DNA from: a virus
Length of the DNA stretch: 37,540 nucleotides
Virus record (IMG/VR): IMGVR_UViG_3300024260_000029
Span: 1-37,540 of that record
Reading direction: 5' to 3' (one strand)
How positions within the stretch are numbered: the stretch's first letter is position 1; the number at the start of each line of letters is the position of its first letter. The translations under genes and the position numbers were made by a program. Positions 1 to 37,540 of this stretch are shown here, piece by piece. The notes under the pieces were generated by a model. It was not told the DNA's origin. It worked only from the letters and a program-made list of their open reading frames with translations, and ran no database searches.

Positions 1-454
1 TATTTTTGTAATGAAACTTATCTCTACAACTCTTACTACAGAATTGTTTGGTTCTAACTTCAGGCATAAACATTTCTTTACATTCTAAACATCTCTTTTC
101 TTTCTGTACTACTTTTTTCTTTTCATTATTGAAAGATTGTTGACACTTTCTTGAACAGAATACTGTAGTTGAATTAACCATTCCCATATCACTATTACAA
201 TGCTTACAAAACTTATGTTCTTTAGGTTTAGATTGAGTACATCTCTTAGAACAAAATCTAGTACCTAACTTAGTATGATTAATATCTGCATTACATACAG
301 TACATTTTCTATCTCCTAATCTTTTAAGTTCTTCTTGTCTTTTCTCTTCTCTTTTGTACTTTTGATTGCATACAGAATTACAGAAATGTTTAGTTCGAGC
401 TTTACCTCTAGTTTCTGTTACTGCTCCACATTGTTTACAGTTACCCTTTGCCAT
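1..454 (-). CDS. Tandem zinc-ribbon protein, C-terminus outside window
   Basis: I see an open frame starting at 454 that runs off the left edge (151 codons visible). It contains four consecutive units of the form C-x2-C ... F-C-x3-C (CKQC/FCNSVC, CTVC/FCSKRC, CKHC/FCSRKC, CLEC/FCSKSC) separated by Lys/Glu-rich linkers. Each unit resembles a small treble-clef or FCS/MYM-type zinc finger, so Zn-dependent nucleic-acid or protein binding is likely. The start is preceded by AAGGATAAG, the ribosome-binding form used by several neighbours. The gene follows the 140-aa gene by three bases and is the promoter-distal visible member of the leftward block. A nuclease or other domain may follow beyond the window edge. 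Function is unknown; the metal-binding inference is fairly secure. Confidence 0.75.
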   Translation of the reverse strand, partial: MAKGNCKQCGAVTETRGKARTKHFCNSVCNQKYKREEKRQEELKRLGDRKCTVCNADINHTKLGTRFCSKRCTQSKPKEHKFCKHCNSDMGMVNSTTVFCSRKCQQSFNNEKKKVVQKEKRCLECKEMFMPEVRTKQFCSKSCRDKFHYKN

Positions 455-457
455 TAC

Positions 458-880
458 TTATCCTTGATAATATTCTTTTCTATTTATTCTGTCTAATTGA
501 TCCATGATATTATTAGTGGTTTTAAACTCACTACTAGTGCCTATATTCTTCTCTAAATCAAAGTATAGGGTATTAGCTAACCTTAGACATTTCATCCCTG
601 CTGAGCCTTTAAATACATCTTCTTCAGCTAAGTATAGACAAGATGATACACCTAATAATAAAGCATTACCATCTACATCTTCACCATTTGTTATTGTTTC
701 TAGCTTATTATATGCAGATGTTACATATTCTATAGCTCCATTCTCAGTCTTAATTCCATGGTTCTTTTGAACCAGTTGTAATAATTCTTTAACTTCTGGA
801 TGTTTACCTTTAGCATCATCTAAAAATTGAGTTAAGAAACTCATTGCTAAAGCACTATATTCTTTATGATATTCCTTCAT
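458..880 (-). CDS. Hypothetical protein, 140 aa
   Basis: Not recognised. It is a soluble, mixed-charge protein with no membrane segment. The N-terminal half is predicted by eye to be helical (LTQFLDDAK, KELLQLVQK). The middle is hydrophobic and small-residue rich (GNALLLGVSSCLYLAEED), which could be a helical core. The ATG is preceded by AAGGATAAGTAA, the recurring ribosome-binding pattern in this block. It ends three bases before the zinc-ribbon gene and begins one base after the 112-aa gene, so all three are almost certainly co-transcribed. An early host-takeover or accessory role is possible from position only. Confidence 0.7.
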   Translation of the reverse strand: MKEYHKEYSALAMSFLTQFLDDAKGKHPEVKELLQLVQKNHGIKTENGAIEYVTSAYNKLETITNGEDVDGNALLLGVSSCLYLAEEDVFKGSAGMKCLRLANTLYFDLEKNIGTSSEFKTTNNIMDQLDRINRKEYYQG

Positions 881-1219
881 TTACTTATCCTTGTTCTCTA
901 GTATCCATTGACAAGCTAAAAAACATGCTTCTGGTTCTGTATCTGCTAAAACTATTTCTTGTGGGTTTATTTTACCTAGTGAAGCTGTGCGATGATTTAC
1001 CTCACATGACGCGGATACTGCACCATACCCTGAAAACAAAAAGTAATTCTTAGTATAAGCCCATTCTTTACATAAATGCATTAGCTCGTAGATATTGATA
1101 GAACTATCCCTTCTTTCTCCAATATCATCAAATTCATATCTTATGACAGATGTTTGAGCTACCTTTTTTCTCCTATAAATATGAATACCCATCACTTCAC
1201 TTAATAATTCTACTTGCAT
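881..1219 (-). CDS. Hypothetical protein, 112 aa
   Basis: Not recognised. It is a compact protein whose C-terminal part contains DTEPEACFLACQWILENK. The pattern 'EAR/EAC...A..W.LEN.' is common at the ends of small phage proteins of the Phage_ABA_S / DUF2591 type, so a distant member of that family is possible but not shown. The start has a good ribosome-binding site (GAGGAG). It lies between the ASCH-like gene (three bases upstream) and the 140-aa gene (directly adjacent), in one leftward operon. There is no signal peptide or membrane segment. Confidence 0.65.
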   Translation of the reverse strand: MQVELLSEVMGIHIYRRKKVAQTSVIRYEFDDIGERRDSSINIYELMHLCKEWAYTKNYFLFSGYGAVSASCEVNHRTASLGKINPQEIVLADTEPEACFLACQWILENKDK

Positions 1220-1222
1220 TAT

Positions 1223-1810
1223 TTATTTCTCCTCTTTTGTTGTAACTTTTACATCATATAGAAATACATAAGGATTATCTTCATAGTTACCTAGTGATAT
1301 TCTCTCACCAGTTTCTGTGAAGTGTTTGTCTTCATATTGTTGCATTAGATTGTTAAAATGATATTCAATATCTTGGTGGAAAGTACCCCAAGTTTCTCCG
1401 TTTACTATCCACCCTAGACCTAAAACACCCAATACTGTTAAATCCTGCGCCAGAACAACTCTTACATCTTCAATATCTATATTAAAACGACTTTGTTCTT
1501 TTGTCATTTGTGAAGCTGGTCGCCAAGGTATGTCATCTAATATTGTTCCAGTAGGCTCAAAATCTACTTTATAAGCAGGGTATGGCATCATTTCTTTTTG
1601 GTCAAACTCTTCCTTAACAAACACATCTTTATCCCCTGCTTGTAGTGGAGCAAATTCTATTAGCGGTACTGCTTTCTGTTCCAAAGTTAAAGCACAAGGT
1701 ATATCTCCTTTTATAGCCATACATTCGACTTTACAGGGCACTATCATTATACTAGCACCATCTTGCAGTGCTTTGATAGTCTGTTGTGGTAATTCTATTG
1801 ATTTGCTCAT
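1223..1810 (-). CDS. ASCH/PUA-like phage protein
   Basis: The 195-aa protein has a central segment 'W-R-P-A-S-Q-M ... S-R-F-N-I-D-I-E-D-V-R-V ... Q-D-L-T'. This matches by eye the conserved core of a widespread phage family ('WRPxxxMPxxASRxxLxVxxVRVERLQDIT') usually annotated as ASCH-like, a PUA-related fold thought to bind RNA or modified nucleotides. The usual C-terminal 'NPWVWVIxF' strand is represented here by NPYVFLYDVKV. Residues 60-80 (LQAGDKDVFVKEEF) correspond to the 'PGDxLWVRE' strand of the family. Placement in an early accessory operon fits. Molecular function is not established, so the family call is by eye only. Confidence 0.6.
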   Translation of the reverse strand: MSKSIELPQQTIKALQDGASIMIVPCKVECMAIKGDIPCALTLEQKAVPLIEFAPLQAGDKDVFVKEEFDQKEMMPYPAYKVDFEPTGTILDDIPWRPASQMTKEQSRFNIDIEDVRVVLAQDLTVLGVLGLGWIVNGETWGTFHQDIEYHFNNLMQQYEDKHFTETGERISLGNYEDNPYVFLYDVKVTTKEEK

Positions 1811-1814
1811 TTAC

Positions 1815-1955
1815 TTATCCTTCCACTTTACTTAATATTAATCTTATTAAACAATGTTCTCCATATGTCTTAGCATGATTATCATCTATATCTTTAAGTA
1901 ACTTAATTAGTTTCTTTGGATCTATTAGTTGTTGTGGTTCTGCGTATATGTTCAT
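1815..1955 (-). CDS. Small hypothetical protein, 46 aa
   Basis: A short frame with ATG at 1955 and TAA at 1815. It begins MNIYAEPQQLIDPKKL, followed by a likely helix (KKLIKLLKDIDDNHAKTYGEH). The ribosome-binding region is GGATAATAA, and the ATG overlaps the stop of the upstream 52-aa gene (ATGA arrangement), a sign of translational coupling. It ends four bases before the start of the ASCH-like gene. It is not recognised, but packing and coding character make it likely real. Confidence 0.6.
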   Translation of the reverse strand: MNIYAEPQQLIDPKKLIKLLKDIDDNHAKTYGEHCLIRLILSKVEG

Positions 1956-2110
1956 TTATTATCCTTATTACAGTGCTTACAATTCTCACAAGTTCTTGAT
2001 TCAAAATCATCATAAATTTGATCTATAACTGAGCAATGATTACTATCACAGTAATTATCGAGGCTATCATATTCTATTTCTATTAAGTCTTTTGCTTCTT
2101 CTCTAGTCAT
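1952..2110 (-). CDS. Small Cys-rich protein with CxxCxxC, 52 aa
   Basis: ATG at 2110, TGA at 1952. The 52-residue product has an acidic helical N-terminus (TREEAKDLIEIEYDSLDN) and two Cys groups: YCDSNHC near residue 20 and CENCKHC near residues 41-47. Spacing of this kind normally binds Zn. Both ends overlap neighbours by four bases (ATGA), so three small genes (46, 52 and 56 aa) form a coupled cassette. Function is unknown; metal binding is inferred from Cys spacing. Confidence 0.6.
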   Translation of the reverse strand: MTREEAKDLIEIEYDSLDNYCDSNHCSVIDQIYDDFESRTCENCKHCNKDNK

Positions 2111-2277
2111 TTATTATCCTTTTTATATTGTTCAATAATGGCATCTAATCGCTCATCAACTTCTGCTTTATTCATAAATGAAAATACATACTCATCATCT
2201 ATATATAATTCAAAGTATATCTTGCTAGTTTCTTTACTAAAGTTACAAGCTATATTAGGTCTAAGTTCTATCTCCAT
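2107..2277 (-). CDS. Small hypothetical protein, 56 aa
   Basis: ATG at 2277, TGA at 2107. The product begins MEIELRPNIACNFSKE, then has a beta-like stretch (SKIYFELYIDDEYVFSFM) and an acidic/basic C-terminal helix (VDERLDAIIEQYKKD). It overlaps the 3' end of the 167-aa gene by 17 bases and the start of the 52-aa gene by four bases. The ribosome-binding site is GGAG seven bases upstream. Not recognised; co-directional tight packing supports expression. Confidence 0.6.
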   Translation of the reverse strand: MEIELRPNIACNFSKETSKIYFELYIDDEYVFSFMNKAEVDERLDAIIEQYKKDNK

Positions 2278-2764
2278 AATTTACTCCTGATAGTTCATAC
2301 TCTTTGTTATTGAGTATCTCACATACTCTTTCAGCTACTTCTTCTGGCATATAGATTACTCCTACAGTTTTTAAAGTACACCAATAGTCTAAGCAATATT
2401 CGCCGCCTTTATGGTTATATCTAACGCAGTATTTAACTTGGGCTTCATCATTCCAATCAGCTACCCAATCTTCCATGTTCATCTCAATAGTTACTGCTTC
2501 TACTAAAGCACCTAACCTCATCATCTCATTTTGAATTTTAAAGTGTTCATTAGTAAACTTTTCAGTACTTCTATACCTACCAGCTTTAAGAAGGTCATTA
2601 CTTTGTCCTGTAGCCTCTCCCATAACTGTTTTAATACTTATAAAGAAGGTATCACCATCCTCATATTCTATCTCATACTTATTAGGTTTATTAGTCTCTG
2701 CTTTTAACTTAGCTAGTTCCTCTTCTAATCTCTCTATCTGTTCATTTATTTTATTTGCATTCAT
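2261..2764 (-). CDS. Hypothetical protein, 167 aa, N-terminal coiled coil
   Basis: Residues 1-25 form a clear coiled coil (KINEQIERLEEELAKLKAE), followed by a beta-rich domain beginning YEIEYEDGDTFFISI. The remainder contains many aromatic and charged residues (MEDWVADWNDEAQVKYCVRYNH). The ATG has a good ribosome-binding site (AAAGGAATT). Proteins of this shape, a short coiled coil plus a compact alpha/beta domain, are frequent in phage early regions with no assigned role. No enzyme motif is visible. Confidence 0.65.
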   Translation of the reverse strand: MNANKINEQIERLEEELAKLKAETNKPNKYEIEYEDGDTFFISIKTVMGEATGQSNDLLKAGRYRSTEKFTNEHFKIQNEMMRLGALVEAVTIEMNMEDWVADWNDEAQVKYCVRYNHKGGEYCLDYWCTLKTVGVIYMPEEVAERVCEILNNKEYELSGVNYGDRT

Positions 2765-2803
2765 TATAATTCCTTTATTGTTTTATATTTTTTAATCTCT
2801 TCA

Positions 2804-3031
2804 CTAATAGTCTTCACCTATATTCATTAACATATTTGCTATAAAATCTTGTAATTCTTTGGTTGAGTTCTTCCATTCTAAGCAATTTTCTCTGTACATA
2901 TACGCATTCCTAGATTCTCTTTTTGAGTCGCTTTCTAATCCTCTTATTATGTCTTCTAGGTCTTCTACTTTGTTCTCTAGTCGTATAACCTCATTGCTTA
3001 ATGTTGTTATAAATCTTTCACTTGCTTTCAT
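2804..3031 (-). CDS. Coiled-coil protein, 75 aa
   Basis: Most of the protein is a single heptad-rich helix (EVIRLENKVEDLEDIIRGLESDSK), so an oligomeric helical protein is expected. The start at 3031 lies inside the 3' end of the 64-aa gene (14-base overlap) and has GGAG six bases upstream, consistent with translational coupling. The ~40 bases after its stop are AT-rich with no gene. Function unknown. Confidence 0.6.
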   Translation of the reverse strand: MKASERFITTLSNEVIRLENKVEDLEDIIRGLESDSKRESRNAYMYRENCLEWKNSTKELQDFIANMLMNIGEDY

Positions 3032-3212
3032 TGGTTCTCCCTAGTTCATATCGTTCATTAACTATTTCTCTATATGTAAATGACCTTATTTTTGCTAGTT
3101 CTTTATGTTTAGCTATTAGCTTTAGTTCTGTTGCTGAGTTATTAACCTTTTCCATTCTATTGAATAGCATCCAATCTTTTCTTGATTGTTCTAGTAACTT
3201 TTCATATGTCAT
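3018..3212 (-). CDS. Hypothetical protein, 64 aa
   Basis: A small basic helical protein (MTYEKLLEQSRKDW ... ELKLIAKHKELAKIR). It overlaps the start of the coiled-coil gene by 14 bases and the end of the 206-aa gene by four bases (ATGA). The ribosome-binding site is AAGGGA. Not recognised; a role as a small DNA- or protein-binding accessory factor is possible only from size and charge. Confidence 0.55.
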   Translation of the reverse strand: MTYEKLLEQSRKDWMLFNRMEKVNNSATELKLIAKHKELAKIRSFTYREIVNERYELGRTNESK

Positions 3213-3829
3213 ATGTTTCCCTTATTTATTCTTAGGAATAACTCTAATTGATTCTTGCTTTCATATAGACTACAATAGTTTGCATCAAAAGATATGTTTT
3301 TCTGTTGCTTTTGATAGTATTGCAGTTGAATCATGTACTCTATAGCTGTCGCACTAAACTGCCAACCTTTCCCTGTCTTTGAAATATGTCCTTCTTCTAA
3401 TAGAAATTGACTTGACTTAATCTTTCTGTATAATTGAGATGTAAAGTTATAGTATTCTTGTATCTCTTTAGTGCTAAAGAATTCTTGCTCTTTCTCTTTT
3501 ATTGCTAAAAGTAAATCACTAGAAGAAACCATTACTCTATATAAATTCATATTATTATTTATCCTATTTTCTGCCTTCTTTGAGTATTTCTTCCATCTTG
3601 CAACCTCTCTTATTTGTGTTTTTAGATCTTCAAGGTCATTCTCATAATAACTGTCTATTAATCTTTTGCATATATCGTTATATCTTTTTTTATTTACTTC
3701 TAACCATTCTATAGGTTCTGTTAGGTTCTCATCTAAAGCATAAAGAATAGCAAAACATTCAGCACATATATTACTGTAAAGATATGAATTACATTTATCT
3801 TTTCCCGTCATGCAAACATCGCAATACAT
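3209..3829 (-). CDS. Zinc-finger-containing hypothetical protein, 206 aa
   Basis: I place the start at 3829 rather than at an ATG ten codons upstream, because the 3829 ATG follows directly after the stop of the 76-aa gene (TAATATG) and has GGTGGA upstream. The N-terminus carries CDVC ... CAEC (two CxxC pairs about 20 residues apart), a zinc-ribbon arrangement. The rest is helical and highly charged (LEDLKTQIREVARWKKYSKKAEN). A segment near the C-terminus (FSTKEIQEYYNFTSQLYRKI ... LEEGHISKTGKGWQF) looks like a winged-helix DNA-binding unit. A transcription-related role is a reasonable guess; no family is recognised. Confidence 0.6.
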   Translation of the reverse strand: MYCDVCMTGKDKCNSYLYSNICAECFAILYALDENLTEPIEWLEVNKKRYNDICKRLIDSYYENDLEDLKTQIREVARWKKYSKKAENRINNNMNLYRVMVSSSDLLLAIKEKEQEFFSTKEIQEYYNFTSQLYRKIKSSQFLLEEGHISKTGKGWQFSATAIEYMIQLQYYQKQQKNISFDANYCSLYESKNQLELFLRINKGNI

Positions 3830-3830
3830 A

Positions 3831-4061
3831 TTATTCCACCAGCTTAGTTGTTGGTTCAAATACTTTTACGGGATTAATGTCTACACCTGCATCATTAGCT
3901 GTCAATATTGTCCCAAAAGCTTTTATTTCTGTGTTGTATGTATTAGTTAAGGCATTAGCACATTTGACTATTGCCATGCTATCTTCTGTGCTTGTTGTTC
4001 CTCTTTTAATTCTTGATATCTCATCTAATAAAGCTGTCCTCACTATTTCTAGTTGTGTCAT
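3831..4061 (-). CDS. Hypothetical protein, 76 aa
   Basis: A short helical protein (MTQLEIVRTALLDEISRIKRG) with a neutral middle (CANALTNTYNTEIKAF). Residues 1-50 resemble by shape the small phage proteins that precede zinc-finger regulators ('A...L...I..L..G..S...A..IA..AN'), but no family can be named. The start has a strong ribosome-binding site (AAAAGGGGTAAACA). It is the first gene after a 240-base gene-free stretch, so it probably opens the transcription unit running to the left edge. The next gene starts right after its stop. Confidence 0.6.
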   Translation of the reverse strand: MTQLEIVRTALLDEISRIKRGTTSTEDSMAIVKCANALTNTYNTEIKAFGTILTANDAGVDINPVKVFEPTTKLVE

Positions 4062-4231
4062 TGTTTACCCCTTTTATTTTTTCTTTGATTGTATGGCTAT
4101 ACATTCTGTATATGTCATATATCCACTTAATATAATATATACCTACTTTGTAAGCATACTAATATATTAAAATATTATGTTTAGGTTAGTCCTATTTCAA
4201 CTAACATACACCTTATGAAACTTTATTTTTG

Positions 4232-4276
4232 ATTCGCTGCTCTTTCAGGTGGTGCGAATAAGTTATTAAATAACTT
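4232..4276 (-). terminator. Two adjacent hairpins in a gene-free gap (4062-4302)
   Basis: Downstream (leftward) of the 112-aa gene lie ATTCGC (4232-4237) paired with GCGAAT (4254-4259) around a 16-base loop, and AAGTTATT (4260-4267) paired with AATAACTT (4269-4276), a near-continuous palindrome. There is no strong U-tract on the transcribed strand, so intrinsic termination would be weak. An operator or RNA-processing site is the alternative. The rest of the gap up to 4062 is AT-rich leader sequence with no gene I can support. Confidence 0.35.
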
Positions 4277-4302
4277 TAAAATATCTATTTTTTAGGTAGA
4301 CA

Positions 4303-4641
4303 CTATGAAATTAATTGCTCTACCGTTGGGACTGTATGTAGTTCCCACCACTCTGACCCGTCGTCCTCGTCTCTAGTGAGCCACGTACCGTTGTTTAACA
4401 GTACAGTTCCATTTAGGTGTTGCACACCAAACCCAGAGTCGTACTCTAGATCTGTCGGGATAGTGTAGTTGTCTATCTCTACCCCTTTAATCTCTAAGGC
4501 ACGAATTAGGAATGACTCCCCGTTATCTATACCACATTTATAGTTAGGATTGTGTGTTTTTAGCCTTATGTTATATGCGACTATGTCGCTCAGTTGTGCT
4601 GGACTGATAGCGTCCTTTAGTTCTTTCATTACGTTTGTCAT
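4303..4641 (-). CDS. Hypothetical protein, 112 aa
   Basis: An acidic protein with Trp-rich C-terminal part (TWLTRDEDDGSEWWELHTVPT). Not recognised. The start has a good ribosome-binding site (AAAAGGAGCATAAC) and sits directly behind leader repeat copy A. Its codon use is visibly more GC-rich than its neighbours (many GTC, ACC, GAC codons in 4303-4470), hinting at separate acquisition. The adjacent gene-free stretch downstream holds hairpins. It could be a cargo gene of the repeat-flanked accessory block. Confidence 0.65.
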   Translation of the reverse strand: MTNVMKELKDAISPAQLSDIVAYNIRLKTHNPNYKCGIDNGESFLIRALEIKGVEIDNYTIPTDLEYDSGFGVQHLNGTVLLNNGTWLTRDEDDGSEWWELHTVPTVEQLIS

Positions 4642-4649
4642 GTTATGCT

Positions 4650-4718
4650 CCTTTTATTTTTGTTTTAAGTCTTATAAGCTTATAGTACATACTTAATAAA
4701 TATATACTATGAAATTAT
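4650..4718 (-). repeat. Leader repeat copy A (~65 bp)
   Basis: First of three near-identical intergenic elements, each directly upstream of a minus-strand accessory gene. It contains an internal dyad ATAGTACATA (4682-4691) / TATATACTAT (4701-4710) with a conserved CTTAATAAA centre, followed by AAGTCTTATAAGCTTAT and an AAAATAAAAGG ribosome-binding leader. Compared with copies B and C, the mismatched position in the dyad differs but stays G-U compatible. It differs also by forming TATAAGCTTATA. Confidence 0.85.
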
Positions 4719-4722
4719 TTGC

Positions 4723-4753
4723 TATATCTACTAAGGTTTATTTAGTAGATATA
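4723..4753. repeat. Perfect inverted repeat, 12-bp arms, 7-base loop
   Basis: TATATCTACTAA at 4723-4734 and TTAGTAGATATA at 4742-4753 are exact reverse complements around GGTTTAT. It lies immediately upstream of leader repeat A and just past the end of the reading frame that continues the 111-aa gene. It could terminate the upstream leftward transcript or be an operator. No long U-tract follows in the leftward direction. Confidence 0.7.
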
Positions 4754-4762
4754 TACTCTTTG

Positions 4763-4936
4763 TTATATTTTTTGAAATTGATTTATCGCCATTTCACTAA
4801 ATTCATTTTTTAACAAATTAAAATCAAATGACTGTTTATTTTGACTCTTTATAAGACATTCGGCGATAGCCTTATTGTCTAAATTGATCACATAAAACCA
4901 ACCCCTCCAATTAATGTATTTAGGGTCAACAATTTT
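4763..4936 (-). pseudogene. In-frame continuation of the 111-aa gene past a UGA
   Basis: Immediately after the TGA (4937-4939) that ends the 111-aa gene, the same frame stays open for 57 more codons to a TAA at 4763. The product of this stretch looks like ordinary protein (KIVDPKYINWRGWFYVINLD, then NKAIAECLIKS). No good start codon with a ribosome-binding site serves it (a GTG exists within). It is therefore either the cut-off C-terminal part of a ~169-aa ancestral protein or reached by UGA readthrough. Whether any homologue has a sense codon at this position cannot be seen here. Confidence 0.45.
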
Positions 4937-5272
4937 TCACTTTTCCCCAATATATCCCGCATAATACACACAAACAAATAGATCTTGATGTTTTTTAAGA
5001 TCTTTATCACTCATAAACTCATAATATAAATGTATATTATCTTTAGTAATAGTAATCTGTTTTAAAATCTCACTATTTCTTTTTTGAGCCATTACTTGAC
5101 CTTCTTCTAGAGTTTTATAAGTATGTAAAAAGCCATATGATTCTCTGTTATATTTATGTTCACCATCAATTATAAACCATTTGCCTTTTTTAACTACATC
5201 TAATTCTTTAGTTTTTAATAACTTCACACCATTCACCAATGTTTTTTCGTAATTTATATAATTTTTATTCAT
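4937..5272 (-). CDS. Hypothetical protein, 111 aa, possibly truncated by UGA
   Basis: It starts with a good ribosome-binding site (AAAAGGGTAAATT) directly behind leader repeat B. The product is Lys-rich and soluble, with an N-terminal motif 'KGKWFIIDGEHKYNRESYGFLHTYKTLEEGQVMAQKR'-like alpha/beta layout (positions ~28-65). It is not recognised. It ends at a TGA beyond which the frame continues for 57 codons (see 4763-4936), so the full-length ancestral gene may have been about 169 codons. UGA followed by A is not a particularly leaky context, so loss by mutation is at least as likely as readthrough. Confidence 0.55.
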   Translation of the reverse strand: MNKNYINYEKTLVNGVKLLKTKELDVVKKGKWFIIDGEHKYNRESYGFLHTYKTLEEGQVMAQKRNSEILKQITITKDNIHLYYEFMSDKDLKKHQDLFVCVYYAGYIGEK

Positions 5273-5279
5273 AATTTAC

Positions 5280-5349
5280 CCTTTTATTTTTGTTTTAAGT
5301 CTTATAAACTTAATAGTATATACTTAATAAATACATACTATAAATTTAT
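5280..5349 (-). repeat. Leader repeat copy B (~65 bp)
   Basis: Second copy of the intergenic leader element, just upstream of the 111-aa gene. The dyad is ATAGTATATA (5313-5322) / TACATACTAT (5332-5341) around CTTAATAAA. It is nearly identical to copy C over its whole length and differs from copy A at a few positions. Confidence 0.85.
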
Positions 5350-5350
5350 C

Positions 5351-5755
5351 TTAAAATTCTACACCATATTTAACAAATAGTTTAAAAATATGGTTTGATA
5401 TATGACTCCACCATTTGTCCAATATAATGTCTTCTTTGTCATCTGGTAATTTATCTAAGTTATGCAATTTAGCAACCACTTTTAAAATCTCATAGTTAGC
5501 AAAATCAATATTTAAATAAGATCGTAGTCCCTGTAAATGATCCGACAATATGTCGTATCTATTCCCGTTATATCTTTTTATATTGTGATCGTAAAAAGCC
5601 ATAGATTTAATTTCATTAGATATTAGTTGCAATATCTCTTTTTTGTCGGTTGGATTAGTCTCTAATCCAAAATAATCTAAATCAATGCAATCAAAGATAT
5701 ACGCCTCAATATTTGTTTTGTATTCCTTGCTATTCGTGTTTAATAGTTTACTCAT
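5351..5755 (-). CDS. Hypothetical protein, 134 aa
   Basis: It begins MSKLLNTNSKEYKTN and is helical and acidic, with Trp and aromatic residues near the C-terminus (LDKWWSHISNHIFKLF). Not recognised. The ribosome-binding site is AAAGGAATTAAAAA. Its first seven codons are nearly identical in DNA to those of the adjacent membrane-protein frame at 5768-5950, suggesting duplication of a 5' gene end. It lies between leader repeat B (downstream) and the small membrane gene upstream. Confidence 0.6.
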   Translation of the reverse strand: MSKLLNTNSKEYKTNIEAYIFDCIDLDYFGLETNPTDKKEILQLISNEIKSMAFYDHNIKRYNGNRYDILSDHLQGLRSYLNIDFANYEILKVVAKLHNLDKLPDDKEDIILDKWWSHISNHIFKLFVKYGVEF

Positions 5756-5767
5756 TTTTTAATTCCT

Positions 5768-5950
5768 TTATTTTTGTTCATTTATATAAATGTATTCTTG
5801 ATAATTAGCTTCTTCTTCTTCTTGGTAAGCCAATGTATCATCTAATGAAATAATAGCCATAGATATCATCCATACGGTAAATGAACATAGGCTTATAAAT
5901 AATATAAAGCTTTTTAGATTGTCTTTGTTCGTGTTTAATAGTTTATTTAT
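5768..5950 (-). pseudogene. Small membrane protein frame whose expected ATG is ATA
   Basis: The frame of 60 codons begins with ATA at 5950 in the exact position where the downstream gene has ATG: 'ATA AAT AAA CTA TTA AAC ACG' versus 'ATG AGT AAA CTA TTA AAC ACG'. A ribosome-binding site (AAGGATATAAA) is in place. The product has one membrane segment (SFILFISLCSFTVWMISMAI) and an acidic Glu-rich tail. Either ATA is used as a rare start or the start has been lost by a G-to-A change. The next ATG would cut the membrane segment in half. Leader repeat C is directly upstream. Confidence 0.5.
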
Positions 5951-5960
5951 TTTATATCCT

Positions 5961-6027
5961 TTTTTGTTGCTTTAAGTCTTATAAACTTAATAGTATATAC
6001 TTAATAAATACATACTATAAATTTATT
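5961..6027 (-). repeat. Leader repeat copy C (~65 bp)
   Basis: Third copy of the leader element, upstream of the ATA-started membrane-protein frame. The dyad is ATAGTATATA (5990-5999) / TACATACTAT (6009-6018) around CTTAATAAA, the same as copy B. The 3' leader part is shorter and changed (TTTTTGTTGC replaces the TTTTATTTTTGTTT of copies A and B). Confidence 0.85.
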
Positions 6028-6076
6028 ATTTATCTAGTCTTCAAAATCATTTTAAGTGATTTAATCTATCTTTTTT

Positions 6077-6316
6077 TTAATATAATCCTTTATTAATTAA
6101 GTCATTAATGCATATTTCATATAAATTACTTAAATTTTCATCTAGTGTGAAGTCTGTATCAATTTCAATAAATAAGTGATTAGCACACAATCGGGCATCT
6201 TTAATATATATATCATATATCTCATGTTCATTATTATTTAATGCAACTTCAAATATTGGCATTTTGTCTATATTGCTAAATTCTTCTGTTATTTTTTTTA
6301 AATTTTTTGTTTTCAT
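6077..6316 (-). CDS. Hypothetical protein, 79 aa
   Basis: A small acidic protein (MKTKNLKKITEEFSNIDKMP ... FEVALNNNEHEIYDIYIKD) with a hydrophobic strand-like middle (HLFIEIDTDFTL). Not recognised. The ribosome-binding site AAAAGGATATAAAA is strong. It follows the 89-aa gene by 12 bases and lies in the same transcript from the 6629-6657 promoter. The next ~50 bases downstream are non-coding before leader repeat C. Confidence 0.6.
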   Translation of the reverse strand: MKTKNLKKITEEFSNIDKMPIFEVALNNNEHEIYDIYIKDARLCANHLFIEIDTDFTLDENLSNLYEICINDLINKGLY

Positions 6317-6328
6317 TTTTATATCCTT

Positions 6329-6598
6329 TTATTTTTGTATCATTTGGTAAATGTGCCCAATGTATTTATTACCTCTTTGGCTTTGCGTTTCTTTTACATA
6401 TAAAACATCTCTAGCATTGAATTGTTTAGCCAGTCTTTTAGCAGCAGCTAGATGATTGTCGCTAGCATTTAAAGCATAATCATAATCAATTGTTATTTGT
6501 TTGTTAGTGTAACCAGATGTCAAATAAGCTGTTATACTAGAGCCTTTTGTCTCTGTTGGTTGGTTGTATTTAGTGTTGATTGATATTGTTGATTTCAT
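6329..6598 (-). CDS. Hypothetical protein, 89 aa, first gene of leftward block
   Basis: I place the start at 6598 (MKSTISINTKYN...) because AAAAGGGGTTAAC lies just upstream. Any longer version would start inside the promoter at 6629-6657. The protein has Thr/Ser-rich N-terminal strands (TETKGSSITAYLTSGYTNKQ) and a C-terminal helix followed by a strand (AAAKRLAKQFNARDVLYVKE). Not recognised. It is the first gene read from the strongest recognisable promoter in the window, so early high expression is expected. Confidence 0.65.
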   Translation of the reverse strand: MKSTISINTKYNQPTETKGSSITAYLTSGYTNKQITIDYDYALNASDNHLAAAKRLAKQFNARDVLYVKETQSQRGNKYIGHIYQMIQK

Positions 6599-6628
6599 GT
6601 TAACCCCTTTTGTTGTTTTGTTGAGGGA

Positions 6629-6657
6629 AGTATAACATAGATGTATAGTTTTGTCAA
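6629..6657 (-). promoter_or_regulatory. Leftward sigma70-type promoter
   Basis: On the minus strand TTGACA (6652-6657) and TATACT (6629-6634) are separated by exactly 17 bases. This is a consensus -35 and a 5/6 -10 box. A transcript would start near 6622 and reach the ATG at 6598 after a short leader with AAAAGGGG. Host RNA polymerase should read it immediately after DNA entry, consistent with the downstream genes being early. Confidence 0.85.
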
Positions 6658-6732
6658 GTAAAAACAATGCAAAAGCATAAAGAATTTCATAATTTGTACT
6701 TAAGGCCTTTAGATATAGGCTTTTATTATTCA

Positions 6733-6754
6733 GATATAAAACACTATTAACAAG
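6733..6754. repeat. Direct repeat, copy 1 (22 bp)
   Basis: GATATAAAACACTATTAACAAG. A second copy with two transitions lies at 6814-6835, 81 bases away. The pair lies in the 690-base gene-free divergent region (6658-7351). They could be protein-binding sites or phage promoter elements. Confidence 0.7.
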
Positions 6755-6813
6755 ATAAATGTCTTCCTTTAGTGTATAGCATGAATAACTAGATATATAA
6801 TGATTAAGAATAG

Positions 6814-6835
6814 GATATAAGACACTATTAATAAG
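6814..6835. repeat. Direct repeat, copy 2 (22 bp)
   Basis: GATATAAGACACTATTAATAAG, matching the copy at 6733-6754 at 20 of 22 positions. Around it (6658-7070) I find no supportable gene, only AT-rich sequence with a short G-rich patch at 6846-6890. Confidence 0.7.
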
Positions 6836-7025
6836 TTACGAGTTATTGGATGGTGTGGAATGCTGGGGAGATGCTATGGAATGGGACTTAATCAAGCTTA
6901 TAACAACCACATCACCCTAATATGCTCACATATAAACCTACAAATCCCCTGCATATTGACATATATTTAATGGGGTATAAGTATGTACAGTTTTGATGAT
7001 GTATAAAATGTTGAGGTATGAATTA

Positions 7026-7034
7026 CCCCCCCCC
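7026..7034. repeat. C9 homopolymer tract
   Basis: Nine consecutive C (then A and CCC) in a strongly AT-rich, gene-free region upstream of the late operon. Such tracts slip during replication, so length could vary between virions. It is not inside a reading frame I can support. Confidence 0.8.
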
Positions 7035-7072
7035 ACCCTTAAAATTGGTTATAGAGATATAAGTGTATAGCC

Positions 7073-7174
7073 CTTCTACAAATATTACAAAAAAACACCA
7101 TACAAATCGTATTGCTCTCTTCCAAATATTACAAAAATACAACATAAAAAATTCTCTTCCAAACACATACAAAA
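7073..7174. repeat. Three imperfect ~20-bp repeats (iteron-like)
   Basis: CTTCTACAAATATTACAAAA (7073), CTCTTCCAAATATTACAAAA (7117) and CTCTTCCAAACACATACAAAA (7154) share a C-T-T-C-x-A-A-A core followed by TACAAAA, spaced 44 and 37 bases. They lie in the A-rich part of the divergent control region. Candidate binding sites for a replication initiator or late regulator. Confidence 0.55.
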
Positions 7175-7219
7175 TCCAACTAAGCTAACTTTACATAAAC
7201 AATCAATATACTTCATATG

Positions 7220-7256
7220 CTTAGTCTGCATGTTTCTCCCTCTGTTTCAGACTAAG
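7220..7256. repeat. Inverted repeat, 9-bp perfect arms
   Basis: CTTAGTCTG (7220-7228) and CAGACTAAG (7248-7256) enclose a 19-base pyrimidine-rich loop. It is upstream of the rightward promoter candidate and could be an operator, a terminator for incoming transcription, or a hairpin of the late leader. Confidence 0.6.
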
Positions 7257-7263
7257 TGTTTAA

Positions 7264-7290
7264 TGTCTTATCGTCTAATGGCAGGACATC
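7264..7290 (+). other. tRNA-like 5' fragment (Glu/Gln D-arm type)
   Basis: TCGTCTAATGGCAGGACATC (7271-7290) closely resembles the position 8-27 segment (D-arm) of bacterial tRNA-Glu and tRNA-Gln ('TCGTCTAGTGGCTAGGACA'). No convincing anticodon arm, T-arm or matching acceptor 3' half follows. It is at most a tRNA remnant or chance likeness. Confidence 0.35.
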
Positions 7291-7304
7291 CACTTATCAT
7301 ATCC

Positions 7305-7333
7305 TTGACATTATTCACGACTTTTGGTTATAG
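7305..7333 (+). promoter_or_regulatory. Rightward promoter candidate for the late operon
   Basis: TTGACA (7305-7310), a 17-base spacer, then TTATAG (7328-7333). A transcript would start just before the AAAAGG ribosome-binding site of the gene at 7352. The -35 matches consensus and the -10 is moderate. It is the only sigma70-like signal I find for the ~18 kb plus-strand operon. Confidence 0.55.
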
Positions 7334-7351
7334 TTCTTAAAAAGGATTAAT

Positions 7352-7609
7352 ATGTTTATATGTGAATACTGTGATAAAGAACTGAAGAATAAGGGTGGTC
7401 TAACTAGACACTTAAATAATTGTAAGATGAAAATCAATGAAGATAATATTGTTAATGCTGGGGCTACGGTTCAGGAAGTTAAGGTTGAATTAGTTAATTA
7501 CTATGAAGGTCATAAAAGAAGAGAAATAAAGCTTAGGGGGTTACTTAGTAGAACATTTGACCCAGTTGAAAGAGAGAAGATATGTAAGATTCTAGTAGAG
7601 GAATTCTAG
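7352..7609 (+). CDS. C2HC zinc-finger protein at head of late operon, 85 aa
   Basis: The N-terminus is a classical-looking single finger: FICEYCDKELKNKGGLTRHL followed by NNC, with C4, C7, H20 and C25 as ligands (a C2H2-type finger with the last His replaced by Cys). The remaining ~55 residues are charged and helical (VQEVKVELVNYYEGHKRR ... REKICKILVEEF). Single fingers of this kind occur in several phages next to terminase genes and probably bind DNA. It starts behind AAAAGGATTAAT and ends one base before the next gene. It could help recognise the packaging site or regulate late transcription. The function is inferred from position only. Confidence 0.65.
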   Translation: MFICEYCDKELKNKGGLTRHLNNCKMKINEDNIVNAGATVQEVKVELVNYYEGHKRREIKLRGLLSRTFDPVEREKICKILVEEF

Positions 7610-7610
7610 T

Positions 7611-8156
7611 ATGATGATTGAAAAGCATGTTCAACGAAAACTTATGAAAGTAGTTGAAGATCCTGAGAAGGGTAAGTATGCTGAATATGTTCTGATGGTT
7701 CTATCTGGAAGTAAGAAGGGAGAAGCTTTAAAAGAAGTATTCCCTGATAGACATGCTAGAGCTATAGAAAGATCTGCAGGTAACAGTAGGGTTATTGGAG
7801 CTAATGTTAAGAAAGAAATTAGTCAGATTGAAAGAACTAAAGTATGTAAAGAACTATTTGAACAGAGTCATAAGACTTGGTGGATTAGTTTCCTTGATAA
7901 GAAACATGCATTGTATGAGAATCTATATGGTATGGCTGTTAATTATGATGTATCACCTAGAGATAGAGTTGCTGCATCTAAGGTAATGTTAGAACATATG
8001 CCTTCTTTTCAGGAAGATATTAATGTTAAGGTTGAGGTTAAACAATCTAAAGATGATTTTGTTACTGAGTTAAGATCTATGCAGAAGAAACTACATACTG
8101 CTGCTAATCAAGATGCTATAGACATTGAGGTATTAGAAGTTGTCGAATCTAAGTAA
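7611..8156 (+). CDS. Probable terminase small subunit, 181 aa
   Basis: Assigned by position directly upstream of, and overlapping, TerL, and by layout. A helical N-terminal region with 'YAEYVLMVLSGSKKGEALKEVFPDRHARAIERSAGNSRVI' (about residues 24-65) looks like a helix-turn-helix DNA-binding segment. The middle helices have 'DVSPRDRVAASKVMLEHMPSF' typical of oligomerising small terminases, where reactions to 'R..A...L.'-type motifs recur. The C-terminal tail is variable. Small terminases bind the packaging start site and hand DNA to the large subunit. Sequence-level recognition is modest, so this is a context-weighted call. Confidence 0.65.
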   Translation: MMIEKHVQRKLMKVVEDPEKGKYAEYVLMVLSGSKKGEALKEVFPDRHARAIERSAGNSRVIGANVKKEISQIERTKVCKELFEQSHKTWWISFLDKKHALYENLYGMAVNYDVSPRDRVAASKVMLEHMPSFQEDINVKVEVKQSKDDFVTELRSMQKKLHTAANQDAIDIEVLEVVESK

Positions 8157-9675
8157 GTGTAAACCTGAACAAGAAGGTAGTGCAATATTCACTGAGAACT
8201 TCTGGGCTAATCAGTCTGGAACTAAAGCTATTAATGCTCAAGGAAATAGAGATAAAGCTGAGGCTGTAATGTTATTTGGACAGACTTACTTCAATGATCA
8301 CTTTCCTAGTAAGCATCCAGTAATACATACTGATATGTTAGCATTAATGAATAGTGATAATAAGTTGAAAGCTGTTGCTTATCCTAGAGGACATGCAAAG
8401 AGTACAGTTATTACATTCCTGTTGGCTTTATATCGTATTGTCTTTCAGGAAAGAAAGTTTATTGTTATTGTATCTGATTCAGAAGATAAAGCTAAAGATT
8501 TCGTTATTCGTATTAGGAATGAGTTAGAATTTAATGCTAAGTTAAAGAGAGACTTTACACAAACTGGTGAGTTTAAAAGTATTGATTGGGCTAAGACAGA
8601 TTTTACTACTAGTACTGGTATTAGAGTTGTAGCTAAAGGTGCTGGACAATCAATGAGGGGTTTACTACATAAAGATACTAGACCTGATATGATCGTATTG
8701 GATGATATTGAAACTAATGAAACTGCTGGAACTGATTCAGTATTACACTTCATTCTTACTGATGTATTACCTTCTGTTAATAAGAGAGGTATATATGATG
8801 TTTGCTATGTAGGTACTATATTAAGAGATATGAGTTGTTTACATAGAATATTAACCAATCCAGAATGGACTAGTGCTAAGTATGAAGCTGTTAATGAAGA
8901 TGGTGATATGATTGCTCCTATGTTGCTTCCTAAGAGTGAATATGAGAAGGCAAAAAGAATGTATCAAGAGCTAGGTAAGATGAGTGTATTTTATAGTGAA
9001 ATGCATAATAATCCTATGGTTGCTGATGATGAATTAACATTCAAGCATGAATACTTTCAGCACATTGAGAATAAAGATGTTCCTGAAGGATGTAATTATT
9101 ATATTGCTTATGATCCTGCTATGCCTCCAAGTGGTAGAACCAAGATCAAAAAAGTAGATAAGAGTGCATTAATTGTATTGGCTACTGACTCTAAAGAGAA
9201 CTGGTATGTTGTTAAGGTATTTGCTAATCGTGGTACTCCACAAGACAATAGGAAGCTATTGATTAATTTAATGAAGAAGTATCAACCTAAGGTTACTTGG
9301 ATAGAAACTATTGCTGCTCAAAGAGCTATGTATTTAGAGATTAAGAAGTATATGCAAGACAATAATGTTAAGTATCCATTGAGAGAAATCTATAGTCATA
9401 AAGGGTCAAAAGAAGGTAGAATTGAACAACTACAGCCCTTATATGAGAGTGGTAGAATTTATCATATTAGTAAGCAAGATCAAGGTATTCAGGATTTAGA
9501 AAGAGAGTTAATGCTATTTACTAGAACTCCACATGATGATATTTCTGATTGTCTATCTTTCTTTATTGGTCAAGTAAAGTATCCAAGAGATATGGTTTCA
9601 TCGAGTAATACGGTAATTGATCCTTGGGCTAAATACTTCAAGAAAGATGTCTCAGCAGACTGGAAAATACTTTAA
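8140..9675 (+). CDS. terL: Terminase large subunit (TerL)
   Basis: A 511-aa packaging ATPase/nuclease. Walker A is YPRGHAKST at residues 81-89, Walker B is DMIVLDDIE near 183-191. The RNase-H-like nuclease domain shows YIAYDPAM (Asp325), WIETIAA (Glu389) and HDDISD (465-470), giving the expected acidic triad. It powers DNA translocation into the prohead through the portal and cuts concatemers. The only sensible start is TTG at 8140, overlapping the small subunit by 17 bases, with GAGG about nine bases upstream. The next ATG would remove ~40 residues. Length is normal for the family. Confidence 0.95.
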   Translation: MSNLSKCKPEQEGSAIFTENFWANQSGTKAINAQGNRDKAEAVMLFGQTYFNDHFPSKHPVIHTDMLALMNSDNKLKAVAYPRGHAKSTVITFLLALYRIVFQERKFIVIVSDSEDKAKDFVIRIRNELEFNAKLKRDFTQTGEFKSIDWAKTDFTTSTGIRVVAKGAGQSMRGLLHKDTRPDMIVLDDIETNETAGTDSVLHFILTDVLPSVNKRGIYDVCYVGTILRDMSCLHRILTNPEWTSAKYEAVNEDGDMIAPMLLPKSEYEKAKRMYQELGKMSVFYSEMHNNPMVADDELTFKHEYFQHIENKDVPEGCNYYIAYDPAMPPSGRTKIKKVDKSALIVLATDSKENWYVVKVFANRGTPQDNRKLLINLMKKYQPKVTWIETIAAQRAMYLEIKKYMQDNNVKYPLREIYSHKGSKEGRIEQLQPLYESGRIYHISKQDQGIQDLERELMLFTRTPHDDISDCLSFFIGQVKYPRDMVSSSNTVIDPWAKYFKKDVSADWKIL

Positions 9676-9719
9676 GAAAAGATTAAGATTGAATATATTA
9701 AGATTGAAAAATAAGGATC

Positions 9720-11468
9720 ATGATGACAAACACAGATAAGAAAGCTAGTAAGCTTAATTCAAATTCAGTACTTGAACCATTAGAAAGATGGTTTTCAGAT
9801 GACTCTACTTGGGATCAAGAATGGAGAGATAATTCTACTTCTTGGTATCAGTTCTATCATGGAGCACAATGGACTTCTGAAGAACAATCAGCATTGAGAG
9901 ATAGAGGTCAAGCTGTAATTACATTTAATCATATTAAGCCTGCAATAGATTCTATTATTGGTTCAGAAAGACAGAATAGACCTAAGATAACTATGGCTGG
10001 TAGAACTCTTGATGATCAACAGATAGCTCAAGTTAAGACAAGTTTATATGATTATATTCAATATTCAAGCAATACTGATGATGAGTTAGATTCTGTAGTT
10101 AAAGATGCATTTGTTGCTGGTAGAGGATGGATGTATGTATATCCTGAATTGGATGGTAGTGAGTTTATTGATTTAAGACATTCTCATGTTGACTATAGGG
10201 ATATGTTTATTGATGCAATGTCTAAGAAAGATGATATGTCTGACTGTAGAAGAATACATAGGGCTGTATTTACAGATGAAGATATTGTTAAGCAATCTTT
10301 CCCTAAATATAGAGAACATACTTCAAGTGATAGTGATTATTTCATATCTTCAAGTGAAGAGAATATGTGGTATGAGAAGGGTGATAGAACTAGACCTAGA
10401 TTAATTAATTCTTGGTATAGAGATGAGAATGGTGCTATTACTACTGTTATCTGGGTTAGAGGACAAATACTTTATTTTAAGAAAGAACCATATACTTTAG
10501 ATAAATTTCCTTTTGTACAATATACTATAGAAAGAGATATTAACAATACTCCATATGGGTTAGTTAAGAATATGGTAGATGCTCAAACAGAAGTTAACAA
10601 GAGACACTCTAAAGCATTACATTATTTAAATGCTAAACAAGTATTAGCTGAAGAGAATGCATTTGTTGATTGGAATGAAGCTAAGAAGACTCTTGCTAAA
10701 CCTGATGGTATTACTAAGTTACAAGATGGTGCATTAGCTGAAGGTAGAGTTCAAGTTATTGATAATACTCCACTAGCTGGATCACATATTCAGTTATTAG
10801 AATTAGCTAAGTCTGAGATATTAGGTGTTGCTGGTATCAATGGTGCATTTGTAGGTCAATCAAGTCAATATGAATCTGCTAAGAAAGCTAATATGTCTAT
10901 AGCTGCTTCTCAAACTACTTTAGTTCCTTTATTGAACAAGTTAAGAATAGCTAGATATGATATTGCTGATATTACTATGAAATTAGTTCCTGACTTCTAT
11001 ACAGATGAAAAGATGATTAGAGTTATTGAACCTAATGGTGCTTATGCATTTATGCCAGTAAACAATACTGTACTGTTAGATGATAATACCTTAGCTAAGA
11101 AGAATGATCTAACTAATCAAGATGTTGATATTATGATTGAAGATGCTCCTAAGAGTCTTAATGAGAGAGAAGAACAGTTTGCTCAACTATTACAGATTCA
11201 AGGTCAAACTGCTAATCCTGTTCCAATGGATGTACTATTGAGATATAGTGCTCTTAAAGATAAGCATCAATTAGCTGATGATATTAAAGCACAGAATGAT
11301 CTTCAGGCTCAATTACAACAAGCTGGTGGATACATTGAACAACTACAACAACAAATACAACAACTTGGTGGTCAAGTACAACAACAACAGTCAGTGATTG
11401 TTCAGACTCAAACAGCAAGAGCAGTAGACAAAGAAGTAGCTAAAGCTAAAGAAGGTATGGGACTATAG
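9720..11468 (+). CDS. Portal protein, P22-like
   Basis: The 582-aa protein forms the dodecameric DNA entry ring at one capsid vertex. The N-terminal region 'WYQFYHGAQWTSEEQSALRD' followed by 'RGQAVITFNHIKPAIDSIIGSERQNRPKI' is the signature of P22-type portals. The C-terminus is very Gln-rich with a helical barrel-like pattern (EQLQQQIQQLGGQVQQQQS), also seen in P22 gp1 relatives. It starts behind AAGGATC. It lies between TerL and the scaffold in the standard packaging/head order. The 44 bases before it carry a duplicated ATTAAGATTGAA. Confidence 0.93.
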   Translation: MMTNTDKKASKLNSNSVLEPLERWFSDDSTWDQEWRDNSTSWYQFYHGAQWTSEEQSALRDRGQAVITFNHIKPAIDSIIGSERQNRPKITMAGRTLDDQQIAQVKTSLYDYIQYSSNTDDELDSVVKDAFVAGRGWMYVYPELDGSEFIDLRHSHVDYRDMFIDAMSKKDDMSDCRRIHRAVFTDEDIVKQSFPKYREHTSSDSDYFISSSEENMWYEKGDRTRPRLINSWYRDENGAITTVIWVRGQILYFKKEPYTLDKFPFVQYTIERDINNTPYGLVKNMVDAQTEVNKRHSKALHYLNAKQVLAEENAFVDWNEAKKTLAKPDGITKLQDGALAEGRVQVIDNTPLAGSHIQLLELAKSEILGVAGINGAFVGQSSQYESAKKANMSIAASQTTLVPLLNKLRIARYDIADITMKLVPDFYTDEKMIRVIEPNGAYAFMPVNNTVLLDDNTLAKKNDLTNQDVDIMIEDAPKSLNEREEQFAQLLQIQGQTANPVPMDVLLRYSALKDKHQLADDIKAQNDLQAQLQQAGGYIEQLQQQIQQLGGQVQQQQSVIVQTQTARAVDKEVAKAKEGMGL

Positions 11469-11525
11469 TCCTATGTCGAGCTGGACATTAAACGAAGCAT
11501 ATCTAACACAGAAGGATATTCTAAT

Positions 11526-12275
11526 ATGAGGAATTATATTGAGGAATTAGGAATGGGTATTCCTGATGATGCCACACCTGCAACGGAAGCATCACTAAAT
11601 ACACCAAATGAAGATGAGAGTCTTGTACAAGGTTCTGAAGAACCAAACTCTGATGCTACCACAGATGCAACAGGGATGGATGATACTGCAAACACAGAAA
11701 CAGCAGATGATTCAAGGTTAAGTGATCTACAAAAGCAGATTGAAGGTATGGAAAAACGAATGGCTGATAAAGATAAGTATATCAATGAGCTACGAGAAAT
11801 GTCTAAAGCCAAAGAAGAAGCTAGTGAAGACACTACAGATAATGACGATACTACTGATGACTTTTGGGATGACCCAGAAGCTAAGTTTAAAGAGATGCAG
11901 AATACAATGAAGATTCAGGCAATGCAAATTCAGGAAACTGTTTATGCTAATACTGTTGATAACTATTGGAAGACAGTTAATCCAGAAGCCTTACAAGAGG
12001 CTGTAGCTACTGATGCTGAGTTCAATCAAGAGTTCAATAGTAGTGCTGAACCTTATAAGACTGCATACGAGTATTTAACGAATAAGACAAAGAAGAAAGA
12101 AGTAGATAGTCAGACTCTAAGAGACAGCATAAAAGCTGAGCTTATTAAAGAGATGGGACTTGAGACTAAACAGAAGAAAGATGGCGTGCCTAACATCAAT
12201 AAGATGGGTGGTAGCTCTAGTTCAACTAAGTCTCAAGAATCTGATGATGGCTTTGCTTCTATCTTTGGTCAATAA
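11526..12275 (+). CDS. Capsid scaffold protein
   Basis: A 249-aa highly acidic protein with Asp/Thr/Glu-rich N-terminal half and a central coiled coil (LSDLQKQIEGMEKRMADKDK). The C-terminus is basic then Ser/Gly-rich, the usual layout of a scaffold that binds coat protein through a C-terminal charged segment. It lies directly between portal and major capsid genes. No protease motif is visible. The ATG has AAGGATATTCTA upstream. Confidence 0.85.
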   Translation: MRNYIEELGMGIPDDATPATEASLNTPNEDESLVQGSEEPNSDATTDATGMDDTANTETADDSRLSDLQKQIEGMEKRMADKDKYINELREMSKAKEEASEDTTDNDDTTDDFWDDPEAKFKEMQNTMKIQAMQIQETVYANTVDNYWKTVNPEALQEAVATDAEFNQEFNSSAEPYKTAYEYLTNKTKKKEVDSQTLRDSIKAELIKEMGLETKQKKDGVPNINKMGGSSSSTKSQESDDGFASIFGQ

Positions 12276-12293
12276 AAGCTATAAGGAATTAAA

Positions 12294-13256
12294 ATGGCAA
12301 ACACATCAATATTAACATCACACGGATTAAGTCAAACTCAATGGGAAGCTGGTTTATATAAGAAATACCAAGAACAAACATTCTTTGGTAAGTTTAAAGG
12401 TACGGATGAAAACTCTCCTATCCAAGTAAAAAGAGAATTAGAAAAGTCTGCTGGAGATACAATTAGGTTTGGTCTTGCTGGTACATTAAGTGGTTCTGGA
12501 GTTACTGGTAATAACCCATTAACTTATACTGCACTTGAAGGTGTTGGTTCAGGTAATGAAGAGTCTATGACTTTCTATGACCAAGGTGTAGCTATCGGTC
12601 AAATCAGAAATGGTGTAAGAATCGCTGGTAAGTTAGATGAGCAAAGAGTTGCATTTAATTTAAGAAATCAAGCTAAAGGTCAATTAACTGATTGGATGGC
12701 AAGAAATGAAGATGCTGCAATCTTTACAGCTATCAATGGTGCTGATGTAGTAGATATTTCTGCTTCAGTTGAAGCTTCTGGACAAATTGCATTAGACGAT
12801 ATCGTATTAATGAAAAAAGAAGCAATGTTCCCTTCAGGATCTACTAAGAAGATTAGACCTATTTCTATGGCTAATGGTGAAGAAGTATTTATTCTTGGAA
12901 TGAATCCAGATGATGCTGTTGGTCTTAAACAATCTGCTGATTGGAAGACTGTTCAAGCTAATGCAGGTAAAAGAGGTGGAGACAATAGATTATTCACTGG
13001 TGCTTTAGGTGAGTATGACAATGTTGTTATTCATTCACATTCAGGTTTTGCAGCTGGTTCTCCAGTATTAATGGGTGCTCAAGCAGCATTCTTAGCTTAC
13101 TCAAATGAAGTAATCTATGGTGAAGAAGCATTTGATCATGGTAACCAAAACAGTTACATGATTGGTTCTATTAGAGGTGTTGAATTAGCAGTGTTTAATG
13201 ACGGTGTTAGTAATGCAGGTTCTCACGGAGCAATCAAATTCGATATTACTGTATAG
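12294..13256 (+). CDS. Major capsid protein, N4 gp56/DUF4043-like
   Basis: A 320-aa coat subunit. It begins ANTSILTSHGLSQTQWEAGL and contains 'KYQEQTFFGKFKGTDENSPIQVKRELEKSAGDTI' and 'GNEESMTFYDQGVAIGQIRNGVRIAGKLDEQRVAFNLR', the core of the N4-gp56/DUF4043 family of HK97-fold capsids. Codon use is less degenerate and more regular than in neighbours, consistent with high expression. It has AAGGAATTAAA upstream and a UUCG hairpin just after its stop. Confidence 0.92.
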   Translation: MANTSILTSHGLSQTQWEAGLYKKYQEQTFFGKFKGTDENSPIQVKRELEKSAGDTIRFGLAGTLSGSGVTGNNPLTYTALEGVGSGNEESMTFYDQGVAIGQIRNGVRIAGKLDEQRVAFNLRNQAKGQLTDWMARNEDAAIFTAINGADVVDISASVEASGQIALDDIVLMKKEAMFPSGSTKKIRPISMANGEEVFILGMNPDDAVGLKQSADWKTVQANAGKRGGDNRLFTGALGEYDNVVIHSHSGFAAGSPVLMGAQAAFLAYSNEVIYGEEAFDHGNQNSYMIGSIRGVELAVFNDGVSNAGSHGAIKFDITV

Positions 13257-13271
13257 TAATTATTGATTTAT

Positions 13272-13293
13272 AGGACTCTCTTCGGAGGGTCTT
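13272..13293 (+). terminator. UUCG-capped hairpin after the major capsid gene
   Basis: AGGACTCTC (13272-13280) pairs with GAGGGTCTT (13285-13293) over nine positions (two G-U) around a c(UUCG)g tetraloop. ATTAAGTTTAT follows, only moderately T-rich. It probably lets most transcripts end or be protected after the coat gene, raising coat mRNA over distal genes. Confidence 0.75.
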
Positions 13294-13317
13294 ATTAAGT
13301 TTATAGAAAGGATATAA

Positions 13318-13902
13318 ATGACAGTTAGAGATTTACTACATAAAACAAGAGATACACTTCAAGATACAGATGGAGACTATTGGTCTGATTCAGAACTACT
13401 TGATTACTACAATGGTGGTATTAAAGCAATGGCAAGCGAGAGGTTAGAAGAGCCTAAGACTACAGTTCTTAATTTACTTACTGGTACTTATGAATATAAT
13501 GTTGATGGTATACTGAGGTATATATCTGCTAAAGATAGTAATGGTACTGTTAGATCTTTACATCCTGATGATACTTCTGGAGATGAAGAAAGTAATGGTA
13601 TTATTGTTCTTGATTATGATAGGATCTATGTTAATACTCCAGTAACTAATGTTGCTGTATCTATTAAGCATATTGCTATTCCTGCTAATCAGAACCTTAA
13701 TGATACTGTTAGATCTGGTGATGAGAATACACTTAAATATTTTATGATGAGTAAAGCATATGAGAAAGAAACTGATATGGAAAACTTTCAGAAGTCTCAA
13801 TACTTTGATCAGAAATATATGCAGGGAGTTAAGACGGTTAAGAAGACAAGTGCTCTTGGTTATGTTGAGCAAACAGAAGTTATACAAGGATATTATTACT
13901 AA
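13318..13902 (+). CDS. Head-tail adaptor protein (DUF6682-like)
   Basis: A 194-aa protein starting MTVRDLLHKTRDTLQDTDGD followed by YWSDSELLDYYNGGIKAMASE. This is the hallmark of phage adaptor proteins (DUF6682 and relatives) that dock under the portal and connect to the tail nozzle. The rest is beta-rich with 'RSLHPDD' and a C-terminal helix (LKYFMMSKAYEKETDMENFQ). It begins after the UUCG hairpin with AAAGGATATAA upstream and overlaps the next gene by one base. Confidence 0.85.
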   Translation: MTVRDLLHKTRDTLQDTDGDYWSDSELLDYYNGGIKAMASERLEEPKTTVLNLLTGTYEYNVDGILRYISAKDSNGTVRSLHPDDTSGDEESNGIIVLDYDRIYVNTPVTNVAVSIKHIAIPANQNLNDTVRSGDENTLKYFMMSKAYEKETDMENFQKSQYFDQKYMQGVKTVKKTSALGYVEQTEVIQGYYY

Positions 13903-14210
13903 TGGCAAAGGTTATTTCAGATATTTCAATAGAAGCAGGTTATCCATACTTATTTAATTTAAACATGGACGATGCTGATGGTAACGATTTAGAGAATGAT
14001 TATACTTGTTGGTTCGAATGTGAATCAATAGGTAAGTTACAATTCTCTGTTGATTCAGATAAGTATACTTTAACTATCAGTAAAGAAAACACTGGTAAGC
14101 TAGTTAAGAACTTAGAAGAGTATGTTGTATATACAACAAAGACTACAGATGGTACATATGATAAATTACTTTCTGGAAGAATGCATATAGATAAGAAAGT
14201 AAGGACTTAG
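13902..14210 (+). CDS. Small beta-sandwich structural protein, 102 aa
   Basis: A beta-rich protein: 'LFNLNMDDADGNDLENDYTCWFECESIGKLQFSVDSDKYTLTISKENT' and a C-terminal 'LLSGRMHIDKKVRT'. This layout (short strands ending in 'L.G.I.I') is common for small phage structural proteins just upstream of tail fibres, possibly adaptors for the fibre base. It overlaps the adaptor gene by one base and is followed after one base by the fibre gene, so stoichiometric expression is likely. Exact role is unknown. Confidence 0.7.
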   Translation: MAKVISDISIEAGYPYLFNLNMDDADGNDLENDYTCWFECESIGKLQFSVDSDKYTLTISKENTGKLVKNLEEYVVYTTKTTDGTYDKLLSGRMHIDKKVRT

Positions 14211-14211
14211 A

Positions 14212-15921
14212 ATGGAAGTAAATATTACTAGAGGTGTAACTGAAACCAGCTTAGCTAATGCAATAGCAGTAGCAAGAGAAGCTAGAGATACAGCAGAGGG
14301 ATATAGAGATGATTCAGCTACTAGTGAATCTAATGCTGGAAGCTCAGAAGATGTAGCCTTAGCTCAAGCAGGTATAGCAACAACTAAAGCTAGTGAAGCT
14401 AGTACTTCTGCCTCAACTGCAACAGAACAAGTAGGATTGGCTTCTGCTAAAGCTACAGACTGTCAACTGTTGGCAACAAATACATCAGCTCAGTTTCAAT
14501 TATCAAATGGAGATTACGCTTACTCTACTGTTCATTATATGAACCTTGCTGAAGATGCTAGAGATGCAGCAGAAGTATTCAAGAATGATGCTAGTGCATC
14601 AGAAAGCAATGCTAGTACTTCTGAGAGTAACGCAAGTACATCAGAAAGCAATGCTAGTACTAGTGAAGCAAATGCATTAACATATTCTAATAACTCTTCT
14701 ACATCAGCAGGACAGTCAGCAACTAGTGCAGGTAATGCAGCAACTAGTGCAACGAACTCAGAGAGTCATGCTAATTCAGCTGGTGTATCGGCTACTAATG
14801 CAGCAGCAAGTGCAGCCATTGCTATTGGTACGGCTTATGGTTTAGGTTGGAATGAATCTACGGACGTGTATACAAGAACTGGAGATAGTGCTTTTACTAC
14901 TATCCAATCTAAAATGAGAAGATGTTTATTAGCAGTAAATGGTACAGTAAATGCATATTTACATTCTATTAATTCAAACTATACAGAGTCAGGTTCAATT
15001 GCTGATTTAACAGGAGCTAATGGTAATGTAATGGTAGAGATACCTAAGTTTTACTATAAATATAACTATGTGGGAACTACTCACTCACACTCAATTTCAT
15101 TAGTGCCCTTATCAGGTTATAGCGTACATCCTGCATTTTTAAAAGCTGGTGTAGAAGTTGAAAATAGATACATTGGTGCTTATGGTGCATCTGTAAGTGG
15201 AAGTACACTTATTTCAGCAAGTGGTGTATATCCTGCTGGTTCAATGACTAGAGGTTCGTTTAGAACTAAAGCTGCTGCAATTGGTTCAGGTTGGGCATTG
15301 CAAGATTGGAATTTAATTAGTGCTGTACAGCTACTGATGCTTATTGAGTTTGGTACTTTTAATTCACAGAGTGCTATTGGTCAAGGAAGAACTCAATTAT
15401 CAGGTGGAACTTGGTCAAATGGTTCGTATATTGGAATTAATGGTAGAAGTGATACCTCTGGTAATGCTACTGGAAATCATGAATATTCAGGTGATGCAGA
15501 TGATGAAGCTGCTGATTTAGCTTTCATGTCTTATAGAGGAATTGAAGACTTCTTTGGAAATATTTGGAACTGGGTAGATGGTATTAATATTCAAGATAAT
15601 GTGCCATTTATTAATAATAATCCATCAACTTTTGCAGATGATGTATTTAGTGGGGACTATGTGAATGCTGGAATTACTATGGCAAATGCTAATGGTTGGC
15701 AAAATACTTTAGAGCAAGTTGGGACTGGATTCTTCCCTGCTTCGGTTGGTGCGGGTTCAAGTACTAAAATTACAGATTACTATTATCAATCTGCAGGGAA
15801 TAGGGTCGTGGTGCTCGGTGGTGATGCGGATGATGGTTCGGGTGCTGGTGCTTTCTATCTGTATGCGGCGTATTCTTCGGGTAATTCGGGTGCGCTTGTC
15901 GGCTCGGTCTTGTCATTTTAG
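14212..15921 (+). CDS. Tail fibre with C-type-lectin-like, DGR-type variable C-terminus
   Basis: The 569-aa protein has three parts. An N-terminal attachment region and Ala/Ser-rich coiled repeats (units of 'SESNAST' at about 125-150) form the shaft. The body (~235-500) has 'VEIPKFYYKYNY', 'GYSVHPAFLKAG', 'YIGAYGAS', 'LISAVQLLMLIEFGTFNSQ' and 'YRGIEDFFGNIWNWVDGINI', the layout of C-type-lectin/FGE-like receptor-binding domains. The last ~45 residues (SAGNRVVVLGGDADDGSGAG, then AFYLYAAYSSGNSGALVGSV) match the pattern of variable regions diversified by DGR reverse transcriptases. It should bind the host receptor. The DNA of the last ~120 bases differs sharply in composition from the rest of the gene. 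No RT gene is in view. Confidence 0.9.
   Translation: MEVNITRGVTETSLANAIAVAREARDTAEGYRDDSATSESNAGSSEDVALAQAGIATTKASEASTSASTATEQVGLASAKATDCQLLATNTSAQFQLSNGDYAYSTVHYMNLAEDARDAAEVFKNDASASESNASTSESNASTSESNASTSEANALTYSNNSSTSAGQSATSAGNAATSATNSESHANSAGVSATNAAASAAIAIGTAYGLGWNESTDVYTRTGDSAFTTIQSKMRRCLLAVNGTVNAYLHSINSNYTESGSIADLTGANGNVMVEIPKFYYKYNYVGTTHSHSISLVPLSGYSVHPAFLKAGVEVENRYIGAYGASVSGSTLISASGVYPAGSMTRGSFRTKAAAIGSGWALQDWNLISAVQLLMLIEFGTFNSQSAIGQGRTQLSGGTWSNGSYIGINGRSDTSGNATGNHEYSGDADDEAADLAFMSYRGIEDFFGNIWNWVDGINIQDNVPFINNNPSTFADDVFSGDYVNAGITMANANGWQNTLEQVGTGFFPASVGAGSSTKITDYYYQSAGNRVVVLGGDADDGSGAGAFYLYAAYSSGNSGALVGSVLSF
15790..15918 (+). other. Putative DGR variable region (VR)
   Basis: By hand count, 15801-15900 is 56% G+C and only 9% A, against 36% G+C and 29% A for 15601-15700 of the same gene. 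It encodes the GNRVVVLGG ... GAFYL ... GS(V)LSF pattern with invariant GGT/GCT/TCG codons and variable positions largely free of A. Loss of A is what adenine-directed mutagenic retrohoming produces. A short imperfect hairpin (CTTGTC 15909-15914 / GGCAAG 15925-15930) spans the stop codon, where DGR homing signals are found. No template copy is visible in the window. Confidence 0.75.
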
Positions 15922-15941
15922 TATGGCAAGGTTAGTTTAAT

Positions 15942-16070
15942 ATGACAAAGGGCAGTTTATTAGTCGTGAAACTCAGCAATGGATTTAACCTTTGGAAGAA
16001 ATATATAACTTATGAAGTTAAGAATATATTTGTACAATTAAAAATAAAAAACAAGATACCAGGAGTATAA
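15942..16070 (+). CDS. Possible 42-aa ORF downstream of the variable region
   Basis: ATG at 15942 to TAA at 16070, with AAGG about ten bases upstream. The product (MTKGSLLVVKLSNGFNLWKK, then YITYEVKNIFVQLKIKNK) is basic and helical. By eye 'NLWKKYITYEVKNIF' recalls the start of DGR reverse transcriptases ('NLFEKI.S.ENL..A'), so it could be the stump of a lost RT; this is a weak likeness. It may also be non-coding spacer between fibre and chaperone-like gene. Confidence 0.3.
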   Translation: MTKGSLLVVKLSNGFNLWKKYITYEVKNIFVQLKIKNKIPGV

Positions 16071-16071
16071 A

Positions 16072-16386
16072 ATGTTAGTAAAATCAGATACAAGACCAGA
16101 GGCAACAGAGTTGCTACAAGGTAAGAAACTAATCAATTTTGACATTAAAGAAGTTGAAATTAAAGATGAAAATAGTGAAGATATTAGAGTTGGGTTTGAA
16201 TATCTACAAGCAAAAGTAGAATTAAATACTACAAGAAGTGGTATTATAGAAGCAATTATAGCGACTAAATATTCAGCTGGTGCAGAAATTGCATTAACTA
16301 ATGACAAAGATACTAAACAAGATGATTATAAAGCATATCAAGAGTTTAGAGTATTAGCTAAAGAATTAGCAGAATTGAATTTATAA
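16072..16386 (+). CDS. Possible tail-fibre accessory protein, 104 aa
   Basis: A small soluble protein (LVKSDTRPEATELLQGKKLI ... LNTTRSGIIEAIIATKYSAG ... AEIALTND) with a helix-rich C-terminus (QDDYKAYQEFRVLAKELAEL). Proteins of this length and composition directly after fibre genes often act as fibre assembly chaperones or small structural parts. The end 'YQEFRVLAKELAELNL' resembles tail-assembly chaperone C-termini ('EYQAWRQ.L..LA'). The start has a good ribosome-binding site (CCAGGAGTATAAA). Function is inferred from position and shape. Confidence 0.6.
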   Translation: MLVKSDTRPEATELLQGKKLINFDIKEVEIKDENSEDIRVGFEYLQAKVELNTTRSGIIEAIIATKYSAGAEIALTNDKDTKQDDYKAYQEFRVLAKELAELNL

Positions 16387-16435
16387 ACTTAAAACAAAAC
16401 AATAGGAAATAAAATGAGATTATTAGGAGTAACAA

Positions 16436-16645
16436 ATGATTAATATAGCATTCGTATTATTAAAAGAGATATTGCTATCTATGGTGGCTAAGGTTGCATT
16501 CAAAGCAGTAGCAGAGAGGTTTGCTACAAGACTTGTAGTATATGGATTAAAGAAACTAGAAGGGTATTCAACTAATGAAGTAACTTCTGGATTAGTACAA
16601 GACATATTAGCTTCATTAGAAGGTAAAGGATTAAAGGCACTATAA
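16436..16645 (+). CDS. Small amphipathic protein, possible holin, 69 aa
   Basis: The N-terminal ~35 residues are hydrophobic with a few charges (MINIAFVLLKEILLSMVAKV, AFKAVAERFATRLVVYGLKK), suggesting a membrane-associated helix. The C-terminal half is soluble. It lies between the fibre accessory gene and a coiled-coil/TM protein, two genes upstream of the endolysin, so a lysis role (holin or pinholin-like) is plausible. The ribosome-binding site is TTAGGAGTAACAA. No holin family is recognised. Confidence 0.5.
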   Translation: MINIAFVLLKEILLSMVAKVAFKAVAERFATRLVVYGLKKLEGYSTNEVTSGLVQDILASLEGKGLKAL

Positions 16646-16646
16646 T

Positions 16647-16955
16647 ATGAGTGGAGCACTAGAACAGAAAGTAGACAACTTAGTAGAAGTAACTACTAAG
16701 CTTGTAGTAATGCAAGAACAAACTACAAAGAATATAGACAAGTTAGCACTAGAGATAAAAGATACTATGTGTGAGTCACATGAATGTGATGCTGTTAAGA
16801 GAGAGATTGCTTACTTAAAAGACAAGACATCTAAACTTGAAGGTAAGATTGAAACTATAGAAGGTGTTCCTAGTGCCGTAGCAAAGAGAGCATTAATGAC
16901 AGCAGTAGCTGCTACAGTTATGTATTTTATGTATACAATAGGAATTAGTAAATAA
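16647..16955 (+). CDS. Coiled-coil protein with C-terminal TM, XhlA/holin-like
   Basis: 102 aa: residues 1-75 form heptad-like helices (EQKVDNLVEVTTKLVVMQEQ ... AYLKDKTSKLEGKIETIEG) with a CESHEC pair in the middle. Residues 81-100 are a single membrane helix (RALMTAVAATVMYFMYTIGI). This coiled-coil-then-TM layout is that of the XhlA/haemolysin-XhlA family, which assists holin action, and of some spanin-like proteins. One base separates it from the upstream gene, and the endolysin follows after 32 bases. A lysis function is therefore likely. Confidence 0.65.
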   Translation: MSGALEQKVDNLVEVTTKLVVMQEQTTKNIDKLALEIKDTMCESHECDAVKREIAYLKDKTSKLEGKIETIEGVPSAVAKRALMTAVAATVMYFMYTIGISK

Positions 16956-16987
16956 GTTATGATAGTTTATGGTGAAGGTGGTATTTA

Positions 16988-17407
16988 ATGTTTAAGTTTG
17001 GAACAGGAAGCATAAGAAATTTAAAAGATGTAACTCCAATAATGCAGGAGTTATGCGAAAGGGCTTTACGTGAATCGGATGTTGACTTTAGTATTATCTG
17101 TGGTTTCAGAAATAAGGAAGAACAGATGGAGCTATACAGCGAAGGACTATCTGAGCTAGATGGCACTATAAATATATCTGCTCACCAATTAGGATATGCT
17201 GTTGATATTCTTCCTTATGTTATAGACAATAATGGTTCTGTTTTGGACTGTTGGAATTACAATAATCCCAAGGTAAGAGTAGCATGGCTAGAAGTATACA
17301 GAGCATTTCTAAGAGAAGCTAGACTGATGTCCATTGACTTAGAACTTGGATTAACATACAATATAAATGAAGGATATGATTATCCACACATTGAGATAAA
17401 GGAATAA
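16988..17407 (+). CDS. Endolysin, L-alanyl-D-glutamate/D-Ala-D-Ala peptidase (M15)
   Basis: A 139-aa peptidase of the VanY/T5-endolysin type. Zn ligands are visible as SAHQLGYAVD (His66, Asp73) and YPHIEI (His134). The family core 'FSIICGFRNKEEQMELYSEG' corresponds to 'I.SG.R...EQ..L...G'. It cleaves peptide stems of peptidoglycan. There is no signal peptide, so it needs the neighbouring membrane proteins to reach the wall. The length is typical of single-domain Gram-negative phage M15 endolysins. The start has GGTGGTATTTA upstream, and the next gene starts two bases after its stop. Confidence 0.92.
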   Translation: MFKFGTGSIRNLKDVTPIMQELCERALRESDVDFSIICGFRNKEEQMELYSEGLSELDGTINISAHQLGYAVDILPYVIDNNGSVLDCWNYNNPKVRVAWLEVYRAFLREARLMSIDLELGLTYNINEGYDYPHIEIKE

Positions 17408-17409
17408 CA

Positions 17410-18234
17410 ATGGCTACATATACATGGAGTATCCCAGCAGGGAAAGAAATAATTGGATCTACTAAGATCATAGATACAGACAATCATATAGGTGATACTA
17501 TAGATGACTTAGTTGATTTTGTAAATGGAGAAGGAAGTCACAACGGTCAAGGTTTATCTTATGACCTTGTTGATAGGGTAAGCTCTCAGACTATTAGTGG
17601 AGATAAGACCTTTACTGGGGGATTAACAGGAACACTTACAGGTGATGTTGTTGGTAATATTACAGGAGATCTTACAGGTAATGCAGATACTGCAGCAGTT
17701 CTTGAGACTAGCAGGACTATTGCAGGTGCAAGTTTTAATGGTGGATCTGATGTAGATATTAGCTTTAATGACTTATTAGACAAACCAGATTTATTTATTT
17801 CTGGTATGGTTATGTTGTGGTCTGGTAATTCTACAAATGTTCCTTCTGGGTGGTTGTTGTGTGATGGTAACAATGGAACTCCTAACTTAGTTGGTAAATT
17901 TGTAAAAGGTTCTACATTAAGTGGGGGAACTGGTGGTTCTGAAACAACTTCTAGCAATGGAAGTCACAATCACACGACTGGAGACCATACATTAACTATC
18001 AATGAAATGCCAAGTCATAAGCATGAACAAAAACACGGATACTATCAAAACAATGACTACTATGATAATTCATCTGCATATGGAAACAATGGTACATGGA
18101 ATGCTATTGAAGACGCAGAATCATATACTGGTGGAGGAGCATCACATAATCACGGCGATACTTCAGCCTCAGTAAGCCATACACATACAATAGAGCCAGT
18201 TCACTACGAGCTATGTTATATAATGAGGGGATAA
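17410..18234 (+). CDS. Tail fibre/collar-domain protein
   Basis: The 274-aa protein carries Gly/Thr/Asp repeats in the middle (GGLTGTLTGDVVGNITGDLT, about residues 72-92, with 'LTG.' periodicity) typical of fibre shafts. A tail-collar domain follows ('VPSGWLLCDGNNGTPNLVGKF', residues ~147-167). The C-terminal third is His/Gly/Asn-rich (SHNHTTGDH ... ASHNHGDTSASVSHTHT), a known pattern for metal-stabilised fibre tips. It probably forms a second adsorption fibre or tip, encoded right after the endolysin. It contains no DGR-like segment. Confidence 0.85.
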   Translation: MATYTWSIPAGKEIIGSTKIIDTDNHIGDTIDDLVDFVNGEGSHNGQGLSYDLVDRVSSQTISGDKTFTGGLTGTLTGDVVGNITGDLTGNADTAAVLETSRTIAGASFNGGSDVDISFNDLLDKPDLFISGMVMLWSGNSTNVPSGWLLCDGNNGTPNLVGKFVKGSTLSGGTGGSETTSSNGSHNHTTGDHTLTINEMPSHKHEQKHGYYQNNDYYDNSSAYGNNGTWNAIEDAESYTGGGASHNHGDTSASVSHTHTIEPVHYELCYIMRG

Positions 18235-18237
18235 TAA

Positions 18238-19902
18238 ATGTCTATTCAGCAATTACTAACATTTGAAGGGGGATTATCTACAAAGATAAGTCCTCATTTA
18301 ATTGGAAGAAACGAAGGTATTAAATGTGAGAATGTAAACCTTGAAACAGGAACATTATTACCACTAACTCAATGCTATGAAGAAACAACTAAGACAGGTA
18401 AATACTGTCATTACTTTAGCGGTAATATCATATCTAATACAGATGCTACAGATGAAAGATTCTATGTAGAATATGCAAATAGATTATATTGGTCTAATGC
18501 AGGATATGGTACTTATGGTCTTATGAGATATGATGGTACAGATGCAGGTATTGTTGCTGAAGCTCCTGCTTCTCCACAGAATATAACTGATATTACTATT
18601 GCAGAATGGAATGATACTGCTGATGACAATGGTCACTTAACTATGGGTGGTACTTACTATTATGCATTTACTTCTGTAGATTCTAATGGTACTGAATCAG
18701 CTCCTACATATCATCCAACATCTATTACTATTAATGTTTTAGCTAAAAGGTCAATTAAGATTAGTGTAGATTCTGATAATGTATTTGACAACATAATACC
18801 AACTGGTCATACTGTGAACATATATAGGACAGGTGGAGATAATCCTACTTATAACCTTATTGCTTCAGGACTGAGTCCAGCAGAGACTATCTGTAGTGCA
18901 GGAGAGTCTTGCTATAGAGATAATACTGCTGACATTGATATAACACGAATAGAACTAACAACTATTGATAATACACCACCTCCTGCTTCATTAGATATGC
19001 TAATTGAAAGCTTAGGTACATTCTGGGGAGCATCAGGTAAGTATGTTTATTTCAGTAAGGTTGGTAGACCAGAATTCTGGGGATCATTAGACTTTGTTGC
19101 TTTAGATTCTGAATGTACTGGACTAGGTAAGTTTGGTAATAATATTTATGCATTTACTGTTCGTGGAGTATACCAAATAGAAGGATACAGTAGAGATACT
19201 GTTACTGTTACTAAGCTTCCATTTAACCAAGGATGTGTACATAAAGATACTATTACTAACTTAGATGGTTATATGCTATGGGTATCAAAGAATGGTATAT
19301 GTATGTATGATGGATCTAGTATTAATGTTATCACTAAACAATCTATTGCTTGGAATACATTTGCTACTGTAGGTAACTTAACATATGAAGACTTTAATGC
19401 TGAAGAGAAATGGACATCAGGTTTAGGATTTGAAATTACTTATTCTATCGGTTATAAAGATAGATACTATGGTGTATATTCTAATGGTTTATTTATTATT
19501 GACTTTGCTAATGGTTCAAATGTAACTACTATTGATATTCCAGATTCAAGATCATTGTTTATTAATTACGCTACAAATGTAGTTAATGTTGTTATTGAAG
19601 ATGTCTCTAACTTTAAGGTTAATACTTTAGAAGGAACAGATAATCCTATGACTGCAACATGGAAGACAGGAGAGATATCTGATGAAGGTTCAAATGTTGA
19701 TAAACACTATAGAGATGTAACAATAGATGGTACTCCTAATTCAATAGAGATATTTGTTGATGGTGAATCTAAAAAAGTATATACAAACAAGAATAGATTT
19801 AAATTACCTGCTGGATGCATAGGTAGCAATATACAGTTTGAGATAATCACTGATAGTGAGATTCGAGGACTTAAATATAATTACAGTCAACTAAAGGCAT
19901 AA
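18238..19902 (+). CDS. Tail nozzle/stabilisation protein, beta-propeller type
   Basis: A 554-aa beta-rich protein. The start 'FEGGLSTKISPHLIGRNEGI' followed by 'KCENVNLETGTLLPL' is typical of podovirus tail nozzle (tubular B / gp10-like) proteins. The middle contains a fibronectin-like insert ('YYYAFTSVDSNGTESAPTYH') and propeller blades with 'YFSKVGRPEFWGSLDFV', 'NNIYAFTVRGVYQIEGYS' and 'DGYMLWVSKNGICMYDGSS'. It forms the short tail tube through which DNA exits. It starts three bases after the collar protein stop. Confidence 0.85.
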   Translation: MSIQQLLTFEGGLSTKISPHLIGRNEGIKCENVNLETGTLLPLTQCYEETTKTGKYCHYFSGNIISNTDATDERFYVEYANRLYWSNAGYGTYGLMRYDGTDAGIVAEAPASPQNITDITIAEWNDTADDNGHLTMGGTYYYAFTSVDSNGTESAPTYHPTSITINVLAKRSIKISVDSDNVFDNIIPTGHTVNIYRTGGDNPTYNLIASGLSPAETICSAGESCYRDNTADIDITRIELTTIDNTPPPASLDMLIESLGTFWGASGKYVYFSKVGRPEFWGSLDFVALDSECTGLGKFGNNIYAFTVRGVYQIEGYSRDTVTVTKLPFNQGCVHKDTITNLDGYMLWVSKNGICMYDGSSINVITKQSIAWNTFATVGNLTYEDFNAEEKWTSGLGFEITYSIGYKDRYYGVYSNGLFIIDFANGSNVTTIDIPDSRSLFINYATNVVNVVIEDVSNFKVNTLEGTDNPMTATWKTGEISDEGSNVDKHYRDVTIDGTPNSIEIFVDGESKKVYTNKNRFKLPAGCIGSNIQFEIITDSEIRGLKYNYSQLKA

Positions 19903-19903
19903 T

Positions 19904-20065
19904 GTGAAAAGTAACCTAATCAAAGATAGAGCAACTAAAGATGCAGTAAGAGACCTTGAGAAGATAGCTGAGAGATTAAAGAAGATTCCTCAGTTACCTA
20001 CAAATGCTACTACTGAACAAATAGTTAAAGTTCTAAATAAAATAACAGATAGTATAAAGAGGTAA
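19904..20065 (+). CDS. Small helical protein with GTG start, 53 aa
   Basis: GTG at 19904 overlaps no gene start but begins one base past the stop of the nozzle gene; TAA at 20063. The product is an amphipathic helical protein (DRATKDAVRDLEKIAERLKK, then TEQIVKVLNKITDSIKR). Similar tiny helical proteins are frequent between tail and ejection genes of podoviruses. The ribosome-binding signal would lie inside the nozzle gene (CTAAAGGCATAAT), with AAAGG properly spaced. Translational coupling is likely. Confidence 0.65.
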   Translation: MKSNLIKDRATKDAVRDLEKIAERLKKIPQLPTNATTEQIVKVLNKITDSIKR

Positions 20066-20067
20066 GA

Positions 20068-20511
20068 ATGGAAATAAGAAGATTTACATTAGATGACTAT
20101 GAAGATGTTGTTGGTATGCATTACGACTTTATAAAGGAAGTATTCTCAGATAGAGTCATATCTCCTAAGTATTTCTTCTATAAAGAAGTAGGTAGTTGGA
20201 TCAATGATTCTAAGAACATAATAGTAGCCTACAAGGGCAAAACCATTGTTGGGTATACATTGGCTTATGTAGATCAGTTTAACGGTCTTACCTCTCCTGT
20301 GTATAACGCAGAAATAGCATATATTAAACCAGAATACAGAAATAGTAAAGCAGCTTATCTTTTGTTTAAGAACACAAGTGATTATGCTAAGGAACAAAAC
20401 ATGACATTAATAACTAACGGTAGAATAGAGAATGGTACTGCTTCTATTATGAAGAAGCATTTTAATTTAAAAGAAAAGCTAATTAGCTTTGAAGGAGTAG
20501 AGAATGAGTAA
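20068..20511 (+). CDS. GNAT-fold protein in virion block, T7 gp13-like
   Basis: 147 aa, opening with MEIRRFTLDDYEDVVGMHYD (typical GNAT first strand and helix). It then has 'KTIVGYTLAYVDQF' and 'EIAYIKPEYRNSKAAYLLFK', the acetyl-CoA-binding strand-loop-helix. The loop R-N-S-K-A-A replaces the usual Q/R-G-x-G-x-A, so CoA binding may be weak or lost. T7 gp13, an internal virion assembly protein, belongs to the same fold and sits in a comparable position. I infer an assembly or ejection-related role rather than catalysis. It overlaps the next gene by eight bases. Confidence 0.75.
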   Translation: MEIRRFTLDDYEDVVGMHYDFIKEVFSDRVISPKYFFYKEVGSWINDSKNIIVAYKGKTIVGYTLAYVDQFNGLTSPVYNAEIAYIKPEYRNSKAAYLLFKNTSDYAKEQNMTLITNGRIENGTASIMKKHFNLKEKLISFEGVENE

Positions 20512-21847
20512 AGGAAGTAGTAACTCACAAAGACAAGCAACAACAGAAGAGAAGGCACTATGGGATAGTCAAGCAGAACAGCTTGATAGTCTTAAAGTAA
20601 TAGCTGAAGAGCAGCATGGCTTAGCTTTAGAAGATAGAGCTTATTACGAAGAAGTATTTAGAGATGCAGACTCATCTGAGGCACAAACAGCTATGGCTGA
20701 TCTACAAGAAAGCTTAACAGGAACAAGACCTGCAGAAGGTTCTTTAACTACAGATACTTTATTAAGAGATGTGTTAGTTGGTTCAACTGGAGAGATGCAG
20801 AAAGCTACTGAAACTTTTGTAGCTAAACAACAAGAAGACTTTGATGCATTTGAAGGTGAGTTAACTGGATTATCTCAAACTTATGTAGATAGCATTAAAT
20901 CTATTGGTACTGAGTATGCTGATCAATTAGCTCAAACTAAAGCAGAACTAGGTACAGCATCAGCAGATATCTTATCAAGAGAAACTGGAGCAGCACAAGC
21001 TGGTATTAGTGCAGCATATGCAGAAGCAAGAAAAGGTATTGAAGGTGACTTAGCAAGAAGAGGATTAGCTGGTACTGGTGTTGAAGCTAGTGCATTATTA
21101 TCTGCTTATGGTTCTGAGGCTCAAGCTAAAGCTAGTGCAACTACACAAGCAAGATTATCTGCTATTGGTTTATCTGATCAACAAAGAATGCAAAAGCTTG
21201 GAATATCTGGACAAGAGTATCAATCAGGAATGAGTACTGCTGGTGGAGTATATCAACAACAAGCTGGTATTGCAGGACAAATGTATGGTGCTCAACAAGG
21301 TATATCTCAAACAGCTTACTCAATGGATTTAGCAAATACTCAACAAGGTATTAGTAACCTTCAAGTATTAAGTGCAGCAGGACAAGGTACATATGTTGGT
21401 TCTCAAAACTATTTAAGTCAAGCAGCTTCTAGTTATGGCCAAGGTGCTCAGATTGCAGGACAATCAGCAGCTCAAATGGGACAGATGAATGATGCATGGG
21501 CAATGAACCAACAAAAGATGCAACAACAAGCTGGAGCAGGATTAGGAAGTATGGCTATGGGTATAGCAGGTCTAGGTACTGGTGGAGGATCTACTCTACT
21601 TGGTGGATTCCTGAAGTCTGACATTAGATATAAGAATGATATTGTTTTAGTTGATACAGTTAAGGGAGTTAACTTCTATACATGGAAATGGAACAGTGTA
21701 GCTGAAGAGTATGGTGTTGATGGAGAAGAAGAGTATGGAGTATTAGCTCAAGAACTAATGGGTATATATCCTGAGTTTGTTATTACTGATGAGAATGGAT
21801 ATTATAAAGTTGACTATGCTGGTCTATACAGTGAAATAGGAGAGTAA
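20504..21847 (+). CDS. Ejection/internal virion protein with S74-like C-terminus
   Basis: 447 aa. The bulk is Gln/Ala/Gly/Ser-rich helical sequence (residues ~210-345: 'AGQMYGAQQGISQTAYSMDL' etc.), typical of DNA-ejection proteins. The C-terminal ~78 residues show 'SDIRYKNDIVLVDTVKGVNF', 'YTWKWN' and 'EEYGVLAQELMGIYPEFV', then 'YYKVDYAGL'. This is the peptidase-S74 intramolecular-chaperone pattern also found in P22-like ejection proteins. The usual catalytic Ser of 'SDxRxK' is present (S-D-I-R). The start overlaps the GNAT-like gene. Confidence 0.8.
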   Translation: MSKGSSNSQRQATTEEKALWDSQAEQLDSLKVIAEEQHGLALEDRAYYEEVFRDADSSEAQTAMADLQESLTGTRPAEGSLTTDTLLRDVLVGSTGEMQKATETFVAKQQEDFDAFEGELTGLSQTYVDSIKSIGTEYADQLAQTKAELGTASADILSRETGAAQAGISAAYAEARKGIEGDLARRGLAGTGVEASALLSAYGSEAQAKASATTQARLSAIGLSDQQRMQKLGISGQEYQSGMSTAGGVYQQQAGIAGQMYGAQQGISQTAYSMDLANTQQGISNLQVLSAAGQGTYVGSQNYLSQAASSYGQGAQIAGQSAAQMGQMNDAWAMNQQKMQQQAGAGLGSMAMGIAGLGTGGGSTLLGGFLKSDIRYKNDIVLVDTVKGVNFYTWKWNSVAEEYGVDGEEEYGVLAQELMGIYPEFVITDENGYYKVDYAGLYSEIGE

Positions 21848-21848
21848 T

Positions 21849-23213
21849 ATGAGTTTAGCATTTATGAGTGGTCTATATACTGGACTAGGTAAAGGACTAG
21901 AAGAATTCAATAAAAATGAACAAGCTAGAGCCAAGACAGTAGCAGCCAATACAAAGGCTACAAACCAACAAAAGAAAGACAATGATGCAAAGGAAGTGAA
22001 GTGGGGAACTGATACTGCTAAAGCTTTCCAGAATATAGAAGATGATATTGCTAAGATTAAAGGATCTGATTCTAAGTTATCACTAGAAGAAAGAAAGAAT
22101 CAAGTTAATCAACTTCAAAAGCGTAAGAGAGATATGGTTAGTCAGATTGGTTCTAATGCTGCAAAGCTTGGTTATAAGATTCCAGAAGCTCTAACTACTG
22201 CTGACTATTCAAACTATACTGAAATTGATGGTAAGTGGACAAATGATGATCAGTTAGCTCAAGTAAAAGATAATCCTAATCTTACAATAAAAGATGGTAA
22301 AGTATTTCAAAAGACTGGTGGAGAAATATTTAGTATAGATGATGCTACTGGTAAAGAAGATGTTACATCTCCTGTTGAATATTCTGAGACAGGAATGGAG
22401 TTCCAAAGTATGGAAGATGTATTTGCTACAAAAGACATTAAAGACAGCATTGTTCTTGGAACAGAAGAAAAAGCTACAAGATGGTTTGACACTGAATATG
22501 CTAGACTAAAGGAATCAAACCCTAAAGAATTTAAAAAGAAAAGAGCAGACTTTATTGAGAAGACAGCCACTAGGTCTACTGCTGGTAAAGGTGCAGTAAA
22601 AGAAGATATGGACACAGATCAAGCAGAAGCTGCTATCACTGAAGGAATTAATTTAATTGCTGGAACTGATAAAAACAAAGTTAACAAACTAAAAGCAACT
22701 CAAAGAAAAATCTTGAGAAATGTATCAACTAAAGATGAAGCAAGTCTAACAAAGACAAGAGATGAGCTAAGAGCTGAAGCTGTTACTATTGAATCTCTTG
22801 ACGACATCAACACTCTTGTTAAAGAGAAGATAGATAGCAAAACATATAAAAGAGGACTTATAGACAATGTAATACATGGTGCTAAAGCTCTTACTGGACT
22901 AACAGATGAAGATAAAGATATCATAGGAACTATTGATGTTAACACTAGGGTTGGCTTTATTAAAGCAATGTTTGTAAAAGCTATCTCTGGAGCAACTGTA
23001 TCAGACACGGAGAGAGCTGAATATATGAAAATGTTTTATGGAGGTAATTGGTCAGACGAAACAACAGCTAAGGCTACTCTAAAAGCAATGACAGACACAA
23101 TGAAGGGGTATCATATAAAAAAAGCTAAGAAGACTAGAGATACTCTTCCTCATGAATATAACAATTCATTAAAATATAAGAAACAAAAGAGCTACTCTAG
23201 TAGCTTTAGATAG
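21849..23213 (+). CDS. Internal virion/ejection protein, 454 aa
   Basis: Long, highly charged, Lys/Asp/Glu-rich helical protein. It starts MSLAFMSGLYTGLGKGLEEF, and the opening 'G.Y.GLGKGLEEFN' resembles the N-termini of podovirus ejection proteins. The middle is mostly helical with 'YARLKESNPKEFKKKRADFI'. There is no membrane segment or enzyme motif. It sits between the S74-type and 649-aa proteins, one base after the former. Together the three likely form the ejected core that extends the short tail through the cell envelope. Confidence 0.75.
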   Translation: MSLAFMSGLYTGLGKGLEEFNKNEQARAKTVAANTKATNQQKKDNDAKEVKWGTDTAKAFQNIEDDIAKIKGSDSKLSLEERKNQVNQLQKRKRDMVSQIGSNAAKLGYKIPEALTTADYSNYTEIDGKWTNDDQLAQVKDNPNLTIKDGKVFQKTGGEIFSIDDATGKEDVTSPVEYSETGMEFQSMEDVFATKDIKDSIVLGTEEKATRWFDTEYARLKESNPKEFKKKRADFIEKTATRSTAGKGAVKEDMDTDQAEAAITEGINLIAGTDKNKVNKLKATQRKILRNVSTKDEASLTKTRDELRAEAVTIESLDDINTLVKEKIDSKTYKRGLIDNVIHGAKALTGLTDEDKDIIGTIDVNTRVGFIKAMFVKAISGATVSDTERAEYMKMFYGGNWSDETTAKATLKAMTDTMKGYHIKKAKKTRDTLPHEYNNSLKYKKQKSYSSSFR

Positions 23214-23236
23214 ACAAAGAAATAAGGATAAGCAAT

Positions 23237-25186
23237 ATGGGATTTATAAATATACCAGAAGGAACTAGCGAAATCAGAATGAAGGACGGAACTTGGATGT
23301 CTGTTCCTGAAGGAGCTACAGAGGTTAACGAAGATGACCTATGGTCTGAAGAAGCTGAGACTATTGAAGCTACTGAGACTAAAGCTGACATTATTGAAGA
23401 ACAAACAGTAGATGCTCAAACACATCTTGATGCTTCTATTGCAAGGATTGAGAAACTTAGAACTCAACATCCAGACAATACTGAGTATTATGATATTGCT
23501 ATTATTAAAGCAAAAGAAGACTATCAAGCAAAAAAAGATAAAGCAGTAAAGGATGAAATAGAAAGAGAGAGAAATAAAAAAACTCTTAAAGAAATGAAGG
23601 AAGCTCCTTCTCCTATAGATAGAACCTTAGAAGCTGGAGAAGGAATGGGTAGAGGAGCAGGAAGAATGCTTCTAGGTCTAGGTAAGGTAGGGCAAGATAT
23701 TGCATCTTCTTTATCAGACGAAGAATACTCTCAGTTCGATACTTGGATTGCCGAAAATGAGAAAGCCATAAAAGATAAAAAACTAGAGGGTTCTGCTCTT
23801 GTAGGAGAAGTATTAGCCAACATCTTACCAGTGGCAAGACTAAAAGCAATTAGTACTATTGCTGGTGGAGAATTTATTATGGCTTCTTTATCTGAGCTAG
23901 GAAAAGGTAAAGACTATAAAGAAGCAGGAAAGACTGGAGCTATTGCTGGTGTTACAGCTGGAGTTTCTGGAGCTATTATAAATAGACTTTTCCCTAATGT
24001 TCCTATTGATGAAATAGATACTGCATTTAAGAAAAGTATATCAAAGCTAGATATTGATGACCAAAAGAAAATCAATAGCATATTAGACCACTTGGATGAA
24101 CAGGGAATAACTAAGATGGATACTGAAGCTAGGGATAATATTCTAAGTAGTGTATTCAGTGGGAAAAAATCTTCTACTGAAGTGAGTGCAGATGTTGTTA
24201 GAAGACTTAAGGCTCAAGCAAAAGTAGCCAAGCAGAAAGTAACTAATGCATACAGTGAAGCAAAGGAAGTAGCTTCTAGCATTGAAGTTGATACTCCTGT
24301 TAAGTTTGAATATAGACCAAGAGGAAAAGATGAAGTAAAGACTGTTAAGAATATTAAAGCCTTCTTGAGTCCTAAGTACAACAAGACTGTAGCTGACCTA
24401 GAAGATACTTTGTCTTCTTTAAAGGCTAACCAAAGAGCAGCTATAGGTTCAGACAAAAAGATATATGGAGAAGCTATTAAGTCTGTTCAGGACAAACAGG
24501 ATGCTTTAGGAGGAGTTGGAATATATAAGAAAGCCAGAAAGCTATCTAAAGACTTCAATACTGAATATACTGGGGTTATCAAAGAAGGAGAAGAAGCTAC
24601 TGCTGGAGCTACTGTATCTAAAGTATTAGAAAAGAAATATACTGAAGAAGCAGGAGAAATGTTAGTAGATAGAAAGATTAACTTAAATCAGATAGGAGCT
24701 GCTGCTAAGAAAATGAAACCTAGTCAGAAACAACAAATAGTACAAGATATTCTAATTAAAGACCTAGCTGAAGATGCAATTAACTCTCCAGAAAGAGTAA
24801 GGAAAGTATTATCTAATTATGCGACTATGGATAAAAAAGGATTAGTAAAACTACTAGGGAAATCAGAAGCTAAGAAGTTAGATATTCAAATGAACTCCTT
24901 AAATGAAATAGAATTGGCAATTAAGGGAGCTAAGGGTCATGAGTTAAGTGTGACTGATGATGTATTGGCACTAGCTGCTGCTGGAGCTACTGTTAAGTTA
25001 TCACCTTACTTAGCAGCAAGAACATCTATGTATGCTACAAAGAATATTATTAGCAAGATAACAAAGAGTGGAGGAAGAGCTAAATTAATAGCAAGAATAA
25101 ATAAAGTAGAAGACAGAAGGTTGAGAGCAACTCTTATGAGATCTTTTGGATTGGCTATGAGTTCTATAAACACAAATGAAGAGTAG
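23237..25186 (+). CDS. Large internal virion/ejection protein, 649 aa
   Basis: The N-terminus (FINIPEGTSEIRMKDGTWMS, then VPEGATEVNEDDLW) resembles short 'V.DP.G......P.GAT..EL' leader segments of virion-associated proteins. A coiled coil follows (residues ~55-120), then a Gly/Ala-rich hydrophobic region (~190-255: 'LVGEVLANILPVARLKAIST', 'KTGAIAGVTAGVSGAIIN') able to insert in membranes, and a long charged helical body. Another hydrophobic helix lies near 575-600 (VLALAAAGATVKLSPYLAA). No transglycosylase motif is seen. As the last gene of the late operon it fits the membrane-channel ejection protein. Confidence 0.75.
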   Translation: MGFINIPEGTSEIRMKDGTWMSVPEGATEVNEDDLWSEEAETIEATETKADIIEEQTVDAQTHLDASIARIEKLRTQHPDNTEYYDIAIIKAKEDYQAKKDKAVKDEIERERNKKTLKEMKEAPSPIDRTLEAGEGMGRGAGRMLLGLGKVGQDIASSLSDEEYSQFDTWIAENEKAIKDKKLEGSALVGEVLANILPVARLKAISTIAGGEFIMASLSELGKGKDYKEAGKTGAIAGVTAGVSGAIINRLFPNVPIDEIDTAFKKSISKLDIDDQKKINSILDHLDEQGITKMDTEARDNILSSVFSGKKSSTEVSADVVRRLKAQAKVAKQKVTNAYSEAKEVASSIEVDTPVKFEYRPRGKDEVKTVKNIKAFLSPKYNKTVADLEDTLSSLKANQRAAIGSDKKIYGEAIKSVQDKQDALGGVGIYKKARKLSKDFNTEYTGVIKEGEEATAGATVSKVLEKKYTEEAGEMLVDRKINLNQIGAAAKKMKPSQKQQIVQDILIKDLAEDAINSPERVRKVLSNYATMDKKGLVKLLGKSEAKKLDIQMNSLNEIELAIKGAKGHELSVTDDVLALAAAGATVKLSPYLAARTSMYATKNIISKITKSGGRAKLIARINKVEDRRLRATLMRSFGLAMSSINTNEE

Positions 25187-25198
25187 GGTAACCTACTC
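25181..25198. terminator. Hairpin between convergent operons
   Basis: GAGTAGG (25181-25187) pairs perfectly with CCTACTC (25192-25198) around GTAA. It begins inside the stop region of the 649-aa gene and lies just past the 50-aa minus-strand gene, so it can act on both converging transcripts. Neither side has a strong U-tract. Confidence 0.6.
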
Positions 25199-25204
25199 CT
25201 CTAT

Positions 25205-25357
25205 CTATTTACTTCTAAGGTAAGCCTTAGCATTACTTTCAGTATAAAAGACCTTTTCTATATACCACCCCTCTACTAAACCCTCCTTTATCATAACTAG
25301 ATATTGTCCAGAATCATTCTTTACTATCTTTCTGACATAGTCTTTCTTTTTAGACAT
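25205..25357 (-). CDS. Small hypothetical protein, 50 aa
   Basis: ATG at 25357, TAG at 25205; starts inside the end of the MazG-like gene (8-base overlap). The product (MSKKKDYVRKIVKNDSGQYL, then VMIKEGLVEGWYIEKVFYTE, SNAKAYLRSK) is a basic alpha/beta mini-protein with strands then a helix. The same strand-strand-helix pattern is seen in the 42-aa protein two genes upstream. It is the last gene of the rightmost leftward operon. Not recognised. Confidence 0.6.
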   Translation of the reverse strand: MSKKKDYVRKIVKNDSGQYLVMIKEGLVEGWYIEKVFYTESNAKAYLRSK

Positions 25358-25709
25358 TGTAGTTAGCCTTATAAGTATCTACTTGATCTTTTTGCTTTTG
25401 CCACTTACCATTAGCTCCATTCTTATCCCAATCTTCTTTCTGTTTAGGACATTGATTTCTTGAACTAATTTCTTTAACTACTTCATTCATAACACCATCA
25501 ACATCATAACCCATCAGTTCTAATTCATTAACAGACAGTACAATAATATCTGCTAAAGCATCTATTATCTCATGTTCATCTTTATTAATCTCAGCTTCAT
25601 GTAATTCAGTTACTTCTTCATGTATCATCATAACAATATTACCAGATGGTTCAGTAATGTTTCTATCACTTCTCCACTTAGCTAATCCTTTTTGCCAATA
25701 ACTAATCAT
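25350..25709 (-). CDS. MazG-like nucleotide pyrophosphohydrolase
   Basis: 119 aa. The all-alpha NTP-PPase signature is clear: 'MMIHEEVTELHEAEINKDEH' (E-E-x-x-E metal site) and 'EIIDALADIIVLSVNELELM' (D-x-x-x-D second site). Such enzymes hydrolyse NTPs or dNTPs, possibly (p)ppGpp, and in phages are thought to keep the nucleotide pool or the starvation response favourable. The start overlaps the upstream 42-aa gene by four bases (ATGA). Its C-terminus is Lys/Gln-rich and outside the catalytic fold. Confidence 0.85.
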   Translation of the reverse strand: MISYWQKGLAKWRSDRNITEPSGNIVMMIHEEVTELHEAEINKDEHEIIDALADIIVLSVNELELMGYDVDGVMNEVVKEISSRNQCPKQKEDWDKNGANGKWQKQKDQVDTYKANYNV

Positions 25710-25834
25710 CCTGCTTCCTTTATCTTCATTGCATCATCTATTGTTGCACACTTAATTTCTCTTCCATCTTCAAAGATAACAACATATTCATTGCCATCTT
25801 CTCTTGGATGTAGTCCTTTAATTACTGCTTTCAT
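25706..25834 (-). CDS. Small hypothetical protein, 42 aa
   Basis: ATG at 25834, TGA at 25706. The product (MKAVIKGLHPREDGNEYVVI, then FEDGREIKCATIDDAMKIKE) reads as two beta strands and a helix. It has AAAAGGAATACA upstream and overlaps the MazG-like gene by four bases, and also overlaps the DUF3310-like gene end. Probably a real small early protein, but unrecognised. Confidence 0.6.
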   Translation of the reverse strand: MKAVIKGLHPREDGNEYVVIFEDGREIKCATIDDAMKIKEAG

Positions 25835-26084
25835 TGTATTCCTTTTCTAACAAGTATCTACATATATGTATAATCTTTTCTAAGTCTAGTTTACCTTGAC
25901 CTTCTTTTGTTCTAAGAACCCTCTTAACAATATCTGCTCTCCATGGATCTAACTTATACTCAGCCCATATATGCCATGGTTGTATATTCTTCTCAGCATA
26001 ATTACTTTCACCAATATTATAAGATTGAACATTATTACTTGCTTTCTCTTTCATCTTTTCCACAGCATCAATATGATTTCCCAT
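25818..26084 (-). CDS. DUF3310-like protein
   Basis: 88 aa. The segment 'NYAEKNIQPWHIWAEYKLDP' followed by 'WRADIVKRVLRTKEGQGKLD' and 'LEKIIHICRYLLEKEY' matches the DUF3310 layout ('hY......p.d.i......f..gNviKYl.R...K.g..DL.Ka..yl..l'). T7 gp1.7, a nucleotide kinase, carries a related domain, so nucleotide metabolism is possible, but no kinase motif is seen here. It follows the GIY-YIG gene with a one-base overlap and a strong ribosome-binding site. Confidence 0.75.
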   Translation of the reverse strand: MGNHIDAVEKMKEKASNNVQSYNIGESNYAEKNIQPWHIWAEYKLDPWRADIVKRVLRTKEGQGKLDLEKIIHICRYLLEKEYNESSN

Positions 26085-26533
26085 TACTCTTCCTTTTCTA
26101 TGATCATCTTATCATACCACTTAATCCATTCTCCTGCTCTTCTATTAACATTGTCAAAATACTTACCCATAATATTAGCATTTAAACAATCAGCACTGAA
26201 TAGAACTTCATTATCAAATAATACTTTAGCTTCTGAATAAGATAAATGATTCTTACTGTCAGCAAACATTAGTATCTCTTTTGATATAGGTATCATGTTT
26301 CTACTAGCATCTGTTGACCCTGTATATAGTCTCCAATTAGACTCAATCATAGATACTCTTTTTCTCTTGTATCCTTTAAGTGGTGGCATAGTCTTCTTTC
26401 TATAAAGACTCTTCTTTCCATAGTAACTATATAATTTACCTTCACCATCTTCAAATATTATCTTATAGATAAACCCATAATGATTTATAGGTTCATTAGG
26501 ATTAAAGACTTCACTTTTATAATACCAATCCAT
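26084..26533 (-). CDS. SegE-like GIY-YIG-type endonuclease
   Basis: 149 aa. The N-terminus 'YGFIYKIIFEDGEGKLYSYYGKKS' (shown in part) is the GIY-YIG two-strand core with Y-G-F / Y-Y-G, followed by 'KKTMPPLKGYKRKRVSMIES' and 'NWRLYTGSTD'. The same order of motifs occurs in T4 SegE-type nucleases. Such proteins are homing or DNA-processing endonucleases. The expected catalytic Arg could be in the KGYKRKR helix and the Glu in 'FDNEVLFSAD'. It is freestanding and overlaps both neighbours by one base. Activity cannot be judged from sequence alone. Confidence 0.75.
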   Translation of the reverse strand: MDWYYKSEVFNPNEPINHYGFIYKIIFEDGEGKLYSYYGKKSLYRKKTMPPLKGYKRKRVSMIESNWRLYTGSTDASRNMIPISKEILMFADSKNHLSYSEAKVLFDNEVLFSADCLNANIMGKYFDNVNRRAGEWIKWYDKMIIEKEE

Positions 26534-26790
26534 TAGAATAGCACTCCTTGTGTATTACCTAAACAAGATAAATCTTTACCTTGTAGGTACTTAATTAAAT
26601 ACTCTTTATCCCAATGGCTAGCCAAAAGGATTTTAGTATCTTTATCGTATGCATTATGCACCCTGCTTGCTCTACCTTCCTGATTCTTCTTTACGAGATA
26701 TATAACTCTACCACCAGCCACAAAGGAGTTAGCCTTTGTAGCCGTTTTAATTTCAGGTTGATATTTAAAGCAATCTTCTTTATTTCTCAT
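26533..26790 (-). CDS. Hypothetical protein, 85 aa
   Basis: Not recognised. Basic N-terminus (MRNKEDCFKYQPEIKTATKA) and a beta-strand core (GGRVIYLVKKNQEGRASRVH). Its ATG lies three bases after the SSB stop with no clear ribosome-binding site, so translation probably depends on coupling to the SSB gene. It overlaps the nuclease gene by one base. A small SSB-associated factor is possible from this arrangement alone. Confidence 0.55.
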   Translation of the reverse strand: MRNKEDCFKYQPEIKTATKANSFVAGGRVIYLVKKNQEGRASRVHNAYDKDTKILLASHWDKEYLIKYLQGKDLSCLGNTQGVLF

Positions 26791-26793
26791 AGA

Positions 26794-27531
26794 TTAAAAA
26801 GGAATGTCTTCATCATTAATGTCTATAGTTGTCTCATCATCTTCAAACTCTGGAGCTTCTAATTTAACTCTCTTAATACCCTTGTCACTTAGTAAGAACT
26901 CTTTATCTTTAGCTAACTGAATAGAATCTTCTTTCTTAATAATCTCAATAGGAGTCTTACCTAAAGCAGAATATACTGAGAACAATACTTTCTTGTATCT
27001 AGGATTACCTTCATCATCAGTCTTAATTGAAGTCTTATCAGTTTCACCATCTTCATAGTTATACTCTTCTTCACATCTAACACCGTATTGAATTTCTTTA
27101 CCAACTAAATCAGTTAGCATACCAACAGTTAATTTAACTGCCTTACCGTACTCTTTAAACTCAATATCTTGCTCTTCAATCTTAATGTCTTCTAGCTCTT
27201 GACCTTTACCTGTAGCACAGAATACTATTTGCTTTAACATCTTATAATCTTGTAAGCTTTGAGTTTTACCCTTATAAGTATAAGTAGTTACTTTCTTTCC
27301 ATTCTTATTTGATACTGGATATAGTCTAAAGTTAATTAAGTTATCACCAGTTAAATGTAAATCAAACTGTACTCCACCCTTCTTAGTTGCAGTAACATAT
27401 GCTCTTTCAATAGTTGATTTATAAATACCATTAGTAGTTACAAAACCACCACCACTCTTATTCTCTAGTTCTTCATTCTTTAATTCTTCACTTACTTCTT
27501 GTATATCACTAAATAGATTTGCTAAACTCAT
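26794..27531 (-). CDS. Single-stranded DNA-binding protein
   Basis: 245 aa. The C-terminus is acidic and ends in IDINDEDIPF, the classic SSB tip (D-D-x-I-P-F) that recruits replication and recombination proteins. The body is a beta-rich OB-type layout ('TTNGIYKSTIERAYVTATKK' ... 'GGVQFDLHLTGD') with many aromatic and basic residues. The gene sits just downstream of ERF and two tiny genes in the replication/recombination operon. Large SSBs of this kind with linker insertions are known in phages. The 55-aa gene upstream ends one base before its start. Confidence 0.8.
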   Translation of the reverse strand: MSLANLFSDIQEVSEELKNEELENKSGGGFVTTNGIYKSTIERAYVTATKKGGVQFDLHLTGDNLINFRLYPVSNKNGKKVTTYTYKGKTQSLQDYKMLKQIVFCATGKGQELEDIKIEEQDIEFKEYGKAVKLTVGMLTDLVGKEIQYGVRCEEEYNYEDGETDKTSIKTDDEGNPRYKKVLFSVYSALGKTPIEIIKKEDSIQLAKDKEFLLSDKGIKRVKLEAPEFEDDETTIDINDEDIPF

Positions 27532-27532
27532 T

Positions 27533-27700
27533 TTATAATCCTTTGCTTTGTCTTTTATTGTATCTTTCTATTGATACACACTTTGAATACTTGCCATTAA
27601 TTTCTTCTTTCCAATAGTTTCCTATTCTCATTCTCTTTGGTGTTTTGTCATCTGCACTAATTAGCGTGATTCCTGCATATAGATTTACTGCTTCTTGCAT
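27533..27700 (-). CDS. Small hypothetical protein, 55 aa
   Basis: ATG at 27700, TAA at 27533, directly followed by the SSB ATG (TAAAATG). Product: MQEAVNLYAGITLISADDKT then PKRMRIGNYWKEEINGKYSK. It has strands and a basic C-terminus. The ribosome-binding site is AAGGATAAACA. The ~205 bases upstream (27701-27905), between this gene and ERF, hold no gene I can firmly support, only a short palindrome GACCGTATAGGTC near 27725 and a possible 36-codon frame without ATG. Confidence 0.6.
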   Translation of the reverse strand: MQEAVNLYAGITLISADDKTPKRMRIGNYWKEEINGKYSKCVSIERYNKRQSKGL

Positions 27701-27905
27701 TGTTTATCCTTTTACCTGATGACCTATACGGTCTTTAATTGTTCTACCCTACACATTGTATTCCTAAGAATAGTTTTGCATTATTTGGGCACTCCGTGTT
27801 CTTTTAATTCATATATATAAATATTGGTCTTACATCTTTCTCTTCGCCATAAAATCTTCTCTATAGATAGTGATTGATACCAGATATACAAATGCCAATC
27901 ATTAT

Positions 27906-28493
27906 CTATGCTCCATCAGTATCATCTTCCCCAGCTATACCTAATAGATTAACTCTATGGTAACGAACACAATACGATTGAATTGTAGCTACACTCTGGA
28001 CGAATTGTTGTTTCTTATTCTCATTAACAGGAACATCAAATACACTAGATATATATGAGCCATCTTTATGAGATACTATCATCTCTACCCTAGCTATCAC
28101 TTGGTCTTCTACTATATAAGTAGATGGGAAATTCATAACAGCTAATCCATTATCAGCCAAAGGCTTTCTAGTCATATCAATTACTTGTCCTAGAGTTATA
28201 TATTTATAATTAAAAGCTTCTTTCCCTTTATTAAGATTCTTCATTTGACCACTAGCTTTAGCTATCGCATCAAACAACTCAGCTACCTTGTCTCCACCTA
28301 TCTCTACTGTTGGTGCTACTATATTTATCTTGTTAGTTATTGGCTTAGCTACTGCTGGCTTAACTGCTTTAACTATCTCATACATAGTAGCCATATCAGT
28401 TTTAGCTACTTCCTTGCCTTCTACACTATAAGTAGTTTCATTAATCTTAGTAGCTTCTACAACTACTCCTGTTTGTTTGTTTTTAACTTTCAT
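27906..28493 (-). CDS. ERF-family single-strand annealing protein
   Basis: 195 aa. After an N-terminal extension (residues 1-60), the ERF core appears: 'LFDAIAKASGQMKNLNKGKE', 'AFNYKYITLGQVIDMTRKPL', 'ADNGLAVMNFP' and the C-terminal 'QSVATIQSYCVRYHRVNLLG' plus 'IAGEDDTDGA' (ERF: 'G.A.TYa.RYal..llgIa..dD.dG'). It anneals complementary ssDNA for phage recombination or circularisation. It is encoded beside SSB and helicase/primase genes. The ribosome-binding site is AAGGGGTAAAGAAA. It lacks a separate C-terminal SSB-interacting extension. Confidence 0.88.
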   Translation of the reverse strand: MKVKNKQTGVVVEATKINETTYSVEGKEVAKTDMATMYEIVKAVKPAVAKPITNKINIVAPTVEIGGDKVAELFDAIAKASGQMKNLNKGKEAFNYKYITLGQVIDMTRKPLADNGLAVMNFPSTYIVEDQVIARVEMIVSHKDGSYISSVFDVPVNENKKQQFVQSVATIQSYCVRYHRVNLLGIAGEDDTDGA

Positions 28494-28668
28494 TTTCTTT
28501 ACCCCTTAAAAATTGCTCTCTTTGCTTAAATGCTCCGTTATCCCATGCTAACATAGTCATTCTGTATACAAACTCTTCCATATCCTCTTCTTTTTTTGGC
28601 TTCATTCCTGAACCCTCATTATCCCACCATATTTTAAAATCATTCATAATAACCTCGTATGCAGTCAT
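28483..28668 (-). CDS. Hypothetical protein, 61 aa
   Basis: Not recognised. An acidic helical protein (MTAYEVIMNDFKIWWDNEGS, then MKPKKEEDMEEFVYRMTMLA) ending in charged residues. The pattern 'F..WW...G.......D.ee...r.a..AW..G' resembles a widespread family of small phage proteins of unknown role. It overlaps the ERF gene by 11 bases and has a strong ribosome-binding site (AAGGAGATATAG). Confidence 0.6.
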   Translation of the reverse strand: MTAYEVIMNDFKIWWDNEGSGMKPKKEEDMEEFVYRMTMLAWDNGAFKQREQFLRGKENES

Positions 28669-28881
28669 CTATATCTCCTTAATTATGTAGTATTCATATT
28701 TTTTTAAATATTTTAATATATGCTTTTTGTCATTCTTTGTACACTTGAAGCTATAATGCCCACTTCTACTAAAGGGGAAAGTTTCTCCGTGATACTTATA
28801 TTTAATATTCAAGTCATCAAAAGCTTTTTTAAGATTATCACTAGACTTACACATTAAATCTACATCTATATTAACTTTCAT
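28669..28881 (-). CDS. Hypothetical protein, 70 aa
   Basis: Not recognised. A basic protein of mixed strands and helices (MKVNIDVDLMCKSSDNLKKA, then FDDLNIKYKYHGETFPFSRS), with a Lys-rich C-terminus (FKCTKNDKKHILKYLKKYEY). It starts behind TAGGAGATAGA, nine bases after the helicase stop, and ends directly before the next gene. Confidence 0.55.
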   Translation of the reverse strand: MKVNIDVDLMCKSSDNLKKAFDDLNIKYKYHGETFPFSRSGHYSFKCTKNDKKHILKYLKKYEYYIIKEI

Positions 28882-28889
28882 TCTATCTC

Positions 28890-30302
28890 CTAGTCATAAA
28901 GGAGACGGAGCAAATCTTCTTGCTCATCATTTAGTTTCTCAGCTTCAATCTCTTCAGCTTGATCTACTTCCTTTAATATCTCTTCAGTCTTTTCATCTTG
29001 TTTAGTAACACTATAATAAACTACTCCTTTTCGAGATACTTCTTTCCATAGATAATTCTTTTCACTACTAAGCTCTTTAGTTAGTTTAATAACTTCTTCT
29101 ATCTTCTTTGTCCACCCACTAGGAATAAACGGATAAGACAAAAAGTGCTGATTGGTGCAAGGATTACTTTCTTCTAGCATTCTTTCCAGCAGTCTATGAT
29201 GTAAGGGCTTTAGTTTAGTAATCTCTGTTAATACCCTACTAGATTCATCTATTATCTCTTTTGCTTGTTGCATATGCTCTATCTCTACTTTGTCTTTCTC
29301 TTCAAAGAAGGCATAAATAGAAGCCAACTTAACAAGTTTAAATACTCTATTAAGCATATCAGACTGTACTGCTTCTGCCAATCCCTTATTAGTCTTAACA
29401 AAGTTCTCACCTTCACATTGCACCTGAGCATAGAACAACATAGCTTCATCTGTTAAAGTCAACACACTATTCATCTTCTTTGCAGATATAAGATTTCTTA
29501 TTCTTTCCCTGTCTGGAAGTCTATCTTTCTTTATCTGTTCAGTAGCTCTCATCTCTTTTACTACATCTGCTGGAGATCTCTCTTCTACTTCTACTGTTTT
29601 ATCGTCTGAAAACACAAACCTTCTTCCATATCCAGTCTTTAATAAATTCTGAAAAGCAAACTCAATATTGTCTCCATTGATTAGCTTTGACTTGTCTCCA
29701 TAAGCATATAGGTTTACTGGTATTCCATCTATGTCTAATGGATTATTATCTGACCTCTTTAGTTGTGCTGGAAAATCTCCATTATTATAACACTCCAGCA
29801 ATATATCAAACAAATCAGCTTTGCCCACTACTGCATCAGCTACTTCATCTACAGATAAGTTAACATTTCCCACTCCTACAAGATATGCTGTTTCACTAGC
29901 ACTATACAGTCCAGACAAAGTAGCATTAGAAGCTTTAGGAGTCCAAGCTTGCAAAGCTCTCTCTATTCCGTCATTTTCTAGTTTCTGTATAGCTTTCTTC
30001 TTAAACTTAGGATATACCTCTTTTTTCATGTAATCAAAAGCCAAAGAGAAGTACATATTGTCTAGCAAGTTAACACCAATACTTTTACCACTCCCACTAG
30101 GGCTAAAGCTCAAACCATAGAAATTTGATACTGCTGTACCAAAACCTGCTTCTGTGTCTACACACACTCTCATCTGTCCTGCAATGCTTGCCATCTTAAA
30201 GTGGACAGCACTACAAGCCAATCCTAGTCCCATTGATAGTTTAGCTTTCTGTAAGTCTTTTACCATTTTTTGAACCAATGGATTTAATTTTCGTATGTCC
30301 AT
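28890..30302 (-). CDS. DUF3987-type replicative helicase/ATPase
   Basis: 470 aa from ATG 30302; an upstream ATG at 30347 would overlap the HNH gene and lacks a ribosome-binding site, whereas CAGGAGGATTTGT precedes 30302. Walker A is LSFSPSGSGKS (about residues 64-74) and Walker B-like is NLSVDEVADAV. 'TLSGLYSASETAYLVGVGNV' precedes it as in YfjI/DUF3987 proteins, which pair with PrimPol-type primases in phages and plasmids. I infer a DNA-unwinding role in replication. The C-terminal ~60 residues are acidic and helical. Confidence 0.82.
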   Translation of the reverse strand: MDIRKLNPLVQKMVKDLQKAKLSMGLGLACSAVHFKMASIAGQMRVCVDTEAGFGTAVSNFYGLSFSPSGSGKSIGVNLLDNMYFSLAFDYMKKEVYPKFKKKAIQKLENDGIERALQAWTPKASNATLSGLYSASETAYLVGVGNVNLSVDEVADAVVGKADLFDILLECYNNGDFPAQLKRSDNNPLDIDGIPVNLYAYGDKSKLINGDNIEFAFQNLLKTGYGRRFVFSDDKTVEVEERSPADVVKEMRATEQIKKDRLPDRERIRNLISAKKMNSVLTLTDEAMLFYAQVQCEGENFVKTNKGLAEAVQSDMLNRVFKLVKLASIYAFFEEKDKVEIEHMQQAKEIIDESSRVLTEITKLKPLHHRLLERMLEESNPCTNQHFLSYPFIPSGWTKKIEEVIKLTKELSSEKNYLWKEVSRKGVVYYSVTKQDEKTEEILKEVDQAEEIEAEKLNDEQEDLLRLLYD

Positions 30303-30778
30303 ACAAATCCTCCTGCTGTATATTGTTTTTTGTTGATGTTTACACAACTAGCTATGTTCCCAACAGTTATGCCAGTCACTCTACTTGCTTCATTGATTGA
30401 GATATAAGTACCAACATTCGTTCCATCTTTAGTCACTTGTCTTACAGCTCTATGTGGTCTTCCTGAGCTTATATCTCCTCTTATGCAATCATAGTGCCCT
30501 TTTCTTCTGTTATCTTGGAAAGTCATCAGCTGTATGTTGTCAAGAGTGTATCCTTTGTGATTATTAATTCTGTCTACACTTGGTTTCATATTTTTGGTAT
30601 GTCCTGTATTTTCCCAGTATTCAAACAGTATATGAAATATATCTTGATTCATAATCCACCAACCAAACTCTTCTTTTGTATAGGCTGGCATATCAAAGCC
30701 TCTTGATTTACACTTAGACCTCTGATGACTATAAAGCTTAGTTATCACACCTTTCTTTGTTTTGTCATATTTGTTCAT
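30284..30778 (-). CDS. HNH homing endonuclease with NUMOD-type tail
   Basis: 164 aa. The HNH core is 'MKPSVDRINNHKGYTLDNIQ' followed by 'LMTFQDNRRKG' (D-R-I-N-N-H ... N-I-Q ... N-R-x-K-G). The C-terminal 'TKDGTNVGTYISINEASRVT' and 'GITVGNIASCVNINKKQYTA' is a NUMOD1-like DNA-binding helix repeat ending GGFVWTY. Freestanding homing endonucleases of this layout insert between phage replication genes, as here between the 82-aa gene and the helicase. It overlaps the helicase start by 19 bases and the upstream gene by 14. Confidence 0.88.
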   Translation of the reverse strand: MNKYDKTKKGVITKLYSHQRSKCKSRGFDMPAYTKEEFGWWIMNQDIFHILFEYWENTGHTKNMKPSVDRINNHKGYTLDNIQLMTFQDNRRKGHYDCIRGDISSGRPHRAVRQVTKDGTNVGTYISINEASRVTGITVGNIASCVNINKKQYTAGGFVWTYEN

Positions 30779-31013
30779 CTATCTTTCCTTGTACCATGGT
30801 AGCACCATCCATTATGCTTTGATAATGATCTTCATCTCCTTTAATCTCTATCTTCACAGTAAAGACCTCTCCATTATGTTTATATCCTAGCCCAACATAC
30901 CTTCTCATAACGGATCTATCAAACCACACTTCAACTTGTGGACTTAAATATCTTTCTATCATGGCATGTCTTATTGCTTGATAATCTACCTCTTCTCTTT
31001 TTGATGTTGACAT
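30765..31013 (-). CDS. Hypothetical protein, 82 aa
   Basis: Not recognised. Residues 5-25 form a helix (REEVDYQAIRHAMIERYLSP), followed by two or three strands (VEVWFDRSVMRRYVGLGYKH) and a C-terminal helix. Its size and position between primase and helicase suggest a replication-accessory role, unproven. Strong ribosome-binding site AAGGGAGAAAAG. Ends within the start of the HNH gene. Confidence 0.55.
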   Translation of the reverse strand: MSTSKREEVDYQAIRHAMIERYLSPQVEVWFDRSVMRRYVGLGYKHNGEVFTVKIEIKGDEDHYQSIMDGATMVQGKIDEQI

Positions 31014-31024
31014 CTTTTCTCCCT

Positions 31025-31873
31025 TTATATGAATTGTTGTACATACTTTAAAGACTCTCTAAAAGTCATACCTTCTAACTCCATAAGTACATGAAAGATA
31101 TCACCACTTATTTCTTTAGAACCATAGTCACATATATATCCTGATTCATATATCTTAGCACTACTTGTATTCTCTTCGGGTCTCAACTTGCACTTACCAT
31201 TGACAAACTCTATGCCAATAGATTCTAATACATCTTGTATCATCTCAGTAGTTAGTTGTTTTTTAATATCTTCTAAGCTACTACTACCATAACTATTAAT
31301 TAAATCTTTATCTATAACTATCTTTTCAACATACTCAGATTCTAGTTGTTTCTTAGCCAATTCTTTAGCTTTAAAGCAATCTAATAGTTTACCTTCGTTC
31401 TTTAAAACAATACAATCACTTGTTCCTAGAAATGAAGCAGTCTTAGTTAAAGTCTGTTCATCATTGAATGGAAACATTAGTTCTAACATTCTAAAGTAAA
31501 CATCATGTTCTCTTGGAATATTAATAGCTGGTATTAATACTCTAAACCTATCAGAAACAATACCTTTCTTTTCAAGCTGATGTGATTTAGTTGTAGCAAT
31601 GATATATTTATATTTACTAAACAAAGATTGAAAATCTACTATAGACATACCATCATCGATATCAATAATGATACAGTTCTGATTAGATCTATCAAAGTTC
31701 TTACTAGACTTGATTCCTTTGTCCCACGCATAGCATGAATATTGTATTTTACTACTAGACATAGGTTTATGTATGTCTTCCCAAGTAACTGCCTTAGATC
31801 TCCAACCCTTTAGTGTAAGATGATATGCATCTGTAACTTTTCCTTTTAACTTTATAAAGCTTATATTAATCAT
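31025..31873 (-). CDS. AEP/PrimPol-type primase with degenerate CHC2-like tail
   Basis: 282 aa. The archaeo-eukaryotic primase core shows NCIIIDIDDG (Asp71, Asp73, Asp74) for metal binding and 'KYIIATTKSHQL ... GIVSDRFRVLIPA' (S/H-x-H-equivalent and R-F-R-V). The C-terminus 'RPEENTSSAKIYESGYICDY' followed by 'GSKEISGDIFHVLMELEGMT' aligns by eye with the CHC2 zinc domain of DnaG primases, but the zinc Cys are mostly missing. It would make primers for DNA synthesis, working with the neighbouring DUF3987-type helicase. Its ATG overlaps the methyltransferase stop by eight bases. Confidence 0.78.
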   Translation of the reverse strand: MINISFIKLKGKVTDAYHLTLKGWRSKAVTWEDIHKPMSSSKIQYSCYAWDKGIKSSKNFDRSNQNCIIIDIDDGMSIVDFQSLFSKYKYIIATTKSHQLEKKGIVSDRFRVLIPAINIPREHDVYFRMLELMFPFNDEQTLTKTASFLGTSDCIVLKNEGKLLDCFKAKELAKKQLESEYVEKIVIDKDLINSYGSSSLEDIKKQLTTEMIQDVLESIGIEFVNGKCKLRPEENTSSAKIYESGYICDYGSKEISGDIFHVLMELEGMTFRESLKYVQQFI

Positions 31874-32966
31874 CTCTAATACCTTTAAATATATGTGCTA
31901 TCACATCTACTGTCCAGCCGTTACCTAACATTTTGTATCTTTGTGAATTAGAAACTCCCTCAGTATAATTATCAGGAACAGTTTGTAGTCTTTCACATTC
32001 TAATGGTGTCAGCTTTCTATATGTCGGATGTTCATATCTCATAAATCCGTTAGAAGTCTGTAGACAGTTAGATTTATCTTTCATGTTTCTGCCACGTCTT
32101 GTTTTTGAATTTGGAACACTGTAATCAAAACAATCACCATCTTGTATCTCTGTATAGCCTTTCTTTGTGGCTTCTTTAACCTGGAGAATATATGTCGCAC
32201 TATTTCCCGCCCTTAGGCATGGTGTCTTTCTTAGTCCTACTTTGTTGTCTTGAAAGCCACTGGTGGTCTTCATAGTAAAGAAGTCTTTGTTTGATTTTAT
32301 AATCTCATTGTGATCTCTTTCTATATTCTTAAGAACAGATGGTTTAACTTTATACTTAGAGGTGTCTATATCTGTTTCTAGGACATCTCTAAGTAAAATC
32401 CCTTTATCTTGTGGCTGCTCAAGTCCAGGTATGTTAGTCCAATAAAATCTCACTCTATTCTGAGCCGACATTAAAGAACTATTAATCATAATTGGCTCAA
32501 CACCCATAGCCTCATTAAACATAGGTAGCCATTTTTTAGTTACTCTCACATTTTCTAAAAAGAAATACTTAGGCTGTATAGCCTTCCATACTCTTACATA
32601 TTCCCAAAACAAATAAGACTGACCATCAAATTCGAAACCTTCCTCTTTTAGCATTAAGTATTGTTCGAGAGTAGTTACATCTTTTCCACACTTTGTAGCA
32701 CTCCCTTTTAGACTCCCGCTTACACTGAATCCTTGACATGGTGAACCACCAATAATCATATCAATATCTAGTGTTTTTAGATAATCTGCATCTAAGTTAA
32801 TAACACTACCTAATCTTTTGTCAGCATCTTGTGGATAATTCTTATCTGCCACTTGAATAGCATATTTATCTATCTCGCTGCTATAATAATTATCTACTTT
32901 AATTCCTGCTCTTTTTAAAGCAATCCTACCACAACTCATTCCATCAAATAAACTTAAAATGTTCAT
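31866..32966 (-). CDS. DNA cytosine-C5 methyltransferase
   Basis: 366 aa, complete. Motif I LFDGMSCG (6-13), catalytic motif IV IIGGSPCQGFS (Pro76-Cys77), motif VI FFLENVRV (Glu138), motif VIII QNRVRFYW (169-176), motif IX LTPLECERLQTVP and motif X YKMLGNGWTVDVIAHIF are all present. It transfers a methyl group from AdoMet to C5 of cytosine in a specific sequence. No partner restriction enzyme is visible, so self-protection of phage DNA is likely. It lies in one operon with the ABC-GNAT fusion upstream. The ribosome-binding site AAGGAGATATA is strong. Confidence 0.95.
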   Translation of the reverse strand: MNILSLFDGMSCGRIALKRAGIKVDNYYSSEIDKYAIQVADKNYPQDADKRLGSVINLDADYLKTLDIDMIIGGSPCQGFSVSGSLKGSATKCGKDVTTLEQYLMLKEEGFEFDGQSYLFWEYVRVWKAIQPKYFFLENVRVTKKWLPMFNEAMGVEPIMINSSLMSAQNRVRFYWTNIPGLEQPQDKGILLRDVLETDIDTSKYKVKPSVLKNIERDHNEIIKSNKDFFTMKTTSGFQDNKVGLRKTPCLRAGNSATYILQVKEATKKGYTEIQDGDCFDYSVPNSKTRRGRNMKDKSNCLQTSNGFMRYEHPTYRKLTPLECERLQTVPDNYTEGVSNSQRYKMLGNGWTVDVIAHIFKGIRDD

Positions 32967-33160
32967 TATATCTCCTTAAATGTAAAATTTTTAGACTTAA
33001 ATAACTTGTCAGCTAATCTAACAGTATCTAACATCTCTTCAGGTATCAACTCTCTCATTAACTCACCATACTCTTCAACTGTTAAATCTTTTTCCTTCAG
33101 GATAGTATCTTTACTAGATACAATAGCCTTCATTGTCTTCTTACAAATCTTGACATTCAT
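32966..33160 (-). CDS. Hypothetical protein, 64 aa
   Basis: Not recognised. A Lys/Glu-rich helical protein (MNVKICKKTMKAIVSSKDTI, then LKEKDLTVEEYGELMRELIP). It begins inside the end of the ABC-GNAT gene (20-base overlap) and ends at the methyltransferase start, so it is coupled between the two modification genes. Its role may relate to either, but nothing in the sequence proves it. Confidence 0.55.
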   Translation of the reverse strand: MNVKICKKTMKAIVSSKDTILKEKDLTVEEYGELMRELIPEEMLDTVRLADKLFKSKNFTFKEI

Positions 33161-34235
33161 TGATTCTATCTTTAGCTATATCAAAATGCCCATCATCCAT
33201 TTCTGTACCTATAAATTCATGTGAGTATGTGAGTCTGTCCGCATCTCTCAGTATGGTCTTTTCAGTTTTTCCAAATCCTTTAGATATTCTAGCTTCTCCA
33301 TTTTTCTTTAAATAACTTTTCCTTTTTTTCATATTTGTACTTGTTGGTCTCCAGTTATCACTATTATTTCTATATTCCCCCATAGATGGATGTGAAGTTT
33401 TTGAAAAATATCTAAGTCCTCTATTTGTATATTCGTTGGCTATTGTATTGCTTAGGGCTTTTCCTATTCCTAACCCTTGAAACTCAGGTAGAACAACAAG
33501 CCTACTTTCTCTCCAGTATGTTCTTATGTCTCTACCACATCCGTGAATTATTGACAAAAAACCAACTTTCATATTTTCTATATATGCAGTGTAGCAATGA
33601 ACTGACTTGCTCATATTGGTGTCTAAATAGTGATGTTTTTTGAAATAAATCCAATCTTCGTGGGAACTAGCAACGATTTCAATATTAATTTCTGGTCTCC
33701 TAAGTGAATCCTTTTGAATAAATTTTTGCATATCAGTATCGTATATAAAATCAGGTTGTAACCATTCGATTATATCACTATGGCAACTAGCAATAAACAG
33801 ATTAGTAATGTCTCCTTTATCAAAACCCTTTCTTAATGCTACTGATAGAGATTTAGCAGTATTTCTATCTACAACACTCGTAAACTCATCAATACAGTTA
33901 ATTCCTTTATCAAGAGATAGTGCGACTTCGGCTCTATGTTTTTCTCCATTTGAAACTTTGTCTATATTTTTAAACCAAGTAGGTACACTTCTTAAACCAG
34001 CGGAAAGTAAAAACTTTTCAGCATTTTCATAGTTAGAGAAGTTATCAATAATGCTTATATTCGAATCAAAATTAATTTCTTTATCTAGCCCACATTCTTT
34101 TAGTATCGTACTTTTTCCACTCCCACTAGTTCCGACTATAAGAATAATTCCATGCTTTTCTTTAAAGTCAGGAATATTTATTTCAGGTTGCTCGTAATCT
34201 TTAATATCGTATTTTTCTATTATACTATTGTTCAT
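33141..34235 (-). CDS. ABC-type ATPase fused to GNAT acyltransferase domain
   Basis: 364 aa. The N-terminal half is a complete soluble ABC ATPase: Walker A GTSGSGKST (35-43), signature VSNGEKHR (94-101), Walker B INCIDEF (112-118) with the catalytic Glu117, and H-loop SCHSDIIEWLQPD (His152). The C-terminal half (~185-340) is GNAT-like: 'KKHHYLDTN', 'CYTAYIENMKVGFLSII' and the acyl-CoA loop LPEFQGLGIGKAL (249-261). It has no membrane domain. This fusion family occurs in many phages. The GNAT half recalls Mu Mom, which modifies adenine in DNA. I infer nucleic-acid modification, given the adjacent C5-methyltransferase. Confidence 0.85.
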   Translation of the reverse strand: MNNSIIEKYDIKDYEQPEINIPDFKEKHGIILIVGTSGSGKSTILKECGLDKEINFDSNISIIDNFSNYENAEKFLLSAGLRSVPTWFKNIDKVSNGEKHRAEVALSLDKGINCIDEFTSVVDRNTAKSLSVALRKGFDKGDITNLFIASCHSDIIEWLQPDFIYDTDMQKFIQKDSLRRPEINIEIVASSHEDWIYFKKHHYLDTNMSKSVHCYTAYIENMKVGFLSIIHGCGRDIRTYWRESRLVVLPEFQGLGIGKALSNTIANEYTNRGLRYFSKTSHPSMGEYRNNSDNWRPTSTNMKKRKSYLKKNGEARISKGFGKTEKTILRDADRLTYSHEFIGTEMDDGHFDIAKDRINECQDL

Positions 34236-34245
34236 TTTTTTCCTT

Positions 34246-34596
34246 TTAAAAATCTACTGGTTCTGAGTTATCAAAATCAAAATCTGCTGTACTGTCTATG
34301 TATAGGATTTTTATTCTTTCGCCCCACTTCTCGTAGTTTTCTTCTTTTATGGGAAACTCAAAGTATTTCTTACTTCCTCTAAAGTTTGCTCTAATAAAGA
34401 GTTTTCCAACAGAATATTCTACACCTATACTTACAGTATCAATTAAAGCACTTGCTTCAATACCTTCTTGTTTAGGAGTAGTTTTAATTCCTCCACTAAG
34501 ATTAAGTCCTCTTTCATATATAAAGCTACTAATCTTCTCAATCATTTTATCCATTGCTACTAAACAGTCTTCATTCTTTAATACTATTCTACTCAC
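34246..34596 (-). CDS. Hypothetical protein, 116 aa, GTG start
   Basis: Not recognised. GTG at 34596 with GAGGAG upstream overlaps the previous gene's stop by four bases (GTGA). The product is alpha/beta, with an N-terminal helix (NEDCLVAMDKMIEKISSFIY), then strands (GVEYSVGKLFIRANFRGSKK), ending in an acidic tail rich in Asp (STADFDFDNSEPVDF). The acidic C-terminus is reminiscent of proteins that contact ssDNA-binding or replication factors, but no function can be assigned. Confidence 0.55.
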   Translation of the reverse strand: MSRIVLKNEDCLVAMDKMIEKISSFIYERGLNLSGGIKTTPKQEGIEASALIDTVSIGVEYSVGKLFIRANFRGSKKYFEFPIKEENYEKWGERIKILYIDSTADFDFDNSEPVDF

Positions 34597-34970
34597 GATA
34601 ACTCCTCTATTAGTTTTAACTCTTCTTCTGTTGGTTGATATTCTTCTTTCATTGCTGTTGGCTCTACAATTTGACCATAAGCAATTCCTACAGTTGTTCT
34701 GACATCATACAAATCATTACTGATTGTAGTGGCTGTTCCTACTGGTAGTTCCTCAGGATAAGTGAATGGTTTATTGTTAGTCTTTCTGTCTTTACTTCTA
34801 AAGAACACTTTGACTACCTCGACAGATTGTGTTGGATACCTTTCACTAATGACTTTTGACACATCTCTATAGGTATATCCTGTTGGAATATTACCTCCAT
34901 CACTTGCTTCACATAAAGAGATAAAACTATTTAGTGTTGCCTTCTTTTTCTCTGTGCTTTCGTTGTTCAT
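34593..34970 (-). CDS. Hypothetical protein, 125 aa
   Basis: Not recognised. It begins with a helix (TEKKKATLNSFISLCEASDG), has a short 'YTYRDVSKVISERYPTQSVE' helix-turn-like middle, and an acidic C-terminal helix (YQPTEEELKLIEELS). The middle could be a small DNA-binding unit. It overlaps the 55-aa RHH gene by 44 bases and the GTG-started gene by four, i.e. dense coupling. Confidence 0.55.
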   Translation of the reverse strand: MNNESTEKKKATLNSFISLCEASDGGNIPTGYTYRDVSKVISERYPTQSVEVVKVFFRSKDRKTNNKPFTYPEELPVGTATTISNDLYDVRTTVGIAYGQIVEPTAMKEEYQPTEEELKLIEELS

Positions 34971-35094
34971 CTTTAATTAACCTTCTTACTTCATAACTCA
35001 TAGAGCTTGAATTTATTTCAGCTAAACTTCTAAGATATTCTTTTGAATCTTCATCAAGAGTGATTAACATACCCTTCTTGTTTGTTGTCTTCAT
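34927..35094 (-). CDS. Ribbon-helix-helix (Arc/CopG-like) protein, 55 aa
   Basis: ATG at 35094, TAG at 34927, with AAAAAGGAAGAAA upstream. Product: MKTTNKKGMLITLDEDSKEY then LRSLAEINSSSMSYEVRRLI. This is the RHH layout: one strand (GMLITL), helix A (DEDSKEYLRSLAEI), a turn with small residues (NSSS), and helix B (MSYEVRRLIKDEQ). Such dimers bind DNA through the strand. Its upstream gap has direct repeats and short dyads that could be its operators, making autoregulation plausible. The overlap with the 125-aa gene is 44 bases. Confidence 0.7.
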   Translation of the reverse strand: MKTTNKKGMLITLDEDSKEYLRSLAEINSSSMSYEVRRLIKDEQRKHREKEGNTK

Positions 35095-35272
35095 TTTCTT
35101 CCTTTTTGTTTAGTTGTTCAGAACTATATCCGTTCTCGCCTTATATGTAACTTATATAGAAACAATATGTTCTTTCCTTGAGTCAACATTGAGTCAACAT
35201 TGAGTCAAGCTTGAGTGTTGCTATTGATATTGGTATTGTTTTTGCTATTGCTTTATTTAAAGATTTTGGAAA
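35095..35272 (-). promoter_or_regulatory. Regulatory gap with 11-bp tandem repeats
   Basis: A 178-base gene-free gap ahead of the RHH gene. TTGAGTCAACA occurs at 35179-35189 and 35190-35200, TTGAGTCAAGC at 35201-35211 and TTGAGTGTTG at 35212-35221. On the minus strand the repeats place TTGACT boxes upstream of TATATAA (22-base spacing from the nearest, too long for plain sigma70). Nearer the gene there are AGAAC-7-GTTCT and a CTTATAT direct repeat. This is a candidate regulated promoter for the RHH-to-primase genes. Confidence 0.6.
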
Positions 35273-36083
35273 CTAAAAAGATACATCACTGTCATCTATT
35301 GTGATAGTATCAATCATGTCACTTATGTCTTGAACTGTTGTCATAGTTAATGTACCATTGTATTGATGCATATCAACTAATCTCATATTCATTAACATAT
35401 CTTCAGGTGTTGAGAATAGATTTACATAATCAGTAAATGTATTAGTCCCACTAGTCAAATCAGCTACAAACTTCCCAGCCTTAACCTTACCCATACCTTT
35501 GACTCCTTTGATGTTATCTGTTGAGTCTCCCTCTATAGATTGGATTAATCTATTAGTGTTAATTTCTACACTATCTAAACCTTTACTCCATTCCCACTTC
35601 TTGAAGTTAAAACATTGAGTAGGTGTTTGATGAATAATATCTTTGTCCATAGCAGATATTAAATAACCTTGATTAGCATACATGATAACTAGATCATCTG
35701 CTTCTACTATTACATTGACATCACACATAGTTTTAATTCTTTTGTACACTAATGTCTTTAGTTCTCTAACTCTTTCTTTTAGTAACAATCCTGCTTCATC
35801 AGTTTGTTTCTTTCTACTATCTTTATACTCAGGATATATGTCATATCTAAAGTTAGTCTTAGCAGTAAAGCATAAAACAATCTCATCTACATTTGATGCT
35901 TTAGTATAACATTCTCTTTCGATAGATTTAACTCTACCACTAAAATCAAAGTAAGCTAATTCTAAATCCCATTTATCTCTATATTTATAACAACTAAGAA
36001 AAAGAATTGAGTCAGGCGTCGATTGCTAAATTAATATTATCTTCTCTGTCTTCAGTATTCTCAAGTAATTTCGTTAAACTCAT
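35273..36083 (-). CDS. FEN-like 5'-3' exonuclease, interrupted by a +1 frameshift
   Basis: The gene starts at 36083 behind a consensus ribosome-binding site (AAGGAGGGG, 7-base spacing). Frame 1 gives MSLTKLLENTEDREDNINLA then I-D-A and stops at TGA (36012-36014). Shifting +1 exactly there continues as D-S-I-L-F-L-S-C-Y-K, restoring the family motif I-D-A-D-S-I-L. The body has YPEYKDSRKKQ, EADD, SAMDKDI and the helix-hairpin-helix GDSTDNIKGVKGMGKVKA, all standard for phage 5'-3' exonucleases. Joined length is about 270 aa, normal for the family. Without the shift, no good start exists for the body and the first catalytic Asp pair is lost. Alternatives are a sequencing error or a broken gene. 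Confidence 0.85.
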
Positions 36084-36121
36084 TTTGCAACCCCTCCTTG
36101 TGTTAAATTTTGAATTTCCAT
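36080..36121 (-). CDS. Possible 13-aa leader peptide of the exonuclease
   Basis: ATG at 36121 behind a perfect AGGAGG (six-base spacing), reading MEIQNLTQGGVAK and ending in a TGA that overlaps the exonuclease ATG (ATGA). The ribosome-binding site of the exonuclease lies inside it. Such tiny coupled frames can tune downstream initiation. There is no evidence of a peptide function; this could be chance. Confidence 0.35.
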   Translation of the reverse strand: MEIQNLTQGGVAK

Positions 36122-36131
36122 TTAAAACCTC

Positions 36132-36203
36132 CTACTGATTTTGATTTTCCTCTAAGAGTATTTGATATACTCTTATAACTAATTCCTGTTCCCTTAAACT
36201 CAT
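36132..36203 (-). CDS. Possible 23-aa micro-ORF
   Basis: ATG at 36203, TAG at 36132, directly after the RHH-like gene stop (TAA-CC-ATG) and behind AAAAGGATAACC. It reads MSLREQELVIRVYQILLEEN plus QNQ, an amphipathic helix. A perfect 9-bp inverted repeat (36153-36175) lies within it, so the stretch might instead be an operator or RNA hairpin. Confidence 0.4.
   Translation of the reverse strand: MSLREQELVIRVYQILLEENQNQ
36153..36175. repeat. Perfect inverted repeat, 9-bp arms
   Basis: TAAGAGTAT (36153-36161) and ATACTCTTA (36167-36175) around TTGAT. It lies 70-90 bases ahead of the exonuclease ATG, just downstream of an RHH-type regulator gene. Candidate operator or hairpin. Confidence 0.6.
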
Positions 36204-36205
36204 GG

Positions 36206-36424
36206 TTATCCTTTTATTAGACTACCAGCATACATATCTACTGCTAGATCTATGATACTTGATTGTGTTCTTCCTGTATCTTCTTGTATCCCCTTAAGTG
36301 TTTCCACTGTGTGTAATCTTAATTTAAAAGATAATTGTTTTTTATCTTCACCTTTAGGTCTTCCTATCTTCTTGTTTTCTTTACTCACGTATAGCTCCTT
36401 ATAGCTCTTTTTATGTTTAGGCAT
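36206..36424 (-). CDS. RHH/CopG-like small DNA-binding protein, 72 aa
   Basis: The basic N-terminus (MPKHKKSYKELYVSKENKKI, then GRPKGED) includes an AT-hook-like GRPKG. It is followed by an RHH-like unit: strand KKQLSFKLRL, helix 'HTVETLKGIQEDTG', turn 'RTQSS', helix 'IIDLAVDMYAG'. This resembles 'r..vrl.pet...l..la...g.s.s.li..Ai..y' repressors. It probably regulates the adjacent replication operon. The start has only a weak ribosome-binding site (AGG). Second RHH-type gene of the region. Confidence 0.7.
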   Translation of the reverse strand: MPKHKKSYKELYVSKENKKIGRPKGEDKKQLSFKLRLHTVETLKGIQEDTGRTQSSIIDLAVDMYAGSLIKG

Positions 36425-36461
36425 ACAATGTTTTGCCTAGTAATAGTTTTGCTCTATTTAC

Positions 36462-36773
36462 CTAGTTGCTTAGTTCAAGGATAGCTAACATACTATCTGC
36501 ATCTATATCTAAATACTGATTGTAGTTAATATCTTCACTATTAGGTTTAATTTTTGCTAATTCATTAGGAATATCTTCTAATGAGATACCTTTATTCTTT
36601 TTACTATGTTTAAGCAATCCATATATAGCTCCATGAATAGTTCCATAGAAGTAATCTTGATTGTCATAGTTACTAATAATATCTTTACCAGCCATAGTAT
36701 ATATCTTTGGTTTATCTAATTTATCTGCTAAGATAAAATTATAATTATCTTTCTTTCTAATTACTAGTTTCAT
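36462..36773 (-). CDS. Hypothetical protein, 103 aa
   Basis: Not recognised. The N-terminus is strand-rich ([20 protein letters not shown]), the middle has a Tyr/Gly-rich helix ([20 protein letters not shown]), and the C-terminus is acidic ([15 protein letters not shown]). It overlaps the pentapeptide-repeat gene by four bases (ATGA) and has a consensus AAGGAGG site inside that gene. Probably co-regulated with it. Confidence 0.6.
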
Positions 36774-37387
36774 TGTTTGTCCTCCTTGCTTAGTTCAATT
36801 AATAATTTTCCTTTCCATTTATCTTCATAGCAAACCTCTACAATATTAAATATAATAGGTCTAAATTTATTCCACCACTCTAAAGCACCATCATCCATTT
36901 CTGCTATCTCTTCATCACTAAAGCTTTTCCACTCTTCTATCTTATGTCTTCGGCATCCTATCTGCAAGGTATCAAGTGTAAATCCTATTTTATAAGTATC
37001 AATTTGCATTGTCCTCAATTCCTTCATATTTCCACTTGCTAACAGATTAGCACCTCTTAGATTAGCACCTCTTAGATTAGCACCTCTTAGATCAGCCTCA
37101 TATAAATTAGCACCTCTTAGATTAGCCTCATATAAATTAGCACCTCTTAGATCAGCACCACGTAAATCAGCATCTCTTAGATTAGCACCTTCTAGATTAG
37201 CACCTCTTAGATAAGCACCTTCTAGATTAGCACCTCTTAGATTAGCACCATGTAAATCAGCATCTCTTAGATAAGCACCATGTAAATCAGTACCGTTAAT
37301 AACCGCTTCTATTACTGCTTCTTTGACTGTATCTTTTTTGCTTTCAAAAATTACTTCTAATGAAAATCTATTTTTTATTTGTATCAT
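36770..37387 (-). CDS. Pentapeptide-repeat protein with conserved C-terminal domain
   Basis: I place the start at 37387 ([20 protein letters not shown]) because GGAG lies seven bases upstream; an ATG four codons earlier lacks a site. Related phage proteins also begin 'MIQIK.RF.g.ViFE'. From about residue 34, some 18 A(D/N)LxG-type repeats ([20 protein letters not shown] and on) form a right-handed quadrilateral helix. The C-terminal ~75 residues ('[20 protein letters not shown]', '[16 protein letters not shown]') are a common phage fusion domain of unknown role. Some pentapeptide proteins mimic DNA and bind gyrase; that is not shown here. Confidence 0.9.
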
Positions 37388-37412
37388 CTTATTCTCCATA
37401 CATTTCTTATGT

Positions 37413-37540
37413 TATTTATTAGGACTAATATATTCAACCCAACCATCTCTTTCTGTACAGTAATCATTTATATCTTCATCAATATTACCATTGCCTCTAA
37501 ATCTCTTATACTTATCACACCAATAGATATACTCATCATC
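37413..37540 (-). CDS. C-terminal part of an unidentified protein
   Basis: An open frame enters from beyond the right edge and ends at TAA (37413). The visible 41 residues (DDEYIYWCDKYKRFRGNGNI, then DEDINDYCTERDGWVEYISP) are acidic and rich in Tyr/Trp with two Cys. There is no recognisable domain. It shows that the leftward operon begins outside the window. Confidence 0.6.

Follow-up and report, generated by a model that had tools for sequence, protein, structure and literature searches.

The tip of the tail fibre encoded by this phage is, with a probability of about 0.92, a former target of a diversity-generating retroelement (DGR) whose template repeat (TR) and reverse transcriptase (RT) gene have been deleted and whose last variable region (VR) now persists as fixed sequence. 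The evidence comes from comparing the fibre tip with related viral contigs that retain an intact DGR, and from a deletion scar directly behind the fibre gene that can be read to the base.

The DNA analysed here (the window) is the complete entry for IMG/VR record IMGVR_UViG_3300024260_000029, 37,540 bases classed as linear, which may be less than the whole phage genome; it carries packaging, portal, coat, tail, lysis and replication genes. Elsewhere in the window, two genes on the minus strand (28890-31873) match separate parts of one primase family (phrog_2135) whose order is permuted, and an ORF between them (30284-30778) looks by eye like an HNH endonuclease; three direct repeats, each about 70-86 nt long and 87-93% identical to one another, lie between small genes at 4649-4719, 5264-5349 and 5942-6027. 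The features at the fibre locus are as follows.

14212-15921, plus strand: tail-fibre gene, 569 aa, probable former DGR target (ORF; phrog_5302 tail protein, E 5e-82)
15022-15918, plus strand: predicted C-type-lectin (FGE-type) domain containing the variable region (AlphaFold, Foldseek and profile match)
15804-15899, plus strand: predicted VR (25 of 26 mismatches to the TR of relative L007 at adenines; minimum of A)
15897-15915, plus strand: candidate initiation-of-mutagenic-homing site (IMH), with boundaries deduced from alignments
15909-15930, plus strand: 8-bp hairpin spanning the stop codon, of doubtful role (fold)
15922-15962, plus strand: leader between VR and TR, with the same sequence as in intact relatives
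15963-15976, plus strand: putative TR 5' stub of 14 nt, GTCGTGAAACTCAG (alignment to intact relatives)
15974-15976, plus strand: putative deletion junction with CAG microhomology, 1,145 bp absent (alignment to relatives)
15975-16070, plus strand: putative RT 3' stub, the last 31 codons, SNGFNLWKKYITYEVKNIFVQLKIKNKIPGV, plus the stop (tblastn and alignment)
15942-16070, plus strand: chimeric 42-codon predicted ORF, leader and TR start fused to RT end, a likely product of the deletion

The tip domain was modelled from a 28-sequence alignment (pLDDT 78.7, pTM 0.84), which replaced an unusable first model built from 9 sequences (pLDDT 38.5). The best Foldseek match to the domain in the PDB was TaqVP (5vf4, E 1.6e-12); TaqVP chains were the only significant matches, with Mtd variants next at non-significant E values, and TaqVP was also the sole sequence-profile match (5vf4, E 2.3e-11). 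By model and Foldseek, then, the fibre ends in a C-type-lectin fold with its VR at the C terminus, as is expected of a DGR variable protein, and we infer that this VR-bearing tip faces the receptor and functions in receptor binding. PHROGs, Pfam and NCBIfam contained no DGR-specific target model naming the fibre. The preliminary description of this DNA had read the tip as a C-type-lectin variable region from the motif GNRVVVLGG ... GAFYL ... GS.LSF; the motif is present as stated in the ORF translation, and the reading itself is supported both by the fold and by the actual TR and RT of relatives.

Comparison of the C-terminal part of the fibre with viral contigs yielded 34 loci. Four of these (L002-L005) are 98-100% identical to the window, and a further seven (L006-L012) have 83-85% protein identity and about 94% DNA identity over the tip. 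In L006-L011, the six of these seven that reach beyond the tip, a TR and a gene for a 345-aa RT lie directly behind the fibre. The RT of these intact relatives matches RVT_1 and the reverse transcriptase family phrog_1423 (E 1e-106), and its best solved-structure match is 8ub7, which we take to be the BPP-1 DGR complex. It has a YCDD box and the sequence GNYMSQ, an instance of the GxxxSQ motif of DGR RTs (PMC12386605), and on these grounds we classify it as a DGR-type enzyme. A more distant intact relative (L166) keeps the VR-TR-RT order, with an RT that is 79% identical. A search with PF05635 (Avd) gave no match beside the intact cassettes, and none in any control genome either. Two intact contigs, L007 and L010, are identical over the 400 nt before and the 70 nt behind the VR, yet 20 of the 96 positions in their VRs differ, and all but one of these, 19, correspond to TR adenines. 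Because the two differ in the VR amid identical flanks, the cassette of the intact group looks active.

The TR used for comparison with the window was that of L007, since the window has no full TR. TR adenines account for 25 of the 26 mismatches between the window VR and this TR over 96 nt (hypergeometric 4e-15), and the remaining one is a T>G change; the two thus differ almost solely at TR adenines, as a DGR target and its template do, and the alignment identifies 15804-15899 as the predicted VR. At 15897-15915, the differences between the candidate IMH and the corresponding IMH* of the TR are identical in every VR of the close group, and the 5' end of the window VR, the candidate IMH and the leader are identical to those of the intact relatives. 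The base composition is equally distinctive: positions 15801-15900 contain 9 A and 56 G+C per 100 nt, against 29 A and 36 G+C per 100 nt at 15601-15700 upstream, exact counts that confirm the figures of the preliminary description. A scan of all 37.5 kb places the minimum of the plus strand here (8 A per 100 nt, for stretches starting at 15803-15815), and no other 100-nt stretch of the plus strand has 10 A or fewer. That description had taken the A depletion for the footprint of adenine-directed mutagenesis, an interpretation borne out by the mismatches to the TR.

Behind the fibre, positions 15917-15976 are identical to L007 at 60 of 60 nt, a stretch that takes in the leader and, about 40 nt past the fibre stop codon, the 14 nt with which the TR begins. 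From 15974 onwards the window instead aligns with the 3' end of the RT gene, matching L007 at 79 of 90 positions and L166 at 51 of 60, and the stub residues SNGFNLW are of the L166 type. Consistent with this alignment, tblastn with DGR RTs found a match at 15966-16067 with 73.5% identity. The TR start is joined in frame to the RT end at the trinucleotide CAG, which is common to the breakpoint sequences AAACTCAG in the TR and AA[A/G]CACAG in the RT (in L166, CAG lies within AAAC[T/A]CAG), and the missing piece measures 1,145 bp whether L007, L010 or L166 is the reference. As judged from these alignments, the TR and the RT gene were removed from the fibre locus by a 1,145-bp deletion; the relatives did not gain an insertion at an empty site, because the window keeps both the TR start and the RT end. 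The presence of CAG at both breakpoints suggests a microhomology deletion, a mechanism with which the Erf-like annealing protein encoded by the phage is compatible.

Nothing else of the cassette was detected in the window. An RVT_1 search of the 37.5-kb record gave no match up to E 10, and an A-tolerant scan of these 37.5 kb detected no second VR copy, whereas the same scan recovered the known TRs of four control loci with 0-1 non-A mismatches. Of the TR and RT gene of a complete, active DGR, only the 14-nt 5' stub at 15963-15976 and the last 31 codons at 15975-16070 are present. The preliminary description was thus correct that the window has neither a full-length RT nor a second VR copy, though it had missed the TR and RT stubs behind the fibre. 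Outside the window, chance matches overwhelmed a scan with a 14-mer from the TR start, and longer patterns were used instead: the intact TR core is present in seven viral contigs, and its exact 32-mer is absent from a collection of bacterial and archaeal genomes, in which relatives of the RT reach at most about 53% identity. No host or trans donor was identified, since the genomes lack the TR 32-mer and hold no closer relative of the RT. As to where the RT might be, the same description had offered a missing part of the genome, another element, or loss; the scar shows that it was lost by deletion from the locus, and supply in trans is formally possible but unlikely.

The hairpin over the stop codon, which had been put forward as a homing signal, is a real stem at 15909-15930 (8 bp including one G-T pair, AT-rich, with a 6-nt loop). 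It stands out against shuffled sequences when excised (z -6.3) but not in longer context (z -1.5). Phage DGR targets have GC-rich stems of 7-10 bp with 4-nt GRNA loops (PMC3240598); the stem behind the VR folds but departs from this consensus, and no such hairpin forms in the intact relative L166. Given its base composition, its loop length and its absence from L166, we regard it as weak evidence and do not count it.

The scar is found in other contigs. An exact 24-mer spanning it occurs in three more, from metagenomes 3300024252, 3300024256 and 3300042104. Those from 3300024252 and 3300024256 match the window at 100% over 14.8 and 23 kb. The third (L244) has the window sequence at 7229-15257 and 15507-16240, with 23-odd differences at 15258-15506. 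Downstream, L244 is 99.3% like L010, a contig with an intact DGR. L005, a second contig of the 3300042104 series, has the same alleles as L244. All four scar-bearing records share one VR haplotype, L244 included despite its differing fibre just upstream. L244 (also L285; 3300042104_000055) has recombined near 15258-15506, and its DNA past 16375 is the part that resembles L010.

Several other explanations of the locus can be weighed against these data. That the A-poor tip is a mere quirk of codon usage or composition in an ordinary lectin-like domain might be argued from the A-poor tips of some RT-less relatives, but this reading is already refuted by the comparison with a real TR, in which 25 of 26 differences fall at adenines, and the tip is moreover the A minimum of the plus strand. 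Assemblers can be confused by TR/VR repeats, which raises the prospect that the deletion is an artefact and the DGR of the phage intact. We consider this very improbable: the parts joined are the TR start and the RT end rather than TR and VR, 11 of 90 nt in the RT stub depart from the L007 sequence, and the exact junction recurs in four records from different metagenomes. Nor is the scar the product of one bad assembly, because it is present in three more contigs, one of which (L244) has other fibre and downstream alleles. There is similarly little chance that a second, complete DGR resides in an unsequenced part of this genome. The record is linear and possibly incomplete, but the TR and RT of intact relatives adjoin the VR, the same site here is a deletion scar, and the record already has packaging, portal, coat, tail, lysis and replication genes.

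Somewhat less improbable, although still unlikely, is that the VR is diversified in trans, with the intact DGR of a co-infecting or prophage-borne relative providing TR RNA and RT, and the cDNA homing to the VR. Such action by a co-infecting DGR phage is possible because the candidate homing signal is intact: the 5' end of the VR, the candidate IMH and the leader match those of intact relatives. In addition, the scar-bearing L244 runs into DNA like that of L010, indicating DNA exchange between phages with the scar and phages with an intact cassette. However, one VR is found in all four scar records, L244 among them, and the genome collection does not contain the TR core 32-mer. A stronger version, marginally less probable again, is that hypermutation has been outsourced, the phage keeping a homing-competent VR and IMH and using the TR and RT of relatives, as a satellite of their DGR. 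We instead favour loss of the cassette and a fixed last VR, and consider the tip most likely frozen, because no TR or RT is left in the 37.5 kb. The single VR in the scar records agrees with freezing; the divergence of their backbones is too small, and this agreement therefore has little power.

If the tip is a former DGR target, TR RNA would have been made just downstream of the fibre in an ancestor and copied by the DGR RT with random bases at adenines; replacement of the VR by this adenine-randomised cDNA would account for its A depletion. A later deletion of 1,145 bp, from the TR start to the RT 3' end at the CAG microhomology, would have eliminated template and enzyme and left the stubs, and the last VR written before it would have been inherited as ordinary fixed sequence. 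We infer this order of events. Relatives recovered through the coat protein reach no intact DGR on the same backbone, so the analysis did not capture this backbone in its ancestral form. As a side observation, contig L304 (3300037807_000422) has a portal 100% identical to that of this phage, together with the first part of its coat gene, and there are contigs with an intact DGR in datasets with neighbouring numbers (3300037842, 3300037875).

Apart from the fibre tip, DGR and adjoining downstream genes, the virus of L007 (L245) has almost nothing in common with the window, and its terminase belongs to another family; L166 has a lambda J-like tail gene. Because sharing is limited to tip, DGR and next genes, we conclude that the tip and DGR move as a block between unlike phages. 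Over 15020-16575, the tip, DGR and following genes are about 75-97% identical at the DNA level to L245 and L166, which have different terminases and tail types.

The window and its intact relatives constitute a natural before/after pair for adenine mutagenesis, with the junction resolved to the base: near-identical tips vary between contigs where the mutator is present and show one haplotype so far where it is gone. Read data could thereby be used to test what DGR hypermutation costs and what it brings, and whether diversification in trans takes place. The case also indicates that RT-based surveys of DGRs miss targets whose cassette is lost.

Among the wider fibre relatives, MetMV (L036, 67.8 kb), G012 (L023, 116 kb) and G015 (L026, 42.5 kb) have A-poor VR-like tips, yet none of the three records gave an RVT_1 match or a TR; that of MetMV, a Methanosarcina virus, is a complete circular genome. 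These orphan VR-like tips imply that DGR loss recurs in the fibre family, in which the window is the best resolved case owing to its two surviving stubs and its close relatives with an intact cassette.

Among known systems, the nearest structure and profile match of the fibre domain is TaqVP, a variable protein of a Thermus aquaticus DGR (PDB 5vf4; PMC6328139), at about 20% identity; TaqVP comes from a prophage DGR, whereas the window protein has an additional long N-terminal fibre part. The locus resembles the DGR of Bordetella phage BPP-1 (mtd/TR/brt) in that the gene for a fibre with a probable receptor-binding role ends in the VR, VR and TR differ specifically at adenines, and the protein has a C-type-lectin fold; in the intact relatives only, an RT gene also lies downstream. 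Unlike BPP-1, the window has lost its TR and RT by deletion and lacks a GC-rich GRNA hairpin, its fold is nearest to TaqVP with Mtd distant, and no Avd gene was seen by the PF05635 search, which matched nothing in the control genomes. The same situation, a VR-like tip with a fragmented or deleted RT, has been described in Epsilon crAss-like phages, in some members of which RT is fragmented or deleted beside VR-bearing receptor-binding proteins (PMC11054128). Because RT loss has been reported there (PMC11054128), the present locus is a new case of a kind already known, and a well-resolved one: it comes from an unrelated group, its deletion can be read at the junction itself, fragments of both the TR and the RT gene persist, and close relatives keep the cassette.
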